From contig CAISWQ010000008.1 of the NCBI GenBank assembly GCA_903889245.1, positions 1-41,119 of the forward strand: a DNA stretch of 41,119 bases, in the 5' to 3' direction. How positions within the stretch are numbered: position 1 is the first letter of the stretch; each line of letters opens with the position of its first letter. The notes beneath the pieces were generated by a model, which was given only the letters and a program-made list of their open reading frames with translations, was not told the DNA's origin and ran no database searches. The translations under genes were made by a program, and so were the position numbers. This document shows positions 1 to 41,119 of the stretch, piece after piece. The DNA is from an uncultured Lentisphaerota bacterium (lineage in GTDB: Bacteria > Verrucomicrobiota > Kiritimatiellia > CAIQIC01).

Positions 1-116
1 GGCGGCGGAAACATTCCGCACTCGGCTTTAAAAGCCCCGTAGACTTCGAAACCCAATTCAGGTATCAACAAAACTAATCATGACCCCCGCGTGTCCATCA
101 ACCCGGGGCAACCTCA
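1..116 (+). mobile_element. Right end of an IS3-family insertion sequence (truncated by window edge)
   Basis: Frame 3 from base 3 encodes RRKHSALGFKSPVDFE and continues to a TAA at 75-77. This is the characteristic C-terminus of the IS3-family OrfB DDE transposase (pattern RRxHSALGxxSPxxFE). After the stop, bases 91-116 look like an IS3-type right terminal repeat: they contain GTGTCCATCAACCCGGGGCA and end in CTCA, whose complement begins TGAG and reads toward TGGACAC, as is usual for IS3-type left ends. The exact outer boundary is an estimate. The rest of the element lies outside the window, so its completeness cannot be judged. Confidence 0.75.
3..77 (+). CDS. IS3-family transposase OrfB, C-terminal 24 residues only
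   Basis: Partial coding region entering from the window edge. The 24 visible codons (RRKHSALGFK..., ending YQQN, stop TAA) match the tail of DDE transposases of the IS3 family, which cut and join IS ends via a circular intermediate. The catalytic DDE residues lie upstream outside the window, so activity cannot be assessed. Confidence 0.7.
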   Translation, partial: RRKHSALGFKSPVDFETQFRYQQN

Positions 117-327
117 ATCTTTCCCCGCTTCCGGTCTGTCCTGCAAAATCACGAAAAACAAAGATGGGATTGTGCTCGTGGAAATCGGTAAAGCCCAGGG
201 CCAACTGCGTTGGTTCTATCCGGTATATGTTGCAGAAGGCCGCAAAGCCAAACTGGTAGAATTGCGTGGCATCAGAAGGACTGCCCAGCAAGGCTTCCGT
301 TGGGTCAAACTGGTAAAGGATAGTTAA
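117..327 (+). pseudogene. C-terminal fragment of an IS-interrupted gene
   Basis: Immediately after the inferred IS end, an open frame of about 70 codons (SFPASGLSCKITKNKDG..., ending FRWVKLVKDS, TAA at 325-327) reads like a genuine protein tail with alternating beta-strand character. A GTG at 91 could serve as a start, but it lies inside the IS terminal repeat, so the simplest reading is that the IS split a gene and only this 3' part survives here. I do not recognise the family. The composition is less GC-rich than the rest of the window. A run of 11 cytosines follows shortly after, at 339-349. Confidence 0.45.
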
Positions 328-711
328 CGCCCCCATTGCCCCCCCCCCCGACGCCAGCCGAGTTTTGCGAAGCAGGCAACTTGTGGTTGCCAACGCGCCA
401 AAATTTGGACCCATGATTTGAATGTGGAACACAGGAAGGCAGGAATAGCGAAGGCGCGAAGCAGATTTAACCGCGGAGGCACGCAGATCAACACAGGTTC
501 TCTCCATCGCATCAGTCGCGTTCATCAGCGTCTATCTGCGATTCCTTCTCCTTGGTGTTCTTGGCGTGAGACAATCCGAAGAAGATAAGCTGCAAAGGCG
601 CGCAGCAGAAGTATTAGACGCAGAAACACACTGATTCCCGCGGATCGGAAATCCGCACCATCAGCGTAAATATGCGTCTACACTTCAGGGGGCAGAGACA
701 TCTCCCGGCCC
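328..711. other. Intergenic region with degenerate repeat words
   Basis: No convincing gene. Bases about 468-560 and 600-690 hold scrambled copies of a repeat vocabulary I associate with PVC-group intergenic DNA: 'ttaaccgcggaggcacgcag', 'catcagcgtctatctgcgat', 'cttggtgttcttggcg', 'atcagcgtaaatatgcgtct'. A C11 tract lies at 339-349. Open frames on the minus strand here have no protein-like composition. Confidence 0.5.
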
Positions 712-1071
712 TCAGAACCGCGTGGCGGTGAACGTCCCGCTCTCGTTGATGGTGGGGCCACGTACTTCATAGGTGCCACTCATCGTATTGCCGTTCACCA
801 TCGCCTCGACGGTTTCGGTGATACCCCACGAGGGATCAATCTGCGCAGCCAGCGAGAGATGATCGCCATCCACGCTGCCAGTTACCGTCCCATCGTCCGC
901 CGTGCCACTGACAATCCCATTGGCATCCTGGCTCAAACTCAAAAGGGAAACCTCGCCATTGCTGGCTACAGCCCGCCATTTACCACTAACGTTCACGCTG
1001 GGCCCGGAATCACTTCCGCCGCACCCAGTCAACGCCACCGCGAATACCAACAGGCTCAGGAAGGCCTTCAT
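712..1071 (-). CDS. Small putative lipoprotein
   Basis: 119 residues. The N-terminus is a lipoprotein signal peptide: charged MK, hydrophobic FLSLLVFAVA, then the lipobox LTGC with the lipidated Cys at about residue 17, followed by a GGSDSG linker. The mature part is rich in short beta strands with Gly/Thr/Ser turns (SGKWRAVASNGE..., SGTADDGTVTGSVDGDHLSL, NTMSGTYEV), like a small beta-barrel or lipocalin-like domain of the kind found in many uncharacterised lipoproteins. The start is supported by AGAGGA about 6 nt upstream of the ATG. It lies 77 bp downstream of the hydrogenase protease gene on the same strand, with a TATATT box in between, so it is probably transcribed separately. Function unknown. 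Confidence 0.75.
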   Translation of the reverse strand: MKAFLSLLVFAVALTGCGGSDSGPSVNVSGKWRAVASNGEVSLLSLSQDANGIVSGTADDGTVTGSVDGDHLSLAAQIDPSWGITETVEAMVNGNTMSGTYEVRGPTINESGTFTATRF

Positions 1072-1148
1072 CTCTCATCCTCTCTTGTTTTGGGTTTGCA
1101 TGAACCGCGGCAATATAGCCCGCCTCATACCGCAAAGCCATTCTTTAG

Positions 1149-1643
1149 TCACTGCGTAGCCTGCAGCCACAGCTTGAGGAAAGCAAGGGCGGCGGCGAGG
1201 TTGGCGTGCGCGGCGGGGGTCATGGCGGCGGCGGGTTCCCAAGCGAGGCCGCGGATGGTCAGCAGCCAGACTTCGGGTTGCTTACTGTAGAGTTCGGCAC
1301 AGAGCGCGAGCACGCTCTCCGGCGCCATCGCGTGGGTCGAGAAGGCAATCGTCGCGTGCGCCTCCAGCCGCCGGAACACAAACGGTGCATCGCCCTCCGC
1401 CGTCGCGTCCACGAAGACGACCACGTCGTGCTCGGCGAGTGCGAGCGCGTCCTCGGCGTTGAGCTGGTAGTTGGAGTCGAAGTCGAGGCCGGAAATTTTT
1501 TCCATCGCCGCCCATTGTTCCAGCGCCTCGACGAGCGCGACGCCGAGGCCGTCATCCTGCCGGCCAAGATTGCCGTAGCCGTAGATCAGAATGCGCGACG
1601 ATTTATTTCCGGCGCTGGGAGATGAGCTTCCCGGTGGCGTCAT
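1149..1643 (-). CDS. hoxW: Hydrogenase maturation endopeptidase (HoxW/HycI-like)
   Basis: Nickel-dependent protease family that removes the C-terminal tail of the [NiFe] large subunit after metal insertion. The conserved opening RILIYGYGNLGRQDDGLG carries the first acidic metal ligand. FVDATAEG carries the second (Asp), and the His of FSTHAMAPE fits the third, as in HybD/HycI. The gene overlaps the 3' end of hoxH by about 40 bp, consistent with translational coupling, and its substrate is presumably the 24-residue HoxH tail. Start choice is uncertain: the ATG at 1641-1643 is used here, an in-frame ATG at 1677-1679 is possible, and neither has a strong ribosome site. Confidence 0.85.
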   Translation of the reverse strand: MTPPGSSSPSAGNKSSRILIYGYGNLGRQDDGLGVALVEALEQWAAMEKISGLDFDSNYQLNAEDALALAEHDVVVFVDATAEGDAPFVFRRLEAHATIAFSTHAMAPESVLALCAELYSKQPEVWLLTIRGLAWEPAAAMTPAAHANLAAALAFLKLWLQATQ

Positions 1644-3054
1644 AAAGCGAGACTTCGAGCGGCATCTGGCCGTAGGCATGGGTGGCGCAGCTCAAGCACG
1701 GGTCGTAGGCGCGGATGGCGACTTCAACCGCGTTCATCATCGGCTCGGTGATTTCCTTCTGGCCGGTCATCATCGCCTTGGCGACGCAATTGACCGCGCG
1801 GTTCATCGGCTCGTTGTTGTGCGTGGTGGAGACGATGAGGTTGGCCATCGTGATCAGGTCATCCTCGTTGACGCGGTAGTGGTGCATCAGTGTACCGCGC
1901 GGGGCCTCGATGACGCCGACGCCGACGGGCTGCCACTTGCCCTTGGTGACGAGGTCGGTGCCGGTGATGTCGGAATCGAGCAGCAGGTCGCGGATGACCT
2001 CGGCGGAGTGCAGAACCTCGATCAGGCGCGCCCAGTGCGTGTGCATGCACATGTTGTTGGGCTTGCCGCCGGTGACGGCCTTGAACGCCTCGAATTCCTT
2101 CTGGGCGAGCGGCGTCGGGATGAAGTCGGCGGTGTTCAGGCGTGCGAGCGGGCCGACGCGATACCAGCCCTTCTCCTTGCCGAGGATTTTGAGGAACGGG
2201 AACTTCATGTAGCTCCACGAACGCACTTCCTCGCGCAGATGCGAGAGGTAATCCTGATAGTCCACGTCGTTGAGGATCTTCTTGCCCGCGGCATCCACGG
2301 CACGGAGCACGCCGTGGTAGAGATCGAGCGCGCCATCCTTGCGGACGAGGCTCAAGTGGTTCGAGGGGAACTGTGAGAAACCGTCGATGAACGCCTTATT
2401 CTTTTTGTAATAGTCCTTGAAAAAGGCGAGCGCGCCCTGCGACCACGCGATCATCTTGTCGGCGTTGAGCGGCGCGCGGCCCTTGAGCAACGTGTCGCGT
2501 TCCTCGATGGTCAGGCTCTTGTTGACACCGCCGGGGATCGCGCCAGTGCCGTGGATTTTCTTGCCGGCGGTCGCGGCGATGACTTCCTGCCCGTACTTGC
2601 GCATCAGCACGGCCTGCGTCGCCAGTTCACGGTTGGCGAGCGCGACGCCAATGACGTTGCGCTGCTCCGGCGGCGCGTCGTAGCCGAACAGCAGGTCGGG
2701 CGAGGCGAGGTGGAAGAAGTGCAGCGTGTGCGACTGGAACATCTGGCCATAGTGCATCAGGCGGCGGATCTTCTCGGCGGTTGGCGTGAGGCCGTCGCCC
2801 GTGCCGGCGCCGGCGATCACATCCACGGCCTTCGCCGCCGCGAGATGATGGCTGACCGGGCAGATGCCGCAGAGGCGCTCAACGAGCACCGGGGCTTCCC
2901 AGTAGGGCCGGCCCTGCACGAAGCGCTCGAAGCCGCGGAACTCGACGATGTGCAGGCGGCTCTGCGCGACGTTGCCCTGGTCATCGAGATGGATCGTGAC
3001 CTTGCCGTGGCCCTCGACGCGCGTAACCGGTTCAATGACGATTTTCTTGCTCAT
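1603..3054 (-). CDS. hoxH: NAD-linked [NiFe] hydrogenase large subunit HoxH
   Basis: 483 residues, catalytic subunit carrying the Ni-Fe(CN)2CO site for reversible H2 oxidation. The L1 motif ERLCGICPVSHH (Cys62, Cys65) and the L2 motif DPCLSCATH (Cys453, Cys456, His459) supply the four cysteine ligands. The protein continues 24 residues beyond His459, the unprocessed tail cleaved by the endopeptidase, so this is the precursor form. The L1 sequence and the HoxF/U/Y gene order indicate the group 3d bidirectional NAD-coupled class rather than the F420- or methyl-viologen-type group 3 enzymes. The start has GGAG upstream and the gap to hoxY is 12 bp. No hypABCDEF accessory genes occur in the window. 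Confidence 0.95.
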   Translation of the reverse strand: MSKKIVIEPVTRVEGHGKVTIHLDDQGNVAQSRLHIVEFRGFERFVQGRPYWEAPVLVERLCGICPVSHHLAAAKAVDVIAGAGTGDGLTPTAEKIRRLMHYGQMFQSHTLHFFHLASPDLLFGYDAPPEQRNVIGVALANRELATQAVLMRKYGQEVIAATAGKKIHGTGAIPGGVNKSLTIEERDTLLKGRAPLNADKMIAWSQGALAFFKDYYKKNKAFIDGFSQFPSNHLSLVRKDGALDLYHGVLRAVDAAGKKILNDVDYQDYLSHLREEVRSWSYMKFPFLKILGKEKGWYRVGPLARLNTADFIPTPLAQKEFEAFKAVTGGKPNNMCMHTHWARLIEVLHSAEVIRDLLLDSDITGTDLVTKGKWQPVGVGVIEAPRGTLMHHYRVNEDDLITMANLIVSTTHNNEPMNRAVNCVAKAMMTGQKEITEPMMNAVEVAIRAYDPCLSCATHAYGQMPLEVSLYDATGKLISQRRK

Positions 3055-3066
3055 GGTCGGCTCCGT

Positions 3067-3618
3067 TCAGTCGAACTTGAAGGTAGTGTACGGCAGTTTC
3101 AGTTCCGCGCCAGTGACCAGCGCCACGAGCGCGTCCCAGATCAGGTCGGCGCGCGGCGGGCAGCCGGGCAGGAAAACATCAATCTTGACGATCTCGTGGC
3201 AGGGATAGACGCGGTTGAGGATCTTCGGAATATCGGGATCGTTCGGGATGATCTTCTGCGGGTTGCAGTCGGCGACGGTCGGTCCGTTGAGATAGGCCTC
3301 GTCGAGGCACTCCTTGAGCGGGATCGTGTTGCGCATCGAGGGCAGGCCGCCCATCATCGCGCACTCGCCGATGACGACCAGCGTCTTGCAGTGCTTGCGG
3401 AACTCGAGCAGCGTGTGGACGTTCTCGTCGTTGCAGCAACCGCCCTCGATGATGCCGATGTCGCACTCCTTGGTGAACGTCTTGATGTCGTCAATCGGCG
3501 ACTTGTTGAACTCGACGAGCTCGATCAGGTCGAGGATGCGCTCATCAATGTCGAGGATGCTCATGTGGCAGCCGAAGCAGCCGGCGAGCGAGGTGGTGGC
3601 GATGATTTTCTTGGCCAT
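3067..3618 (-). CDS. hoxY: [NiFe] hydrogenase small subunit HoxY
   Basis: 183 residues. Carries the proximal [4Fe-4S] cluster next to the active site and passes electrons to the HoxFU diaphorase. Cluster ligands visible are Cys14 and Cys17 (LAGCFGCHMS), Cys86 (GECAMMGG) and Cys153 (PGCPP), the pattern of short small subunits that lack medial and distal clusters and a Tat signal, so the enzyme is cytoplasmic. The start ATG follows GGAGCA. It sits between hoxU and hoxH with gaps of 14 and 12 bp. Confidence 0.94.
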   Translation of the reverse strand: MAKKIIATTSLAGCFGCHMSILDIDERILDLIELVEFNKSPIDDIKTFTKECDIGIIEGGCCNDENVHTLLEFRKHCKTLVVIGECAMMGGLPSMRNTIPLKECLDEAYLNGPTVADCNPQKIIPNDPDIPKILNRVYPCHEIVKIDVFLPGCPPRADLIWDALVALVTGAELKLPYTTFKFD

Positions 3619-3632
3619 GGTATTGCTCCGGG

Positions 3633-4328
3633 TCAGGCTTGGATGTCGCTGCCGATGGGTTGGCGGTCAAACTTGCGCTTGCCGATGGGCACATCGAACC
3701 CCTTTTCCTTCCGCAAAATCGCGCCGACGGGACACATGTCCATCGCCTCCTGCGCGAGCGCATCGCTGATATCGCGCGAGGTTTCGGGGTCAATATTGAT
3801 GACGACCTTGTCGCCGCGCTTGCCGAAGGCGAACAGCGCCTGGCCCTTGCCGTTGCGGATGCCGCGGATGCAGCGCTTGCACTGGATGCAGCGGTTGTGG
3901 TCCTTGACGAGCTTCGGGTGCCACGCCTCGACATCGCGCTTCGGGAACAGGTAGGGAAAATGCGGCACGGTGACGCGGTAGCGGTAGGCCAGGGCCTGCA
4001 GCTCGCAACTCCCGCTCTTCTCGCAGGACGGACAGAGGTGGTTGCCTTCCGCAAACAGAATCTCGATCACCGACTTGCGGAACTCCTCCAACTCCGGCGT
4101 GCTGGTCTGCACGGTCATGCCCTCGACTACCTTGGTCGTGCAGGCGGTCTGGCCGATGCCGTTGACGAGCACGGTGCAGATGCGGCACGAGCCCTTGGGC
4201 GGGATGCCAGGATAGTTGCACAGCGTCGGGATGTAGATGCCATTTTCCTTCGCGGCCTCGACCAGTTGCGCACCTTCCTCGGCGAGGCAGGTTTTCCCGT
4301 TGATCGTGAATTTGACAAAGCTGGCCAT
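3633..4328 (-). CDS. hoxU: Diaphorase iron-sulfur subunit HoxU
   Basis: 231 residues, homologous to the N-terminal part of complex I NuoG; wires electrons between HoxY and HoxF. An N-terminal [2Fe-2S] ferredoxin fold has Cys37, Cys48, Cys51 and Cys63. A His/Cys3 [4Fe-4S] motif follows (His97, Cys99, Cys102, Cys108), then a ferredoxin-type [4Fe-4S] site with CIQCKRC (147, 150, 153) and Cys199 in CPVGAI. The start was moved inward from longer in-frame possibilities to the ATG at 4326-4328 because AGGAGA lies about 8 nt upstream and the protein then begins MASFVKFTINGK, as expected. Gap to hoxF is 10 bp. Confidence 0.94.
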   Translation of the reverse strand: MASFVKFTINGKTCLAEEGAQLVEAAKENGIYIPTLCNYPGIPPKGSCRICTVLVNGIGQTACTTKVVEGMTVQTSTPELEEFRKSVIEILFAEGNHLCPSCEKSGSCELQALAYRYRVTVPHFPYLFPKRDVEAWHPKLVKDHNRCIQCKRCIRGIRNGKGQALFAFGKRGDKVVINIDPETSRDISDALAQEAMDMCPVGAILRKEKGFDVPIGKRKFDRQPIGSDIQA

Positions 4329-4338
4329 GTTGTTTCTC

Positions 4339-6129
4339 CTAAGCTGATGCCACCGCCGCCTCGTAGTCCTTGACCGCCGCCGCCAAGTCGAAGCCCGGCT
4401 CGAACCGTTCGTCACCCTTATAGAGCCGCGCGTCATAAAGCGGCCGGAAATTCCTGATCGTGGTGACGATCGGGTTCAGCGCCGTCTGGCCGAGGCCGCA
4501 ACGGTTGCGTTTCCTGATCGCCGCCCACGCCTGTAGGTTCGCCACATCCTGCGCCGAACCGTGGCCGGCGATGATGCGCTCCACCACAATCTGCGCCATG
4601 CCGGTCAGTGCGCGGCACGGCACGCACGAGCCGCACGACTCATCGCGGAAGAACTTGGTGAAGTTCAGCACCACGTCCTTGAGCAGATCGCGTTGCTGGC
4701 CAATGATGATGAGCGAGCCGCCGGTCGCCAGGTCCTCGTAGGCGAGTACGCGGCCGAACTCGGCGGGGCCGATACACGAGCCGGAGGGACCGCCGACCTG
4801 CACCGCCTGCGTCGCATGCGCGCCGGCCATCTTCAGGATGTCGTTGACCGAGAACCCCCACGCCACCTCATAGATGCCGGGCCGCTCGCAGTCGCCGGAG
4901 ACGCTCAAGACCTTCGTGCCCTTGGACTCCTCGGTGCCGAGCCGGTTGTACCACTCCGCGCCGTGGAGCAGCACTTTGACCACCGAGCACAGCGTCTCGA
5001 CGTTGTTGACCACGGTCGGCTTCTGCAGGTAGCCCTTCTCGACCGGGAACGGCGGGCGGTCGCGCGGTTCGCCGCGCTTGCCCTCGGCGGACTCGATCAG
5101 CGCCGATTCCTCGCCGCAGACGTAGGCGCCCGCGCCGAACTGGAGCTTGATATCGAAATGGAAGCCCGCCTTGCCGGCGATGATCGCGCCGAGCAGAGTC
5201 TTCTCGCGCATCTCCGCGAGCACATGCTCAAGGTAGGCGCGCAGGTAGCGATACTCGTTGCGCACATAGAGGATGCCGTGCCGCGCGCCGACCGCGTAAC
5301 CCGCGATCGCCATGCCCTCGAACACCAGTTGCGGGTGCTCCGTCAGAATGACGCGATCCTTGAACGTGCCCGGCTCGCCCTCGTCGGCGTTGCAGAAAAT
5401 ATATTTCACGTCGCCCGGCGCCTTGCGCGCGAACTCCCACTTCATGCCCGTCGGGAACCCCGCGCCGCCGCGCCCGCGCACGCTCGCCGCCTTGACCATC
5501 GCGATGATCTCGCCGGAGCTCATCGTCACCACCTTGCGCAACGCCGCGCCCGGCTGGTAGGCATCGAATACCATCACGCCGCGCCGCCGGATGTGGTTTT
5601 CCACCAACGCGCGCACGCGCGGATTCGCGTTCTCGCCGTCGCCGTATTTCTTCCCCTTGAGCTCCTCGAGCGTCTGGCCCGCGCGCATCCCCGCGACGAG
5701 TTCCTGCGCCCGCGCCGGCGTCAGCTTCGTGAACACCTGCCCGTTGATCAGCGCGGCTGGCTCCTGGTCGCTCATGCCGATGCACGCCGTGTGGAAGAGG
5801 CCGATGACGCCATCACGCGAGACCGCGCCGAACTGGCAGCCCGCCGCCGCCTCGAACGCCGCCTGCACCGCCGCGCGCCCGCAGAACTCGGCGACGACGC
5901 TGTCGTTGAGATAGACCGTGAACTTGCCGCGTGGCTCGCGCGCGAAGAAGTGGTAGAACGAGATCGTCTGCTCCACGTCCACCTGCGGGATGCCCAGCGC
6001 CTTGGCGATGTGCGCCGTCGTTTCGTGGGAGAGGCAACCGAGCTCATCCTGGATATCAATCAGGATGTCCATCAACCGCGTTTCATCGCCGCCGTACTTT
6101 TTGATGACTGCCGTGACGATCTTGTCCAT
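4339..6129 (-). CDS. hoxF: Diaphorase NADH-binding subunit HoxF (NuoE-NuoF fusion)
   Basis: 596 residues, FMN- and NAD(H)-binding subunit that exchanges electrons with the NAD pool. Residues 1-150 form a NuoE-like thioredoxin-fold domain, and residues 180-596 a NuoF-like domain with GRGGAGFP (219-226, FMN/NADH loop), NADEGEPGTF (247-256) and a C-terminal [4Fe-4S] site (ESCGSCVPC and a later NRCGLGQ). Only Cys83 and Cys116 of the usual four-cysteine NuoE [2Fe-2S] site are apparent, so that cluster is probably absent, as I recall for other fused HoxF proteins. The fused E-F form resembles the Ralstonia-type soluble hydrogenase (about 600 residues). First gene of the operon; GAGG precedes the ATG. 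Confidence 0.94.
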   Translation of the reverse strand: MDKIVTAVIKKYGGDETRLMDILIDIQDELGCLSHETTAHIAKALGIPQVDVEQTISFYHFFAREPRGKFTVYLNDSVVAEFCGRAAVQAAFEAAAGCQFGAVSRDGVIGLFHTACIGMSDQEPAALINGQVFTKLTPARAQELVAGMRAGQTLEELKGKKYGDGENANPRVRALVENHIRRRGVMVFDAYQPGAALRKVVTMSSGEIIAMVKAASVRGRGGAGFPTGMKWEFARKAPGDVKYIFCNADEGEPGTFKDRVILTEHPQLVFEGMAIAGYAVGARHGILYVRNEYRYLRAYLEHVLAEMREKTLLGAIIAGKAGFHFDIKLQFGAGAYVCGEESALIESAEGKRGEPRDRPPFPVEKGYLQKPTVVNNVETLCSVVKVLLHGAEWYNRLGTEESKGTKVLSVSGDCERPGIYEVAWGFSVNDILKMAGAHATQAVQVGGPSGSCIGPAEFGRVLAYEDLATGGSLIIIGQQRDLLKDVVLNFTKFFRDESCGSCVPCRALTGMAQIVVERIIAGHGSAQDVANLQAWAAIRKRNRCGLGQTALNPIVTTIRNFRPLYDARLYKGDERFEPGFDLAAAVKDYEAAVASA

Positions 6130-6170
6130 GCGCGCCTCGTTTGTCAGAGCCGGTTTTTGTAAACCCGCGT

Positions 6171-6199
6171 CTCATAAGGGCAGCCCCGCGCAAAGTCAA
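6171..6199 (-). promoter_or_regulatory. Sigma70-like promoter of the hox operon
   Basis: On the minus strand, TTGACT (plus 6194-6199) and TATGAG (plus 6171-6176) are separated by exactly 17 bp. Predicted transcription start is near 6164, giving a leader of about 35 nt before hoxF. The palindrome array at 6240-6351 begins about 40 bp upstream of the -35 box, where an activator or a nucleoid protein might bind. Confidence 0.6.
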
Positions 6200-6239
6200 T
6201 CGGATTGATGCACGGCGCGCGCGGCCGGCGCGACGCGGC

Positions 6240-6351
6240 TTTTCCAGGGATGGGAGCGCCGGCGGGCCGATTTTTCCAAGGATTGGAAAACCGGGCTGGA
6301 TTTCTTTCCCAGCCTTGGAAAATTCCCGCGAGTTTGTTCCAAACCTTGGAA
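6240..6351. repeat. Palindrome array A (4 units), between divergent hoxF and nmo
   Basis: Four near-palindromic units of the form TTTTCCAAGGATTGGAAAA, centred at about 6249 (right half degenerate), 6281, 6313 and 6344, so 32, 32 and 31 bp apart. The intervening 13-15 bp are unrelated in sequence. The array lies between the hox promoter and the divergent flavoenzyme gene. Confidence 0.85.
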
Positions 6352-6465
6352 ATACCGCGCCGGCCGCCGCCTAATGCCCCGACAAAACCCCGCCCGGCGC
6401 GCCGCGCGGGCCGCCAGGACGCCAAATGGCTGGCAGGAAAAAAAGTGCTGCGTAACCGGAAGCAA

Positions 6466-6496
6466 GGATAGCTATCCGGGAAAACTGGCCTATACT
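6466..6496 (+). promoter_or_regulatory. Palindrome GGATAGCTATCC and TATACT box before nmo
   Basis: A perfect 12-bp palindrome (6466-6477) is followed by TATACT (6491-6496), a good -10 box only 10 bp before the ATG at 6507. No clear -35 box lies at normal spacing and there is no Shine-Dalgarno sequence, so transcription may start at or just before the ATG (leaderless mRNA). The palindrome would sit over the -35/spacer region, a plausible operator. Confidence 0.35.
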
Positions 6497-6506
6497 CCGC
6501 GCGCCA

Positions 6507-7928
6507 ATGAAGTTTCCGGTCATCATTCAGGGTGGCATGGGCGCGGGCGTCTCGCACTGGGGCCTCGCCCGCGCGGTCGCCAAGCTAGGTCAGCTCGGCG
6601 TCGTCTCCGGCACGGCGCTCGATGCGATCCTCGCGCGGCGCTTGCAGGATGGCGATCCCGGCGGCCACATCCGCCGCGCGCTCGCCCATTTCCCGTGGCC
6701 CAAGATGGCGCAGCGGATTCTCGACGCGCACTTCATCCCCGGCGGCCGCCAAGCGGGCGCGCGCTACCAGAAGACGCGGATGCATGTGGTCGAGGGTGAA
6801 CACCTGACGCAGGAACTGTGCATCGCCGGCAACTTCGTCGAGATTTTTCTCGCGCGCGAGGGACACGGCGGCCCGGTCGGCATCAACTACCTTGAAAAAA
6901 TCCAGCTCCCGCATCTGCCCTCGCTCTATGGCGCGATGCTCGCCGGCGTCACGGTCGTCATCGTCGGCGCCGGCATCCCGCTCGAATTTCCCGCCGCGAT
7001 CGAGGCGCTCGCCAACCATCAGCCCGCGACCTACACGGTCCACATCGCGGACGGCCAGGGCGACGAGGCGACCTGCCAACTCACCTTCGACCCCGCGCAT
7101 TTTCTTGAAGCGCACGCGCTGCCGCCGCTGACGCGACCGCACTTTGTGCCGATCGTCTCCTCCAACGCGCTCGCGGCCATCCTCTGCAACCGGGTCATGG
7201 GCCCGCTGGATGGCTTCATCATCGAGGGGCCGCTCGCGGGCGGACACAATGCGCCGCCGCGCGGCCAGCTCAAGCTCACCGGCGACGGCCAGCCGATCTA
7301 CGGCCAGCGCGACGAGGTGGATCTGGAGGCGATGCGCGCGCTCGGCAAACCGTTCTGGCTCGCCGGCTCCTATGGCTCGCCCGAACGCGTCCGCGAGGCG
7401 CTCGCCGCCGGCGCGGCCGGCGTGCAGGTCGGCACGCCGTTCGCGCTCTGCGTCGAGTCCGGCATGACCGCGGACTTCCGCCACGCGCTGCTCCAGAAGG
7501 CGCTGATTGGCGACGCGAAAGTGTTCACCGACCCGCTCGCCTCGCCGACCGGCTTCCCGTTCAAGGTCGCCGCGCTCGCCGGCACGCTCTCCGAGCAGGA
7601 CATCTACGAAAGCCGCCGCCGCGTCTGCGACCTCGGCTTCCTGCGCACGCCCTATCGCCAGCCCGATGGCACCGTCGGCTACCGCTGCGCCGCCGAGCCC
7701 GAGGCCGCGTTCATCATGAAGGGCGGCAAACCCGCGGATGTCGCCGGCCGGAAATGTCTGTGCAACGCCCTGACCGCCAACATCGGCATGTCGCAGTCTT
7801 TCGCTGACGGCACGACCGAGCTGGCGCTGATCACACTCGGCGATGACTACACCAACATCGGCCGCTTCTGCGACACCACGCACCTGGACTTCTCCGCCGC
7901 CGACGTCGTCCGCATCCTGCTCGGCTGA
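6507..7928 (+). CDS. Nitronate monooxygenase-family FMN enzyme
   Basis: 473 residues, FMN-dependent TIM-barrel family (nitronate monooxygenase / 2-nitropropane dioxygenase, PF03060). Seen: N-terminal FPVIIQGGMGAGVSHWGLARAV (first flavin loop), GHGGPVGINYLEK with the His typical of the family, VTVVIVGAGIP, GPLAGGHN, and AGAAGVQVGTPFALCVESG (phosphate-binding loop). The protein is longer than ordinary nitronate monooxygenases (about 320-380), with a C-terminal extension carrying a CLCNALTANIGMSQ segment. Related flavoenzymes include PfaD/FabK-like enoyl reductases, so the substrate is open. It is divergent from hox and alone in its transcription unit. Downstream, a GC-rich imperfect hairpin and a T8 run near 7979-7986 could terminate it. 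Confidence 0.8.
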   Translation: MKFPVIIQGGMGAGVSHWGLARAVAKLGQLGVVSGTALDAILARRLQDGDPGGHIRRALAHFPWPKMAQRILDAHFIPGGRQAGARYQKTRMHVVEGEHLTQELCIAGNFVEIFLAREGHGGPVGINYLEKIQLPHLPSLYGAMLAGVTVVIVGAGIPLEFPAAIEALANHQPATYTVHIADGQGDEATCQLTFDPAHFLEAHALPPLTRPHFVPIVSSNALAAILCNRVMGPLDGFIIEGPLAGGHNAPPRGQLKLTGDGQPIYGQRDEVDLEAMRALGKPFWLAGSYGSPERVREALAAGAAGVQVGTPFALCVESGMTADFRHALLQKALIGDAKVFTDPLASPTGFPFKVAALAGTLSEQDIYESRRRVCDLGFLRTPYRQPDGTVGYRCAAEPEAAFIMKGGKPADVAGRKCLCNALTANIGMSQSFADGTTELALITLGDDYTNIGRFCDTTHLDFSAADVVRILLG

Positions 7929-7981
7929 TTCCCCCGTCACGACCCGGGCCTTTCCCCGGCCGCGAAAATGTCCCGGTCTTT

Positions 7982-8062
7982 TTTTCCAAGCCTTGGAAAA
8001 AATCCAATGAAAAGTTCCAACCCTTGGAAAAAACACCCTTCCCTTTTTCCAAGGCTTGGAAA
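7982..8062. repeat. Palindrome array B (3 units), between convergent nmo and hisS
   Basis: Units centred at 7991, 8022 and 8054, spacing 31 and 32 bp. The first and third are nearly perfect (TTTTCCAAGCCTTGGAAAA and TTTTCCAAGGCTTGGAAA), the middle one TTCCAACCCTTGGAA. Each is flanked by T and A runs. Because both neighbours end here, the array may also help terminate transcription. Confidence 0.85.
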
Positions 8063-8076
8063 TCCCTGGGGATTAT

Positions 8077-9327
8077 TCACGCCTTCAGTCGCGCGGCGAG
8101 TTCGGCGAGCGGTACGTCCTGCTGCGCTCCATCGGCCAGGTTCTTGAGCGCAGCGGTGCCGGCGGTGAGTTCGTTCTCGCCGCGGATGATGACCCACCTG
8201 GCGCCGGACTTGTTCGCGGCGCGCATCTGTGCCTTCATGCTGCGCGCACCCAGTTCCATGCCGCAGGCGAGGCCGGCGCACCGAAGTTGCTTGGCGAGTT
8301 GCAGATTGGCCTCACGCGCGGCGTCGCCGAGGGCGACGAGCCACGCGACGGTTTGTGGCGCCGCAGCGGCGAGCGGGGGATTGTCCTTCTGCACGGCCAT
8401 GATCGCGCGCTCCAAGCCGATGGCAAAGCCGACGCCTTGAAAAGTTTTGTCGCCGAGCGCGACTTGATAACGACCGCCACCGGCGAGCGCGTCCTGCGCG
8501 CCGAGCGCGCCGTGGCGGATTTCCCAGACGGTGTGGACGTAGTAATCGAGCCCGCGCACAAGCCGCGGATTGACCTTCGCGTTGATGCCGAGCTGGCCGA
8601 GCAGGCGCAGGACGTCATCAAGATATTTCCGCGAGGCCTCGCCCATGAACTGCGTCGTGGGCGGCAGGCCGGCGACGAGCTGCTGGCAGCTTTCCTTCTT
8701 GCAGTCGAGCAGCCGCAGGCTGTTCGTCTCGAAGCGACGGCGGCAGTCCTCGCAGAGCGCGCCCAGGTGCGGGCGCGCGGCCTCTTGCAAGCCGTGCGTG
8801 ACGGCGGCGCGGTCCTCCGGCACACCACGCGTGTTCAGGTCGAGCGTGTAGCCTTGCAAACCCCACGCTGCAAAAAGCTGGAGTTGCAGCGCGATCACCT
8901 CGGCATCGGCGGCGGGGTTGGGCGCGCCGAACGCCTCAACACCGAGCTGGTGGAACTGGCGCTTGCGGCCGGCCTGCGGGCGTTCGCTGCGGAACATCGG
9001 GCCGATGTAATAGAGCCGCGCGCCCTCGCCTTCCGCGCCGAGGCCGGAGACGTGGCGGATGACGCCGGCGGTACCCTCGGGGCGCAACGTCAGGCTGCGC
9101 CCGCCGCGATCCTCAAAGGTGTACATCTCCTTCTGAACGACGTCGGTTGTGTCGCCAAGCGAGCGGGTGAAGAGGTGGGTGTATTCGAGCGCGGGCGTGC
9201 GGACCTCGGTGAAAGCCCAGAGGCGCATGACCTCGCGCGCGGCGGCTTCGAGCCTTTGCCAGAGGAAAATTTCCGGCGCGGCCAGATCGGACATCCCCTG
9301 GATGGGTTGAAAGGCGGGCGAGTCCAT
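8077..9327 (-). CDS. hisS: Histidyl-tRNA synthetase
   Basis: 416 residues, class II synthetase charging tRNA-His. Seen: N-terminal IQGMSDLAAPE, motif 1 region around residues 30-60, motif 2 with FRSERPQAGRKRQFHQLGVEAFG (residues 112-134), the His-specific LVRGLDYYVHTVWE, and motif 3 GVGFAIGLERAIMA. A C-terminal anticodon-binding domain follows (AWLVALGDAAREANLQLAKQLR... to the end). Length is typical. It starts 10 bp after the HU gene stop and is probably cotranscribed with it. The small cysteine pairs in the middle (ALCEDCRRR, LDCKKESC) suggest a zinc-binding insertion seen in some HisS lineages. Confidence 0.95.
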   Translation of the reverse strand: MDSPAFQPIQGMSDLAAPEIFLWQRLEAAAREVMRLWAFTEVRTPALEYTHLFTRSLGDTTDVVQKEMYTFEDRGGRSLTLRPEGTAGVIRHVSGLGAEGEGARLYYIGPMFRSERPQAGRKRQFHQLGVEAFGAPNPAADAEVIALQLQLFAAWGLQGYTLDLNTRGVPEDRAAVTHGLQEAARPHLGALCEDCRRRFETNSLRLLDCKKESCQQLVAGLPPTTQFMGEASRKYLDDVLRLLGQLGINAKVNPRLVRGLDYYVHTVWEIRHGALGAQDALAGGGRYQVALGDKTFQGVGFAIGLERAIMAVQKDNPPLAAAAPQTVAWLVALGDAAREANLQLAKQLRCAGLACGMELGARSMKAQMRAANKSGARWVIIRGENELTAGTAALKNLADGAQQDVPLAELAARLKA

Positions 9328-9337
9328 GCAGCGGCGG

Positions 9338-9622
9338 TCAGCCCGTCACTTTCTTTTTCATGATGCGGCCGGGCTTAAACTTCACCACCTTGCGCTCGGG
9401 AATCATCACGGTGTTCTGCGGCTTCTTCGGGTTCCGGCCGATCCGCGCCTTGCGCGTCTTGAGCGCAAACACGCCGAAGTTGCGGAACTCGACGTTGTCG
9501 CCCTTGGCCAGCGCTTCCACGATGTAGTCGAGGGACTTTTGCAGGACGGCAAACACGTCCTGTTGGATCATTCCGGTTTCCTCGGCGATCCGCATGACCA
9601 GGTCTCGTTTCGTCAATGTCAT
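9338..9622 (-). CDS. HU/IHF-family DNA-binding protein
   Basis: 94 residues, nucleoid-associated DNA-bending protein. MTLTKRDLVMRIAEETGM and the dimerisation helices are followed by the arm segment NVEFRNFGVFALKTRKARIGRNPKKP and the return VMIPERKVVKFKPGRIMKKKV, diagnostic for the family (GRNPxxP with Pro at the DNA-intercalating tip). The start at 9622 is fixed by AGGAG about 9 nt upstream; longer in-frame extensions lack protein-like composition. It has its own promoter at 9663-9690 and precedes hisS by 10 bp. Confidence 0.93.
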   Translation of the reverse strand: MTLTKRDLVMRIAEETGMIQQDVFAVLQKSLDYIVEALAKGDNVEFRNFGVFALKTRKARIGRNPKKPQNTVMIPERKVVKFKPGRIMKKKVTG

Positions 9623-9662
9623 TTTTGCTCCTCTTCCCACCCCAGCCGCATACGTTGCGCGA

Positions 9663-9690
9663 ATATTAGGCGCGGGCAGAATGCGGTCAA
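9663..9690 (-). promoter_or_regulatory. Sigma70-like promoter of the HU-hisS unit
   Basis: Minus-strand TTGACC (plus 9685-9690) and TAATAT (plus 9663-9668) with a 16-bp spacer. The predicted start is near 9656, about 35 nt before the HU ATG. It closely resembles the hox and aldolase promoters in this window. Confidence 0.65.
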
Positions 9691-9747
9691 GCGCAAATCC
9701 ATGCCACGAAAAATAAGACCAGGCATACCCCTGCAGAGCGGAGGCCT

Positions 9748-10311
9748 TCAACCGGTAAGGGTTTTCACGATGCGCCGCAGCACGGCCTCCTCCTCGTCGG
9801 AGACTTTGCCGAAGCCGAGGAAGCCGCCGGCGGCCTCGGCCACCAGGCGGGCACGCGCCAGCAAATCCTGGCGGATGCTCTGACGCTGTGCGGGCGGGAG
9901 TTGCTTCAGCACCTCGGCGGCATAGTGTTCCCACGCGGCGAACAGGTCCGGCGCGGGCTTGCGCTGCAGCCAGCGCTCGAACAGTTCATGTTGCAGCGGA
10001 TTGAGTTTTTCGCCGCGGGCCTCGATGGCCTGCAGCATGGCCGAGCGCTCGACCTCCTCGACCTCGCCATCGGCCCAGGCCACCTCGATCAGCGGAATCA
10101 GCGACAGCGCGGCCACGGTCTCCGGCTGCATGTTCAGTGCAATCAGTTTATCGAGCAGGTCGGGATTTTGGATGCCCGACGCCTCGGCCAGCGCCCGACG
10201 CTTGTCCTCGCGTTCGCGCAAGTCCTTCAGGCGCGAAATCAGCTTGGCATCCTCCTGCTGAAAGAAGGCTTCCTCCAGCGTGTGGCGGCGTTGCTCCATC
10301 GTATGCTTCAT
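9748..10311 (-). CDS. TerB-like protein
   Basis: 187 residues, soluble, helical. The N-terminal 50 residues are charged and coiled-coil-like (LEEAFFQQEDAKLISRLKDLREREDKRRA). Residues about 70-187 resemble the TerB / DjlA-N family: ALSLIPLIEVAWADGEVEEVERSAMLQAIEARG carries the acidic metal-binding AWADGEVEEVER signature, and DEEEAVLRRIVKTL ends the fold. TerB-like proteins occur in stress and membrane-associated assemblies; no specific role can be assigned here. GGAG lies upstream of the start. It lies 61 bp after the lipoyl-like membrane protein, same strand. Confidence 0.7.
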   Translation of the reverse strand: MKHTMEQRRHTLEEAFFQQEDAKLISRLKDLREREDKRRALAEASGIQNPDLLDKLIALNMQPETVAALSLIPLIEVAWADGEVEEVERSAMLQAIEARGEKLNPLQHELFERWLQRKPAPDLFAAWEHYAAEVLKQLPPAQRQSIRQDLLARARLVAEAAGGFLGFGKVSDEEEAVLRRIVKTLTG

Positions 10312-10372
10312 GGCTCGCTCCCCAAAAGTCTCCGGACTATGCCCCGCTCCAACGCAAAATCAAATGGCGGCT

Positions 10373-10816
10373 TCAGCGCACCAGAAAATGGATCACGGCA
10401 CAAACCATCGCCCCCAGCAGCGATAAGAGGGCCAGGCTGCGATTGAAGGTATAGAAGGAATCCTCCGGCAGAACCACCGCCACGGTCTGGTCGGCGCGCA
10501 CCAACTCATCCTTCTTGATCAAGCCGGTCGTCACTTCACCCTTGATCGGCGTTTTCAGGATCATCTCCGCGTTGGTCTGGGTGAGCAGCACACGCACCAA
10601 CGGCTGTTCGGCGTCGCGTTTATCACCGGTCTTCACAAAGACATCCTTCACCATGCCAGCCTGCGGGCTCTTGATCTCAACAGTGTGTGGATGCCGCTCC
10701 AGCACCGACTCCGAAGGAAACCAGCCGTCCTTGACGCACCACAGGCCCAGCGCGAGCAGCGCCACCGCCCACACGAGGAAGTCGTTGGTCCCTTGAACAT
10801 GGAAACGTCGGGCCAT
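10373..10816 (-). CDS. Small membrane protein with a biotinyl-lipoyl-like domain
   Basis: 147 residues. The first membrane helix lies at about residues 11-27 (DFLVWAVALLALGLWCV) and a second at about 128-145 (LALLSLLGAMVCAVIHFLV). Between them an all-beta stretch, TVEIKSPQAGMVKDVFVKTGDKRDAEQPLVRVL followed by ILKTPIKGEVTTGLIKKDELVRADQTVAVVLPED, reads like the two halves of a biotinyl/lipoyl-type barrel as in HlyD membrane-fusion proteins. No modifiable lysine motif is seen. GAGGT precedes the start, 7 bp after proS. Function unknown; it could be a reduced HlyD-like scaffold. Confidence 0.7.
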   Translation of the reverse strand: MARRFHVQGTNDFLVWAVALLALGLWCVKDGWFPSESVLERHPHTVEIKSPQAGMVKDVFVKTGDKRDAEQPLVRVLLTQTNAEMILKTPIKGEVTTGLIKKDELVRADQTVAVVLPEDSFYTFNRSLALLSLLGAMVCAVIHFLVR

Positions 10817-10823
10817 GTGTACC

Positions 10824-12557
10824 TCACGCGGGCGTCACGGCCTGCCGCAACTCCGCCGCCGCCGCCTGCACCGCGGCGAACGCCTGCTCCGGCGCGGCCG
10901 TGCGCATCTCGCCTGTGTGACGCAACTTGATTTCCAGCACGCCCTTCGCGAGGCCCTTCTCGCCCACGTTCACGCGGATCGGCAGGCCGAGCAGGTCGGC
11001 GTCCTTGAACTTCACGCCGGGCCGTTCGTCGCGGTCATCAAAGAGCACGTCGAAGCCCGCGGCTTCCAACTCCGCCGCGATCTTTAGCGCGGCCTCCATC
11101 GTCGGTCCGTGCGCCACGTTGATCGGCAGCACTTCCACCTGATAGGGCGCGATCGAGATCGGCCACACGATGCCGTTGGCGTCGTGGCTCTGCTCGATCA
11201 CCGATTGCAGCGTGCGCGTCACGCCGATGCCGTAGCAGCCCATGATCGCGATCTTGCGCTGGCCATCGGGATCGAGGTAGCCGGCGCCGAGCGCCTCGCT
11301 GTACTTGGTGCCCAGCTTGAAGACGTGGCCCACCTCGATGCCGCGCTTCGCCACCAGCTGGCCCTGGCCGCAGCGCGGGCAGCCATCGCCGGCGTTCGCA
11401 TTGGAGAGGTCGCCCCACGTCCCGACCTGCGCATCGCGCGCAAGGTCCACGTTGACGAGATGCGCATCGGCCTGGTTCGCGCCGGTGATCGCGCCGCGAT
11501 AGCCCTGCAACTTCTCGTCGGCGATAACCGGAATCGTCAGCCCGACTGGACCGGCAAAGCCGACCGGCGCGCCGGTGACCTTCGAGATCATCACGTCATC
11601 AGCCAGCGCGAGCGCCGCGCACTTGAGCGCGCGCTTGAGTTTGATCTCGTTCACCTCGCGGTCGCCGGGGACGAGCACCGCGACGGGCTTTTCGTCGGCG
11701 AGATAAATCAGCGTCTTGATCAGCCGCGCCGGCGTCGTCTGGAAGAATGTGGCGACACCGGTGATCGTCTTGCGGTTGGGCGTCGCGACCACGGCCGGAG
11801 TTTTGTCCGCGTCGGCAAAAACTTTTTCGCCGCGGCCCACGCCCTCGGCGCGTTCGAGGTTGGCCGCGTAGGCGCAAGCGTCGCACTCGATCACGCCATC
11901 CTCGCCGGCGTCGGCGAGCACCATGAACTCGTGCGAGGCGCTGCCGCCCATCGCGCCGGTATCGGCCTCGACCGCCTTCGTGCGCAGCCCCGCGCGCTTG
12001 AAGATGCGCTCGTAGGCCGTGTACATCGCCCGGTAGCTCCTCTCGACACCCTCCAAGTTCATGTCGAAGCTGTAGGCGTCCTTCATGATGAATTCCTTCG
12101 CGCGCATCAGGCCGAAGCGCGGGCGGATCTCATCGCGAAACTTCGTCTGGATCTGGTAGAGGTTGATCGGCAATTGGCGATAGGACTGCACCTCGTGCGC
12201 GACGAGGTCGGTGACGACCTCCTCGTGCGTCGGGCCGAGCACCAGGTTGCGCTCCTGCCGATCCTTGATCTTGAACATCACTTCCTTGAGCACGCCGAAG
12301 CGTCCGGTCTGCTCCCACAACTCCTGCGGGTGCATCGCCGGCATCAGCACCTCGAGCGCGCCGGCGCGGTCCATCTCCTCGCGGACGATCTGCTCGACCT
12401 TGCGCAGCGCGCGGTGGCCCAGCGGCAGAAACGTGTAGAGCCCGCCGGCGAGCTTGCGGATCAGCCCGGCCCGCAGCATGAGCTGGTGGCTCGGAATCTC
12501 CGCCTCGGCCGGCGCCTCGCGCAGCGTCGGTATCAACTGTTGACTCCAACGAATCAT
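10824..12557 (-). CDS. proS: Prolyl-tRNA synthetase (bacterial type with editing domain)
   Basis: 577 residues, class II synthetase charging tRNA-Pro. It begins [20 protein letters not shown] as bacterial ProS does. Class II motifs are visible at [27 protein letters not shown] and, near the C-terminus, [17 protein letters not shown]. The central segment ([26 protein letters not shown]... to ...[21 protein letters not shown]) is the YbaK-type INS editing domain that hydrolyses Ala-tRNA-Pro. The start at 12557 is chosen for AGGAG about 9 nt upstream; the longer frame to 12656 overlaps the divergent gene. Probably first gene of proS-membrane protein-TerB. Confidence 0.95.
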
Positions 12558-12587
12558 AAGGGCTCCTCTTGGAAAATGACGGGCGGT

Positions 12588-12616
12588 AAGGTAGGCTCCG
12601 CGCCGCCGCCAAACAA
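12588..12616 (-). promoter_or_regulatory. Possible proS promoter
   Basis: Minus-strand TTGTTT (plus 12611-12616) and TACCTT (plus 12588-12593), 17-bp spacer, 31 bp from the proS ATG. A plus-strand candidate for the divergent gene (TTGGAA-17-TAGGCT, about 12569-12597) overlaps it, so the two transcription units may compete. Confidence 0.35.
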
Positions 12617-12633
12617 GCAGAAACACGGAGCCG

Positions 12634-13074
12634 ATGATGAAAACCCTGTTGGGCAAACAGAAGATTTATTTGTGCGGGCCGATCATGGACGAGCACGAGG
12701 GCCACGCCCGCGCCTGGCGCGAGACCGCCAAGAAGCTGCTCGGCAAAAACTTCATCCTGCTCGACCCCATGCGTCGCAACTTCAAGGACCGCGAGGTGGA
12801 TAGTGCCAACGAAATCGTCGAGTTCGACCTCCAGGACGTGCGCGACGCCGACATCATCCTCGTCAACTACAACAAAAACTCCATCGGTACCGCGATGGAA
12901 GTCTTCTACGCCAGCCACGACCTGAACAAGTTCGTCATCGCCTTCACGCCGTTCACATTCAAGGACAGCAACCCGTGGATGGTCCGCTTCTGCACCAAGC
13001 TCCTGCCCTCGCTGGAGAGCGCCTGCGCCTACATCCGCGAACACTTCGTCATCCAGAACCACGCCCGCCGTTGA
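12634..13074 (+). CDS. Nucleoside 2-deoxyribosyltransferase-like protein
   Basis: 146 residues. KIYLCGPIMDEHEGHARAWR at the N-terminus and VRDADIILVNYNKNSIGTAMEVFYA in the middle are the two signatures of the nucleoside 2-deoxyribosyltransferase / nucleotide hydrolase family (PF05014/PF15891-like). The Glu of GTAMEVFYA corresponds to the catalytic nucleophile, and the YLCGP and D(A)DI segments bind the (deoxy)ribose. Such enzymes exchange bases between deoxynucleosides or hydrolyse nucleotides; the substrate is not predictable here. Two adjacent ATGs at 12634 and 12637 both fit the GGAG upstream. It is divergent from proS and ends just before palindrome array C. Confidence 0.75.
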   Translation: MMKTLLGKQKIYLCGPIMDEHEGHARAWRETAKKLLGKNFILLDPMRRNFKDREVDSANEIVEFDLQDVRDADIILVNYNKNSIGTAMEVFYASHDLNKFVIAFTPFTFKDSNPWMVRFCTKLLPSLESACAYIREHFVIQNHARR

Positions 13075-13076
13075 CC

Positions 13077-13125
13077 TTTCCAAGGCTTGGAAAAAACGGC
13101 GTTCCCGTCTCCAATCCCTGGAAAA
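13077..13125. repeat. Palindrome array C (2 units), between convergent genes
   Basis: TTTCCAAGGCTTGGAAA centred at 13085 and a weaker CTCCAATCCCTGGAA centred at 13116, 31 bp apart. The first begins two bases after the stop of the deoxyribosyltransferase-like gene. Shortest of the five arrays, same spacing rule. Confidence 0.8.
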
Positions 13126-13137
13126 TTGCGCGGGGCG

Positions 13138-14457
13138 TCACCGCAGGCTGCGGTGGAGCTCGTGGACCTTGGCGATGATGCGCTCCTCGACGTCCGCGGC
13201 CCAGCCGGTCTTGGCTTCGTAACCGCCCTCCTGGAGCACGCGCAGGCTGGGGATGTAGCCGTTGTAGTCGTTGGAGTAGCCGGCGATCCACACGGCCGCC
13301 TCGCCCGCGAGTTCCTTCTTCAGGCGGAGCGAGTAGTCCACCACCACCTCGCTGCCGAGCGCGACGAGCGTAAGGTCGGGGCCGAAGCGGATGACCTGCA
13401 CGGAATAGGCGTGCGGCGCGCGCGGCTTGGCATAGTCGAGCGCGAGGTCCGCGCAGGCGGCGCGCAGCGGGCCGCGCACCTCGCGCGGCGGCGTCAGGTT
13501 CGCCCGTTCGACGGCGAGCGCGAGCGTGCGGCCGTGCTGCTGCGCGAGGTCGAGATCGGTCAGGCCGGGCACCACGCCGTTGCCGCGCGGATAGGGATTC
13601 TGGTCGGCGGCGCAGCCCTGCATGAACAGCGCGAGGCAGTTGGTGCGGTGCGCCTGCAAATATTCCTGCGCGTAGCCGGCGTAGTCGCCGCAGTAGTTGT
13701 AGAAGCCGAGGCAGGTGTTGTGGCAGGCGTAGCCAAACAGCAGCGCACGCGGTTCGCCGCCAGCGGCCTCGACGCGCAGCACCGGCACCTCGTGATCCAC
13801 CGGGCCGGCCGGGTTCGGGCTGTTGCGGTAGCCGGTCGGCGAGGGCAGACGGCGGTTCATCGCAAAGCCGCAGCGCGCGTGGTGCCACGTCAACCGCGCC
13901 GGCTCCAGTTTTGCGAGCGCGTCGGCCATCACGCGGAAAAGTTTTTCCTCCAGTTGCTGCGTGTAGGCGAGCGAGCTGCGCGCGTGCACGTTGGTCTGAT
14001 CCTTCTCGGTCAGCGGTGTGGTGCGCAGCGACGGCCCGGAGTGCGTGTGCGAGGCGTTCAGCAGCAGCAGTTCCGGCGGCACACCCAACTCCTGCTGGGC
14101 GCGCGCGGCCAGACGCTGACGCATTATCTGCCCCACCCCGATCAAATCCATGGTCACGATGACGAGTTTCCGGCCCTGCTCATCCTGGAGCGCGAGCGCC
14201 TTGGCGAAGAGGTCCTGCACCTTGCCCTCGGCGGGTTTCTTGCGCGCGGCATAGCCGGCCATCCAGAGGTTGTTCGTCGGCGTGACCACCACCGCGGCGA
14301 CGCCTGCCTTCCAGAGCAGCGGCGATGGTAGCGGCGCGGTTTTGGTCTTGGGCGACGGCACGGCGCAGACGATGGTGACCAGCAAGCCGAGGACGACCAC
14401 CACGAGGCAGGAAAAAACCAGCCGCACCTGCCGCGCGCACTGACTGGCGGAAAACAT
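13138..14457 (-). CDS. Neutral/alkaline ceramidase-N-domain-like hydrolase, exported
   Basis: 439 residues. N-terminal signal anchor or peptide (VRLVFSCLVVVVLGLLVTIVCA, about residues 11-32). The mature part matches the neutral/alkaline non-lysosomal ceramidase N-terminal domain: WKAGVAAVVVTPTNNLWMAGYA, LFAKALALQDEQGRKLVIVTMDLIGV, and NASHTHSGPSL with the HTH zinc-binding pair. Then come LLFGYACHNTC and FMQGCAADQNPYPRG. The latter takes the place of the GDVSPN nucleophile motif of true ceramidases, and no serine is in that position, so the substrate is probably not ceramide. It is shorter than full ceramidases (about 650-700) and lacks their C-terminal immunoglobulin-like domain. Convergent with the upstream gene. 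Confidence 0.75.
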   Translation of the reverse strand: MFSASQCARQVRLVFSCLVVVVLGLLVTIVCAVPSPKTKTAPLPSPLLWKAGVAAVVVTPTNNLWMAGYAARKKPAEGKVQDLFAKALALQDEQGRKLVIVTMDLIGVGQIMRQRLAARAQQELGVPPELLLLNASHTHSGPSLRTTPLTEKDQTNVHARSSLAYTQQLEEKLFRVMADALAKLEPARLTWHHARCGFAMNRRLPSPTGYRNSPNPAGPVDHEVPVLRVEAAGGEPRALLFGYACHNTCLGFYNYCGDYAGYAQEYLQAHRTNCLALFMQGCAADQNPYPRGNGVVPGLTDLDLAQQHGRTLALAVERANLTPPREVRGPLRAACADLALDYAKPRAPHAYSVQVIRFGPDLTLVALGSEVVVDYSLRLKKELAGEAAVWIAGYSNDYNGYIPSLRVLQEGGYEAKTGWAADVEERIIAKVHELHRSLR

Positions 14458-14576
14458 GCGCGCATTTTCGGGAGCGTTGCGTGCAAGTCAAGCCCTGTGT
14501 CGCCAACTGAACACTGCCGCGCCGCCATGCTTTGACTTGCGGGGCGGCGGGCCGGCCGATAGATTGCGCGGCGCGC

Positions 14577-15275
14577 ATGAAAATCTCGCTGGAACAGCTC
14601 GGCAGAATCAAGGAGCGGCGGCAGCCGCAGGAGAGTTCGCGTCACGGCATTGCCCTGCTCGCCAGCCGGCATCGCTGGGTGCAGCCGGTGCTGCTGGTGG
14701 TCGGCGTGCTCTTCCTTGTCGCCTTTTTCACCGATGTGATTCGGTTGAGCCGCAACAGCGGCGAAGGCGGGCTGATGCAGCGTTTCCTGACGCCGGCCGA
14801 GGAAATCCAGGCGCTGGAGCGCGACATCGCCACCGGCCAGCGCGTCAAGGCGACGAGCGGGCTCTATAGCTTCGTCATGCCGGGCGGCTGGCGCATGGCC
14901 ATGGGCGAAGACGTGGCGCCCTATGACCTGATGCTGACCAGCCCGAACATCGTGCGTATCCGCTTCAGCGCGGCCGCCGTGCCGTTCGAGGATCTCCCCG
15001 CATTGTTCAAGGACATGAGCACGCGCGAGCGCCAGTACGGCGTGCGCGCGGACATCCAGACCTTCTACCTGCACGGCATCCCCGCCGCGCGCCGCGAAGT
15101 GCCGCTGATGAAGGCCAAGGCGCTGGTGGTGGACCTGGTGAAGGATCGCGTCGCCCACCAGATTTTCTGCGAGGTCCCCGCCGAGCTCTTCGATCTCTAC
15201 CGCCCCACCCTGCTCAAGCTGATCGAGACTTACCAACCGCTGACCACCAACCAACCTGCCGGCAAAGCCCTGTGA
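14577..15275 (+). CDS. Unknown single-span membrane protein with a PsbP/DcrB-like domain
   Basis: 232 residues. A basic N-terminus (RIKERRQPQ...SRHRW) precedes one membrane helix (about residues 35-52, VQPVLLVVGVLFLVAFF). The extracytoplasmic part begins with a short helical linker, then SGLYSFVMPGGWRMAM... , DLMLTSPNIVRIRFSA, FEDLPALFKDM... and ends VAHQIFCEVPAELFDLYRPTLLKLIETYQP. This resembles the PsbP/DcrB/Mog1p-like alpha-beta sandwich (a 'YSFxxPxGW' start and an 'ixxtf' end). The similarity is by eye. The stop overlaps the GTG start of the next gene (GTGA), so the two are translationally coupled. Start ATG at 14577 chosen over an upstream in-frame ATG at about 14527-14532. Confidence 0.6.
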   Translation: MKISLEQLGRIKERRQPQESSRHGIALLASRHRWVQPVLLVVGVLFLVAFFTDVIRLSRNSGEGGLMQRFLTPAEEIQALERDIATGQRVKATSGLYSFVMPGGWRMAMGEDVAPYDLMLTSPNIVRIRFSAAAVPFEDLPALFKDMSTRERQYGVRADIQTFYLHGIPAARREVPLMKAKALVVDLVKDRVAHQIFCEVPAELFDLYRPTLLKLIETYQPLTTNQPAGKAL

Positions 15276-16228
15276 ACTTCCGCGCATCAGTTCATCTGGC
15301 CGTGGTCCTGATGCTGTCGCTCTGCTGTGTTAGTTCTGCGGAGCCGGCGCCGCATGAGCGCTTGCAACCGGTGCCACGCGTAAGCGGGTTCCACATGCCC
15401 GGCTACTTCGTCTGGTGCGGCTCGGCCATCAAGGTCGGCGACACCTATCACCTGTTCGCGGCGCGCTGGCCGGAGGCAACAAAGTTCCCCGAAGGGTATC
15501 GCCGCCACTCGGAAATCGTGCGCGCGACGGCGGCGAAGGCGGAAGGGCCGTACACGTTTCAAGAAATCGTCATCGGCGCGCGTGCTGCGGGCCGGTGGGA
15601 CTCCGGCATGGCGCACAACCCGGCGATCTATCAGGTTGGCGACAGGTTCGTGCTGTTCTACATCGGCTCCGATGCCGGCCAGACCTACCGGCAGATCGGC
15701 TATGCCACCGCGCCGGCGCTCACCGGGCCGTGGACGCGCAGCGACCGCCCGCTCGACCTCGGCTGCGCCACCGACGCCAACAACCCCAGCGCCTGCTTCG
15801 AACCCGATGGCAGCCTGAAGCTCATCTGGCGCACCAAAGACCTGCGCGTCTGCATCTCCACCGCGACGAACTTCGCCGGCCCCTATCAGCTCGCCAACAC
15901 CAACCTCTGGCCCAAGGCGCGGCTGGAGGATTTCTTTTTGTTCAAACAATCTGATCAGTGGCATCTGCTCTGCGAGGACAACGCCGGCAGCATCACCGGC
16001 CACGAACGCTGGGGTGCGCACCTCGTCTCCAACGATGGCCTCCGCGACTGGCAACCGCTCGCGGCCGCGGCGTACGACCACGACATCCGGTGGAGCGATG
16101 GCACTGTTCTGCGCGCCGTCCGCCGTGAACGCCCGTGGCTGCTGTTTGAAAACGGCCGGGCCACCTGCCTCTTCACCGCCGTCTTCGATGGCCAGCGCAC
16201 GTGGAACCAACCAGTGCTGATCCGCTAA
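15272..16228 (+). CDS. GH43-like secreted beta-propeller glycosidase
   Basis: 318 residues with a signal peptide (VHLAVVLMLSLCCVSSA). The mature part has the five-bladed propeller pattern of clan GH-F (GH43/GH117-like) proteins: YFVWCGSAIKVGDTYHLFAARWPE (blade 1), AEGPYTFQEIVIGARAAGRWDSGMAHNPAIYQVGDRFVLFYIG (blade 2, W-D-S-G-M-x-HNP), TGPWTRSDRPLDL, ACFEPDGSLKLIWRT, HLLCEDN. Such enzymes act on arabinan, xylan or related galactose-based polymers; the specific substrate is unclear. It starts at a GTG overlapping the previous stop by four bases. A remnant of an unrelated gene follows directly. Confidence 0.7.
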   Translation: MNFRASVHLAVVLMLSLCCVSSAEPAPHERLQPVPRVSGFHMPGYFVWCGSAIKVGDTYHLFAARWPEATKFPEGYRRHSEIVRATAAKAEGPYTFQEIVIGARAAGRWDSGMAHNPAIYQVGDRFVLFYIGSDAGQTYRQIGYATAPALTGPWTRSDRPLDLGCATDANNPSACFEPDGSLKLIWRTKDLRVCISTATNFAGPYQLANTNLWPKARLEDFFLFKQSDQWHLLCEDNAGSITGHERWGAHLVSNDGLRDWQPLAAAAYDHDIRWSDGTVLRAVRRERPWLLFENGRATCLFTAVFDGQRTWNQPVLIR

Positions 16229-16235
16229 CCAACAC

Positions 16236-16426
16236 GGCAACTGGCGCAACCTCTCGGCGTTCCTCCGCTCCACCTTCCACCTCGGCGTCATCGATTGCGA
16301 ACGCTTCCACTATTGGGGCTTGTTGGTGTGGACCTTCTTCCGCTGTCCGCGACTGCTGCCGTTGGCCATCACCCTCGCCATCCACGGCCACATTTCCGCC
16401 GCACCTCCGCCTCGGTCAGGGCATAA
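16236..16426 (+). pseudogene. C-terminal remnant of a B12-binding radical SAM / DUF4070 protein
   Basis: Frame 3 reads GNWRNLSAFLRSTFHLGVID then CERFHYWGLLVWTFFRCPR and LLPLAITLAIHGH, matching the C-terminal DUF4070 tail of B12-binding-domain radical SAM proteins (pattern '..YWkllL.tl.rrPr.fp.AitlAiyGhHFRr'). At about 16390 one base appears to be missing; in the +2 frame the text resumes as FRRTSASVRA and ends at TAA 16424-16426, as an intact tail would. No upstream part of the gene remains: the fragment abuts the stop of the GH43-like gene. It is a decaying relic, probably left by a deletion. Confidence 0.55.
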
Positions 16427-16488
16427 GGCACAGAGAGGCTCACAGATGGGAACAAAGCGGCATGAAGCCATGGCGGAACAGTGGATCG

Positions 16489-17556
16489 CTAGCGCTTAAC
16501 CCTACGTGCTCTTCTCGTCCCCAACCAGTCGCCGTAGCCTTTCCAGCCTTTGTTGGCGTAGATATAGTGAGGCGCGGCAGGAAGATCAGCCGGGAGTCGT
16601 CCCAATCGCGGCATCTGCCCATGAATGAAGGCAACCCACTCTGCACCACTCTTGAGCTTGAGCTTGCGTACAAAGGCTCGCGCCTTACTAAACAAGCGGT
16701 ACGTCCGAAATCGAGGCGCAAGCGTGCCGCTCCCCAGCCAGTCACCGTAGCCCTTCCACCCTCTGTCTGCATAGGTCTTATGGGGTGACGCGGGAATATC
16801 CTCGGGCAATTGTCCTAACTCTGGCATCTCCCCTTTGCAGAAAGCGCGCCACTCAAGATTACTCCCGAGTTTGAGTTTGCGAGCAAAGGCCCTGGCCTTC
16901 TCAAAGGAACGGTAGTTTTTTAGAAAAGTTGCGATGGCACCGGTTCCCAACCAGTCACCATACCCCTTCCAGCCCTTGTCGATGTAGACTCCGCGAGGAT
17001 TTGTCGGTATATCGATTGGAAGAAGTCCCTTAGTCGGAAGCTTGCCATTGCAGAAGGCGAACCATTCAGTTTTGCTCTTGAGCTTGAGTTTGCGAGCAAA
17101 TGCTCGTGCCTCATGGAACGAACGATACACTCGATATCGAGGCGCAAGTGTGCCGGTCCCCAGCCAGTCGCCAAATCCTTTCCAGCCCTTGTCGGCATAA
17201 GTATTGCCTGGAGATGACGGAATATCTTCAGGTAGACGTCCCAATTGCGGCCTTCGTCCCTGGGCAAAGGCTATCCATTGTTTGACCTTCTTGAGCTTAA
17301 GACTTTGAGCGAATACCCGTGCCTCGCTGAATGGACGGAATTCTCTGAGATGATCCGCGATTCGTCCCGTCCCCAACCAGTCGCCCATACTTTTCCAACC
17401 CTTGTCGGCATAGATCGTATTGGGATTTGTAGGCACATCACCCGGCAGACGCCCTTTGTGAAACATCTCTCCTTTGCGGAAGACAACCCATTCAGCTTGG
17501 CTCTTGAGTTTGAGCCTCCGTACGAAAGTGCGGGCGTCTTCGAATGGTCGCCATGA
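16489..17556 (-). repeat. Five in-frame 213-bp repeats (integrase repeat unit type)
   Basis: Tandem protein repeats of about 71 residues, starting at residue 681 of the nuclease-helicase. Each reads F..AR.FARKLKLKS..EW..F.KG..P..G.LP.DIP..P...YADKGWKGYGDWLGTG. The GDWLG codons recur at about 16520, 16735, 16948, 17160 and 17375 on the plus-strand numbering. The pattern matches the phage-integrase repeat unit (Pfam INT_rpt, PF14882, from memory). Nucleotide identity between units is only moderate, so expansion is not recent. Confidence 0.75.
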
Positions 17557-19596
17557 TAACTTGGCCAGACGATCCCAGCACGTGAGGTCAATGTCGCGGG
17601 CGAACTGCGCGAGGTTGATGCGTTTGGCCAGACGCTCGTCCAAGTCAAACTCGACGCTGCCGCCGCCGCCGGTATGGCGTTTTCCTTGGGAGGCCGCACG
17701 GAAATATTCGATGATGCGGTCGTCGTTGGCGGCGAGGGCGCGGAGCGTGGTGAGAATTTCTTGGAAATTTTCCGATTCAAAGATGTCTTTCGGTTTCGCG
17801 TCGGCGTCGTGCAAGATCGGTACGATCACGTAGCCCATTTTCTTGCCGACGGCAGACCGCAGCGCGCGACCCACGGCCTGCACAATATCCACGGCGCTCC
17901 GGCGCGGGTCGGCGAACAGCACGCAGTCAATATCCGGCACATCCACACCCTCTGTCAGGCAGCGAGCGTTGGTGATGAGGCCGCGTTTCGTTTCGGAAAA
18001 TTCCTTCACGATGCGTGCGCGCGTTCCGGTGGGAGTCTGACCGGAAACGTGGAAGGTCGTGACGTTCCCAAAGCTTCGGAAGGCGCGGCTGAAGGCGTCG
18101 TTGTGTACCCTGAAGACCTCGGCCCGGCGGATGCTGCTGTGGAACGAGACGGCGTGATGGATGGGATATTTCTGCATCGCCTTGCGCAACGCGACGAGCG
18201 CAGCGAGCATCTCGGCCTCGACTTCGCGATCCCAGCGGCCTTTGTCGGGGCGCAAGAAAACATTCTTCCGAATCAGCTCCGCCACTTCGGCGCGCGTGAC
18301 CAGCATGGTGACGATCTTGTAGTCGCTCAAGATGGAGGGTCGATAGTCCAATGCCTTTTTGAAAGTCAGGAGATGGAACGTGTCCCCGTAGATTTTCGGG
18401 TCGTCCATGCTAAGGATTTGATCGCCCTTGCCTTGGTAGCGGCGCTCGGTGGCGGTCATGAAAATGCGGCGGCGAAGCGGCAGGTTCTTGTCGTGCAGCA
18501 GATGGGAGAAAAGTTTGTCTTTGGCCCCAACGGTCTTGTGGGCTTCATCCATGATGCCGAGGTCAAAGCGGAACTTCGCGCGGCGCACGGCCTTGGCGAT
18601 GGCCTCGCCGCTCTGGTAGGTCGTGAAGACCACCTTCAAGCGGCCCTTGGCCTTGCGCAGCCAGTCGGCAATATCCGCGGGAGCGGTCAGGCACGGCACG
18701 CCGAGGTCCTGCCGCAGGACGGCCACGTCGTCGCGCTCGATGCGGCCGGCCGATTCATCGCTACAGACGCAGACCCAATCCACGTTCTGTCCGTTGGCCA
18801 AGGATTCGCGGAGCCAGACTTTCAGTGTTTGCCGAATCAAAGCCAGACTTGGAACCGCAATGAGGATACGGCGCGCGCCGAGTTTCTGCGCCATCCAGTA
18901 AGCCGCCAGACTCTTGCCCGTGCCACAAGGCATGATCAGTTTGCCGCGGCGTTCCCGATGCTTGATGAAATGAATTTTGGCATCATGAATGGCGACGACT
19001 TGATGCGGCCGGGGCTTGAGCGGCTTCAGTACGGCCGGTTGATGAACCAGCAAAGTGTGCAGCCGGTCGAAAAATTCGGAGTCGAGATTCTGCCAGACAT
19101 CCAGTGCGCAGAAGCCAATGCGCTCCTGCGTTTCCAGAACATGGGTGATGCGCTCCGTGGTGGAACAAATCAAGCCGAAGGAAATGTTGCGGCAGACGCC
19201 AAAGGCCAAGCCGGTGAAGGTCGAGACTTCCCGCCAGGCCAGCGAGTGATTCGATTCCTCGCGATACTTGCATTGGATGGCCCAGAATTCGCCCTCTTTG
19301 GTTTCGGCGATGAGGTCAATGCCTTTATCGGCGGAGGGCAGTTGCAGTTTGTTGTGAATCGAAGCCGGTATCTCGCGATGGAGCCAGACATGGCGGAGTT
19401 TGGTCGCATACTCGGGATCGAGCAGGAGAAAAGCTTTGACCAGTTCCTCAAACAGGTCGCCTTTCTGTTTGTCGGGAAGGATCGCGAAGGTTTGTTTGAA
19501 GTCATTCCAGCACGAGCAACGCCGGGCTGCTTCATTCAGCAATCCAAACTTGCCCGCTGATTTCAGTGGCGACCCTATGACTCTTGGTTGCTTCAT
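16489..19596 (-). CDS. Mrr-like nuclease / SF2 helicase with five C-terminal integrase-type repeats
   Basis: 1035 residues. N-terminal PD-(D/E)xK nuclease: GDLFEELVKAFLLLD (Glu50), KGIDLIAET (Asp94) and AIQCKY (Gln108, Lys110), the Mrr-type QxK variant. The surrounding sequence strongly recalls the N-terminus of Type ISP enzymes (LlaGI/LlaBIII). An SF2 helicase follows: PCGTGKSL (Walker A, about 223-230), DEAH (350-353), TAT (381-383), QAVGRALR (573-580). After residue 680 come five tandem 71-residue repeats ending in GWKGYGDWLGTG. No methylase or target-recognition domain is present, unlike Type ISP, and no methylase gene lies nearby. Base composition is visibly less GC-rich than the neighbours, especially in the repeats, suggesting horizontal transfer. 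Likely DNA-targeting defence enzyme; the role is inference. Confidence 0.85.
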   Translation of the reverse strand: MKQPRVIGSPLKSAGKFGLLNEAARRCSCWNDFKQTFAILPDKQKGDLFEELVKAFLLLDPEYATKLRHVWLHREIPASIHNKLQLPSADKGIDLIAETKEGEFWAIQCKYREESNHSLAWREVSTFTGLAFGVCRNISFGLICSTTERITHVLETQERIGFCALDVWQNLDSEFFDRLHTLLVHQPAVLKPLKPRPHQVVAIHDAKIHFIKHRERRGKLIMPCGTGKSLAAYWMAQKLGARRILIAVPSLALIRQTLKVWLRESLANGQNVDWVCVCSDESAGRIERDDVAVLRQDLGVPCLTAPADIADWLRKAKGRLKVVFTTYQSGEAIAKAVRRAKFRFDLGIMDEAHKTVGAKDKLFSHLLHDKNLPLRRRIFMTATERRYQGKGDQILSMDDPKIYGDTFHLLTFKKALDYRPSILSDYKIVTMLVTRAEVAELIRKNVFLRPDKGRWDREVEAEMLAALVALRKAMQKYPIHHAVSFHSSIRRAEVFRVHNDAFSRAFRSFGNVTTFHVSGQTPTGTRARIVKEFSETKRGLITNARCLTEGVDVPDIDCVLFADPRRSAVDIVQAVGRALRSAVGKKMGYVIVPILHDADAKPKDIFESENFQEILTTLRALAANDDRIIEYFRAASQGKRHTGGGGSVEFDLDERLAKRINLAQFARDIDLTCWDRLAKLSWRPFEDARTFVRRLKLKSQAEWVVFRKGEMFHKGRLPGDVPTNPNTIYADKGWKSMGDWLGTGRIADHLREFRPFSEARVFAQSLKLKKVKQWIAFAQGRRPQLGRLPEDIPSSPGNTYADKGWKGFGDWLGTGTLAPRYRVYRSFHEARAFARKLKLKSKTEWFAFCNGKLPTKGLLPIDIPTNPRGVYIDKGWKGYGDWLGTGAIATFLKNYRSFEKARAFARKLKLGSNLEWRAFCKGEMPELGQLPEDIPASPHKTYADRGWKGYGDWLGSGTLAPRFRTYRLFSKARAFVRKLKLKSGAEWVAFIHGQMPRLGRLPADLPAAPHYIYANKGWKGYGDWLGTRRARRVKR

Positions 19597-19699
19597 CCCT
19601 GCGGCGTTAAATGAGCATCTGTCGAAATCCCAAATAACGTTGGCGCAGGGTAGTTTCAGGCGCGAGTCGGGTCAAGCGCGGGATGCCGCTCAAGAATTG

Positions 19700-20743
19700 T
19701 TAAGCGAGGATTTCCCGCACCGCGACGAGGAACTGGTCCATCTCGGCCTCGGTGCCGATCGTGACGCGCAGATAGTCGCCGGTGAGCGGACCGGGGAAGT
19801 AGCGGACAAGGATTTTGCGCGCGCGCAGCCCGGCGAAGACCTCCGCGGCCGGCAGACGCGGCGGCTTGACGAACAGGAAGTTCGTCGCCGAGGGCAGCAC
19901 CACGAAGCCCAACTGCGCCAGCGCGGCGGCGGTGCGCGCGCGCGTCGCCTTGATCAGTTCGGCGTTGCGGCGCAGGTGCTCGCCATCCTCGATGGCGGCG
20001 AGCCCGATGGCTTGCGTGAGGCGGTCGAGGTTATAGGAGTCCTTGATCTTGTAGAGCGCCCCGATCAGCGGCGCGGCACCGAGCGCGTAGCCGAGGCGCA
20101 GCCCCGCGAGCGAGGACGACTTCGAGAGCGTGCGCGCCACCAGGACATTCGGCAGATCCAGAGCGAGGTCGCTGCAATCGTAGCCCGCAAAATCCACATA
20201 GGCCTCGTCCACCAACACGACGCCCGGAAAGTTCTGGCAGAAGTCGCGTACGGTTGCGCGCGGATACTGGATGCCGGTCGGCGCATTGGGATTGGCGAGG
20301 AAGAACAGGCTCGCCGCATAGTCCGGCTCCATGCGCCACGAGAAGTCCGCGTTCAGGCGCACAGACTTGGTCGCCACGTCCTGAATCGCCGCGAGCACGG
20401 GATAGAGGGAGTAAGAGGGCTCGAAGAACCCGATGGCACCGCGCGGTTCGACGAACGCGCGCGTGCAGAGTGCGAGCACCTCGTCGGAGCCATTGCCGGC
20501 AAAGACATTCTCCAGCTTGCAGCCGTGCTTGCGCGCGAGCGCCTCGCGCAGCTTCACCGCCATCGGATCGGGATAGAGCCGGAGACAATCCGCGGGAAAA
20601 TTCTTCAGCACGTCGACGATGCGCGGCGAGGGCGGATAGGGGTTCTCGTTGGTGTTGAGCTTCACCAGCCCCGGCACCTGCGGCTGCTCGCCGGGCGTGT
20701 AGCCTTCCAGCACCTGCACGGCTTTGCGGATCAAATCACTCAT
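19700..20743 (-). CDS. hisC: Histidinol-phosphate aminotransferase
   Basis: 347 residues, PLP-dependent fold type I enzyme converting imidazole-acetol phosphate to histidinol phosphate. Seen: VKLNTNENPYPPSP (substrate loop), RLYPDP, AGNGSDEVL (phosphate-binding), NPNAPTGIQYP, VVLVDEAYVDF (Asp/Tyr contacting PLP), and TLSKSSSLAGLRLGY with the Schiff-base Lys. The start ATG at 20743 has GGAAAG about 8 nt upstream, and that ribosome site lies inside the right half of a palindrome unit. A GTG two codons earlier is an alternative. It is separated from hisD by two toxin-antitoxin-type modules that appear to have entered an ancestral hisD-hisC unit. Confidence 0.94.
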   Translation of the reverse strand: MSDLIRKAVQVLEGYTPGEQPQVPGLVKLNTNENPYPPSPRIVDVLKNFPADCLRLYPDPMAVKLREALARKHGCKLENVFAGNGSDEVLALCTRAFVEPRGAIGFFEPSYSLYPVLAAIQDVATKSVRLNADFSWRMEPDYAASLFFLANPNAPTGIQYPRATVRDFCQNFPGVVLVDEAYVDFAGYDCSDLALDLPNVLVARTLSKSSSLAGLRLGYALGAAPLIGALYKIKDSYNLDRLTQAIGLAAIEDGEHLRRNAELIKATRARTAAALAQLGFVVLPSATNFLFVKPPRLPAAEVFAGLRARKILVRYFPGPLTGDYLRVTIGTEAEMDQFLVAVREILA

Positions 20744-20749
20744 GTTCAC

Positions 20750-20831
20750 TTTCCAAGGCTTACCTGGAAAACCAACCTGTCACTTTTCCAAGGCTTGGTA
20801 CTTTTCACGGTTTCTTTTCCAAGCCTTGGAA
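20750..20831. repeat. Palindrome array D (3 units), between parE-type toxin and hisC
   Basis: Units centred at about 20760 (TTTCCAAGGCTT, then three extra bases, then TGGAAAA), 20793 (TTTTCCAAGGCTTGG, right arm short) and 20824 (TTTTCCAAGCCTTGGAA); spacing 33 and 31 bp. The first unit carries the hisC ribosome-binding site on the minus strand, so its folding or occupancy could affect hisC translation. Confidence 0.8.
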
Positions 20832-20834
20832 CAC

Positions 20835-21098
20835 TCACTGCCGTTTCGATATCAGGCGCTCATATTCGTCATGCGCGCCGATCCAAATCCAGAGGCAGTC
20901 CTCGCCGCGCCGCAGCGCGAGCGCCCGATAGTGCAACCCGATGCGGATGGACCAGAGGTCGCCCACCTTCTTGAAGCGCAGGGAGGGATGCCCCGGATTG
21001 GTTTGCCACAGCGCAAAACATTCGCGGGCGCGCTCCTGAATGTCCGGCGGCAAGGCGGCGAGCAGCCGCCAGAATTCCGGGCGGGCGACCGAATTCAT
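20835..21098 (-). CDS. ParE/RelE-superfamily toxin
   Basis: 87 residues, type II toxin fold: MNSVARPEFWRLLAALPPDIQERARECFALWQ (helical hairpin) followed by the beta-sheet core LRFKKVGDLWSIRIGLHYRALALRRGEDCLWIWIGAHDEYERLI. The pattern 'LwsiRig.hYRal...w.wiG.HdeYerl' is typical of ParE/HigB-like toxins. Start at 21098 rather than further upstream, because the ATG overlaps the antitoxin stop by four bases (21095-21098), the usual coupling of such pairs. Whether it acts on gyrase or on mRNA cannot be told. Confidence 0.8.
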   Translation of the reverse strand: MNSVARPEFWRLLAALPPDIQERARECFALWQTNPGHPSLRFKKVGDLWSIRIGLHYRALALRRGEDCLWIWIGAHDEYERLISKRQ

Positions 21099-21295
21099 GG
21101 GCCGGGCCGGCAGCGGCCGGCCTGGTAATCCGCCTCGGCCTCCTTCACCAGATGATCCAGCCGGCCAGCCTGTGCATCCGCCTCGATCTGACGGTCCCAT
21201 TCATCGGCCATCAACTCGTCGAGCCAGGAAGAAATCGTCCAACGTTCCTCCGGCTTGAGCTTCAGAATTTCGGTTTGTAACGTTTGCACCGTCAT
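21095..21295 (-). CDS. Antitoxin of the ParE-type module
   Basis: 66 residues, strongly acidic: MTVQTLQTEILKLKPEERWTISSWLDELMADEWDRQIEADAQAGRLDHLVKEAEADYQAG. This is the 'addiction module protein' antitoxin pattern (an LxxEILKLKPEER start, then a W-D-x-Q-IE-AD-AxAGRLD segment) that wraps the cognate toxin. GAGGCGAGTC directly precedes the ATG. The stop overlaps the toxin start, forming a bicistronic unit. Confidence 0.78.
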   Translation of the reverse strand: MTVQTLQTEILKLKPEERWTISSWLDELMADEWDRQIEADAQAGRLDHLVKEAEADYQAGRCRPGP

Positions 21296-21304
21296 GACTC
21301 GCCT

Positions 21305-21436
21305 CTACGTCTCGTCACGGCAGAGTGAACAACCTCCGCCGCTATTTTGCAAACCGGATTTTGGCGGAGCGGGCGCTTGACACGACCCACAACATCCCAG
21401 CAGCGGCGAGAGGGCGTTATCCACCAGAAACTTCAT
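21305..21436 (-). pseudogene. Truncated DUF5615 (PIN-like) toxin
   Basis: The ATG at 21434-21436 overlaps the DUF433 antitoxin stop (ATGA), the normal arrangement. The first 13 codons, MKFLVDNALSPLL, match the N-terminus of DUF5615 PIN-like toxins, including the first catalytic Asp. After about 21397 the frame runs into unrelated sequence containing the hisD-end duplication and stops after 43 codons. The toxin is therefore lost while the antitoxin gene is intact. Confidence 0.65.
21351..21375. repeat. Direct repeat of the hisD 3' end (distal copy)
   Basis: 25 bp identical to 21683-21707 within hisD. Read on the minus strand in the hisD frame it encodes RSAKIRF and continues AK then TAG, against RSAKIRF, LK then TGA in hisD itself. 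The match therefore extends, degenerately, to a stop codon. The two copies enclose the DUF433 cassette. Confidence 0.85.
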
Positions 21437-21663
21437 GACGCCGCTAGCAGGGGCAGTTCGTGTTCACGCACGCTGGCCGCGGCATAGTGCAGCGCCTCGG
21501 TGACATCGGCGGCCGTGAGATCGGGATAGGCCGCAAGGATTTCCTTCGTACTCATCCCCTGCGCCATCATCTCCACAAGGGTCGCCACCGGGATGCGCAA
21601 GCCGCGGATGCACGGCTCGCCGCCCATCTGCTCGGGATTGATCGTGATGCGGGTGTACTTCAT
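21433..21663 (-). CDS. DUF433 antitoxin (VapB45-like)
   Basis: 76 residues: MKYTRITINPEQMGGEPCIRGLRIPVATLVEMMAQGMSTKEILAAYPDLTAADVTEALHYAA. The 'I..dp.i..G.P.I.GtRi.v..i......G.s..eil..yp.lt..di..al.y' pattern is DUF433, a winged/MerR-like antitoxin that partners DUF5615 toxins. It lies 10 bp after hisD on the same strand; the toxin gene directly after it is truncated. The cassette is flanked by two copies of the hisD 3' end. Confidence 0.85.
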   Translation of the reverse strand: MKYTRITINPEQMGGEPCIRGLRIPVATLVEMMAQGMSTKEILAAYPDLTAADVTEALHYAAASVREHELPLLAAS

Positions 21664-21673
21664 CGCGTGCCTC

Positions 21674-22972
21674 TCATTTCAGAAACCGGATTTTGGCGGA
21701 GCGGGCGTGGGCGTCGAGCTGCTCGACGCGGCCGAAGGCCTCGATCACCGGCAGCATCTCCTGCAAATCGGCGCGCGTCAGCGCAACGACGCTCGTGCGC
21801 CGCCGGAAGGTATCCACCGTCAGGCCGGCGAAGACCGCCGCCATGCCGCCGGTCGGCAGGACATGGCTCGGACCGGCAACAAAATCGCCCGCCGACTCCG
21901 GCGTCCACGGGCCAAGAAAAACCGCGCCGGCGCTGTGCGCCTTCTTCGTCCACGTCCGCGGCTCGCGCACCATGATCTCCAGATGCTCCGGCGCAAACTG
22001 GTTGCACAGCTCCATGCCCGCATCGAGCTGGTCCACGACGACGAGCAGCAGCCCCTGCTCCATCACCTTCTCGATGGCGGCGCGCCGCGAGAGCGTCTCG
22101 ATCTGCTTGGTCAGCTCCGCCTGCACCGCGCGGGCGAGCGCGTCCGACGAGGTGACGAGCAGCGCCTTCTCGTGGCCGGTGCCGTGCTCGGCCTGCGAGA
22201 GCAGGTCGGCGGCGACGGCGGCGGGATGCGCGGTGTCGTCGGCGAGGATCGCGATCTCGCTCGGTCCGGCGACGAGGTCGAGGTCCACGTGGCCATAGAC
22301 CAGCCGCTTGGCGGCGGTGACGTACGGCCCGCCGGGGCCGACGATCTTCTGCACCTTGCGGATGGTCGCCGTGCCGAACGCCAGCGCGCCGATGGCCTGC
22401 ACACCGCCGAGCTTGTAGATTTCCGTCGCGCCGGCGAGGTCGAGCGCGTAGAGCAGGAAGGGATTGACCTTGCCGTCCTTGCCCGCGGGCGTGCAGCACA
22501 CGACTTCGCGCACGTCGGCGACGCGCGCGAGCGTCGCGGTCATCAGCGCGGTCGAGGCGAGCGGCGCGGCGCCGCCGGGGATATAGCAGCCGACGCGCGC
22601 GAGCGGCGTAAACTGTTCGCCGAGCACGCCGCCCTTGGGGCTGGCGATCGTCCAGTCCTTGCGCAGGCCGGCCTTGCTGAAGGCGATGATCCGCTTGTAG
22701 GCCTCGGACGCGGAGCGCTTGAAATCGAGGTCCACCGTCTCATAGGAGGCCTTGATCTCGTCGGCGGTCACGCGCAGTTGCGCGGGCGCGAGGTCCGCGC
22801 CGTCGAACTGTTTGACGCAGCGGACGAGCGCGGCATCGCCCTCGGCGCGGATGGCGTCGAGCACCTCGCGCGCGGTCTGCTCGGCCGCGGCATCGAACGC
22901 CGGGCGGCGGAGCAGCGCATCCACCGCGGGATGCGACGCGGTCGGCGACCACCTGACAATCCTGGCTTGCAT
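21674..22972 (-). CDS. hisD: Histidinol dehydrogenase
   Basis: 432 residues, zinc enzyme making histidine from histidinol in two NAD-dependent oxidations. Seen: CYIPGGAAPLASTALMTATLARVADVREVVCCTPAG, KLGGVQAIGALAFGTATI, KIVGPGGPYVTAAKR, DLDLVAGPSEIAILADD, LLSQAEHGTGHEKALLVTS (zinc-binding Gln/His), NQFAPEHLEIMV (catalytic Glu-His) and AGAVFLGPWTPESAGDF...GPSHVLPTGG. Start ATG at 22972 with AGGA upstream; a TTG three codons earlier is too close to the same ribosome site. It follows the zinc-ribbon gene by 25 bp, so may be read from the exb-type operon. Its 3' end is duplicated beyond the DUF433 gene. Confidence 0.95.
   Translation of the reverse strand: MQARIVRWSPTASHPAVDALLRRPAFDAAAEQTAREVLDAIRAEGDAALVRCVKQFDGADLAPAQLRVTADEIKASYETVDLDFKRSASEAYKRIIAFSKAGLRKDWTIASPKGGVLGEQFTPLARVGCYIPGGAAPLASTALMTATLARVADVREVVCCTPAGKDGKVNPFLLYALDLAGATEIYKLGGVQAIGALAFGTATIRKVQKIVGPGGPYVTAAKRLVYGHVDLDLVAGPSEIAILADDTAHPAAVAADLLSQAEHGTGHEKALLVTSSDALARAVQAELTKQIETLSRRAAIEKVMEQGLLLVVVDQLDAGMELCNQFAPEHLEIMVREPRTWTKKAHSAGAVFLGPWTPESAGDFVAGPSHVLPTGGMAAVFAGLTVDTFRRRTSVVALTRADLQEMLPVIEAFGRVEQLDAHARSAKIRFLK
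21683..21707. repeat. Direct repeat, copy inside the hisD 3' end
   Basis: Second copy of the 25-bp repeat, here encoding the last residues of HisD. Offset between copies is 332 bp. Confidence 0.85.
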
Positions 22973-22997
22973 GGTGTCCAAATCCTTTCCGAAACGT

Positions 22998-23225
22998 TCA
23001 GCGGCGCAGCGCCTCGTTCATCGCGCCGCACTTGGTGCAGCGGCACAGCGGCCGCTCGCGCTGATCCGCATAGACATGACCGCAACTGGCGCAGCGATAA
23101 ATCCGCGAGCGGCGCGGTGGCAGCGGCGCGCGCAGCCGCAGGGAGTAATACAGCCAGCCGGCGAAAACCGCAACCAGCGCAAAGAACACCGGCACGAAGA
23201 AGAACACGGTGGGACTGACGATCAT
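22998..23225 (-). CDS. Small membrane protein with a C-terminal zinc ribbon
   Basis: 75 residues. One membrane helix at about residues 6-27 (TVFFFVPVFFALVAVFAGWLYY), a basic loop (RLRAPLPPRRSR), then a rubredoxin-like zinc ribbon YRCASCGHVYADQRERPLCRCTKCGAMN with two CxxC pairs. Start at 23225, where ATG overlaps the TonB-like stop by four bases. Function unknown; the coupling suggests a role with the Exb/Ton-like complex or in the cytoplasmic face of the membrane. Confidence 0.75.
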   Translation of the reverse strand: MIVSPTVFFFVPVFFALVAVFAGWLYYSLRLRAPLPPRRSRIYRCASCGHVYADQRERPLCRCTKCGAMNEALRR

Positions 23226-24010
23226 GGCGCGGCGCCCTCCGGTTTGGCCACCGGCGCCCGCGGCGCCGCGAGGTGCCGGAGGCGCACCGCGCCCTGCGCG
23301 GCGGCGGCGGCGGGCGCGAACCGCCAGCGCAGCAGCGCCTGCGTCAACTGCGCGTTGAAATCGGCCGCGGTCGAGGGTGGATCGAGGAAGACGTGCAGCA
23401 CGCGGCCCTCGCGCGCGACCTCCAGCTTGGCCACCACCTGCCAGTTGAGCGCGGTCAGCTCCGGCGGCAGCGGCGGCAGCGGCTGCTCCAGGCACGCGCG
23501 CGCAGCGAGGTCGCCGGCGACCTCACTGGTGAGCGTGTTGGTGACCGCCGGTAGTTTGGCGAAGACTGGCGCGACATCATCCACGCGGAAGTTCGCGCCA
23601 TTATTCAGCGTGGGCGGGCGCGGCGCGGGCACAACCGGCGCGAGTCCGGCGGCTGGCGGCGGCGGCATGAGTTGCGCCTCGATGTCCGGCCGTTGGACGC
23701 GCGGCCGGTCATGGCCATCGCCCGCGGCAGGCGCACGGCTGAAGCCCATCGGCGTCGGCAGCGCGAAGAGCACCGGCGACCACATCACGCGCAGGTCGCG
23801 CTGCGGCTCGCCGCCCTCCGCCGGCGCGCGGGCGGGCAGGTAGCGCGCATGCACGGCGAAGCGCGGCAGCTCGCGCGGCGCGGCGAACATCTCCGGCTGC
23901 CAGAGCAGGCCCCAGAAACCAAACCAGATCAGCGCCAGCGGCAGGGCCAGCAGCCACAGGCGGCGCAGGGTCCAGCGCGGCGCGGGCAGGCTCGCCGCCG
24001 CGGCGCTCAT
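23222..24010 (-). CDS. TonB-like energy-transducer protein
   Basis: 262 residues. Cytoplasmic basic segment, one membrane helix (about residues 19-38, LLALPLALIWFGFWGLLW), a long Pro/Ala-rich periplasmic stretch (PPPPAAGLAPVVPAPRPP), and a C-terminal alpha-beta domain (LNWQVVAKLEVAREGRVLHVFLDPPSTAADFNAQLTQALLRWRFAP) with the 'v.l.v...G.v....v..psg....d.a...a...wrf.P' TonB-C pattern. The membrane helix lacks the His of the E. coli SHLS motif. Start overlaps the exbD stop by four bases. Place in the operon fixes the assignment more than sequence does. Confidence 0.65.
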   Translation of the reverse strand: MSAAAASLPAPRWTLRRLWLLALPLALIWFGFWGLLWQPEMFAAPRELPRFAVHARYLPARAPAEGGEPQRDLRVMWSPVLFALPTPMGFSRAPAAGDGHDRPRVQRPDIEAQLMPPPPAAGLAPVVPAPRPPTLNNGANFRVDDVAPVFAKLPAVTNTLTSEVAGDLAARACLEQPLPPLPPELTALNWQVVAKLEVAREGRVLHVFLDPPSTAADFNAQLTQALLRWRFAPAAAAAQGAVRLRHLAAPRAPVAKPEGAAP

Positions 24011-24474
24011 GGCTTCACCTCGACCGGCGCGGGCAGCCGCGAGGCGATCAGCACCTGCGCGATGCCGGCGGCGCGCGCCATGTTATAGATGTTGACCAGC
24101 GTGCCGGAGCTGACGCGCGCATCGGCCTCGATGACCAGCGACGCGCCGGGCTGATCGTGCCGCGCCTGCGCGAACGCGGCGCGCAGGTCATCGAGCGCCA
24201 TCCGCGTATCGTTGAAGAAGACGAACCCTTCCTGCGAGAGCGTGACGACCAGCGCGCCGTAGGGCGCGCCCTCGTGGAACGGCGCCTCCGGCAACTGCAC
24301 CGTGACGCCCGGCTGCAGCACGAAGCGTGCGGTGACGAGGAACGCGGCCACGGCGAGCACGAGGCCGTTGAACAGCGCCGCCGGTTCGATCAGCCGGCAG
24401 ACGCGCTGGACGCGCGGCTGAAACTGGCGCTGCAAAATCGGCAGCGGCGTGGCGACGCTCGCGGCTTTCTTCAC
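24007..24474 (-). CDS. exbD: ExbD/TolR-family protein lacking the channel Asp
   Basis: 155 residues, one membrane helix (about residues 31-52) and a periplasmic domain of the ExbD/TolR type (FVLQPGVTVQLPEA... LVVTLSQEGFVFFNDTRMALDDLRAAFAQA...LVIEADARVSSGTLVNIYNMARAAGIAQVLIAS). Counting back from the conserved FVLQPG, the residue that is Asp in E. coli ExbD (D25, required for proton-driven rotation) is Asn36 here (EPAALFNGLVL). Overlaps exbB and the TonB-like gene by four bases each. The family call is secure; the motor function is in doubt. Confidence 0.8.
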   Translation of the reverse strand: MKKAASVATPLPILQRQFQPRVQRVCRLIEPAALFNGLVLAVAAFLVTARFVLQPGVTVQLPEAPFHEGAPYGALVVTLSQEGFVFFNDTRMALDDLRAAFAQARHDQPGASLVIEADARVSSGTLVNIYNMARAAGIAQVLIASRLPAPVEVKP

Positions 24475-25112
24475 GCCTTCTTCTCCTTGAGGACGGCGTC
24501 GCCCACCTTGTTCTGCGCGAAGAAATTCAGGATCTCCGCCGCCGCGCGCTCCATGTCCAGCGTCAGCGACTCGACGCGACCGACGAGCATGTTATAGCCC
24601 GCGTAGGCCGGGATCGAGACCGCGAGGCCGGCCGCGCTGACCAGCAGGGCGGCCCACAGGCCCGCGGCCAGGTCGCCGGCGTGGACCAGCGGCGCGCGCT
24701 GCTGGATGGCGAGCAACATCTGCATCAGGCCGAGGATCGTGCCCAGCAGGCCGAGCATCGGCGCGATGTGCGCGAACGTGGCGAGCAGCGAGAGGTTGCG
24801 CTCAATGCGCGGAATCTCCTGCAGGCCGGCCTCGTGCATCGCCTGCCGCATCTTCTCCGGGCCTTCGTCGTGATGCAGGATCGCGGAGCGGATGATCATC
24901 GGCACCGGGCCCGACGCCTCCTCGCACAGGCTGACGGCCTCGGCCACGTTGCCGCGCTTGAGGATGACGTAAAGCCCTTGCAGGAAATCGCGCCAGCGGA
25001 TTTGCGCGCGGTGGAGCTGGAACAGGCGTTCGAGGAAGAGCGCCGCGGCCAGCACGCCGACGACCAGCAGCACCAGCATGATCGGCCCGCCCTGACGAAT
25101 GACTTCAACCAT
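24471..25112 (-). CDS. exbB: ExbB/TolQ/MotA-family protein
   Basis: 213 residues with the three membrane segments of the family: about 10-30 (PIMLVLLVVGVLAAALFLERL), 112-140 (TFAHIAPMLGLLGTILGLMQMLLAI) and 148-172. The TM2 Thr of GLLGT (Thr125) is kept. In TM3 (GLWAALLVSAAGLAVSIPAY), alignment to E. coli ExbB places Ala154 where Glu176 is expected and Ser159 where Thr181 is expected. First gene of the exbB-exbD-tonB-zinc ribbon-(hisD) unit, preceded by 350 bp that hold palindrome array E and no gene. Confidence 0.85.
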   Translation of the reverse strand: MVEVIRQGGPIMLVLLVVGVLAAALFLERLFQLHRAQIRWRDFLQGLYVILKRGNVAEAVSLCEEASGPVPMIIRSAILHHDEGPEKMRQAMHEAGLQEIPRIERNLSLLATFAHIAPMLGLLGTILGLMQMLLAIQQRAPLVHAGDLAAGLWAALLVSAAGLAVSIPAYAGYNMLVGRVESLTLDMERAAAEILNFFAQNKVGDAVLKEKKA

Positions 25113-25461
25113 GATGAAACCCTCCGGTGATAGCGGATAGCAGATAGCGGATTACGGACGGAAGATGGTGGTTGGTGGATGGCCAAGGGCTGATGGCAGA
25201 AAAAGTTTCCAGGGATTGGAAAATGGAGGCGGTGGTTTTTCCAGGGATTGGAAAAACCGGGTGTGAAACGTTCCGAGCCTTGGAAAAAAACAGCGGACTT
25301 TTTCCAAGCCTTGGAAAAAGCGGCCGAGGTTTTTCCAAGCCTTGGAAAGCGCGCCCGCTGATGAACAGCGAACACCGAAGGCGTTCGGCGCCCGCATTCG
25401 CGGTCGCGGCACCAAGTTGTTTCCAGTACTCCAACACTCCAGCACTCCATTCTTCCATGCT
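25113..25461. other. Intergenic region: repeat words and palindrome array E
   Basis: No gene. From exbB outward: 25133-25155 (tagcggatagcagatagcgg), 25165-25195 (ggttggtggatggcc type), palindrome array 25206-25349, 25380-25460 (ccagtactccaacactcc, cagcactccattcttcc). All but the palindromes belong to the degenerate minisatellite vocabulary seen elsewhere in the window. Confidence 0.6.
25206..25349. repeat. Palindrome array E (5 units), upstream of exbB
   Basis: Five units centred at 25214, 25246, 25278, 25309 and 25340; spacings 32, 32, 31 and 31 bp. Cores: TTTCCAGGGATTGGAAAA twice, TTCCGAGCCTTGGAA, and TTTTCCAAGCCTTGGAAA twice. The 10-15 bp between them are unrelated. It is the longest and most regular array, lying between the TPR gene stop and exbB. 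Confidence 0.9.
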
Positions 25462-27987
25462 TCAAAACAGCATCCAGTGCTCCAGCTTGATGCGTTGCAG
25501 CCGCTGCAACGCCTCCTGCGCGGCGGGCACACCGGCCTCGACGACGCGCTGATAGACCTGCACCGCCTTGCGCCAATCGCCCGACTTCTCCTGGATTTCG
25601 GCGGCGTTGAACGCGGCGCGCGTGAACCAGAGCGGATCGCCGTGCTGGCCCTTGGCGCGCTCGCCAAGAAACGCGTACACGACCGCGAGGTAGCGCTCGA
25701 GCGCCTCGGCGGTCTTGCCCTGCTTCTCGAGGCAGCGGCCGACCTTGTACTCGGCCTGCCACTTCAGGTCGCGGTCGGCGGTCGGGCTATCGAGTACGCC
25801 GCGGTAGTCGCTCAACGCCTCGGCGAAGCGCTGCTTGTCCTCGTTGGCGAGCGTGAAGGCGCAGTCGCCGCGCCGGCCGCGCGCGAGGTTGGCGAGGTAG
25901 CTGTTCGGGAATTTCTTGATGACCTCATCGAAGACGAGGATCGCGTCGGCGAACTTGTTCAGCTCGCTCAAGGCGTCGCCCTGCGCGAAGCGCGTCTCGG
26001 CGAGCTTGGCGCTATCGGGGTAGAGCTTGACGAGCTGGTTGTAGTGCTCGAGCGCGTGCAGATATTGCCCGGCGGCGGCGGCGGCGCGGCCGGCCCAGAA
26101 CAGCGCCCTATCGGCGAGCTCGCTCTTGGGGTGCGCCTTGGCCAGCCCGGCGAACTGGCGCTCGGCGTCGGCGTAGGCGCCGTGGTTGAAATAATATTCG
26201 CCGAGCCAGAAGTGCACGTCGGGCGCCCAGGCGGACTGGGGATATTTGGCGAGGAAGTCGCGCGCGATCTGCAATGCCTCGGCCTCGCGGCGCATCAGGT
26301 AGAGGCACCAGCCGCGCATGTAGAACGCCTGCTCGGCGAGGCGGTCGCCGGGGACCTTCTTCAGCAAGTCATCGAACGTCGCCAGCGCCGGCTCGAACCG
26401 GCTGGTGCGGTAGAGCAGCAGGCCGCGCCCGCTCAACGCCTGCGCCTGCCACGTGGTGCCGGTGGCGACCGCGGCGGCCTGGTCATAGGCGGCGACGGCC
26501 TGGTCCCAGCGGCCCTGGTCCTCGCGCACGAGCGCGAGGCCGAGCCACGCGCGCGCGGCGTCGGCGCCGTTGGTCTGCGCGCTGGTCAGCGCCGTGAACA
26601 GCCGCTCCGCCTCCGCCGGCTGGCCGAGCCGCATCTGGCAGAGGCCGGCCTGGTAGAGCGCCTGCGCGGACTGGGCGGTGACGAGCGCGTTGGTCAGCGT
26701 CAGGTAGAGCGGCAGCGCGCGGCGGAATTGCTGCGCGGCGAACCACGAGTCCGCCTCCTTGAAACGCGCCTCGGCGATGCCAGCGGGCGAGTTGGAGGCG
26801 TCGCCCGCCTTGCCGAAGGCGTTCGCGGCCTCGTCGTAGCGGGCCAGATGCCAGAGGCACCAGCCCTTGCCCAGCAGCGCGCGGCGCTGGCCCGCGGGCT
26901 CGGCGAAGGCCTCGACGTAGGCCTGGAACTCGGCGAGCGCCGGCGCGTAGCGCTTGTGCCGGAGCAGCGACTCGGCGAGTTCGAGCTGCGCCTCGGCGGC
27001 GAGCGGGCCGGCGTGCGGTTGCTTGACGATGCCGCGCAGCGCCTGTGCGCCCTCTTCATCGCGCCCCAGCCGGAAGAGCAGTTGGCCGCGCAGCAACTCC
27101 GTCCGCAGCTTCGCCGCCGGGTCGCTGACGAGCGCAGCGGATTGCGCGAGCGCCTGCACCGCGGCGGCGAGGTTCGTCTGCGACTCGTAGAGGCGCGCCA
27201 ACTGGCCCCATGCCGTCAGGCGCAAATCGGGCCGCGCCTTGGCGCGGGCGGTCAGCGCCTTGAGCGCCTGCTCGGCCTGCGGCCACTGCTTCGCCTGGCT
27301 GTAGAGGTCGGCGAGCCGCAGCCGCGCCTGGTCGGCGAACGGGGTCTCCGGCTTGTCGGCGACGAGCTTCTCCAGCACGCCGCGCGCGGCGTCGGCGCGC
27401 TTGAGCGCGAGCAGCGCCTCGGCCCACTGCCAGAGATTTTCCGCGGCCTCCGGCGATTGCGCGGCCTTCTTCTGCACCTGCTCGAACAGCGCCAGCGCCG
27501 GCTCCGGCTGGCCTTGCTTGAGCAGCACGTTGGCCGCCAGCCGCAGCGCGCGGACAGCCTCGGGGCTGTTGGGATAGCGCGCGTCGAAGTCGCGGATCAG
27601 CACGCTGGCCTCGGCGAGCTGGCCGACCTCGAAATGCGCCAGCGCGGAGAGATAGGTCCACGTCGCCTCGTGCTCGCCGCCCCGCGCCTCGGCCTGGCAG
27701 CCGGTCAGCACGGCGCGCGCGGCGTCGGCGCGCTTGAGCGCGAGCAGCGCGCGCGCCTGCCAGAGCCGCGCCTCGGTCCGCGGCGCGGGCGCGGCGATGA
27801 GCTGCGCCGCCTGCTCGAACGTGCGCTGCGCGAGGTCATAGAAGCCATCCTCGTAGGCGGCGCGGCCGATGGTCAGCGGGTCCACCGCCACCTGCGGCGC
27901 GTTGGTCGCCACCTGCGCGCCCGCGGCTTGCGCCACGGCCAGCGCCAGCAGCGCCGCGCGCCATCTGCGTTGACAGCTTGGCGGCAT
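25462..27987 (-). CDS. Large secreted TPR-repeat protein
   Basis: 841 residues. Signal peptide MPPSCQRRWRAALLALAVAQAAGAQ, then back-to-back tetratricopeptide repeats over the whole length (for instance ARLWQARALLALKRADAARAVL, AEALLALKRADAARGVLEKL, DVHFWLGEYYFNHGAYADAERQFAGLAKAHPKSE, ALEHYNQLVKLYPDSAKLAETRFAQGDALSELNKFADAILVFDEVIKKFPNSYLA). Such periplasmic scaffolds (CpoB/YbgF, BamD-like) often accompany Tol/Exb genes, as here. Start at 27987 is one base after the uvrA stop. Inside, 27382-27417 and 27715-27750 are an identical 36-bp direct repeat, evidence of recent repeat duplication or codon-level convergence. Confidence 0.82.
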   Translation of the reverse strand: MPPSCQRRWRAALLALAVAQAAGAQVATNAPQVAVDPLTIGRAAYEDGFYDLAQRTFEQAAQLIAAPAPRTEARLWQARALLALKRADAARAVLTGCQAEARGGEHEATWTYLSALAHFEVGQLAEASVLIRDFDARYPNSPEAVRALRLAANVLLKQGQPEPALALFEQVQKKAAQSPEAAENLWQWAEALLALKRADAARGVLEKLVADKPETPFADQARLRLADLYSQAKQWPQAEQALKALTARAKARPDLRLTAWGQLARLYESQTNLAAAVQALAQSAALVSDPAAKLRTELLRGQLLFRLGRDEEGAQALRGIVKQPHAGPLAAEAQLELAESLLRHKRYAPALAEFQAYVEAFAEPAGQRRALLGKGWCLWHLARYDEAANAFGKAGDASNSPAGIAEARFKEADSWFAAQQFRRALPLYLTLTNALVTAQSAQALYQAGLCQMRLGQPAEAERLFTALTSAQTNGADAARAWLGLALVREDQGRWDQAVAAYDQAAAVATGTTWQAQALSGRGLLLYRTSRFEPALATFDDLLKKVPGDRLAEQAFYMRGWCLYLMRREAEALQIARDFLAKYPQSAWAPDVHFWLGEYYFNHGAYADAERQFAGLAKAHPKSELADRALFWAGRAAAAAGQYLHALEHYNQLVKLYPDSAKLAETRFAQGDALSELNKFADAILVFDEVIKKFPNSYLANLARGRRGDCAFTLANEDKQRFAEALSDYRGVLDSPTADRDLKWQAEYKVGRCLEKQGKTAEALERYLAVVYAFLGERAKGQHGDPLWFTRAAFNAAEIQEKSGDWRKAVQVYQRVVEAGVPAAQEALQRLQRIKLEHWMLF

Positions 27988-27988
27988 T

Positions 27989-30850
<2,862 letters not shown>

Positions 30851-30988
30851 AAATTCCAGTTTTCCCCGTCCAAAAATTCACGGCAAACTACCATGCGATA
30901 CATCGGCCTGCCAAGAAAATTGTTGTCCCAGGCCAGCCGCATCATTCTTTTGCCTTGCCAGAAGAAATCCGTCCGGCACAATCCGCGC

Positions 30989-31969
30989 ATGGTCCGCTCC
31001 TTCATCTTCAGCCAGGGCAAGCTCGTCAGCGCCGATCCCGGCCTCGACGTGCTGCGGATCGTGCTCTATGACGAGGACGCGCAGATCTGGGTGGACTTGG
31101 AAAACCCGACCGAGCAGGAAACCAAGGACCTGCTGGAGGGTGTCTTCAGTTTCCATCCGCTCGCCATCGAGGACTGCGTGACCTTGAGCGAGCGCCCGAA
31201 GGCTGACGAGTACGAGAACTACGTCTTCATGGTCATTCACTGCGTCTCCTATGACCCGGCCAAGCGCGATATCGCCGCCACCGAGCTGAACATGTTCATC
31301 GGCAAGAATTTTCTCGTCACCTACCATCGCGACCCGATGCGCAGCGTGACCGCAACCATCGAGCGGGTGCAGAAGAACGCGCCGCTGGTGGCGCGCGCGC
31401 CCGACAGGCTGACCTACCACCTGCTCGACGCGCTGTTCGAGCAATATGAGCCCGGGCTGCAATCGCTGGCGATGGACATCGAGCAACTGGAAGAGCGCAT
31501 GCTGACCCAGCCCGCCAGCGACATCATCGAGGACGTCGTCGCACTCAAGGGCGTGGTGCAGCGGCTCCGGCAGATCGTCATGCCGCAGCGCGAGGTCATC
31601 GCGCGCGTCGCGCGCGGCGAGTTCAAGATCGTGCGCGCCCACCTGCTGCCCTACTACCGCGACCTGCTCGACCGGCTGGCGCACAGCAACGACGTGTCCG
31701 ACAACTACCGCGAAGCGCTGACCGGCATCCTGCAGGTCCACCTGAACCTGCAGCAGATGCAGATTAACAAGATCATCAAGGTGTTGACCGTGCTGGCGAC
31801 CCTCTCGTTGCCGGTCCTCGCCGTCACCAGCTTCTACGGCATGAACATCCGGCACATGCCGAACACCGAGTGGCCGGCGTGGGAATATGCCTACGCCTGG
31901 ATTCTCGGTCTGGTCGGCCTCTGGACCGCGCTCATCTGGTGGTGGATCAAGAAGAAGGGCTGGTACTGA
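30989..31969 (+). CDS. corA: CorA-family magnesium/cobalt channel
   Basis: 326 residues. Soluble N-terminal alpha-beta funnel ([32 protein letters not shown]), long stalk helix ([28 protein letters not shown]...), then two membrane helices at the end: [25 protein letters not shown] and [22 protein letters not shown]. The GMN selectivity motif is intact ([10 protein letters not shown]). The C-terminus KKKGWY is basic, as usual. Start ATG at 30989 taken because the family begins near here; an open frame runs much further upstream but is only the uvrA antisense. Divergent from uvrA. Confidence 0.92.
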
Positions 31970-32059
31970 TCCGCGCCCGCTTCCCCAAGCTCCTGAAAAC
32001 CGCAGTTGCGCATCATTTGCCGTCTTGGTTTCTACCCAACTTGGTTTGTGCTGCTGCTG

Positions 32060-32104
32060 TAGCGGAGGTCCATGGCCGCCGACGGCGCGCATAGCGCGCC
32101 GCTA
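32060..32104. repeat. Head-to-head pair of TAGCGG hairpin units
   Basis: Plus-strand unit 32060-32082 (TAGCGG, AGGTC, CATG, GCCGC, CGA) and minus-strand unit 32083-32104 (TAGCGG, CGCGC, TATG, CGCGC, CGT). Both share the frame TAGCGG-x5-[CT]ATG-x5-CG with different stems; the second forms GGCGCGC-TAT-GCGCGCC. I associate such units with PVC-group intergenic DNA. Confidence 0.6.
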
Positions 32105-32172
32105 CAGAACTGACATGACACAAGTGGAACAGAACCAAGCGCTCACCGGTGATACGACCATGTGCTCGACAG

Positions 32173-32232
32173 GCGGCTCGGCAAGCCCCGCCCTCCATAA
32201 ATTTATTTGGAGGGCGGGGCTTGCCGAGCCGC
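32173..32232. repeat. Perfect 24-bp inverted repeat with AT loop
   Basis: Arms 32173-32196 and 32209-32232 are exact reverse complements around a 12-nt loop (ATAAATTTATTT). The GC-rich arms give a very stable hairpin lying between the corA and xylB stop codons. There is no clean T run on either side, so it is not a standard terminator but may act as one for both genes. The arm contains GGAGGG...GCTTGCCGAGCC, related to the hairpins at 40868-41010. Confidence 0.8.
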
Positions 32233-32315
32233 GATTCACTTCACGGGGTTGAATGGATCGGCGGTCTGATCGCGGTAGCCGCAGAAGAGGCAGCGGTTGA
32301 AGCGCGGCGCCATCC

Positions 32316-33830
32316 TCACAACGCCGCGAACGCGGGCTTGAGCGCCGGATAGAGCGAGCGGTAGAGCGCGTGGCGCGCGGCGTAAAACTTCGCCGATTTC
32401 GCCGCGGGCTTGAGACGGTTCTGCACGGTCAGCGTCTGGCGGCACGCTGTCGGCACGCTGGCCCACACGCCACCGCCGACGCCGCCGAGCAGCGCCGCGC
32501 CGTAGGCCGAGGCGTTCGGCGAATCCACAGTGACGGTCGTCGCGCCGTAAATATCAGCCTGCAACTGGCGCCAGAACTGACTCTTCGCGCCGCCACCGCC
32601 GCAGCGGACTTCGCTGACCTTCACGCCGAGCTGGCGCATCAGCGCAACCTGGTCGCCCATGCCGAAGGTGATGCCTTCCATCACCGCGCGCGTCATCGCG
32701 GCGCGGCCATGACGGCGGCTCAAGCCGACCCAGCACGCGCGCGCGCTGGGATCGGCATGCGGGCAACGCTCGCCATCGAGGTAGGGCAGGAAGAACAAGC
32801 CCTCGCAGCCCGGCGGGGTCGCCTGAATTTCCCGATCCATGAGATCAAACACGCTGCCGACTTTCGGCTTGGCGTCGGCATAGAGCACGTCCTTCGCCCA
32901 CTCGAACGAACCGCCGGCGGAGAGCATACAACCGAAGACGCACCACTTGTTGGGCACCGCGTGACAGAAGCTTTGCAACACGCCCGCCGGATTCGGCACC
33001 ATCTCTTCCGCGTGCGCGAAGACCACGCCGCTCGTGCCAAGCGTCGCCGAGACAATCCCCTCCTCCACCACGCCCATGCCGACCGCGCCGGCGGGCTGAT
33101 CCCCCGCGCCGCCGACCACCGGGATGCCGGTGACGAGGCCGAGCGCCTGCGCCGCTTCCGCGTTCAGCGTGCCCGTGACATCCGGCGATTCGAACAACGG
33201 CGGCAGGAGCGCCGGATCGAGATCGAGTTTGCGGAGCAGCGGCAGACTCCACTTGCGGTTCTTCACGTCGAGCAACAGCGTGCCGGCCGCGTCGGAAACT
33301 TCCGAGGCATAGACGCCGGTCAGCAGATAGCGGATGTAATCCTTCGGCAGCAGCAACTGCCGGAGTTGCTTGAAGAGCTTCGGCTCGTTATCGCGGAGCC
33401 AGAGCACCTTCGGCGCGGTGAAGCCCGTGAGCGCCACGTTGTTGACGAGCGCAATCAGGCCCTTGGTGCCGCCCGCGGCCTTCGTGATGTCGGCGCACTG
33501 CTGTGCGGTCCGCTGATCGTTCCAGAGCAGCGCGTTTCGCAGCACCTTGCCGCGCGCGTCAAGGAAGACACTGCCGTGCATCTGGCCGGAGAGCCCGAGG
33601 CCCGCGACGTCGGCCGGCTTGACGCCCGACTGCTTCATCGCCGCGCGCACGGTCTTGACCGTCGCCTGCCACCAGTGCGCCGGGTCCTGCTCGTTCCAGC
33701 CGGGCTTTGGCGAATAGAGCGGATAGGTTGCGGTCGTCTCCGCGACAATCTTCCCATCCGCCGCGACAAGCAGCGTCTTCGTGCTGCTGGTCCCGATATC
33801 AACACCGATCACATATTTTGGCTTAGACAT
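32316..33830 (-). CDS. xylB: Xylulokinase (FGGY family)
   Basis: 504 residues, ATP-dependent phosphorylation of D-xylulose to xylulose 5-phosphate. Seen: YVIGVDIGTSSTKTLL (ATP/Mg loop), GLGLSGQMHGSVFLDA and LLWNDQRT (the sugar-binding residues typical of XylB), VVGGAGDQPAGAVGMG with the catalytic Asp, and the C-terminal FGGY signature region RCGGGGAKSQFWRQLQADIYGATTVTVDSPNASAYGAALLGG. Length is standard. AAGGA precedes the ATG. It lies 196 bp downstream of the aldolase gene on the same strand, but a terminator separates them. No xylA is in the window. Confidence 0.93.
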   Translation of the reverse strand: MSKPKYVIGVDIGTSSTKTLLVAADGKIVAETTATYPLYSPKPGWNEQDPAHWWQATVKTVRAAMKQSGVKPADVAGLGLSGQMHGSVFLDARGKVLRNALLWNDQRTAQQCADITKAAGGTKGLIALVNNVALTGFTAPKVLWLRDNEPKLFKQLRQLLLPKDYIRYLLTGVYASEVSDAAGTLLLDVKNRKWSLPLLRKLDLDPALLPPLFESPDVTGTLNAEAAQALGLVTGIPVVGGAGDQPAGAVGMGVVEEGIVSATLGTSGVVFAHAEEMVPNPAGVLQSFCHAVPNKWCVFGCMLSAGGSFEWAKDVLYADAKPKVGSVFDLMDREIQATPPGCEGLFFLPYLDGERCPHADPSARACWVGLSRRHGRAAMTRAVMEGITFGMGDQVALMRQLGVKVSEVRCGGGGAKSQFWRQLQADIYGATTVTVDSPNASAYGAALLGGVGGGVWASVPTACRQTLTVQNRLKPAAKSAKFYAARHALYRSLYPALKPAFAAL

Positions 33831-33848
33831 GTTGTCCTTCTTTCTTCA

Positions 33849-33948
33849 TCCACAGATTTCACAGATTACACGGATTAGTTGGCAAAGCGACGGAACTGCT
33901 TATAGGTCTGCGGGTCTTGAATCTGCGAAATCTGTGGAATCTGTGGAT
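33849..33948. repeat. 'Acagatt' minisatellite words in opposite orientations
   Basis: Plus strand 33849-33877 reads atccacagatttcacagatt and so on, ending acggatta. Bases 33920-33948 read aatctgcgaaatctgtggaa and so on, the reverse-complement form of the same word. The pair can fold into a long imperfect stem. It lies between the xylB start and the aldolase terminator and contains no gene. Confidence 0.65.
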
Positions 33949-33950
33949 CC

Positions 33951-33989
33951 ATAAAAATAGAACGGGCCGGTAAAGATCACCGGCCCGTT
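33951..33989 (-). terminator. Rho-independent terminator of the aldolase gene
   Basis: Perfect 11-bp stem AACGGGCCGGT / ACCGGCCCGTT (33961-33971 and 33979-33989) with a 7-nt loop. On the minus strand it is followed by CTATTTTTAT (33951-33960), the U tract. It lies 37 bp after the aldolase stop and separates it from xylB. Confidence 0.88.
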
Positions 33990-34026
33990 CAATCAATCCC
34001 GTTGAACAACCACGTTCATGCGCGGT

Positions 34027-34977
34027 TTATTTTTTGAGGCACGCGCGGACGGCGTCGAGCTGGCCGGCGCTGCCGAGCTTCACGTTCTTCGCGGCGATGA
34101 ACTTGGCGTACTCCTTCATGAACACCTTTCCGGGAGGACGCAGGTCGAAGTTCTTCGGGTCGTCGCGGAACGACTCGCGGTGCACGCGGCACCACACGAG
34201 ACGGCCATCGGTATCAATGTTGATCTTGGTCACACCGAGCGTCGCGGCCTTCGCGAACTCGTCGGCATTCACGCCCTTGGCGCCGGCGAGCTGGCCGCCC
34301 GCGGCATTGATCCGCGCGACCTCGTCCTGCGGGACGCTGCTGGAGCCGTGCATGACCAGCGGGAAGCCGGGCAGGCGCTTCTGGATCTCGGCGAGCACAT
34401 CGAAGTGCAGGCCCTGCGACCCACTGAACTTGAACGCGCCGTGGCTGGTGCCGATCGCGCACGCGAGGCTGTCGCAACCGCTCTGCTTGACGAAGATCTG
34501 TGCTTCCGCCGGGTCGGTCAGGTGCGCATCGGCCTCGTTGACCGAGACGTGCTCCTCGACGCCGCCGAGCTTGCCGAGTTCGGCCTCGACGACCAAACCC
34601 TTGGCGTGCGCCGCATCCACAACGCGCTTGGTGATCGCGATGTTCTGCTGGAGCGGCTCCGCGCTCGCGTCAATCATGACGGAGCTGTAGAAACCGCTGT
34701 TGATGCAGTCCAGGCAGGTGGCCTCGTCGCCGTGATCAAGGTGCACCGCGAAGATGGCGTCCGGGAAGATTTCGTCGGCCGTCTTGATCATGGCCTCGAG
34801 CATCTTCTTGTTGGTGTAGGAGCGCGCACCCTTGGAGAGCTGGATGATGAACGGTGCCTTGCTATCTATGCAGCCTTGGAACAAGCCCATGGTCTGCTCC
34901 AGGTTGTTGATGTTATACGCGCCGATGGCGTACTTGCCGTAGGCGTGCTGGAACAGTTGTTTGGTTGTGACGATCAT
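34027..34977 (-). CDS. fba: Class II (zinc) ketose-bisphosphate aldolase
   Basis: 316 residues, TIM-barrel aldolase splitting fructose 1,6-bisphosphate (or tagatose bisphosphate) in glycolysis/gluconeogenesis. Seen: YAIGAYNINNLEQTMGLFQ, AVHLDHGDE (Asp/His zinc site), SSVMIDAS, VVEAELGKLGGVEE, CAIGTSHGAFKF (zinc His), LVMHGSSSVPQDEV (zinc His and phosphate loop) and GVTKINIDTDGRLVW (NxDTD, substrate). Residue spacing fits the class IIB type. AAGGAA precedes the start. Its own promoter and terminator are visible, so it is monocistronic. Divergent from recJ. Confidence 0.94.
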   Translation of the reverse strand: MIVTTKQLFQHAYGKYAIGAYNINNLEQTMGLFQGCIDSKAPFIIQLSKGARSYTNKKMLEAMIKTADEIFPDAIFAVHLDHGDEATCLDCINSGFYSSVMIDASAEPLQQNIAITKRVVDAAHAKGLVVEAELGKLGGVEEHVSVNEADAHLTDPAEAQIFVKQSGCDSLACAIGTSHGAFKFSGSQGLHFDVLAEIQKRLPGFPLVMHGSSSVPQDEVARINAAGGQLAGAKGVNADEFAKAATLGVTKINIDTDGRLVWCRVHRESFRDDPKNFDLRPPGKVFMKEYAKFIAAKNVKLGSAGQLDAVRACLKK

Positions 34978-34988
34978 GTGTTTCCTTT

Positions 34989-35016
34989 CTCGCGCTGGCC
35001 GCGCGAACGGCGCGAG
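34989..35016 (-). promoter_or_regulatory. GC-rich hairpin in the aldolase leader
   Basis: Arms CTCGCGC (34989-34995) and GCGCGAG (35010-35016) around a 14-nt loop lie between the predicted transcription start and the ribosome site AAGGAA. It occupies almost the whole leader and may stabilise the mRNA 5' end or affect translation. The structure is visible; the function is inferred. Confidence 0.4.
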
Positions 35017-35044
35017 AGCATAGGGAAAAACCTTTCGCGGTCAA
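35017..35044 (-). promoter_or_regulatory. Sigma70-like promoter of the aldolase gene
   Basis: Minus-strand TTGACC (plus 35039-35044) and TATGCT (plus 35017-35022), 16-bp spacer. Start predicted near 35010. Same form as the hox and HU promoters. Confidence 0.6.
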
Positions 35045-35147
35045 GCTCTCAATGGCTATTCAAAGCGCGGAGAAACATCCGCCTCCACAAGATTTGGCTC
35101 CTACAGGCAGTTCTGTTAGCCTTGTTCCGCACTGCAGGAGCAGCCAT

Positions 35148-36857
35148 ATGACAGATTCCATTTGGAGGCTGGTTGAAGCCGATGAAGTACACACGGCGGC
35201 CTTGGGCACGGCCTTGGGCCTGCCCCTTCCCGTGGCGCGTTTGCTGGTGGCACGCGGCCTGACCGAGCCCGTCGCGGCAGGGAAGTTCTTGCGCGCCCGT
35301 TTGAGTGACCTCACCGAGCCGGAACTGTTGCCGAATCTGCCCGCCGCCGTAGAGCACCTCGCCCAAGCGCTGGAGAGCCGCGGGAAAATCGTGGTTTTCG
35401 GCGACTACGATGCCGACGGTCTGACCAGCACCGCACTGTTGGTCCGCGTTCTGCGCCAACTCGGTGGCGAAGTTGCCGCGTTCATCCCCCACCGACTCGA
35501 AGATGGCTACGGCTTGACCACCAGCGCGCTCGCCAAGTGCATCGAACAGCATCAACCGCAACTGATCATCACCGTGGACTGCGGCACATGCTCGCCTGAC
35601 GCCCTGCGTGGATCCAGCGTGCCCATCATCGTCACCGATCACCACGATCCCGTCGGCGAACTCTCGCCGGGGCTCGCGGTCGTCAATCCGAAACTCGGCG
35701 AGGATTCGGTACTGCGCCATCTCGCCGGCGTCGGCGTCACCTTTAAACTCTGCCACGCCTTGCTCAAGAAGCTCCGTAAGAGCCAGGCACGGACATCTGT
35801 TGATTTGAAGGACTACCTCGACTTGGTGGCGATTGGTACCGTTGCCGATGTAGTTCCGTTGACCGGCGAGAACCGTATCCTCGTCCGCCATGGGTTGCTG
35901 CGTTTGGCGCAGACCAAAAACATCGGGCTTGCCGCGCTGAAAGCCGTGGCAGGGCTGGCGGAAAGTCCCGACGCTTGGCACCTCGGTTTCGTCATCGGCC
36001 CGCGCCTCAATGCCGTCGGCCGGCTCGGCAACGCACAGGAAGTGCTGGAACTGCTCCTGACCGACAAACCTGACCGCGCGCTGGAGCTGGCGCGCCAGCT
36101 CGACGAGGCCAATCGCCAGCGGCAGGCCATCGAGAAAAACATCGCCGGGGAGGCGATGCGGGAAATTGACGCGACCTTTGACCCGGCCCGCAGCTTCGGG
36201 CTGGTGGTCGCCAGTACGCAGTGGCATCCCGGCGTCGTCGGCATCGTCGCCGCGCGCCTGGTCCAGCGTTACCGCCGCCCCGCGATCGTACTGGCGCAGG
36301 AAGCCGATGGCCTGTGCCGCGGCTCGTGCCGCAGCCTCGAGGAATTTCCGCTCGTCGGGCATCTGGCCAAATGCGCCGACTTGCTGACACGCTATGGTGG
36401 GCACAATCTCGCCGCCGGTGTCACGCTGGAGCAGAAAAATCTTATCGCCTTCCGGCAGCGCTTCAATGAAGTCGCACACGCCGCACTCGCCAAGGTTGAT
36501 CTGCGACCGGTTCAGCGGATTGATGGTTGGCTCTCGCTGCGCGAAGCCAATGATGACCTGTTCGACGCCATGGCACAATTGCGGCCCTTTGGCCAGCAGC
36601 ATCCGGATCCAGTCTGGGCCGCGCGCAGTGTGCGGGTGCTGGGTGCGCCACGGCGGATGGCGAAGGACACACTTGGCTTGACGCTGGAAGCCGACAATGT
36701 GCAACTGCGTGCCATAGGTTTCAGCATGGGTCAACGCGAAGTACCTGCTGGCCCGCTGGATATAGCCTTTCATTTACGTCGCGAAACATGGCAGGGACAA
36801 ACCCAATTGCAACTCCACCTCTGCGATTTCAGGCCTGCCACACTGGTGCCCAGATAA
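35148..36857 (+). CDS. recJ: Single-stranded-DNA exonuclease RecJ
   Basis: 569 residues, 5'-3' exonuclease of recombination and mismatch repair. DHH-family motifs: VVFGDYDADGLTSTALL (motif I), LIITVDCGTC (motif II), IIVTDHHDP (motif III, DHH), VNPKLGEDS and GVGVTFKLCHALL (motif IV area), then the DHHA1 part with LCRGSCRSLEEFPL and YGGHNLAAGVTLE, and the OB-fold end. The length is standard. Start at ATG 35148, set by AGGAG 8 nt upstream; an upstream in-frame start at 35052 would add 32 residues unlike other RecJ proteins. The DYDADG and DHH residues are all present. Confidence 0.94.
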   Translation: MTDSIWRLVEADEVHTAALGTALGLPLPVARLLVARGLTEPVAAGKFLRARLSDLTEPELLPNLPAAVEHLAQALESRGKIVVFGDYDADGLTSTALLVRVLRQLGGEVAAFIPHRLEDGYGLTTSALAKCIEQHQPQLIITVDCGTCSPDALRGSSVPIIVTDHHDPVGELSPGLAVVNPKLGEDSVLRHLAGVGVTFKLCHALLKKLRKSQARTSVDLKDYLDLVAIGTVADVVPLTGENRILVRHGLLRLAQTKNIGLAALKAVAGLAESPDAWHLGFVIGPRLNAVGRLGNAQEVLELLLTDKPDRALELARQLDEANRQRQAIEKNIAGEAMREIDATFDPARSFGLVVASTQWHPGVVGIVAARLVQRYRRPAIVLAQEADGLCRGSCRSLEEFPLVGHLAKCADLLTRYGGHNLAAGVTLEQKNLIAFRQRFNEVAHAALAKVDLRPVQRIDGWLSLREANDDLFDAMAQLRPFGQQHPDPVWAARSVRVLGAPRRMAKDTLGLTLEADNVQLRAIGFSMGQREVPAGPLDIAFHLRRETWQGQTQLQLHLCDFRPATLVPR

Positions 36858-36932
36858 GCAGCTACATGAAAGAACTCGCGGCCGGCGGCGGCATCGGCTA
36901 CATCTGCGCCGGGCGTGGAGGACAGGAGCCGC

Positions 36933-39900
36933 ATGATGAAAACAATAGTCAGCGTGTGCGCATGCTGCGTGGTCCTCGTCACGCGCGCCGGCGACCTCGC
37001 GTTCAGCGATCCGGCGGGCGTGCCGCCGCCGCCGGCGTGGGCCGTCGGCCAGGCCAGCCGCGCGCCCGACCTCGACGCGTTGCCCGGCTTCCAGAAACCG
37101 CCGCCGGGTTTCGGCAACGTGCCGTTCTTCTGGTGGCTCGGCGACCCGCTGACGCAGGAGCGGCTCGGCTGGATTCTCGCGCAGATGGAGGGCCTGGGCC
37201 TCTCCGGCCTCCAGATTAACTACGCGCACTCCGACCGCGGCGGGCGCAGCTATGGTCTGACGCTGCCAAGCGACCCGCCGCTGTTCTCCGAGGCGTGGTG
37301 GCAGTTGACCGGCTGGTTCATGCAGGCGTCGAAAAAACAGGGCACGGCGATCAGCTTGAGCGATTACACGCTCGGCTTCGGCCAGGGCTGGAGCGTGGAC
37401 GAAATTTTGCGCGAGCATCCCGAAGTGCGCGGCATGGTGCTCAAAATGGGACGCGATGGAAAAGTCCAGCCGGAGACGGTGGACTGGTCGCTCAACCCGC
37501 TGCACCCGCAGTCGGGCCGGCTCTACGCGGAAACATTCTTCGGCCAGTTCGAGCGCCGGTTTCCGGGCGAGGGCGGCAAGGGCCTGAATTTTTTCTTCTC
37601 CGACGAGCTCGGCTTCGGCGTCAGCGGCCGCCTCTGGTCGGCCGACTTCGCGGAGGAGTTCAAGCGGCGCAAGGGCTATGACATCACGCCGGAGCTGCCG
37701 GCGCTCTTCAAGGACACCGGCCCGCGCACGCCGAAAATCCGCCTCGACTACAGCGACGTGCTCGTCGCCTTGAGCGAGGAAGGCTTCTTCAAGCCGGTCT
37801 TCGACTGGCACCAGCAGCGCGGCATGATCATGGGCTGCGACCACGGCGGGCGCGGCCGCAACGTCGTCGAGTTCGGCGACTACTTCCGCACGCAGCGTTG
37901 GAACCAGGGCCCCGGCGCCGACCAGCCCGGCCTCGGCAAGAACCTCATCAAGGCCAAGGTCGCCGCCTCGATCGCGCACCTCTACGCGCGGCCGCGCGTC
38001 TGGCTCGAGGGCTTCTACGGCAGCGGCTGGGGCACGACCTCCGCGGGCGTCGTGGATGCGACCTTCGCCAACTACATCATGGGCTTCAACCTGCTCTCGT
38101 TCCACGGCATGTACTACGCCACGCACGGCGGCTGGTGGGAGTGGGCGCCGCCCGATAACACCTTCCGCATGCCCTACTGGCAGCACCTGCGCGGCTTCAT
38201 GGACTGCGTGCAGCGTTTGAGCTACCTGCTCACGCAGGGCCATCACCGCTGCGATGTCGCGATCCTCTACCCCGTCGCGCCGATGGAGGCCGGACTCGGC
38301 GGCAAGGAGGCGGTGCAGACGGCGTTCACCACCGGCGAGCAGCTCTACGCGCAAGGTGTGGATTTCGACTTCATGGATTTCGAGTCGCTCGCCCGCGCGA
38401 AAGTGGTGGGCCACGAGTTGCAGGTTTCCGGCGAAAGCTATCGCGTGCTGATTTTGCCCGCGATGAAAGCGGTGCGGCACTCGACGCTGCAAAAAGCGCT
38501 GGAGTTCCATCGCGCCGGCGGCCTCGTCCTCGCGCCCGGCGCGCTGCCGGAGGCCAGCGACCGCGTCGGCTTGGGCGACCCGGAAGTGGCGGCGATGGTG
38601 AAGGAAATGTTTCCCAACGGTCCAACGTCCGATGTCTTTGCGAAGCTGCCCGCCCGCGACTACGAAGGGCCCGGCTACATCCAGCACCGCAAACTCGGCC
38701 CGCGTGACCTCTACGCCATCTATGACGCGCCGCAGGGCAGCGTTTGCAAATTCCGCGCGACCGGCAAGGTCGAACTCTGGAATCCGTGGACCGGTGCCAC
38801 GCGCCCGCTGGAAGTCATCGCGCAGCAGAACGGCGTCACCGAACTCGCCCTGCCGCTGACGGAAAAAGAAATCCAGCTCATCGTCTTCTCCCCCGGCCAG
38901 GCCTCACGGGTAGCCAAATCTGAAATCTCAAATCTCCAATCTCAAATCTCCCTGGATGGCGCTTGGGACTTCGAGTTGCAGCCGACCTGCGACAACCGCT
39001 TCGGCGATTTCCACTGGCCGCCGACGCCGACCAAGATCGGCGCGGAAATCCGCCAGCTCTGGTACTGCGCAGGCGAAAACACCAACGGCCCGTGGCGCAA
39101 AGTCACCTGCTCCTTCGGCCCGCAGTTCATCCAGTCCGCAACACCCGTGCCCGGCAAGGACGCGAAGCCCTATGAGTTCTCGTGGCGCTGGGGCCGCGAA
39201 AACGATCCCGGCCATCAGGGCTATCACGGCCTGAAGGCGGAAATGCACGACGAGTTCCTCGCGATCGGGCAAGCGACGGAGAAAGCCAAGCACATGCCCG
39301 ACACCGTGGGCTACACCACGGCCGGACACAGCACCTACTTCTCCACCGCCATCGTCGCGCCGCGCGCGATGACCGCCTACGCGCTCACCGGTGACGTGAA
39401 ACCCGCGCAGGTCTGGCTCAACGGCGCGGAGGTCAACGGCCACGAGCTCAAGTTGCAAGCCGGCGCGAATCCGCTCGTGCTGCACTACACCAAACCGGGG
39501 CGCACCTACTTCATCGCCTCGACGGAGGCGCGCGAATCGCCGGCCGCCAGCACGAAGACGGCGTTCTCCCCGGCGGCTTTTTGGATCTGGTATCCCGGCG
39601 AAAAAATCCAGTCCGACCGCTGGTTCCGCAAGGGCTTCGAGCTCGATCAGGTCCCAGCGCAGGCGCGGCTGCGCATCACCTGCGACAACGGCTACAGCGT
39701 CAGCCTCAACGGCAGCCCGGTCGGCAGCGGCGCGCGCTGGGAAGCCGTGCAGGAATATGACGTGACGAAACTGCTGCGCGCCGGCCGCAACGAGCTCACC
39801 ATCCGCGCCCACAACGGCGGTGGCGATGCCGGCCTGATCGCCGAACTCACCGCCGGCACCACGCGCCTCGCGACCGACCGCAGTTGGCGCGCGGCCAAAG

Positions 39901-40847
39901 CCGGGACCGGTGCCGATGTAGCTGCCGAACAGCTCGCCAGCTTCACCGACAGCCTCTGGTACAAACATCAAAACGGCCCGCCGAAGCTGGAGGCAGCGGT
40001 GAAGTCAGTGACAACCTCCACCGTCGAGCAGCCGAAATTCAAGCCGAGCCCTCTCGCGATGAGCTGGTGGCAGAATCCCACCGTGCTGCCCTTCGATGTC
40101 CGCGCCGACGAGCCGACGCCCGTGGGTTGGTATCGCTTCACCGCGCCGCCGGGCCTTCGCGCCCTCACTCTCGTTGCGTGCGGCAAGGTTCAAGCGTGGG
40201 CGGACGGAAAAAAGTGTCGGGTGACGAGGGGAGAGGAACGAGTGTCGAGGGGCGAGGAGCGAGTGATGGATGTCCCGGCTTCGTCCAAGGACTTTGCCGG
40301 GCAAACGCGAGACCAGAGACGAGGGACCAGAGACGAGAGACAAGATCCCAGAGACCAGAGACACGAGACTCTCCGCGTCTCGCTTCCCTCGCCGGCGGCG
40401 GACTGCGTGGAAGTGCTGCTGCTGATCGAGCAGGAACGCGGCTGCTACGGCGGCGCGGCGCTGCCGGAATTCATCCAGCTCGATTGCGGCCCCGGAAAAT
40501 TCGCGGCGGGCGACTGGTCGCAGAACGACGGGCTCGCCTCCTACTCCGGCGGCGCGTGGTATCGCAAGAGCGTCATGCTCACCACCGAACAACTCAAGGG
40601 CACGGTGGTGCTCGACCTCGGCGACGTCGCCGCCTCGGCCGAGGTGCGCATCAACGGCCAACCCGCCGGTATCAAGGTCGCGCCGCCGTGGACCTGCGAT
40701 GTGACCAGGCTGCTCAAACCCGGCGAAAACAAAATCGAAGTGCTCGTCTGCAATACGCTCGCCAACCACTACCTGACCGTGCCGACGCGCTACCGCGGCT
40801 CCCCGGTCTCCGGCCTGCTCGGCCCCGTACGGCTGGAAATCCGCTAA
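36933..40847 (+). CDS. Large secreted GH106-like alpha-L-rhamnosidase
   Basis: 1304 residues with signal peptide (MMKTIVSVCACCVVLVTRAG). Residues 40-640 match the GH106 family (PF17132): PPPGFGNVPFFWWLGDPLTQERLGWILAQMEGLGLSGLQINYAHS at the start, then FFFSDELGFGVSGRLWS, LDYSDVLVALSEEGFFKPVFDWHQQRGMIMGCDHGGRGR, and EGFYGSGWGTTSAGVVDATFANYIMGFNLLSFHG. After about 660 come beta-sandwich modules (LDGAWDFELQ..., WIWYPGEKIQSDRWFRKGF..., VVLDLGDVAASAEVRINGQPAGIKVAPPW, the sugar-binding jelly-roll type). Two segments, residues 662-673 and 1095-1150, are minisatellite-like DNA carried in frame. Start at ATG 36933 with AGGAG close upstream. Confidence 0.8.
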   Translation: MMKTIVSVCACCVVLVTRAGDLAFSDPAGVPPPPAWAVGQASRAPDLDALPGFQKPPPGFGNVPFFWWLGDPLTQERLGWILAQMEGLGLSGLQINYAHSDRGGRSYGLTLPSDPPLFSEAWWQLTGWFMQASKKQGTAISLSDYTLGFGQGWSVDEILREHPEVRGMVLKMGRDGKVQPETVDWSLNPLHPQSGRLYAETFFGQFERRFPGEGGKGLNFFFSDELGFGVSGRLWSADFAEEFKRRKGYDITPELPALFKDTGPRTPKIRLDYSDVLVALSEEGFFKPVFDWHQQRGMIMGCDHGGRGRNVVEFGDYFRTQRWNQGPGADQPGLGKNLIKAKVAASIAHLYARPRVWLEGFYGSGWGTTSAGVVDATFANYIMGFNLLSFHGMYYATHGGWWEWAPPDNTFRMPYWQHLRGFMDCVQRLSYLLTQGHHRCDVAILYPVAPMEAGLGGKEAVQTAFTTGEQLYAQGVDFDFMDFESLARAKVVGHELQVSGESYRVLILPAMKAVRHSTLQKALEFHRAGGLVLAPGALPEASDRVGLGDPEVAAMVKEMFPNGPTSDVFAKLPARDYEGPGYIQHRKLGPRDLYAIYDAPQGSVCKFRATGKVELWNPWTGATRPLEVIAQQNGVTELALPLTEKEIQLIVFSPGQASRVAKSEISNLQSQISLDGAWDFELQPTCDNRFGDFHWPPTPTKIGAEIRQLWYCAGENTNGPWRKVTCSFGPQFIQSATPVPGKDAKPYEFSWRWGRENDPGHQGYHGLKAEMHDEFLAIGQATEKAKHMPDTVGYTTAGHSTYFSTAIVAPRAMTAYALTGDVKPAQVWLNGAEVNGHELKLQAGANPLVLHYTKPGRTYFIASTEARESPAASTKTAFSPAAFWIWYPGEKIQSDRWFRKGFELDQVPAQARLRITCDNGYSVSLNGSPVGSGARWEAVQEYDVTKLLRAGRNELTIRAHNGGGDAGLIAELTAGTTRLATDRSWRAAKAGTGADVAAEQLASFTDSLWYKHQNGPPKLEAAVKSVTTSTVEQPKFKPSPLAMSWWQNPTVLPFDVRADEPTPVGWYRFTAPPGLRALTLVACGKVQAWADGKKCRVTRGEERVSRGEERVMDVPASSKDFAGQTRDQRRGTRDERQDPRDQRHETLRVSLPSPAADCVEVLLLIEQERGCYGGAALPEFIQLDCGPGKFAAGDWSQNDGLASYSGGAWYRKSVMLTTEQLKGTVVLDLGDVAASAEVRINGQPAGIKVAPPWTCDVTRLLKPGENKIEVLVCNTLANHYLTVPTRYRGSPVSGLLGPVRLEIR
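38916..38951. repeat. In-frame 'aaatctcaaatct' repeat inside the GH106-like gene
   Basis: 36 bp of reiterated aaatct/ctcaaatctcc encode SEISNLQSQIS between the catalytic part and the first beta-sandwich. The same kind of word is an intergenic minisatellite in PVC-group genomes. The reading frame is preserved. Confidence 0.75.
40217..40380. repeat. In-frame 'cgagg' and 'gagaccagagac' repeats inside the GH106-like gene
   Basis: 40217-40269 is a run of gacgagg/gagaggaacgagtg type words. 40308-40380 is reiterated gagaccagagac and gagggacc words. Together they encode an Arg/Glu/Asp/Gln-rich, surely disordered stretch of 50-55 residues (residues 1095-1150) between two well-formed beta-sandwich segments. 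Such words are normally intergenic. Confidence 0.8.
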
Positions 40848-40867
40848 CGGCCTGCGCTGTGCGCTGC

Positions 40868-41010
40868 CGGCCACGACAGAGCGTGGCCCTCCACACCAGA
40901 GGCAGGACGCGCTCCTTCGATGTTGGATGTTCGATGTTCACGACCGGCCACGACAGAGCGTGGCCCTCCAGTTTTCCTCTGTGCGTGGAGGGACGCGCTC
41001 CGTCGCGTCC
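40868..41010. repeat. Three GGAGGG hairpin units (two identical, one variant)
   Basis: Units 40868-40892 and 40945-40969 (minus strand) are identical: GGAGGG then CCACG-CTCTGT-CGTGG. The unit 40987-41010 (plus strand) is GGAGGG then ACGCG-CTCCGT-CGCGT. A broken copy, ggacgcgctccttcga, lies at about 40905-40920. The loop CTC[CT]GT is conserved, while both stem arms differ together so pairing is kept. Confidence 0.75.
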
Positions 41011-41032
41011 GCCTGGTAATCAAAGGAATCGA

Positions 41033-41088
41033 GACAAAGGAATGCGGAGAGCGGCTGGCTCATTCCTTTGTCTGCATTCCTTTGTCTG
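41033..41088. repeat. cattcctttgtc repeat, one inverted and two direct copies
   Basis: 41033-41044 (gacaaaggaatg) is the reverse complement of 41061-41072; cattcctttgtctg is repeated exactly at 41061-41074 and 41075-41088. A 12-bp hairpin with a 16-nt loop is possible. It is an intergenic minisatellite word. Confidence 0.7.
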
Positions 41089-41119
41089 CCGGACTATCGC
41101 TGCCAACCAACGGCTGGCA

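Follow-up and report, generated by a model that had tools for sequence, protein, structure and literature searches.

The aspartate on the axle helix is regarded as the essential proton-binding residue in Ton, Tol and flagellar stator motors, and the locus described here raises the question of what an ExbB-ExbD pair may be doing when that residue is missing. The window, meaning the whole stretch of DNA that was analysed, comprises 41,119 nucleotides from an uncultured Lentisphaerota bacterium and is an entire contig of a 5.26-Mb genome, the nearest named relatives of which are MAGs with the labels Lentisphaerae, Verrucomicrobia or Kiritimatiellaeota. The genes at and around the locus are the following.

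27989-30850, minus strand: uvrA
25462-28125, minus strand: open reading frame of a TPR protein with YbgF/CpoB-like repeats (TIGR02795, 1e-53), the upstream gene of the block; it overlaps uvrA, and its true start is uncertain
24471-25112, minus strand: exbB/tolQ-like gene, 213 aa (PF01618, 1.8e-27; the nearest NCBIfam model is TolQ, 2.5e-22, below cut-off)
24007-24474, minus strand: exbD/tolR-like gene, 155 aa, GTG start, with a TM helix at residues 31-48 and a periplasmic ExbD domain (PF02472, 2.8e-13; AF2 and Foldseek)
23222-24010, minus strand: gene for a TonB-like transducer, 262 aa, with one TM helix (15-36), a disordered linker and a TonB-type C-terminal domain (TIGR01352; AF2 and Foldseek)
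21674-22981, minus strand: hisD

The exbB, exbD and TonB-like genes overlap by a few bases, and the block is best explained as encoding an ExbBD/TolQR-type complex whose partners are a TPR protein and a transducer of the TonB type. ExbB and ExbD both score above the curated Pfam cut-offs (96.1 bits versus 22.9 for PF01618 and 50.5 bits versus 25.4 for PF02472), and the ExbD model (AF2, mean pLDDT 73) consists of a TM helix and an ExbD-type periplasmic domain, matched in Foldseek to solved ExbD/TolR periplasmic domains (E 1.6e-5). The NCBIfam equivalog cut-offs are not reached (TolQ 79.7 versus 221, TolR 33.7 versus 127.3 and exbB 53.7 versus 206.2).

The transducer has the architecture of TonB, an N-terminal TM helix and a C-terminal domain, as judged by AF2 and Foldseek. 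Its AF2 model has a mean pLDDT of 64.7, rising to about 80-89 in the C-terminal domain, for which the top 13 Foldseek hits in the PDB are all TonB/FusB C-terminal domains, none of them below E 0.001; TonB C-terminal sequence models match below cut-off only (TIGR01352 tonB_Cterm, 6.7e-4). The TM helix, LRRLWLLALPLALIWFGFWGLL, contains no histidine, and the membrane histidine of the TonB SHLS motif is thus absent, as the preliminary description had noted. One further element lies soon after the TM helix.

23735-23797, minus strand: motif DLRVMWSPVLFALPTPMGFSR, conserved in relatives with and without the axle aspartate

This motif has a form like W(S/T)P..F.L.TP.GFS and is covered by no Pfam family.

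Like the ExbB-ExbD-TonB system, the block has the threonine sites of ExbB TM2 and TM3, an ExbD with a TM helix and periplasmic domain, and an adjoining gene for a TonB-type C-terminal domain; unlike that system, it lacks the aspartate at the D25 site and the TonB membrane histidine, is variable at the E176 site and includes a TPR gene. The motor proteins are nearest to the models of the Tol-Pal system, TolQ-TolR-TolA (2.5e-22 for ExbB with TolQ and 4.9e-8 for ExbD with TolR), and the TPR repeats are YbgF/CpoB-like. However, the motor scores remain below cut-off, the neighbours are uvrA and hisD, the transducer domain is of the TonB type, and the aspartate is missing. Loci in the PVC group that combine a TPR gene, a tolQ-like gene, paired tolR-like genes and a vWA gene (PMC12204202) share the TPR and tolQ/tolR-like genes with the window, which has only one tolR-like gene and whose transducer is of the TonB type, not vWA; the conserved histidine carried by the vWA transducers (PMC12204202) is absent from its transducer. 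In GldL-GldM, the type IX secretion motor, also a 5:2 motor, the key acid lies off the MotB/ExbD aspartate site (PMC8986121), but it is an essential TM glutamate of GldL, Glu49 (PMC8986121), and the ExbB of the window has no such acid.

Two positions in ExbD are relevant to the axle.

24385-24387, minus strand: ExbD Glu30, site -6, at the cytoplasmic helix end; the nearest acidic residue, unlinked to loss of the aspartate
24367-24369, minus strand: ExbD Asn36 (codon AAC), at the site of E. coli ExbD D25 and TolR D23 (profile alignment, with the codon read directly)

An alignment by eye had placed Asn36 opposite E. coli D25, and this is confirmed: with an HMM built from 27 relatives, position 36 falls on D25 of E. 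coli ExbD (6TYI), ungapped around the site. The TM helix therefore carries asparagine where proton-driven ExbBD/TolQR/MotAB motors carry aspartate. An alignment shift concealing an aspartate is ruled out by the acid-free columns beside the site in 117 relatives, among which the aspartate itself is the sole ionisable residue in ExbD columns -5 to +8. Deamidation of an Asn-Gly pair to aspartate is not a general route, as glycine follows in part of the genus only (alanine in L050, valine in L018).

The distribution of this change was surveyed in one phylum, Verrucomicrobiota, covering the order and then a sample over the class and phylum. The TPR-exbB-exbD-TonB-like block recurs throughout the sample; exbB is preceded by the TPR gene in 108 of 126 loci, and a TonB-like open reading frame with an N-terminal TM helix follows exbD in nearly all. 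Relatives share the loss: the axle site of 117 sampled subfamily ExbD proteins is D in 56, N in 52, S in 4, A in 3, T in 1 and G in 1, so that 61 are without aspartate. In the window's own family all five usable ExbD proteins have asparagine, and the subfamily occurs in 24 of the 28 genomes of the order, with N at the site except for one T and one A. Each genome of the order has 3-8 ExbD genes. Because aspartate is kept in 40 of 40 other ExbD paralogs sampled from same-order genomes, picked blind to the residue, and in all six other ExbD proteins of the window's genome, its loss is a property of the subfamily, not of the organism nor of MAG errors. As to a second canonical exb/tol set, the genome has four other ExbB/ExbD sets, all with Asp-bearing ExbD; only two of the four ExbB proteins retain glutamate at the E176 site. 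Four TonB-dependent receptor plug domains are encoded elsewhere in the genome, and these other sets could serve its TonB-dependent receptors. No earlier report of an ExbD or TolR without the aspartate was found in the open-access literature.

The loss has occurred repeatedly. A first tree, from concatenated ExbB and ExbD with the trait columns removed, requires no fewer than 24 switches between aspartate and other residues, and a second, more careful tree (103 rows) gives 23; well-supported independent contrasts number 12 in the first and 14 in the second, and 12-14 is the safe figure, since the trees behind these numbers are gene trees built from short proteins. Under equal-cost parsimony with an Asp root there are 22 D>N, 2 D>A, 2 D>S and 1 D>G changes and no regain. 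Since D>N and D>G are each a single transition, their ratio of 22:1 (binomial p 6e-6 against 1:1) argues for selection for asparagine rather than simple decay; the favoured side chain at the axle is polar, Asp-shaped and neutral. Within the genus, dN/dS ranges over 0.11-0.15 in ExbB and 0.11-0.20 in ExbD; the TonB-like gene has 0.16-0.36. The block genes are under purifying selection, and the dN/dS values reject a pseudogene.

The pore residues of ExbB, placed by profile and codon, are as follows.

24738-24740, minus strand: Thr125 (ACG), E. coli T148, retained
24672-24674, minus strand: Asp147, seven residues (two helix turns periplasm-ward) before the E176 site; Asp-type and non-Asp relatives alike have an acid here, 101 of the 117 in all
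24651-24653, minus strand: Ala154 (GCC), at the E. coli E176 site
24636-24638, minus strand: Ser159 (AGC), at the E. coli T181 site

The preliminary description had assigned Ala154, Ser159 and Thr125 correctly; position 154 falls on E176 of E. coli ExbB, and the alignment is gap-free as far as T181. Reading the two substitutions as losses is less secure, since the E176 site is variable across the subfamily and serine at the T181 site retains the hydroxyl, so that both pore hydroxyls are present (Thr125 and Ser159). Of the 56 Asp-type ExbB proteins, 8 have glutamate at the E176 site, as do 2 of the 61 non-Asp ones. Because this glutamate is rare regardless of the aspartate, and because recent work on TolQR, ExbBD and MotAB names the aspartate (D25) and two threonines (T148, T181), not the E176 glutamate, as proton-transport residues (PMC12965293), the E176 change should not count as a lost proton residue in this subfamily. 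The view that both acidic residues were lost together in one operon is thus not supported: it is right for the aspartate, but glutamate at the E176 site is not characteristic of the subfamily. Among the absences of aspartate, E176 glutamate and transducer histidine, only the first is informative.

T148 is kept in 56 of 56 Asp-type and 56 of 60 scorable non-Asp ExbB proteins (the remaining one, L018, is truncated short of this site), and T181 is present as T or S in 56 of 56 and 54 of 61; the pore is therefore maintained in the non-Asp group. Raw Fisher tests for relaxation of the threonine ring give p 0.013 for T181 as T/S and 0.058 for T148, with the truncated L018 counted as a loss, and the transducer histidine shows a raw trend of the same kind (present in 29 of 53 Asp-bearing loci, missing in 24, versus 12 of 59 non-Asp loci). 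These trends would fit a loosened coupling, but neither relaxation at T148 or T181 on independent pairs nor co-loss of the histidine on independent branches is supported. In L118, L133, L134 and L153, a non-Asp ExbD accompanies an ExbB with A or S in place of Thr148, and these pores are possibly further decayed.

The absence of a compensating acidic residue in the channel held across the 117 relatives, as judged from aligned columns. No column of the ExbB TM2/TM3 core gains an ionisable residue in the non-Asp group, and the mid-membrane columns of the window's ExbB and ExbD contain no other one. Many members have an acid at the positions of ExbD Glu30 (-6) and ExbB Asp147 (seven before E176), equally with and without the aspartate, and ExbD +9 is a histidine in 7 members, which belong to another family; the window has none there. 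Neither the TM core nor ExbD -6, ExbB -7 or the E176 site shows an ionisable residue tied to loss of the aspartate.

The aspartate has been lost recurrently, without replacement, from genes that remain under purifying selection and keep their partners. Because it is absent and unreplaced, the change is shared by relatives, and four Asp-bearing sets are present elsewhere in the genome, the leading reading of the sequences is the one first proposed, either a structural complex or a motor that departs from the usual proton drive. There is about an even chance that the block encodes an ExbBD/TolQR-type 5:2 complex of a paralogous subfamily that no longer requires proton binding at the axle. Asparagine (or Ser, Ala, Thr or Gly) would leave the axle permanently neutral, like a protonated aspartate; pentamer and dimer would presumably still assemble round the threonine ring, and the complex would hold the transducer across the envelope, where its role is likely to lie. 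It would run no proton cycle, acting as a static scaffold or as an undriven, passively rotating element, and the sister sets in the same cell would stay proton-driven. MotB D22N is used to imitate the protonated state, and the turnstile model for 5:2 motors has rotation gated by the charge at the axle site (PMC9389320). In that scheme, an asparagine dimer would be permanently doubly neutral; one version has such a dimer locked, whereas the other lets it turn freely without drive. Since close sisters differ, some having Asp and others Asn, the task of the subfamily may have no strong need of proton cycling. The Asp-bearing members, roughly half of the subfamily and with similar partners, may at least themselves be ordinary motors.

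Given a pore that is intact in other respects, the simplest reading is an assembled, maintained, proton-uncoupled complex holding a TonB-type transducer, probably a scaffold or uncoupled rotor, or one driven some other way. It is slightly more likely than not that these proteins form either a widespread 5:2 class in which proton coupling was lost many times independently while a function, that of a scaffold or a rotor with a neutral axle, was kept, or an ion-driven motor needing no ionisable axle residue.

As a counterpoint, the strong retention of the threonine ring and of asparagine could mean that the site is still doing ion chemistry. It is conceivable, if unlikely, that the complex is still ion-driven by another route, in which protons or some other ion pass by way of the Asn-Thr site and water, or coupling falls to flanking acids, ExbB Asp147 near the periplasmic mouth and ExbD Glu30 at the cytoplasmic mouth. 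The near invariance of Thr148, the strong preference for Asn among losses and the acidic residue at position 147 in 101 of 117 members are consistent with such a motor, as is GldLM, where the coupling acid can occupy the outer subunit (GldL E49, PMC8986121). However, Asp147 and Glu30 are equally frequent in Asp-bearing members and neither shifts with loss of the aspartate, the mid-membrane columns are without an ionisable residue, and ExbD D25N is reported to be inactive in E. coli (PMC11658791). It is improbable that the N-type ExbD dimerises with an Asp-bearing one encoded elsewhere in the genome, giving one binding site per motor; although genomes of the order have 3-8 ExbD genes, and paired, unlike tolR genes are known from PVC motor loci (PMC12204202), each sampled block locus has one exbD that matches the subfamily profile and adjoins its own exbB, and the same-genome paralogs, divergent in sequence, lie in operons with their own exbB. 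A decaying, function-poor paralog with a drifting aspartate, already disfavoured above, is very improbable: the many losses and the absence of Thr148 from 4 of 60 scorable non-Asp versus 0 of 56 Asp members would suit it, but dN/dS of 0.11-0.20, a block intact in 108 of 126 loci, a subfamily found in most genomes of the order (24 of 28) and the strong preference for asparagine speak against it.

Whether proton-uncoupled, as preferred here, or driven otherwise, a conserved subfamily that has dropped the axle aspartate at least a dozen times is a ready experiment on the role of this residue. Natural sister pairs that differ at the axle site (for example L094/L095, L098/L100, L130/L156 and L166/L173) could show which steps survive without it: assembly, transducer engagement or force production. 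Annotation as "biopolymer transport protein ExbD/TolR" is not proof of a working proton motor.

The surroundings of the block contain other small features. A 74-aa open reading frame (22998-23222, minus strand) between the TonB-like gene and hisD, conserved in the genus, encodes one TM helix and a four-cysteine, zinc-ribbon-like end, and an open reading frame with a ParE-like toxin domain (PF24732, 5.5e-8; 20835-21200) is flanked by a hisC-like gene and hisD. The palindrome TTCCARNNNYTGGAAAA has 14 strand hits in the window versus 0 in shuffles, and 1128 forward and 1112 reverse hits genome-wide, where a reversed control pattern has 0 and 1. It forms arrays with a spacing of 31-32 nt, one of which separates the TPR gene from exbB (25206-25349); the other positions in the window are 6272-6290, 7982-8061, 13078-13094 and 20815-20831.

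Follow-up and report, generated by a model that had tools for sequence, protein, structure and literature searches.

GGAG-footed, REP-like hairpin units in an uncultured Lentisphaerota genome and the RAYT genes beside them in relatives

The DNA analysed here (the window; 41,119 nucleotides) is the entire contig C8 of the 5.26-Mb genome of an uncultured Lentisphaerota bacterium, assembled in 125 contigs and 96.6% complete. It carries hairpin units with covarying stems, a constant head (the tetranucleotide GGAG at the 5' foot) and a constant loop; units are laid out in pairs and flank genes for REP-associated tyrosine transposases (RAYTs) in relatives, and among these RAYTs the head co-varies with one residue of the protein. 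It is very likely that these are single-strand mobile elements of a REP-like, non-autonomous kind which are, or formerly were, spread by a GGAG-reading RAYT. The REP/RAYT class of mechanism is known; the units fall outside its published definition on the foot, and what is new is the GGAG foot together with the residue that matches it.

The units of the window and their copies in the genome

The unit is 24 bases long and consists of GGAG, a 7-bp stem and the 6-nt loop CTCYGT, with a T before the foot and a G after the stem. The initial annotation had described two units with arms CCACG/CGTGG and loop CTCTGT and one with arms ACGCG/CGCGT and loop CTCCGT, and all three are present: unit 1 (40869–40892, minus strand; GGAG-GGCCACG-CTCTGT-CGTGGCC), unit 2 (40946–40969, minus strand), which is identical in sequence to unit 1, and unit 3 (40987–41010, plus strand; GGAG-GGACGCG-CTCCGT-CGCGTCC). 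The leader GGAGGG ascribed to them is also there but is not wholly a leader, as its last two G are the first stem bases of the fold. DNA folding of the tagged strands gave -8.2 and -8.4 kcal/mol for a lone unit. Units 2 and 3 together make a head-to-head heterodimer (40946–41010) that is REPIN-like by neighbour-pair and fold analysis. Just past unit 1 there is a broken fourth copy, GGACGCGCTCCTTCG at 40905–40919, within a decayed partner unit of the ACGCG type (40901–40919, plus strand) that has the head GGCA, continues as GGACGCG-CTCCTT-CG and has lost its 3' arm; the site therefore probably once held two heterodimers.

Other repeats surround the units. A tandem repeat with a 7-bp period (TTCGATG; 40916–40939, plus strand) follows the decayed unit and occupies the gap where that unit stops. 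This repeat, (GATGTT[CG])n, is dispersed: with at most one mismatch allowed, GATGTTNGATGTTNGATGTT has 57 genomic sites, against 0 for the reversed control. Beside unit 3 a 14-bp motif (CATTCCTTTGTCTG) forms an imperfect inverted repeat (41021–41089). The sequence ACAAAGGAAT occurs 14 times in the own-genome DNA examined, and 11 of these occurrences are within 150 b of a unit, as is only 8.9% of that DNA. On the other side, the neighbouring gene for a GH106-type alpha-L-rhamnosidase (36915–40847, plus strand) has its stop codon 21 b before unit 1 and contains in-frame tandem repeats with periods of 7 to 21 (GAGACCA-like; 40221–40369) that give the low-complexity stretch RDQRRGTRDERQDPRDQRHET.

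The perfect inverted repeat at 32173–32232, which had been said to carry a related GGAGGG unit, is real and holds two members, placed head to head, of a second family with a GGAG head, GGAG-GGCGGGGC-TT-GCCGAGCC, one at 32175–32196 (minus strand) and its homodimer partner at 32209–32230 (plus strand). With up to 3 mismatches this family is found at 20 places in the genome (reversed control 0), and GGAGGGCGAAGCTTGCTGAGCC-like units of the same family stand on both sides of the RAYT at locus L219.

The first family is dispersed in high copy number, as expected of REPs. The arm-free pattern GGAGGGN5CTCYGT has 79 exact copies on many contigs and none when reversed, so the copies are not due to chance; a search for the CCACG-type unit with up to 3 mismatches gave 70 places, again with 0 in the control. 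Among the 79 copies all five inner pairs are formed in 73, four in 4 and three in 2, and the fully paired arms are CCACG/CGTGG (54 copies), ACGCG/CGCGT (11), CCGCG/CGCGG (6), CCATG/CATGG (1) and CCGTG/CACGG (1). The claim that both arms change together, for which independent changes in the two arms were sought genome-wide, thus holds, as most changes are joint. Because 54 of the 79 copies share the same arms, such near-identity suggests recent activity.

Covariation was also followed in 70 distinct 24-mers from the window's genome and from loci of relatives, which were required to have an exact GGAG and CTCYGT and were free in the arms, with non-pairing ones kept. For the 7-bp stem, a palindrome of variable composition downstream of the foot as in REPs, the share of paired cells is 84.7%; shuffling lowers it to 62.5 ± 1.5%, and sliding the partner to no more than 52.2%. 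The figure of 84.7% is conservative because some of the 70 units (9 have at most three stem pairs) are surely chance matches. Cells changed on both sides number 111 compared with 38.6 in shuffles that keep the relatedness of the copies. Of 100 candidates in the own-genome DNA examined, 94 have at least six of seven pairs; a T precedes the foot in 84 of these, and a G follows the stem in 92. These constant flanking bases differ from the CT cut site of the E. coli TnpA-REP.

Neighbouring units are almost always inverted with respect to each other, which is the layout of two closely spaced inverted REPs that defines REPINs and BIMEs. Of 24 neighbour pairs at most 130 b apart, 19 are head to head, 4 tail to tail and 1 in the same direction, i.e., 23 are inverted. 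All 19 head-to-head and all 4 tail-to-tail neighbours join different stems, and random pairing at the observed stem frequencies would give about 39% like pairs, although pairs that were copied together are not independent. The pairs share with the BIMEs of E. coli, which combine two REP types according to the text of PMC6006769, the arrangement of two inverted hairpins with different stems. Units also occur singly and in clusters, and their spacing varies from 30 to 129 b. Short inverted pairs with constant ends look MITE-like, and the units could in principle derive from a single autonomous insertion sequence (a MITE of an IS200/IS605 or DDE element), as its ends or remnants. That varied arrangement speaks against such an origin, as does the fact that the genes associated with the units score with the REP_Tyr_transpos model and stay below the cut-off of the IS200 models, and we regard it as very improbable.

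RAYT genes beside the units in related genomes

Of 56 genomes searched, 38 contain the arm-free pattern. G007 has 200 copies, G033 179, G032 42, G016 35 and G005 32 (reversed control 0 in all five); stems differ between genomes, and foot and loop are constant. An exact unit with the window's own stem types was found in at least 110 stretches of the species genomes scanned. By their titles the listed matches include Verrucomicrobia, Kiritimatiellae, Lentisphaerae, Pirellulales, Desulfobacterales, Candidatus Fermentibacteria, Syntrophaceae, Ignavibacteriae and Armatimonadetes, most being metagenome-assembled genomes (MAGs), of which some names may reflect binning errors. One exact unit each is also found in the IMG/VR contigs L446 (2043–2068) and L447 (2608–2633).

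A Y1_Tnp domain (PF01797) was found in 48 of the 56 genomes. The protein P0001 (158 aa), encoded in G033 some 40-odd bases from GGAG units, belongs to the NCBIfam family REP_Tyr_transpos (87.4 bits against a cut-off of 80), and its sole match in the PDB at E 0.01 is the E. coli TnpA-REP (4er8). Matches to P0001 occur in 36 of the 56 genomes; the best-scoring 68 of these loci (L202–L269) and 8 further Y1 loci were examined. CTCYGT units lie beside or inside the RAYTs L202, L221, L224, L227, L245 and L250 and the fragment L229, which are among those most like P0001, and L208 has CTTCGT. RAYTs less like P0001 have GTAG- or GTGG-footed hairpins or none that could be labelled. CTCYGT units were also seen about 1.1 kb from the gene at L159 and 0.4 kb from it at L153, which is hardly similar to P0001. 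L209, with 73.5 bits, stays below the cut-off of 80.

Units stand on both sides of the gene, as in REPtrons, at L342, L227, L224, L245 and L250. The first of these is the best case, because the window's own two stem types are found on both sides of the RAYT. It is the one RAYT at E 1e-4 among 112 loci (771696 bases) from two pattern scans and lies in record CAIQLG010000286.1, a MAG of an uncultured Lentisphaerae bacterium. The gene (P0005; 669–1130; 90.6 bits with REP_Tyr_transpos, cut-off 80) is preceded by a CCACG, an ACGCG and a further CCACG unit, in that order, and followed downstream by a CCACG unit, an ACGCG unit and a decayed CCACG unit. At L224, L227, L245 and L250 units lie inside the RAYT frame, between query residues ~100 and 105, in frames of 186–302 aa. 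Such in-frame insertion is already known from TnpA-REP subclass 2.4 as described in the text of PMC6006769, where the foot is GT[AG]G, and is in itself no novelty.

GTAG- and GTGG-headed units at L240, L260 and L262 have loops (CTCTGC, CTGCGC, CTACGC and CTGTGC) that are close to the CTCYGT of the GGAG family, which suggests that the foot and the loop are modules of their own. At L232 (G038:C30) there is a tandem of two near-identical GGAG-type RAYT genes, separated by about 0.9 kb; the GGAG units around them have the loops TCC and TCCC. The idea that CTCC in the loop acts as the guide complement of the GGAG head was considered, and the two pair in all 70 units, but the search pattern had fixed both head and loop. 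It was dropped, as the GTAG-headed units at L240, L260 and L262 carry CTNYGC-shaped loops too and as loops lacking CTCC occur in other GGAG families.

These results bear on the two roles proposed in the initial annotation. That the units are substrates of a TnpA-REP transposase is favoured by the stem covariation, by the inverted pairs and by the RAYTs flanked by units in relatives, including L342, but the foot is GGAG rather than GT[AG]G. The other role, a binding site for an RNA chaperone, found no support here: the best Rfam score was 20.4 bits against a gathering threshold of 97, and the terminator scan revealed no terminator-like site at the units, so that both scans behind an RNA reading were empty, which does not in itself rule the role out. 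More broadly, the units might be maintained as sites, in RNA or DNA, that bind an RNA chaperone, gyrase or a nucleoid protein, or as transcript 3' ends, the link to RAYTs being historical. The start of unit 1 so close behind the GH106 stop codon would suit this, and such roles are reported for E. coli REPs in the text of PMC6006769. The copies of the window follow a stop codon, and some copies in relatives lie inside RAYT genes; the latter copies, the inverted pairs and the occurrence in several phyla suit a mobile element better, and together with the empty scans they make selective retention as binding sites or 3' ends unlikely.

For spread by a RAYT we infer the following course. Each unit folds as a 7-bp hairpin with the GGAG tetranucleotide at its 5' foot, and two hairpins with different stems, head to head, constitute a REPIN-like element. 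The RAYT, an HuH/Y1 tyrosine nuclease, would read the GGAG foot and the CTCYGT-loop hairpin on one DNA strand, bind and cleave that strand, and copy the element, or once have copied it, around the genome.

A REP-associated Y1 transposase gene, which the initial annotation had proposed as the thing to look for, is thus at hand in relatives, with the window's two stem types flanking the RAYT of L342, but a GGAG-type RAYT was not found in the window's own assembly. A search with a profile of 11 GGAG-side RAYTs (E up to 10) returned two genes, on contigs C113 and C91, both with His at the position discussed below and with GTAG or GTGG units. The C113 gene (L040, 1121–1904) is flanked by GTAG-GCCGCGTGACCTCACGCGGC units whose centre, TGACCTCA, is nearly invariant and whose stems covary; the C91 gene (L039, 1327–2004) is flanked by GTGG-AACGCG-ACCTCCGGG-CGCGTT units, a family in which the 9-base loop ACCTCCGGG is combined with the stems AACGCG and AGCGCG, both of which pair. 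As each has its own unit family, neither was retained as the partner of the GGAG units. It could still be argued that one of them moves GGAG units in trans, since no other RAYTs were seen in the assembly and the E. coli TnpA-REP accepts some foreign REPs, as reported in the text of PMC8266576; the different head, stem and loop of the units flanking each gene, and the different RAYT clade flanked by GGAG units in relatives, render this rather doubtful, slightly more so than retention as binding sites or 3' ends.

If the units were spread by a GGAG-reading RAYT, the window's genome would once have had such a gene or have it in an assembly gap. For nine of the 79 units a contig end is no more than 500 b away, where about 1.9 such units are expected, and given this excess and the completeness of 96.6%, a RAYT hemmed in by repeats may have been lost in a gap; gene loss is the other option. 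In G005, with its 32 units, no RAYT was found at E 1e-6.

Foot type and the residue at the His101 position

Each RAYT received its label from the foot of the perfect hairpins found no more than 450 b from the gene; for a first set of 75 genes this gave 22 with GGAG, 34 with GT[AG]G and 19 with neither. The first residue table omits the duplicates L203 (of L232) and L171 (of L212), a single stray HSP from L243 and another from L257, and rows of fewer than 80 residues, which left out 2 of the 75. The clearest contrast is in the column of P0001 position 113, which aligns with His101 of the E. coli TnpA-REP (hand-counted numbering): the 21 GGAG RAYTs have T (12) or R (9), i.e., none has His, and all 34 GT[AG]G RAYTs have His. 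E100, H101 and R104 of the TnpA-REP are discussed in the text of PMC6006769 as tied to the reading of GTAG. The same text notes that an R sometimes replaces H101 in subclasses 2.5 and 2.7, whose feet are GT[AG]G, and an R at this position alone is therefore no proof of GGAG.

With the rule fixed beforehand, 64 new loci were then examined as a held-out set from a phylum search of 387 genomes, 92 of which had a match. Blind labels could be given to 48, and 45 of these fit when any residue other than His is counted (GGAG with T in 19, R in 6 and V in 1; GT[AG]G with His in 19), or 44 when only T and R are counted. Among the three misfits L291 has T and was labelled GTAG, although its real units are GGAG-footed on reading; L330 has His and was labelled GGAG, although its commonest feet are others; and L328, with His and a true GGAG foot, is a genuine exception. 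L242, with R within a GTAG clade, is a probable one, and owing to these two a strict tie of T113 or R113 to GGAG was rejected. The 16 unlabelled loci have T (10), R (3) or His (3).

Trees were built without column 113 and without the rows omitted from the residue table, the first also without L258 and L225 and the second additionally without L149 and L148 and with L330 set to unlabelled by hand once the held-out labels had been seen. In the first (71 rows) the foot changes once and His/non-His twice; in the second (133 rows) the foot changes four times, once through the mislabelled L291, and the residue five times. The second tree has a further GGAG group (mostly YFDRYLR) nested in the GTAG side and, on a long branch, L317 (GTAG, His) nested in the GGAG side. 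The change of foot and residue is nested in few clades, and the statistics are not yet strong: sign tests on independent pairs were not significant (3 pairs, of which 2.4 agree on average and none oppose).

We hold it to be about an even chance that the guide has been re-coded, i.e., that the T at base 2 of the foot has been replaced by G (GTAG to GGAG) on at least two occasions, the His aligned to His101 being lost on each of them, while loop and stem evolved apart from the foot, and that the GGAG type is widely distributed among PVC bacteria and has spread beyond them to other phyla. Loss of the His would permit a G at foot position 2.

Relation to known repeats and significance

The units resemble REPs, REPINs and BIMEs with their RAYT (TnpA-REP) in being palindromes of 20–40 nt with a tetranucleotide at the 5' foot, in their many copies, in the inverted doublets of two stem types and in flanking a RAYT. 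They differ in the foot, which by the definition in the texts of PMC3686654 and PMC2817692 is GT[AG]G and here is GGAG in 90 of 94 units (GTAG in 1, GTGG in 0), and in the T or R at the His101 position of the RAYTs. With the GTAG- and CGTC-tagged palindromic repeats described in the text of PMC3733652, in which Opitutus terrae (Verrucomicrobia) is rich, they share tagged stem-loops with compensating changes, head-to-head dimers and heterodimers; there, however, the variants given for the GTAG tag are confined to GYAG, GYRG, GTRG, GTMG and GTGG, and in place of the terminal CGTC and unpaired tail of the CGTC-tagged repeats the borders are T-GGAG and G. The ends of IS200/IS605 elements are likewise hairpins whose 5' guide tetranucleotide is recognised by a Y1 HuH transposase, but no autonomous element with the present ends was found, and RAYT rather than IS200 models match. 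The word GGAG is absent from the main texts of PMC3733652, PMC2817692, PMC6006769, PMC8266576, PMC12306157 and PMC3686654, and GGAG-footed REPs appear undescribed within the open literature covered.

Because automatic REP searches require a GT[AG]G foot, as stated in the text of PMC6006769, GGAG systems would be missed by them, and re-annotation of many repeats may be possible in genomes of Verrucomicrobia, Lentisphaerae, Kiritimatiellae and Planctomycetes. If the re-coding is true, the published guide model would have a GGAG foot keep the CT cut site (A3G4) and trade CA for CC (G2G4). The way in which a RAYT recognises its guide and selects a cut site is an open point in the text of PMC8266576, and the natural pairs of head type and residue would offer a direct way to learn it.
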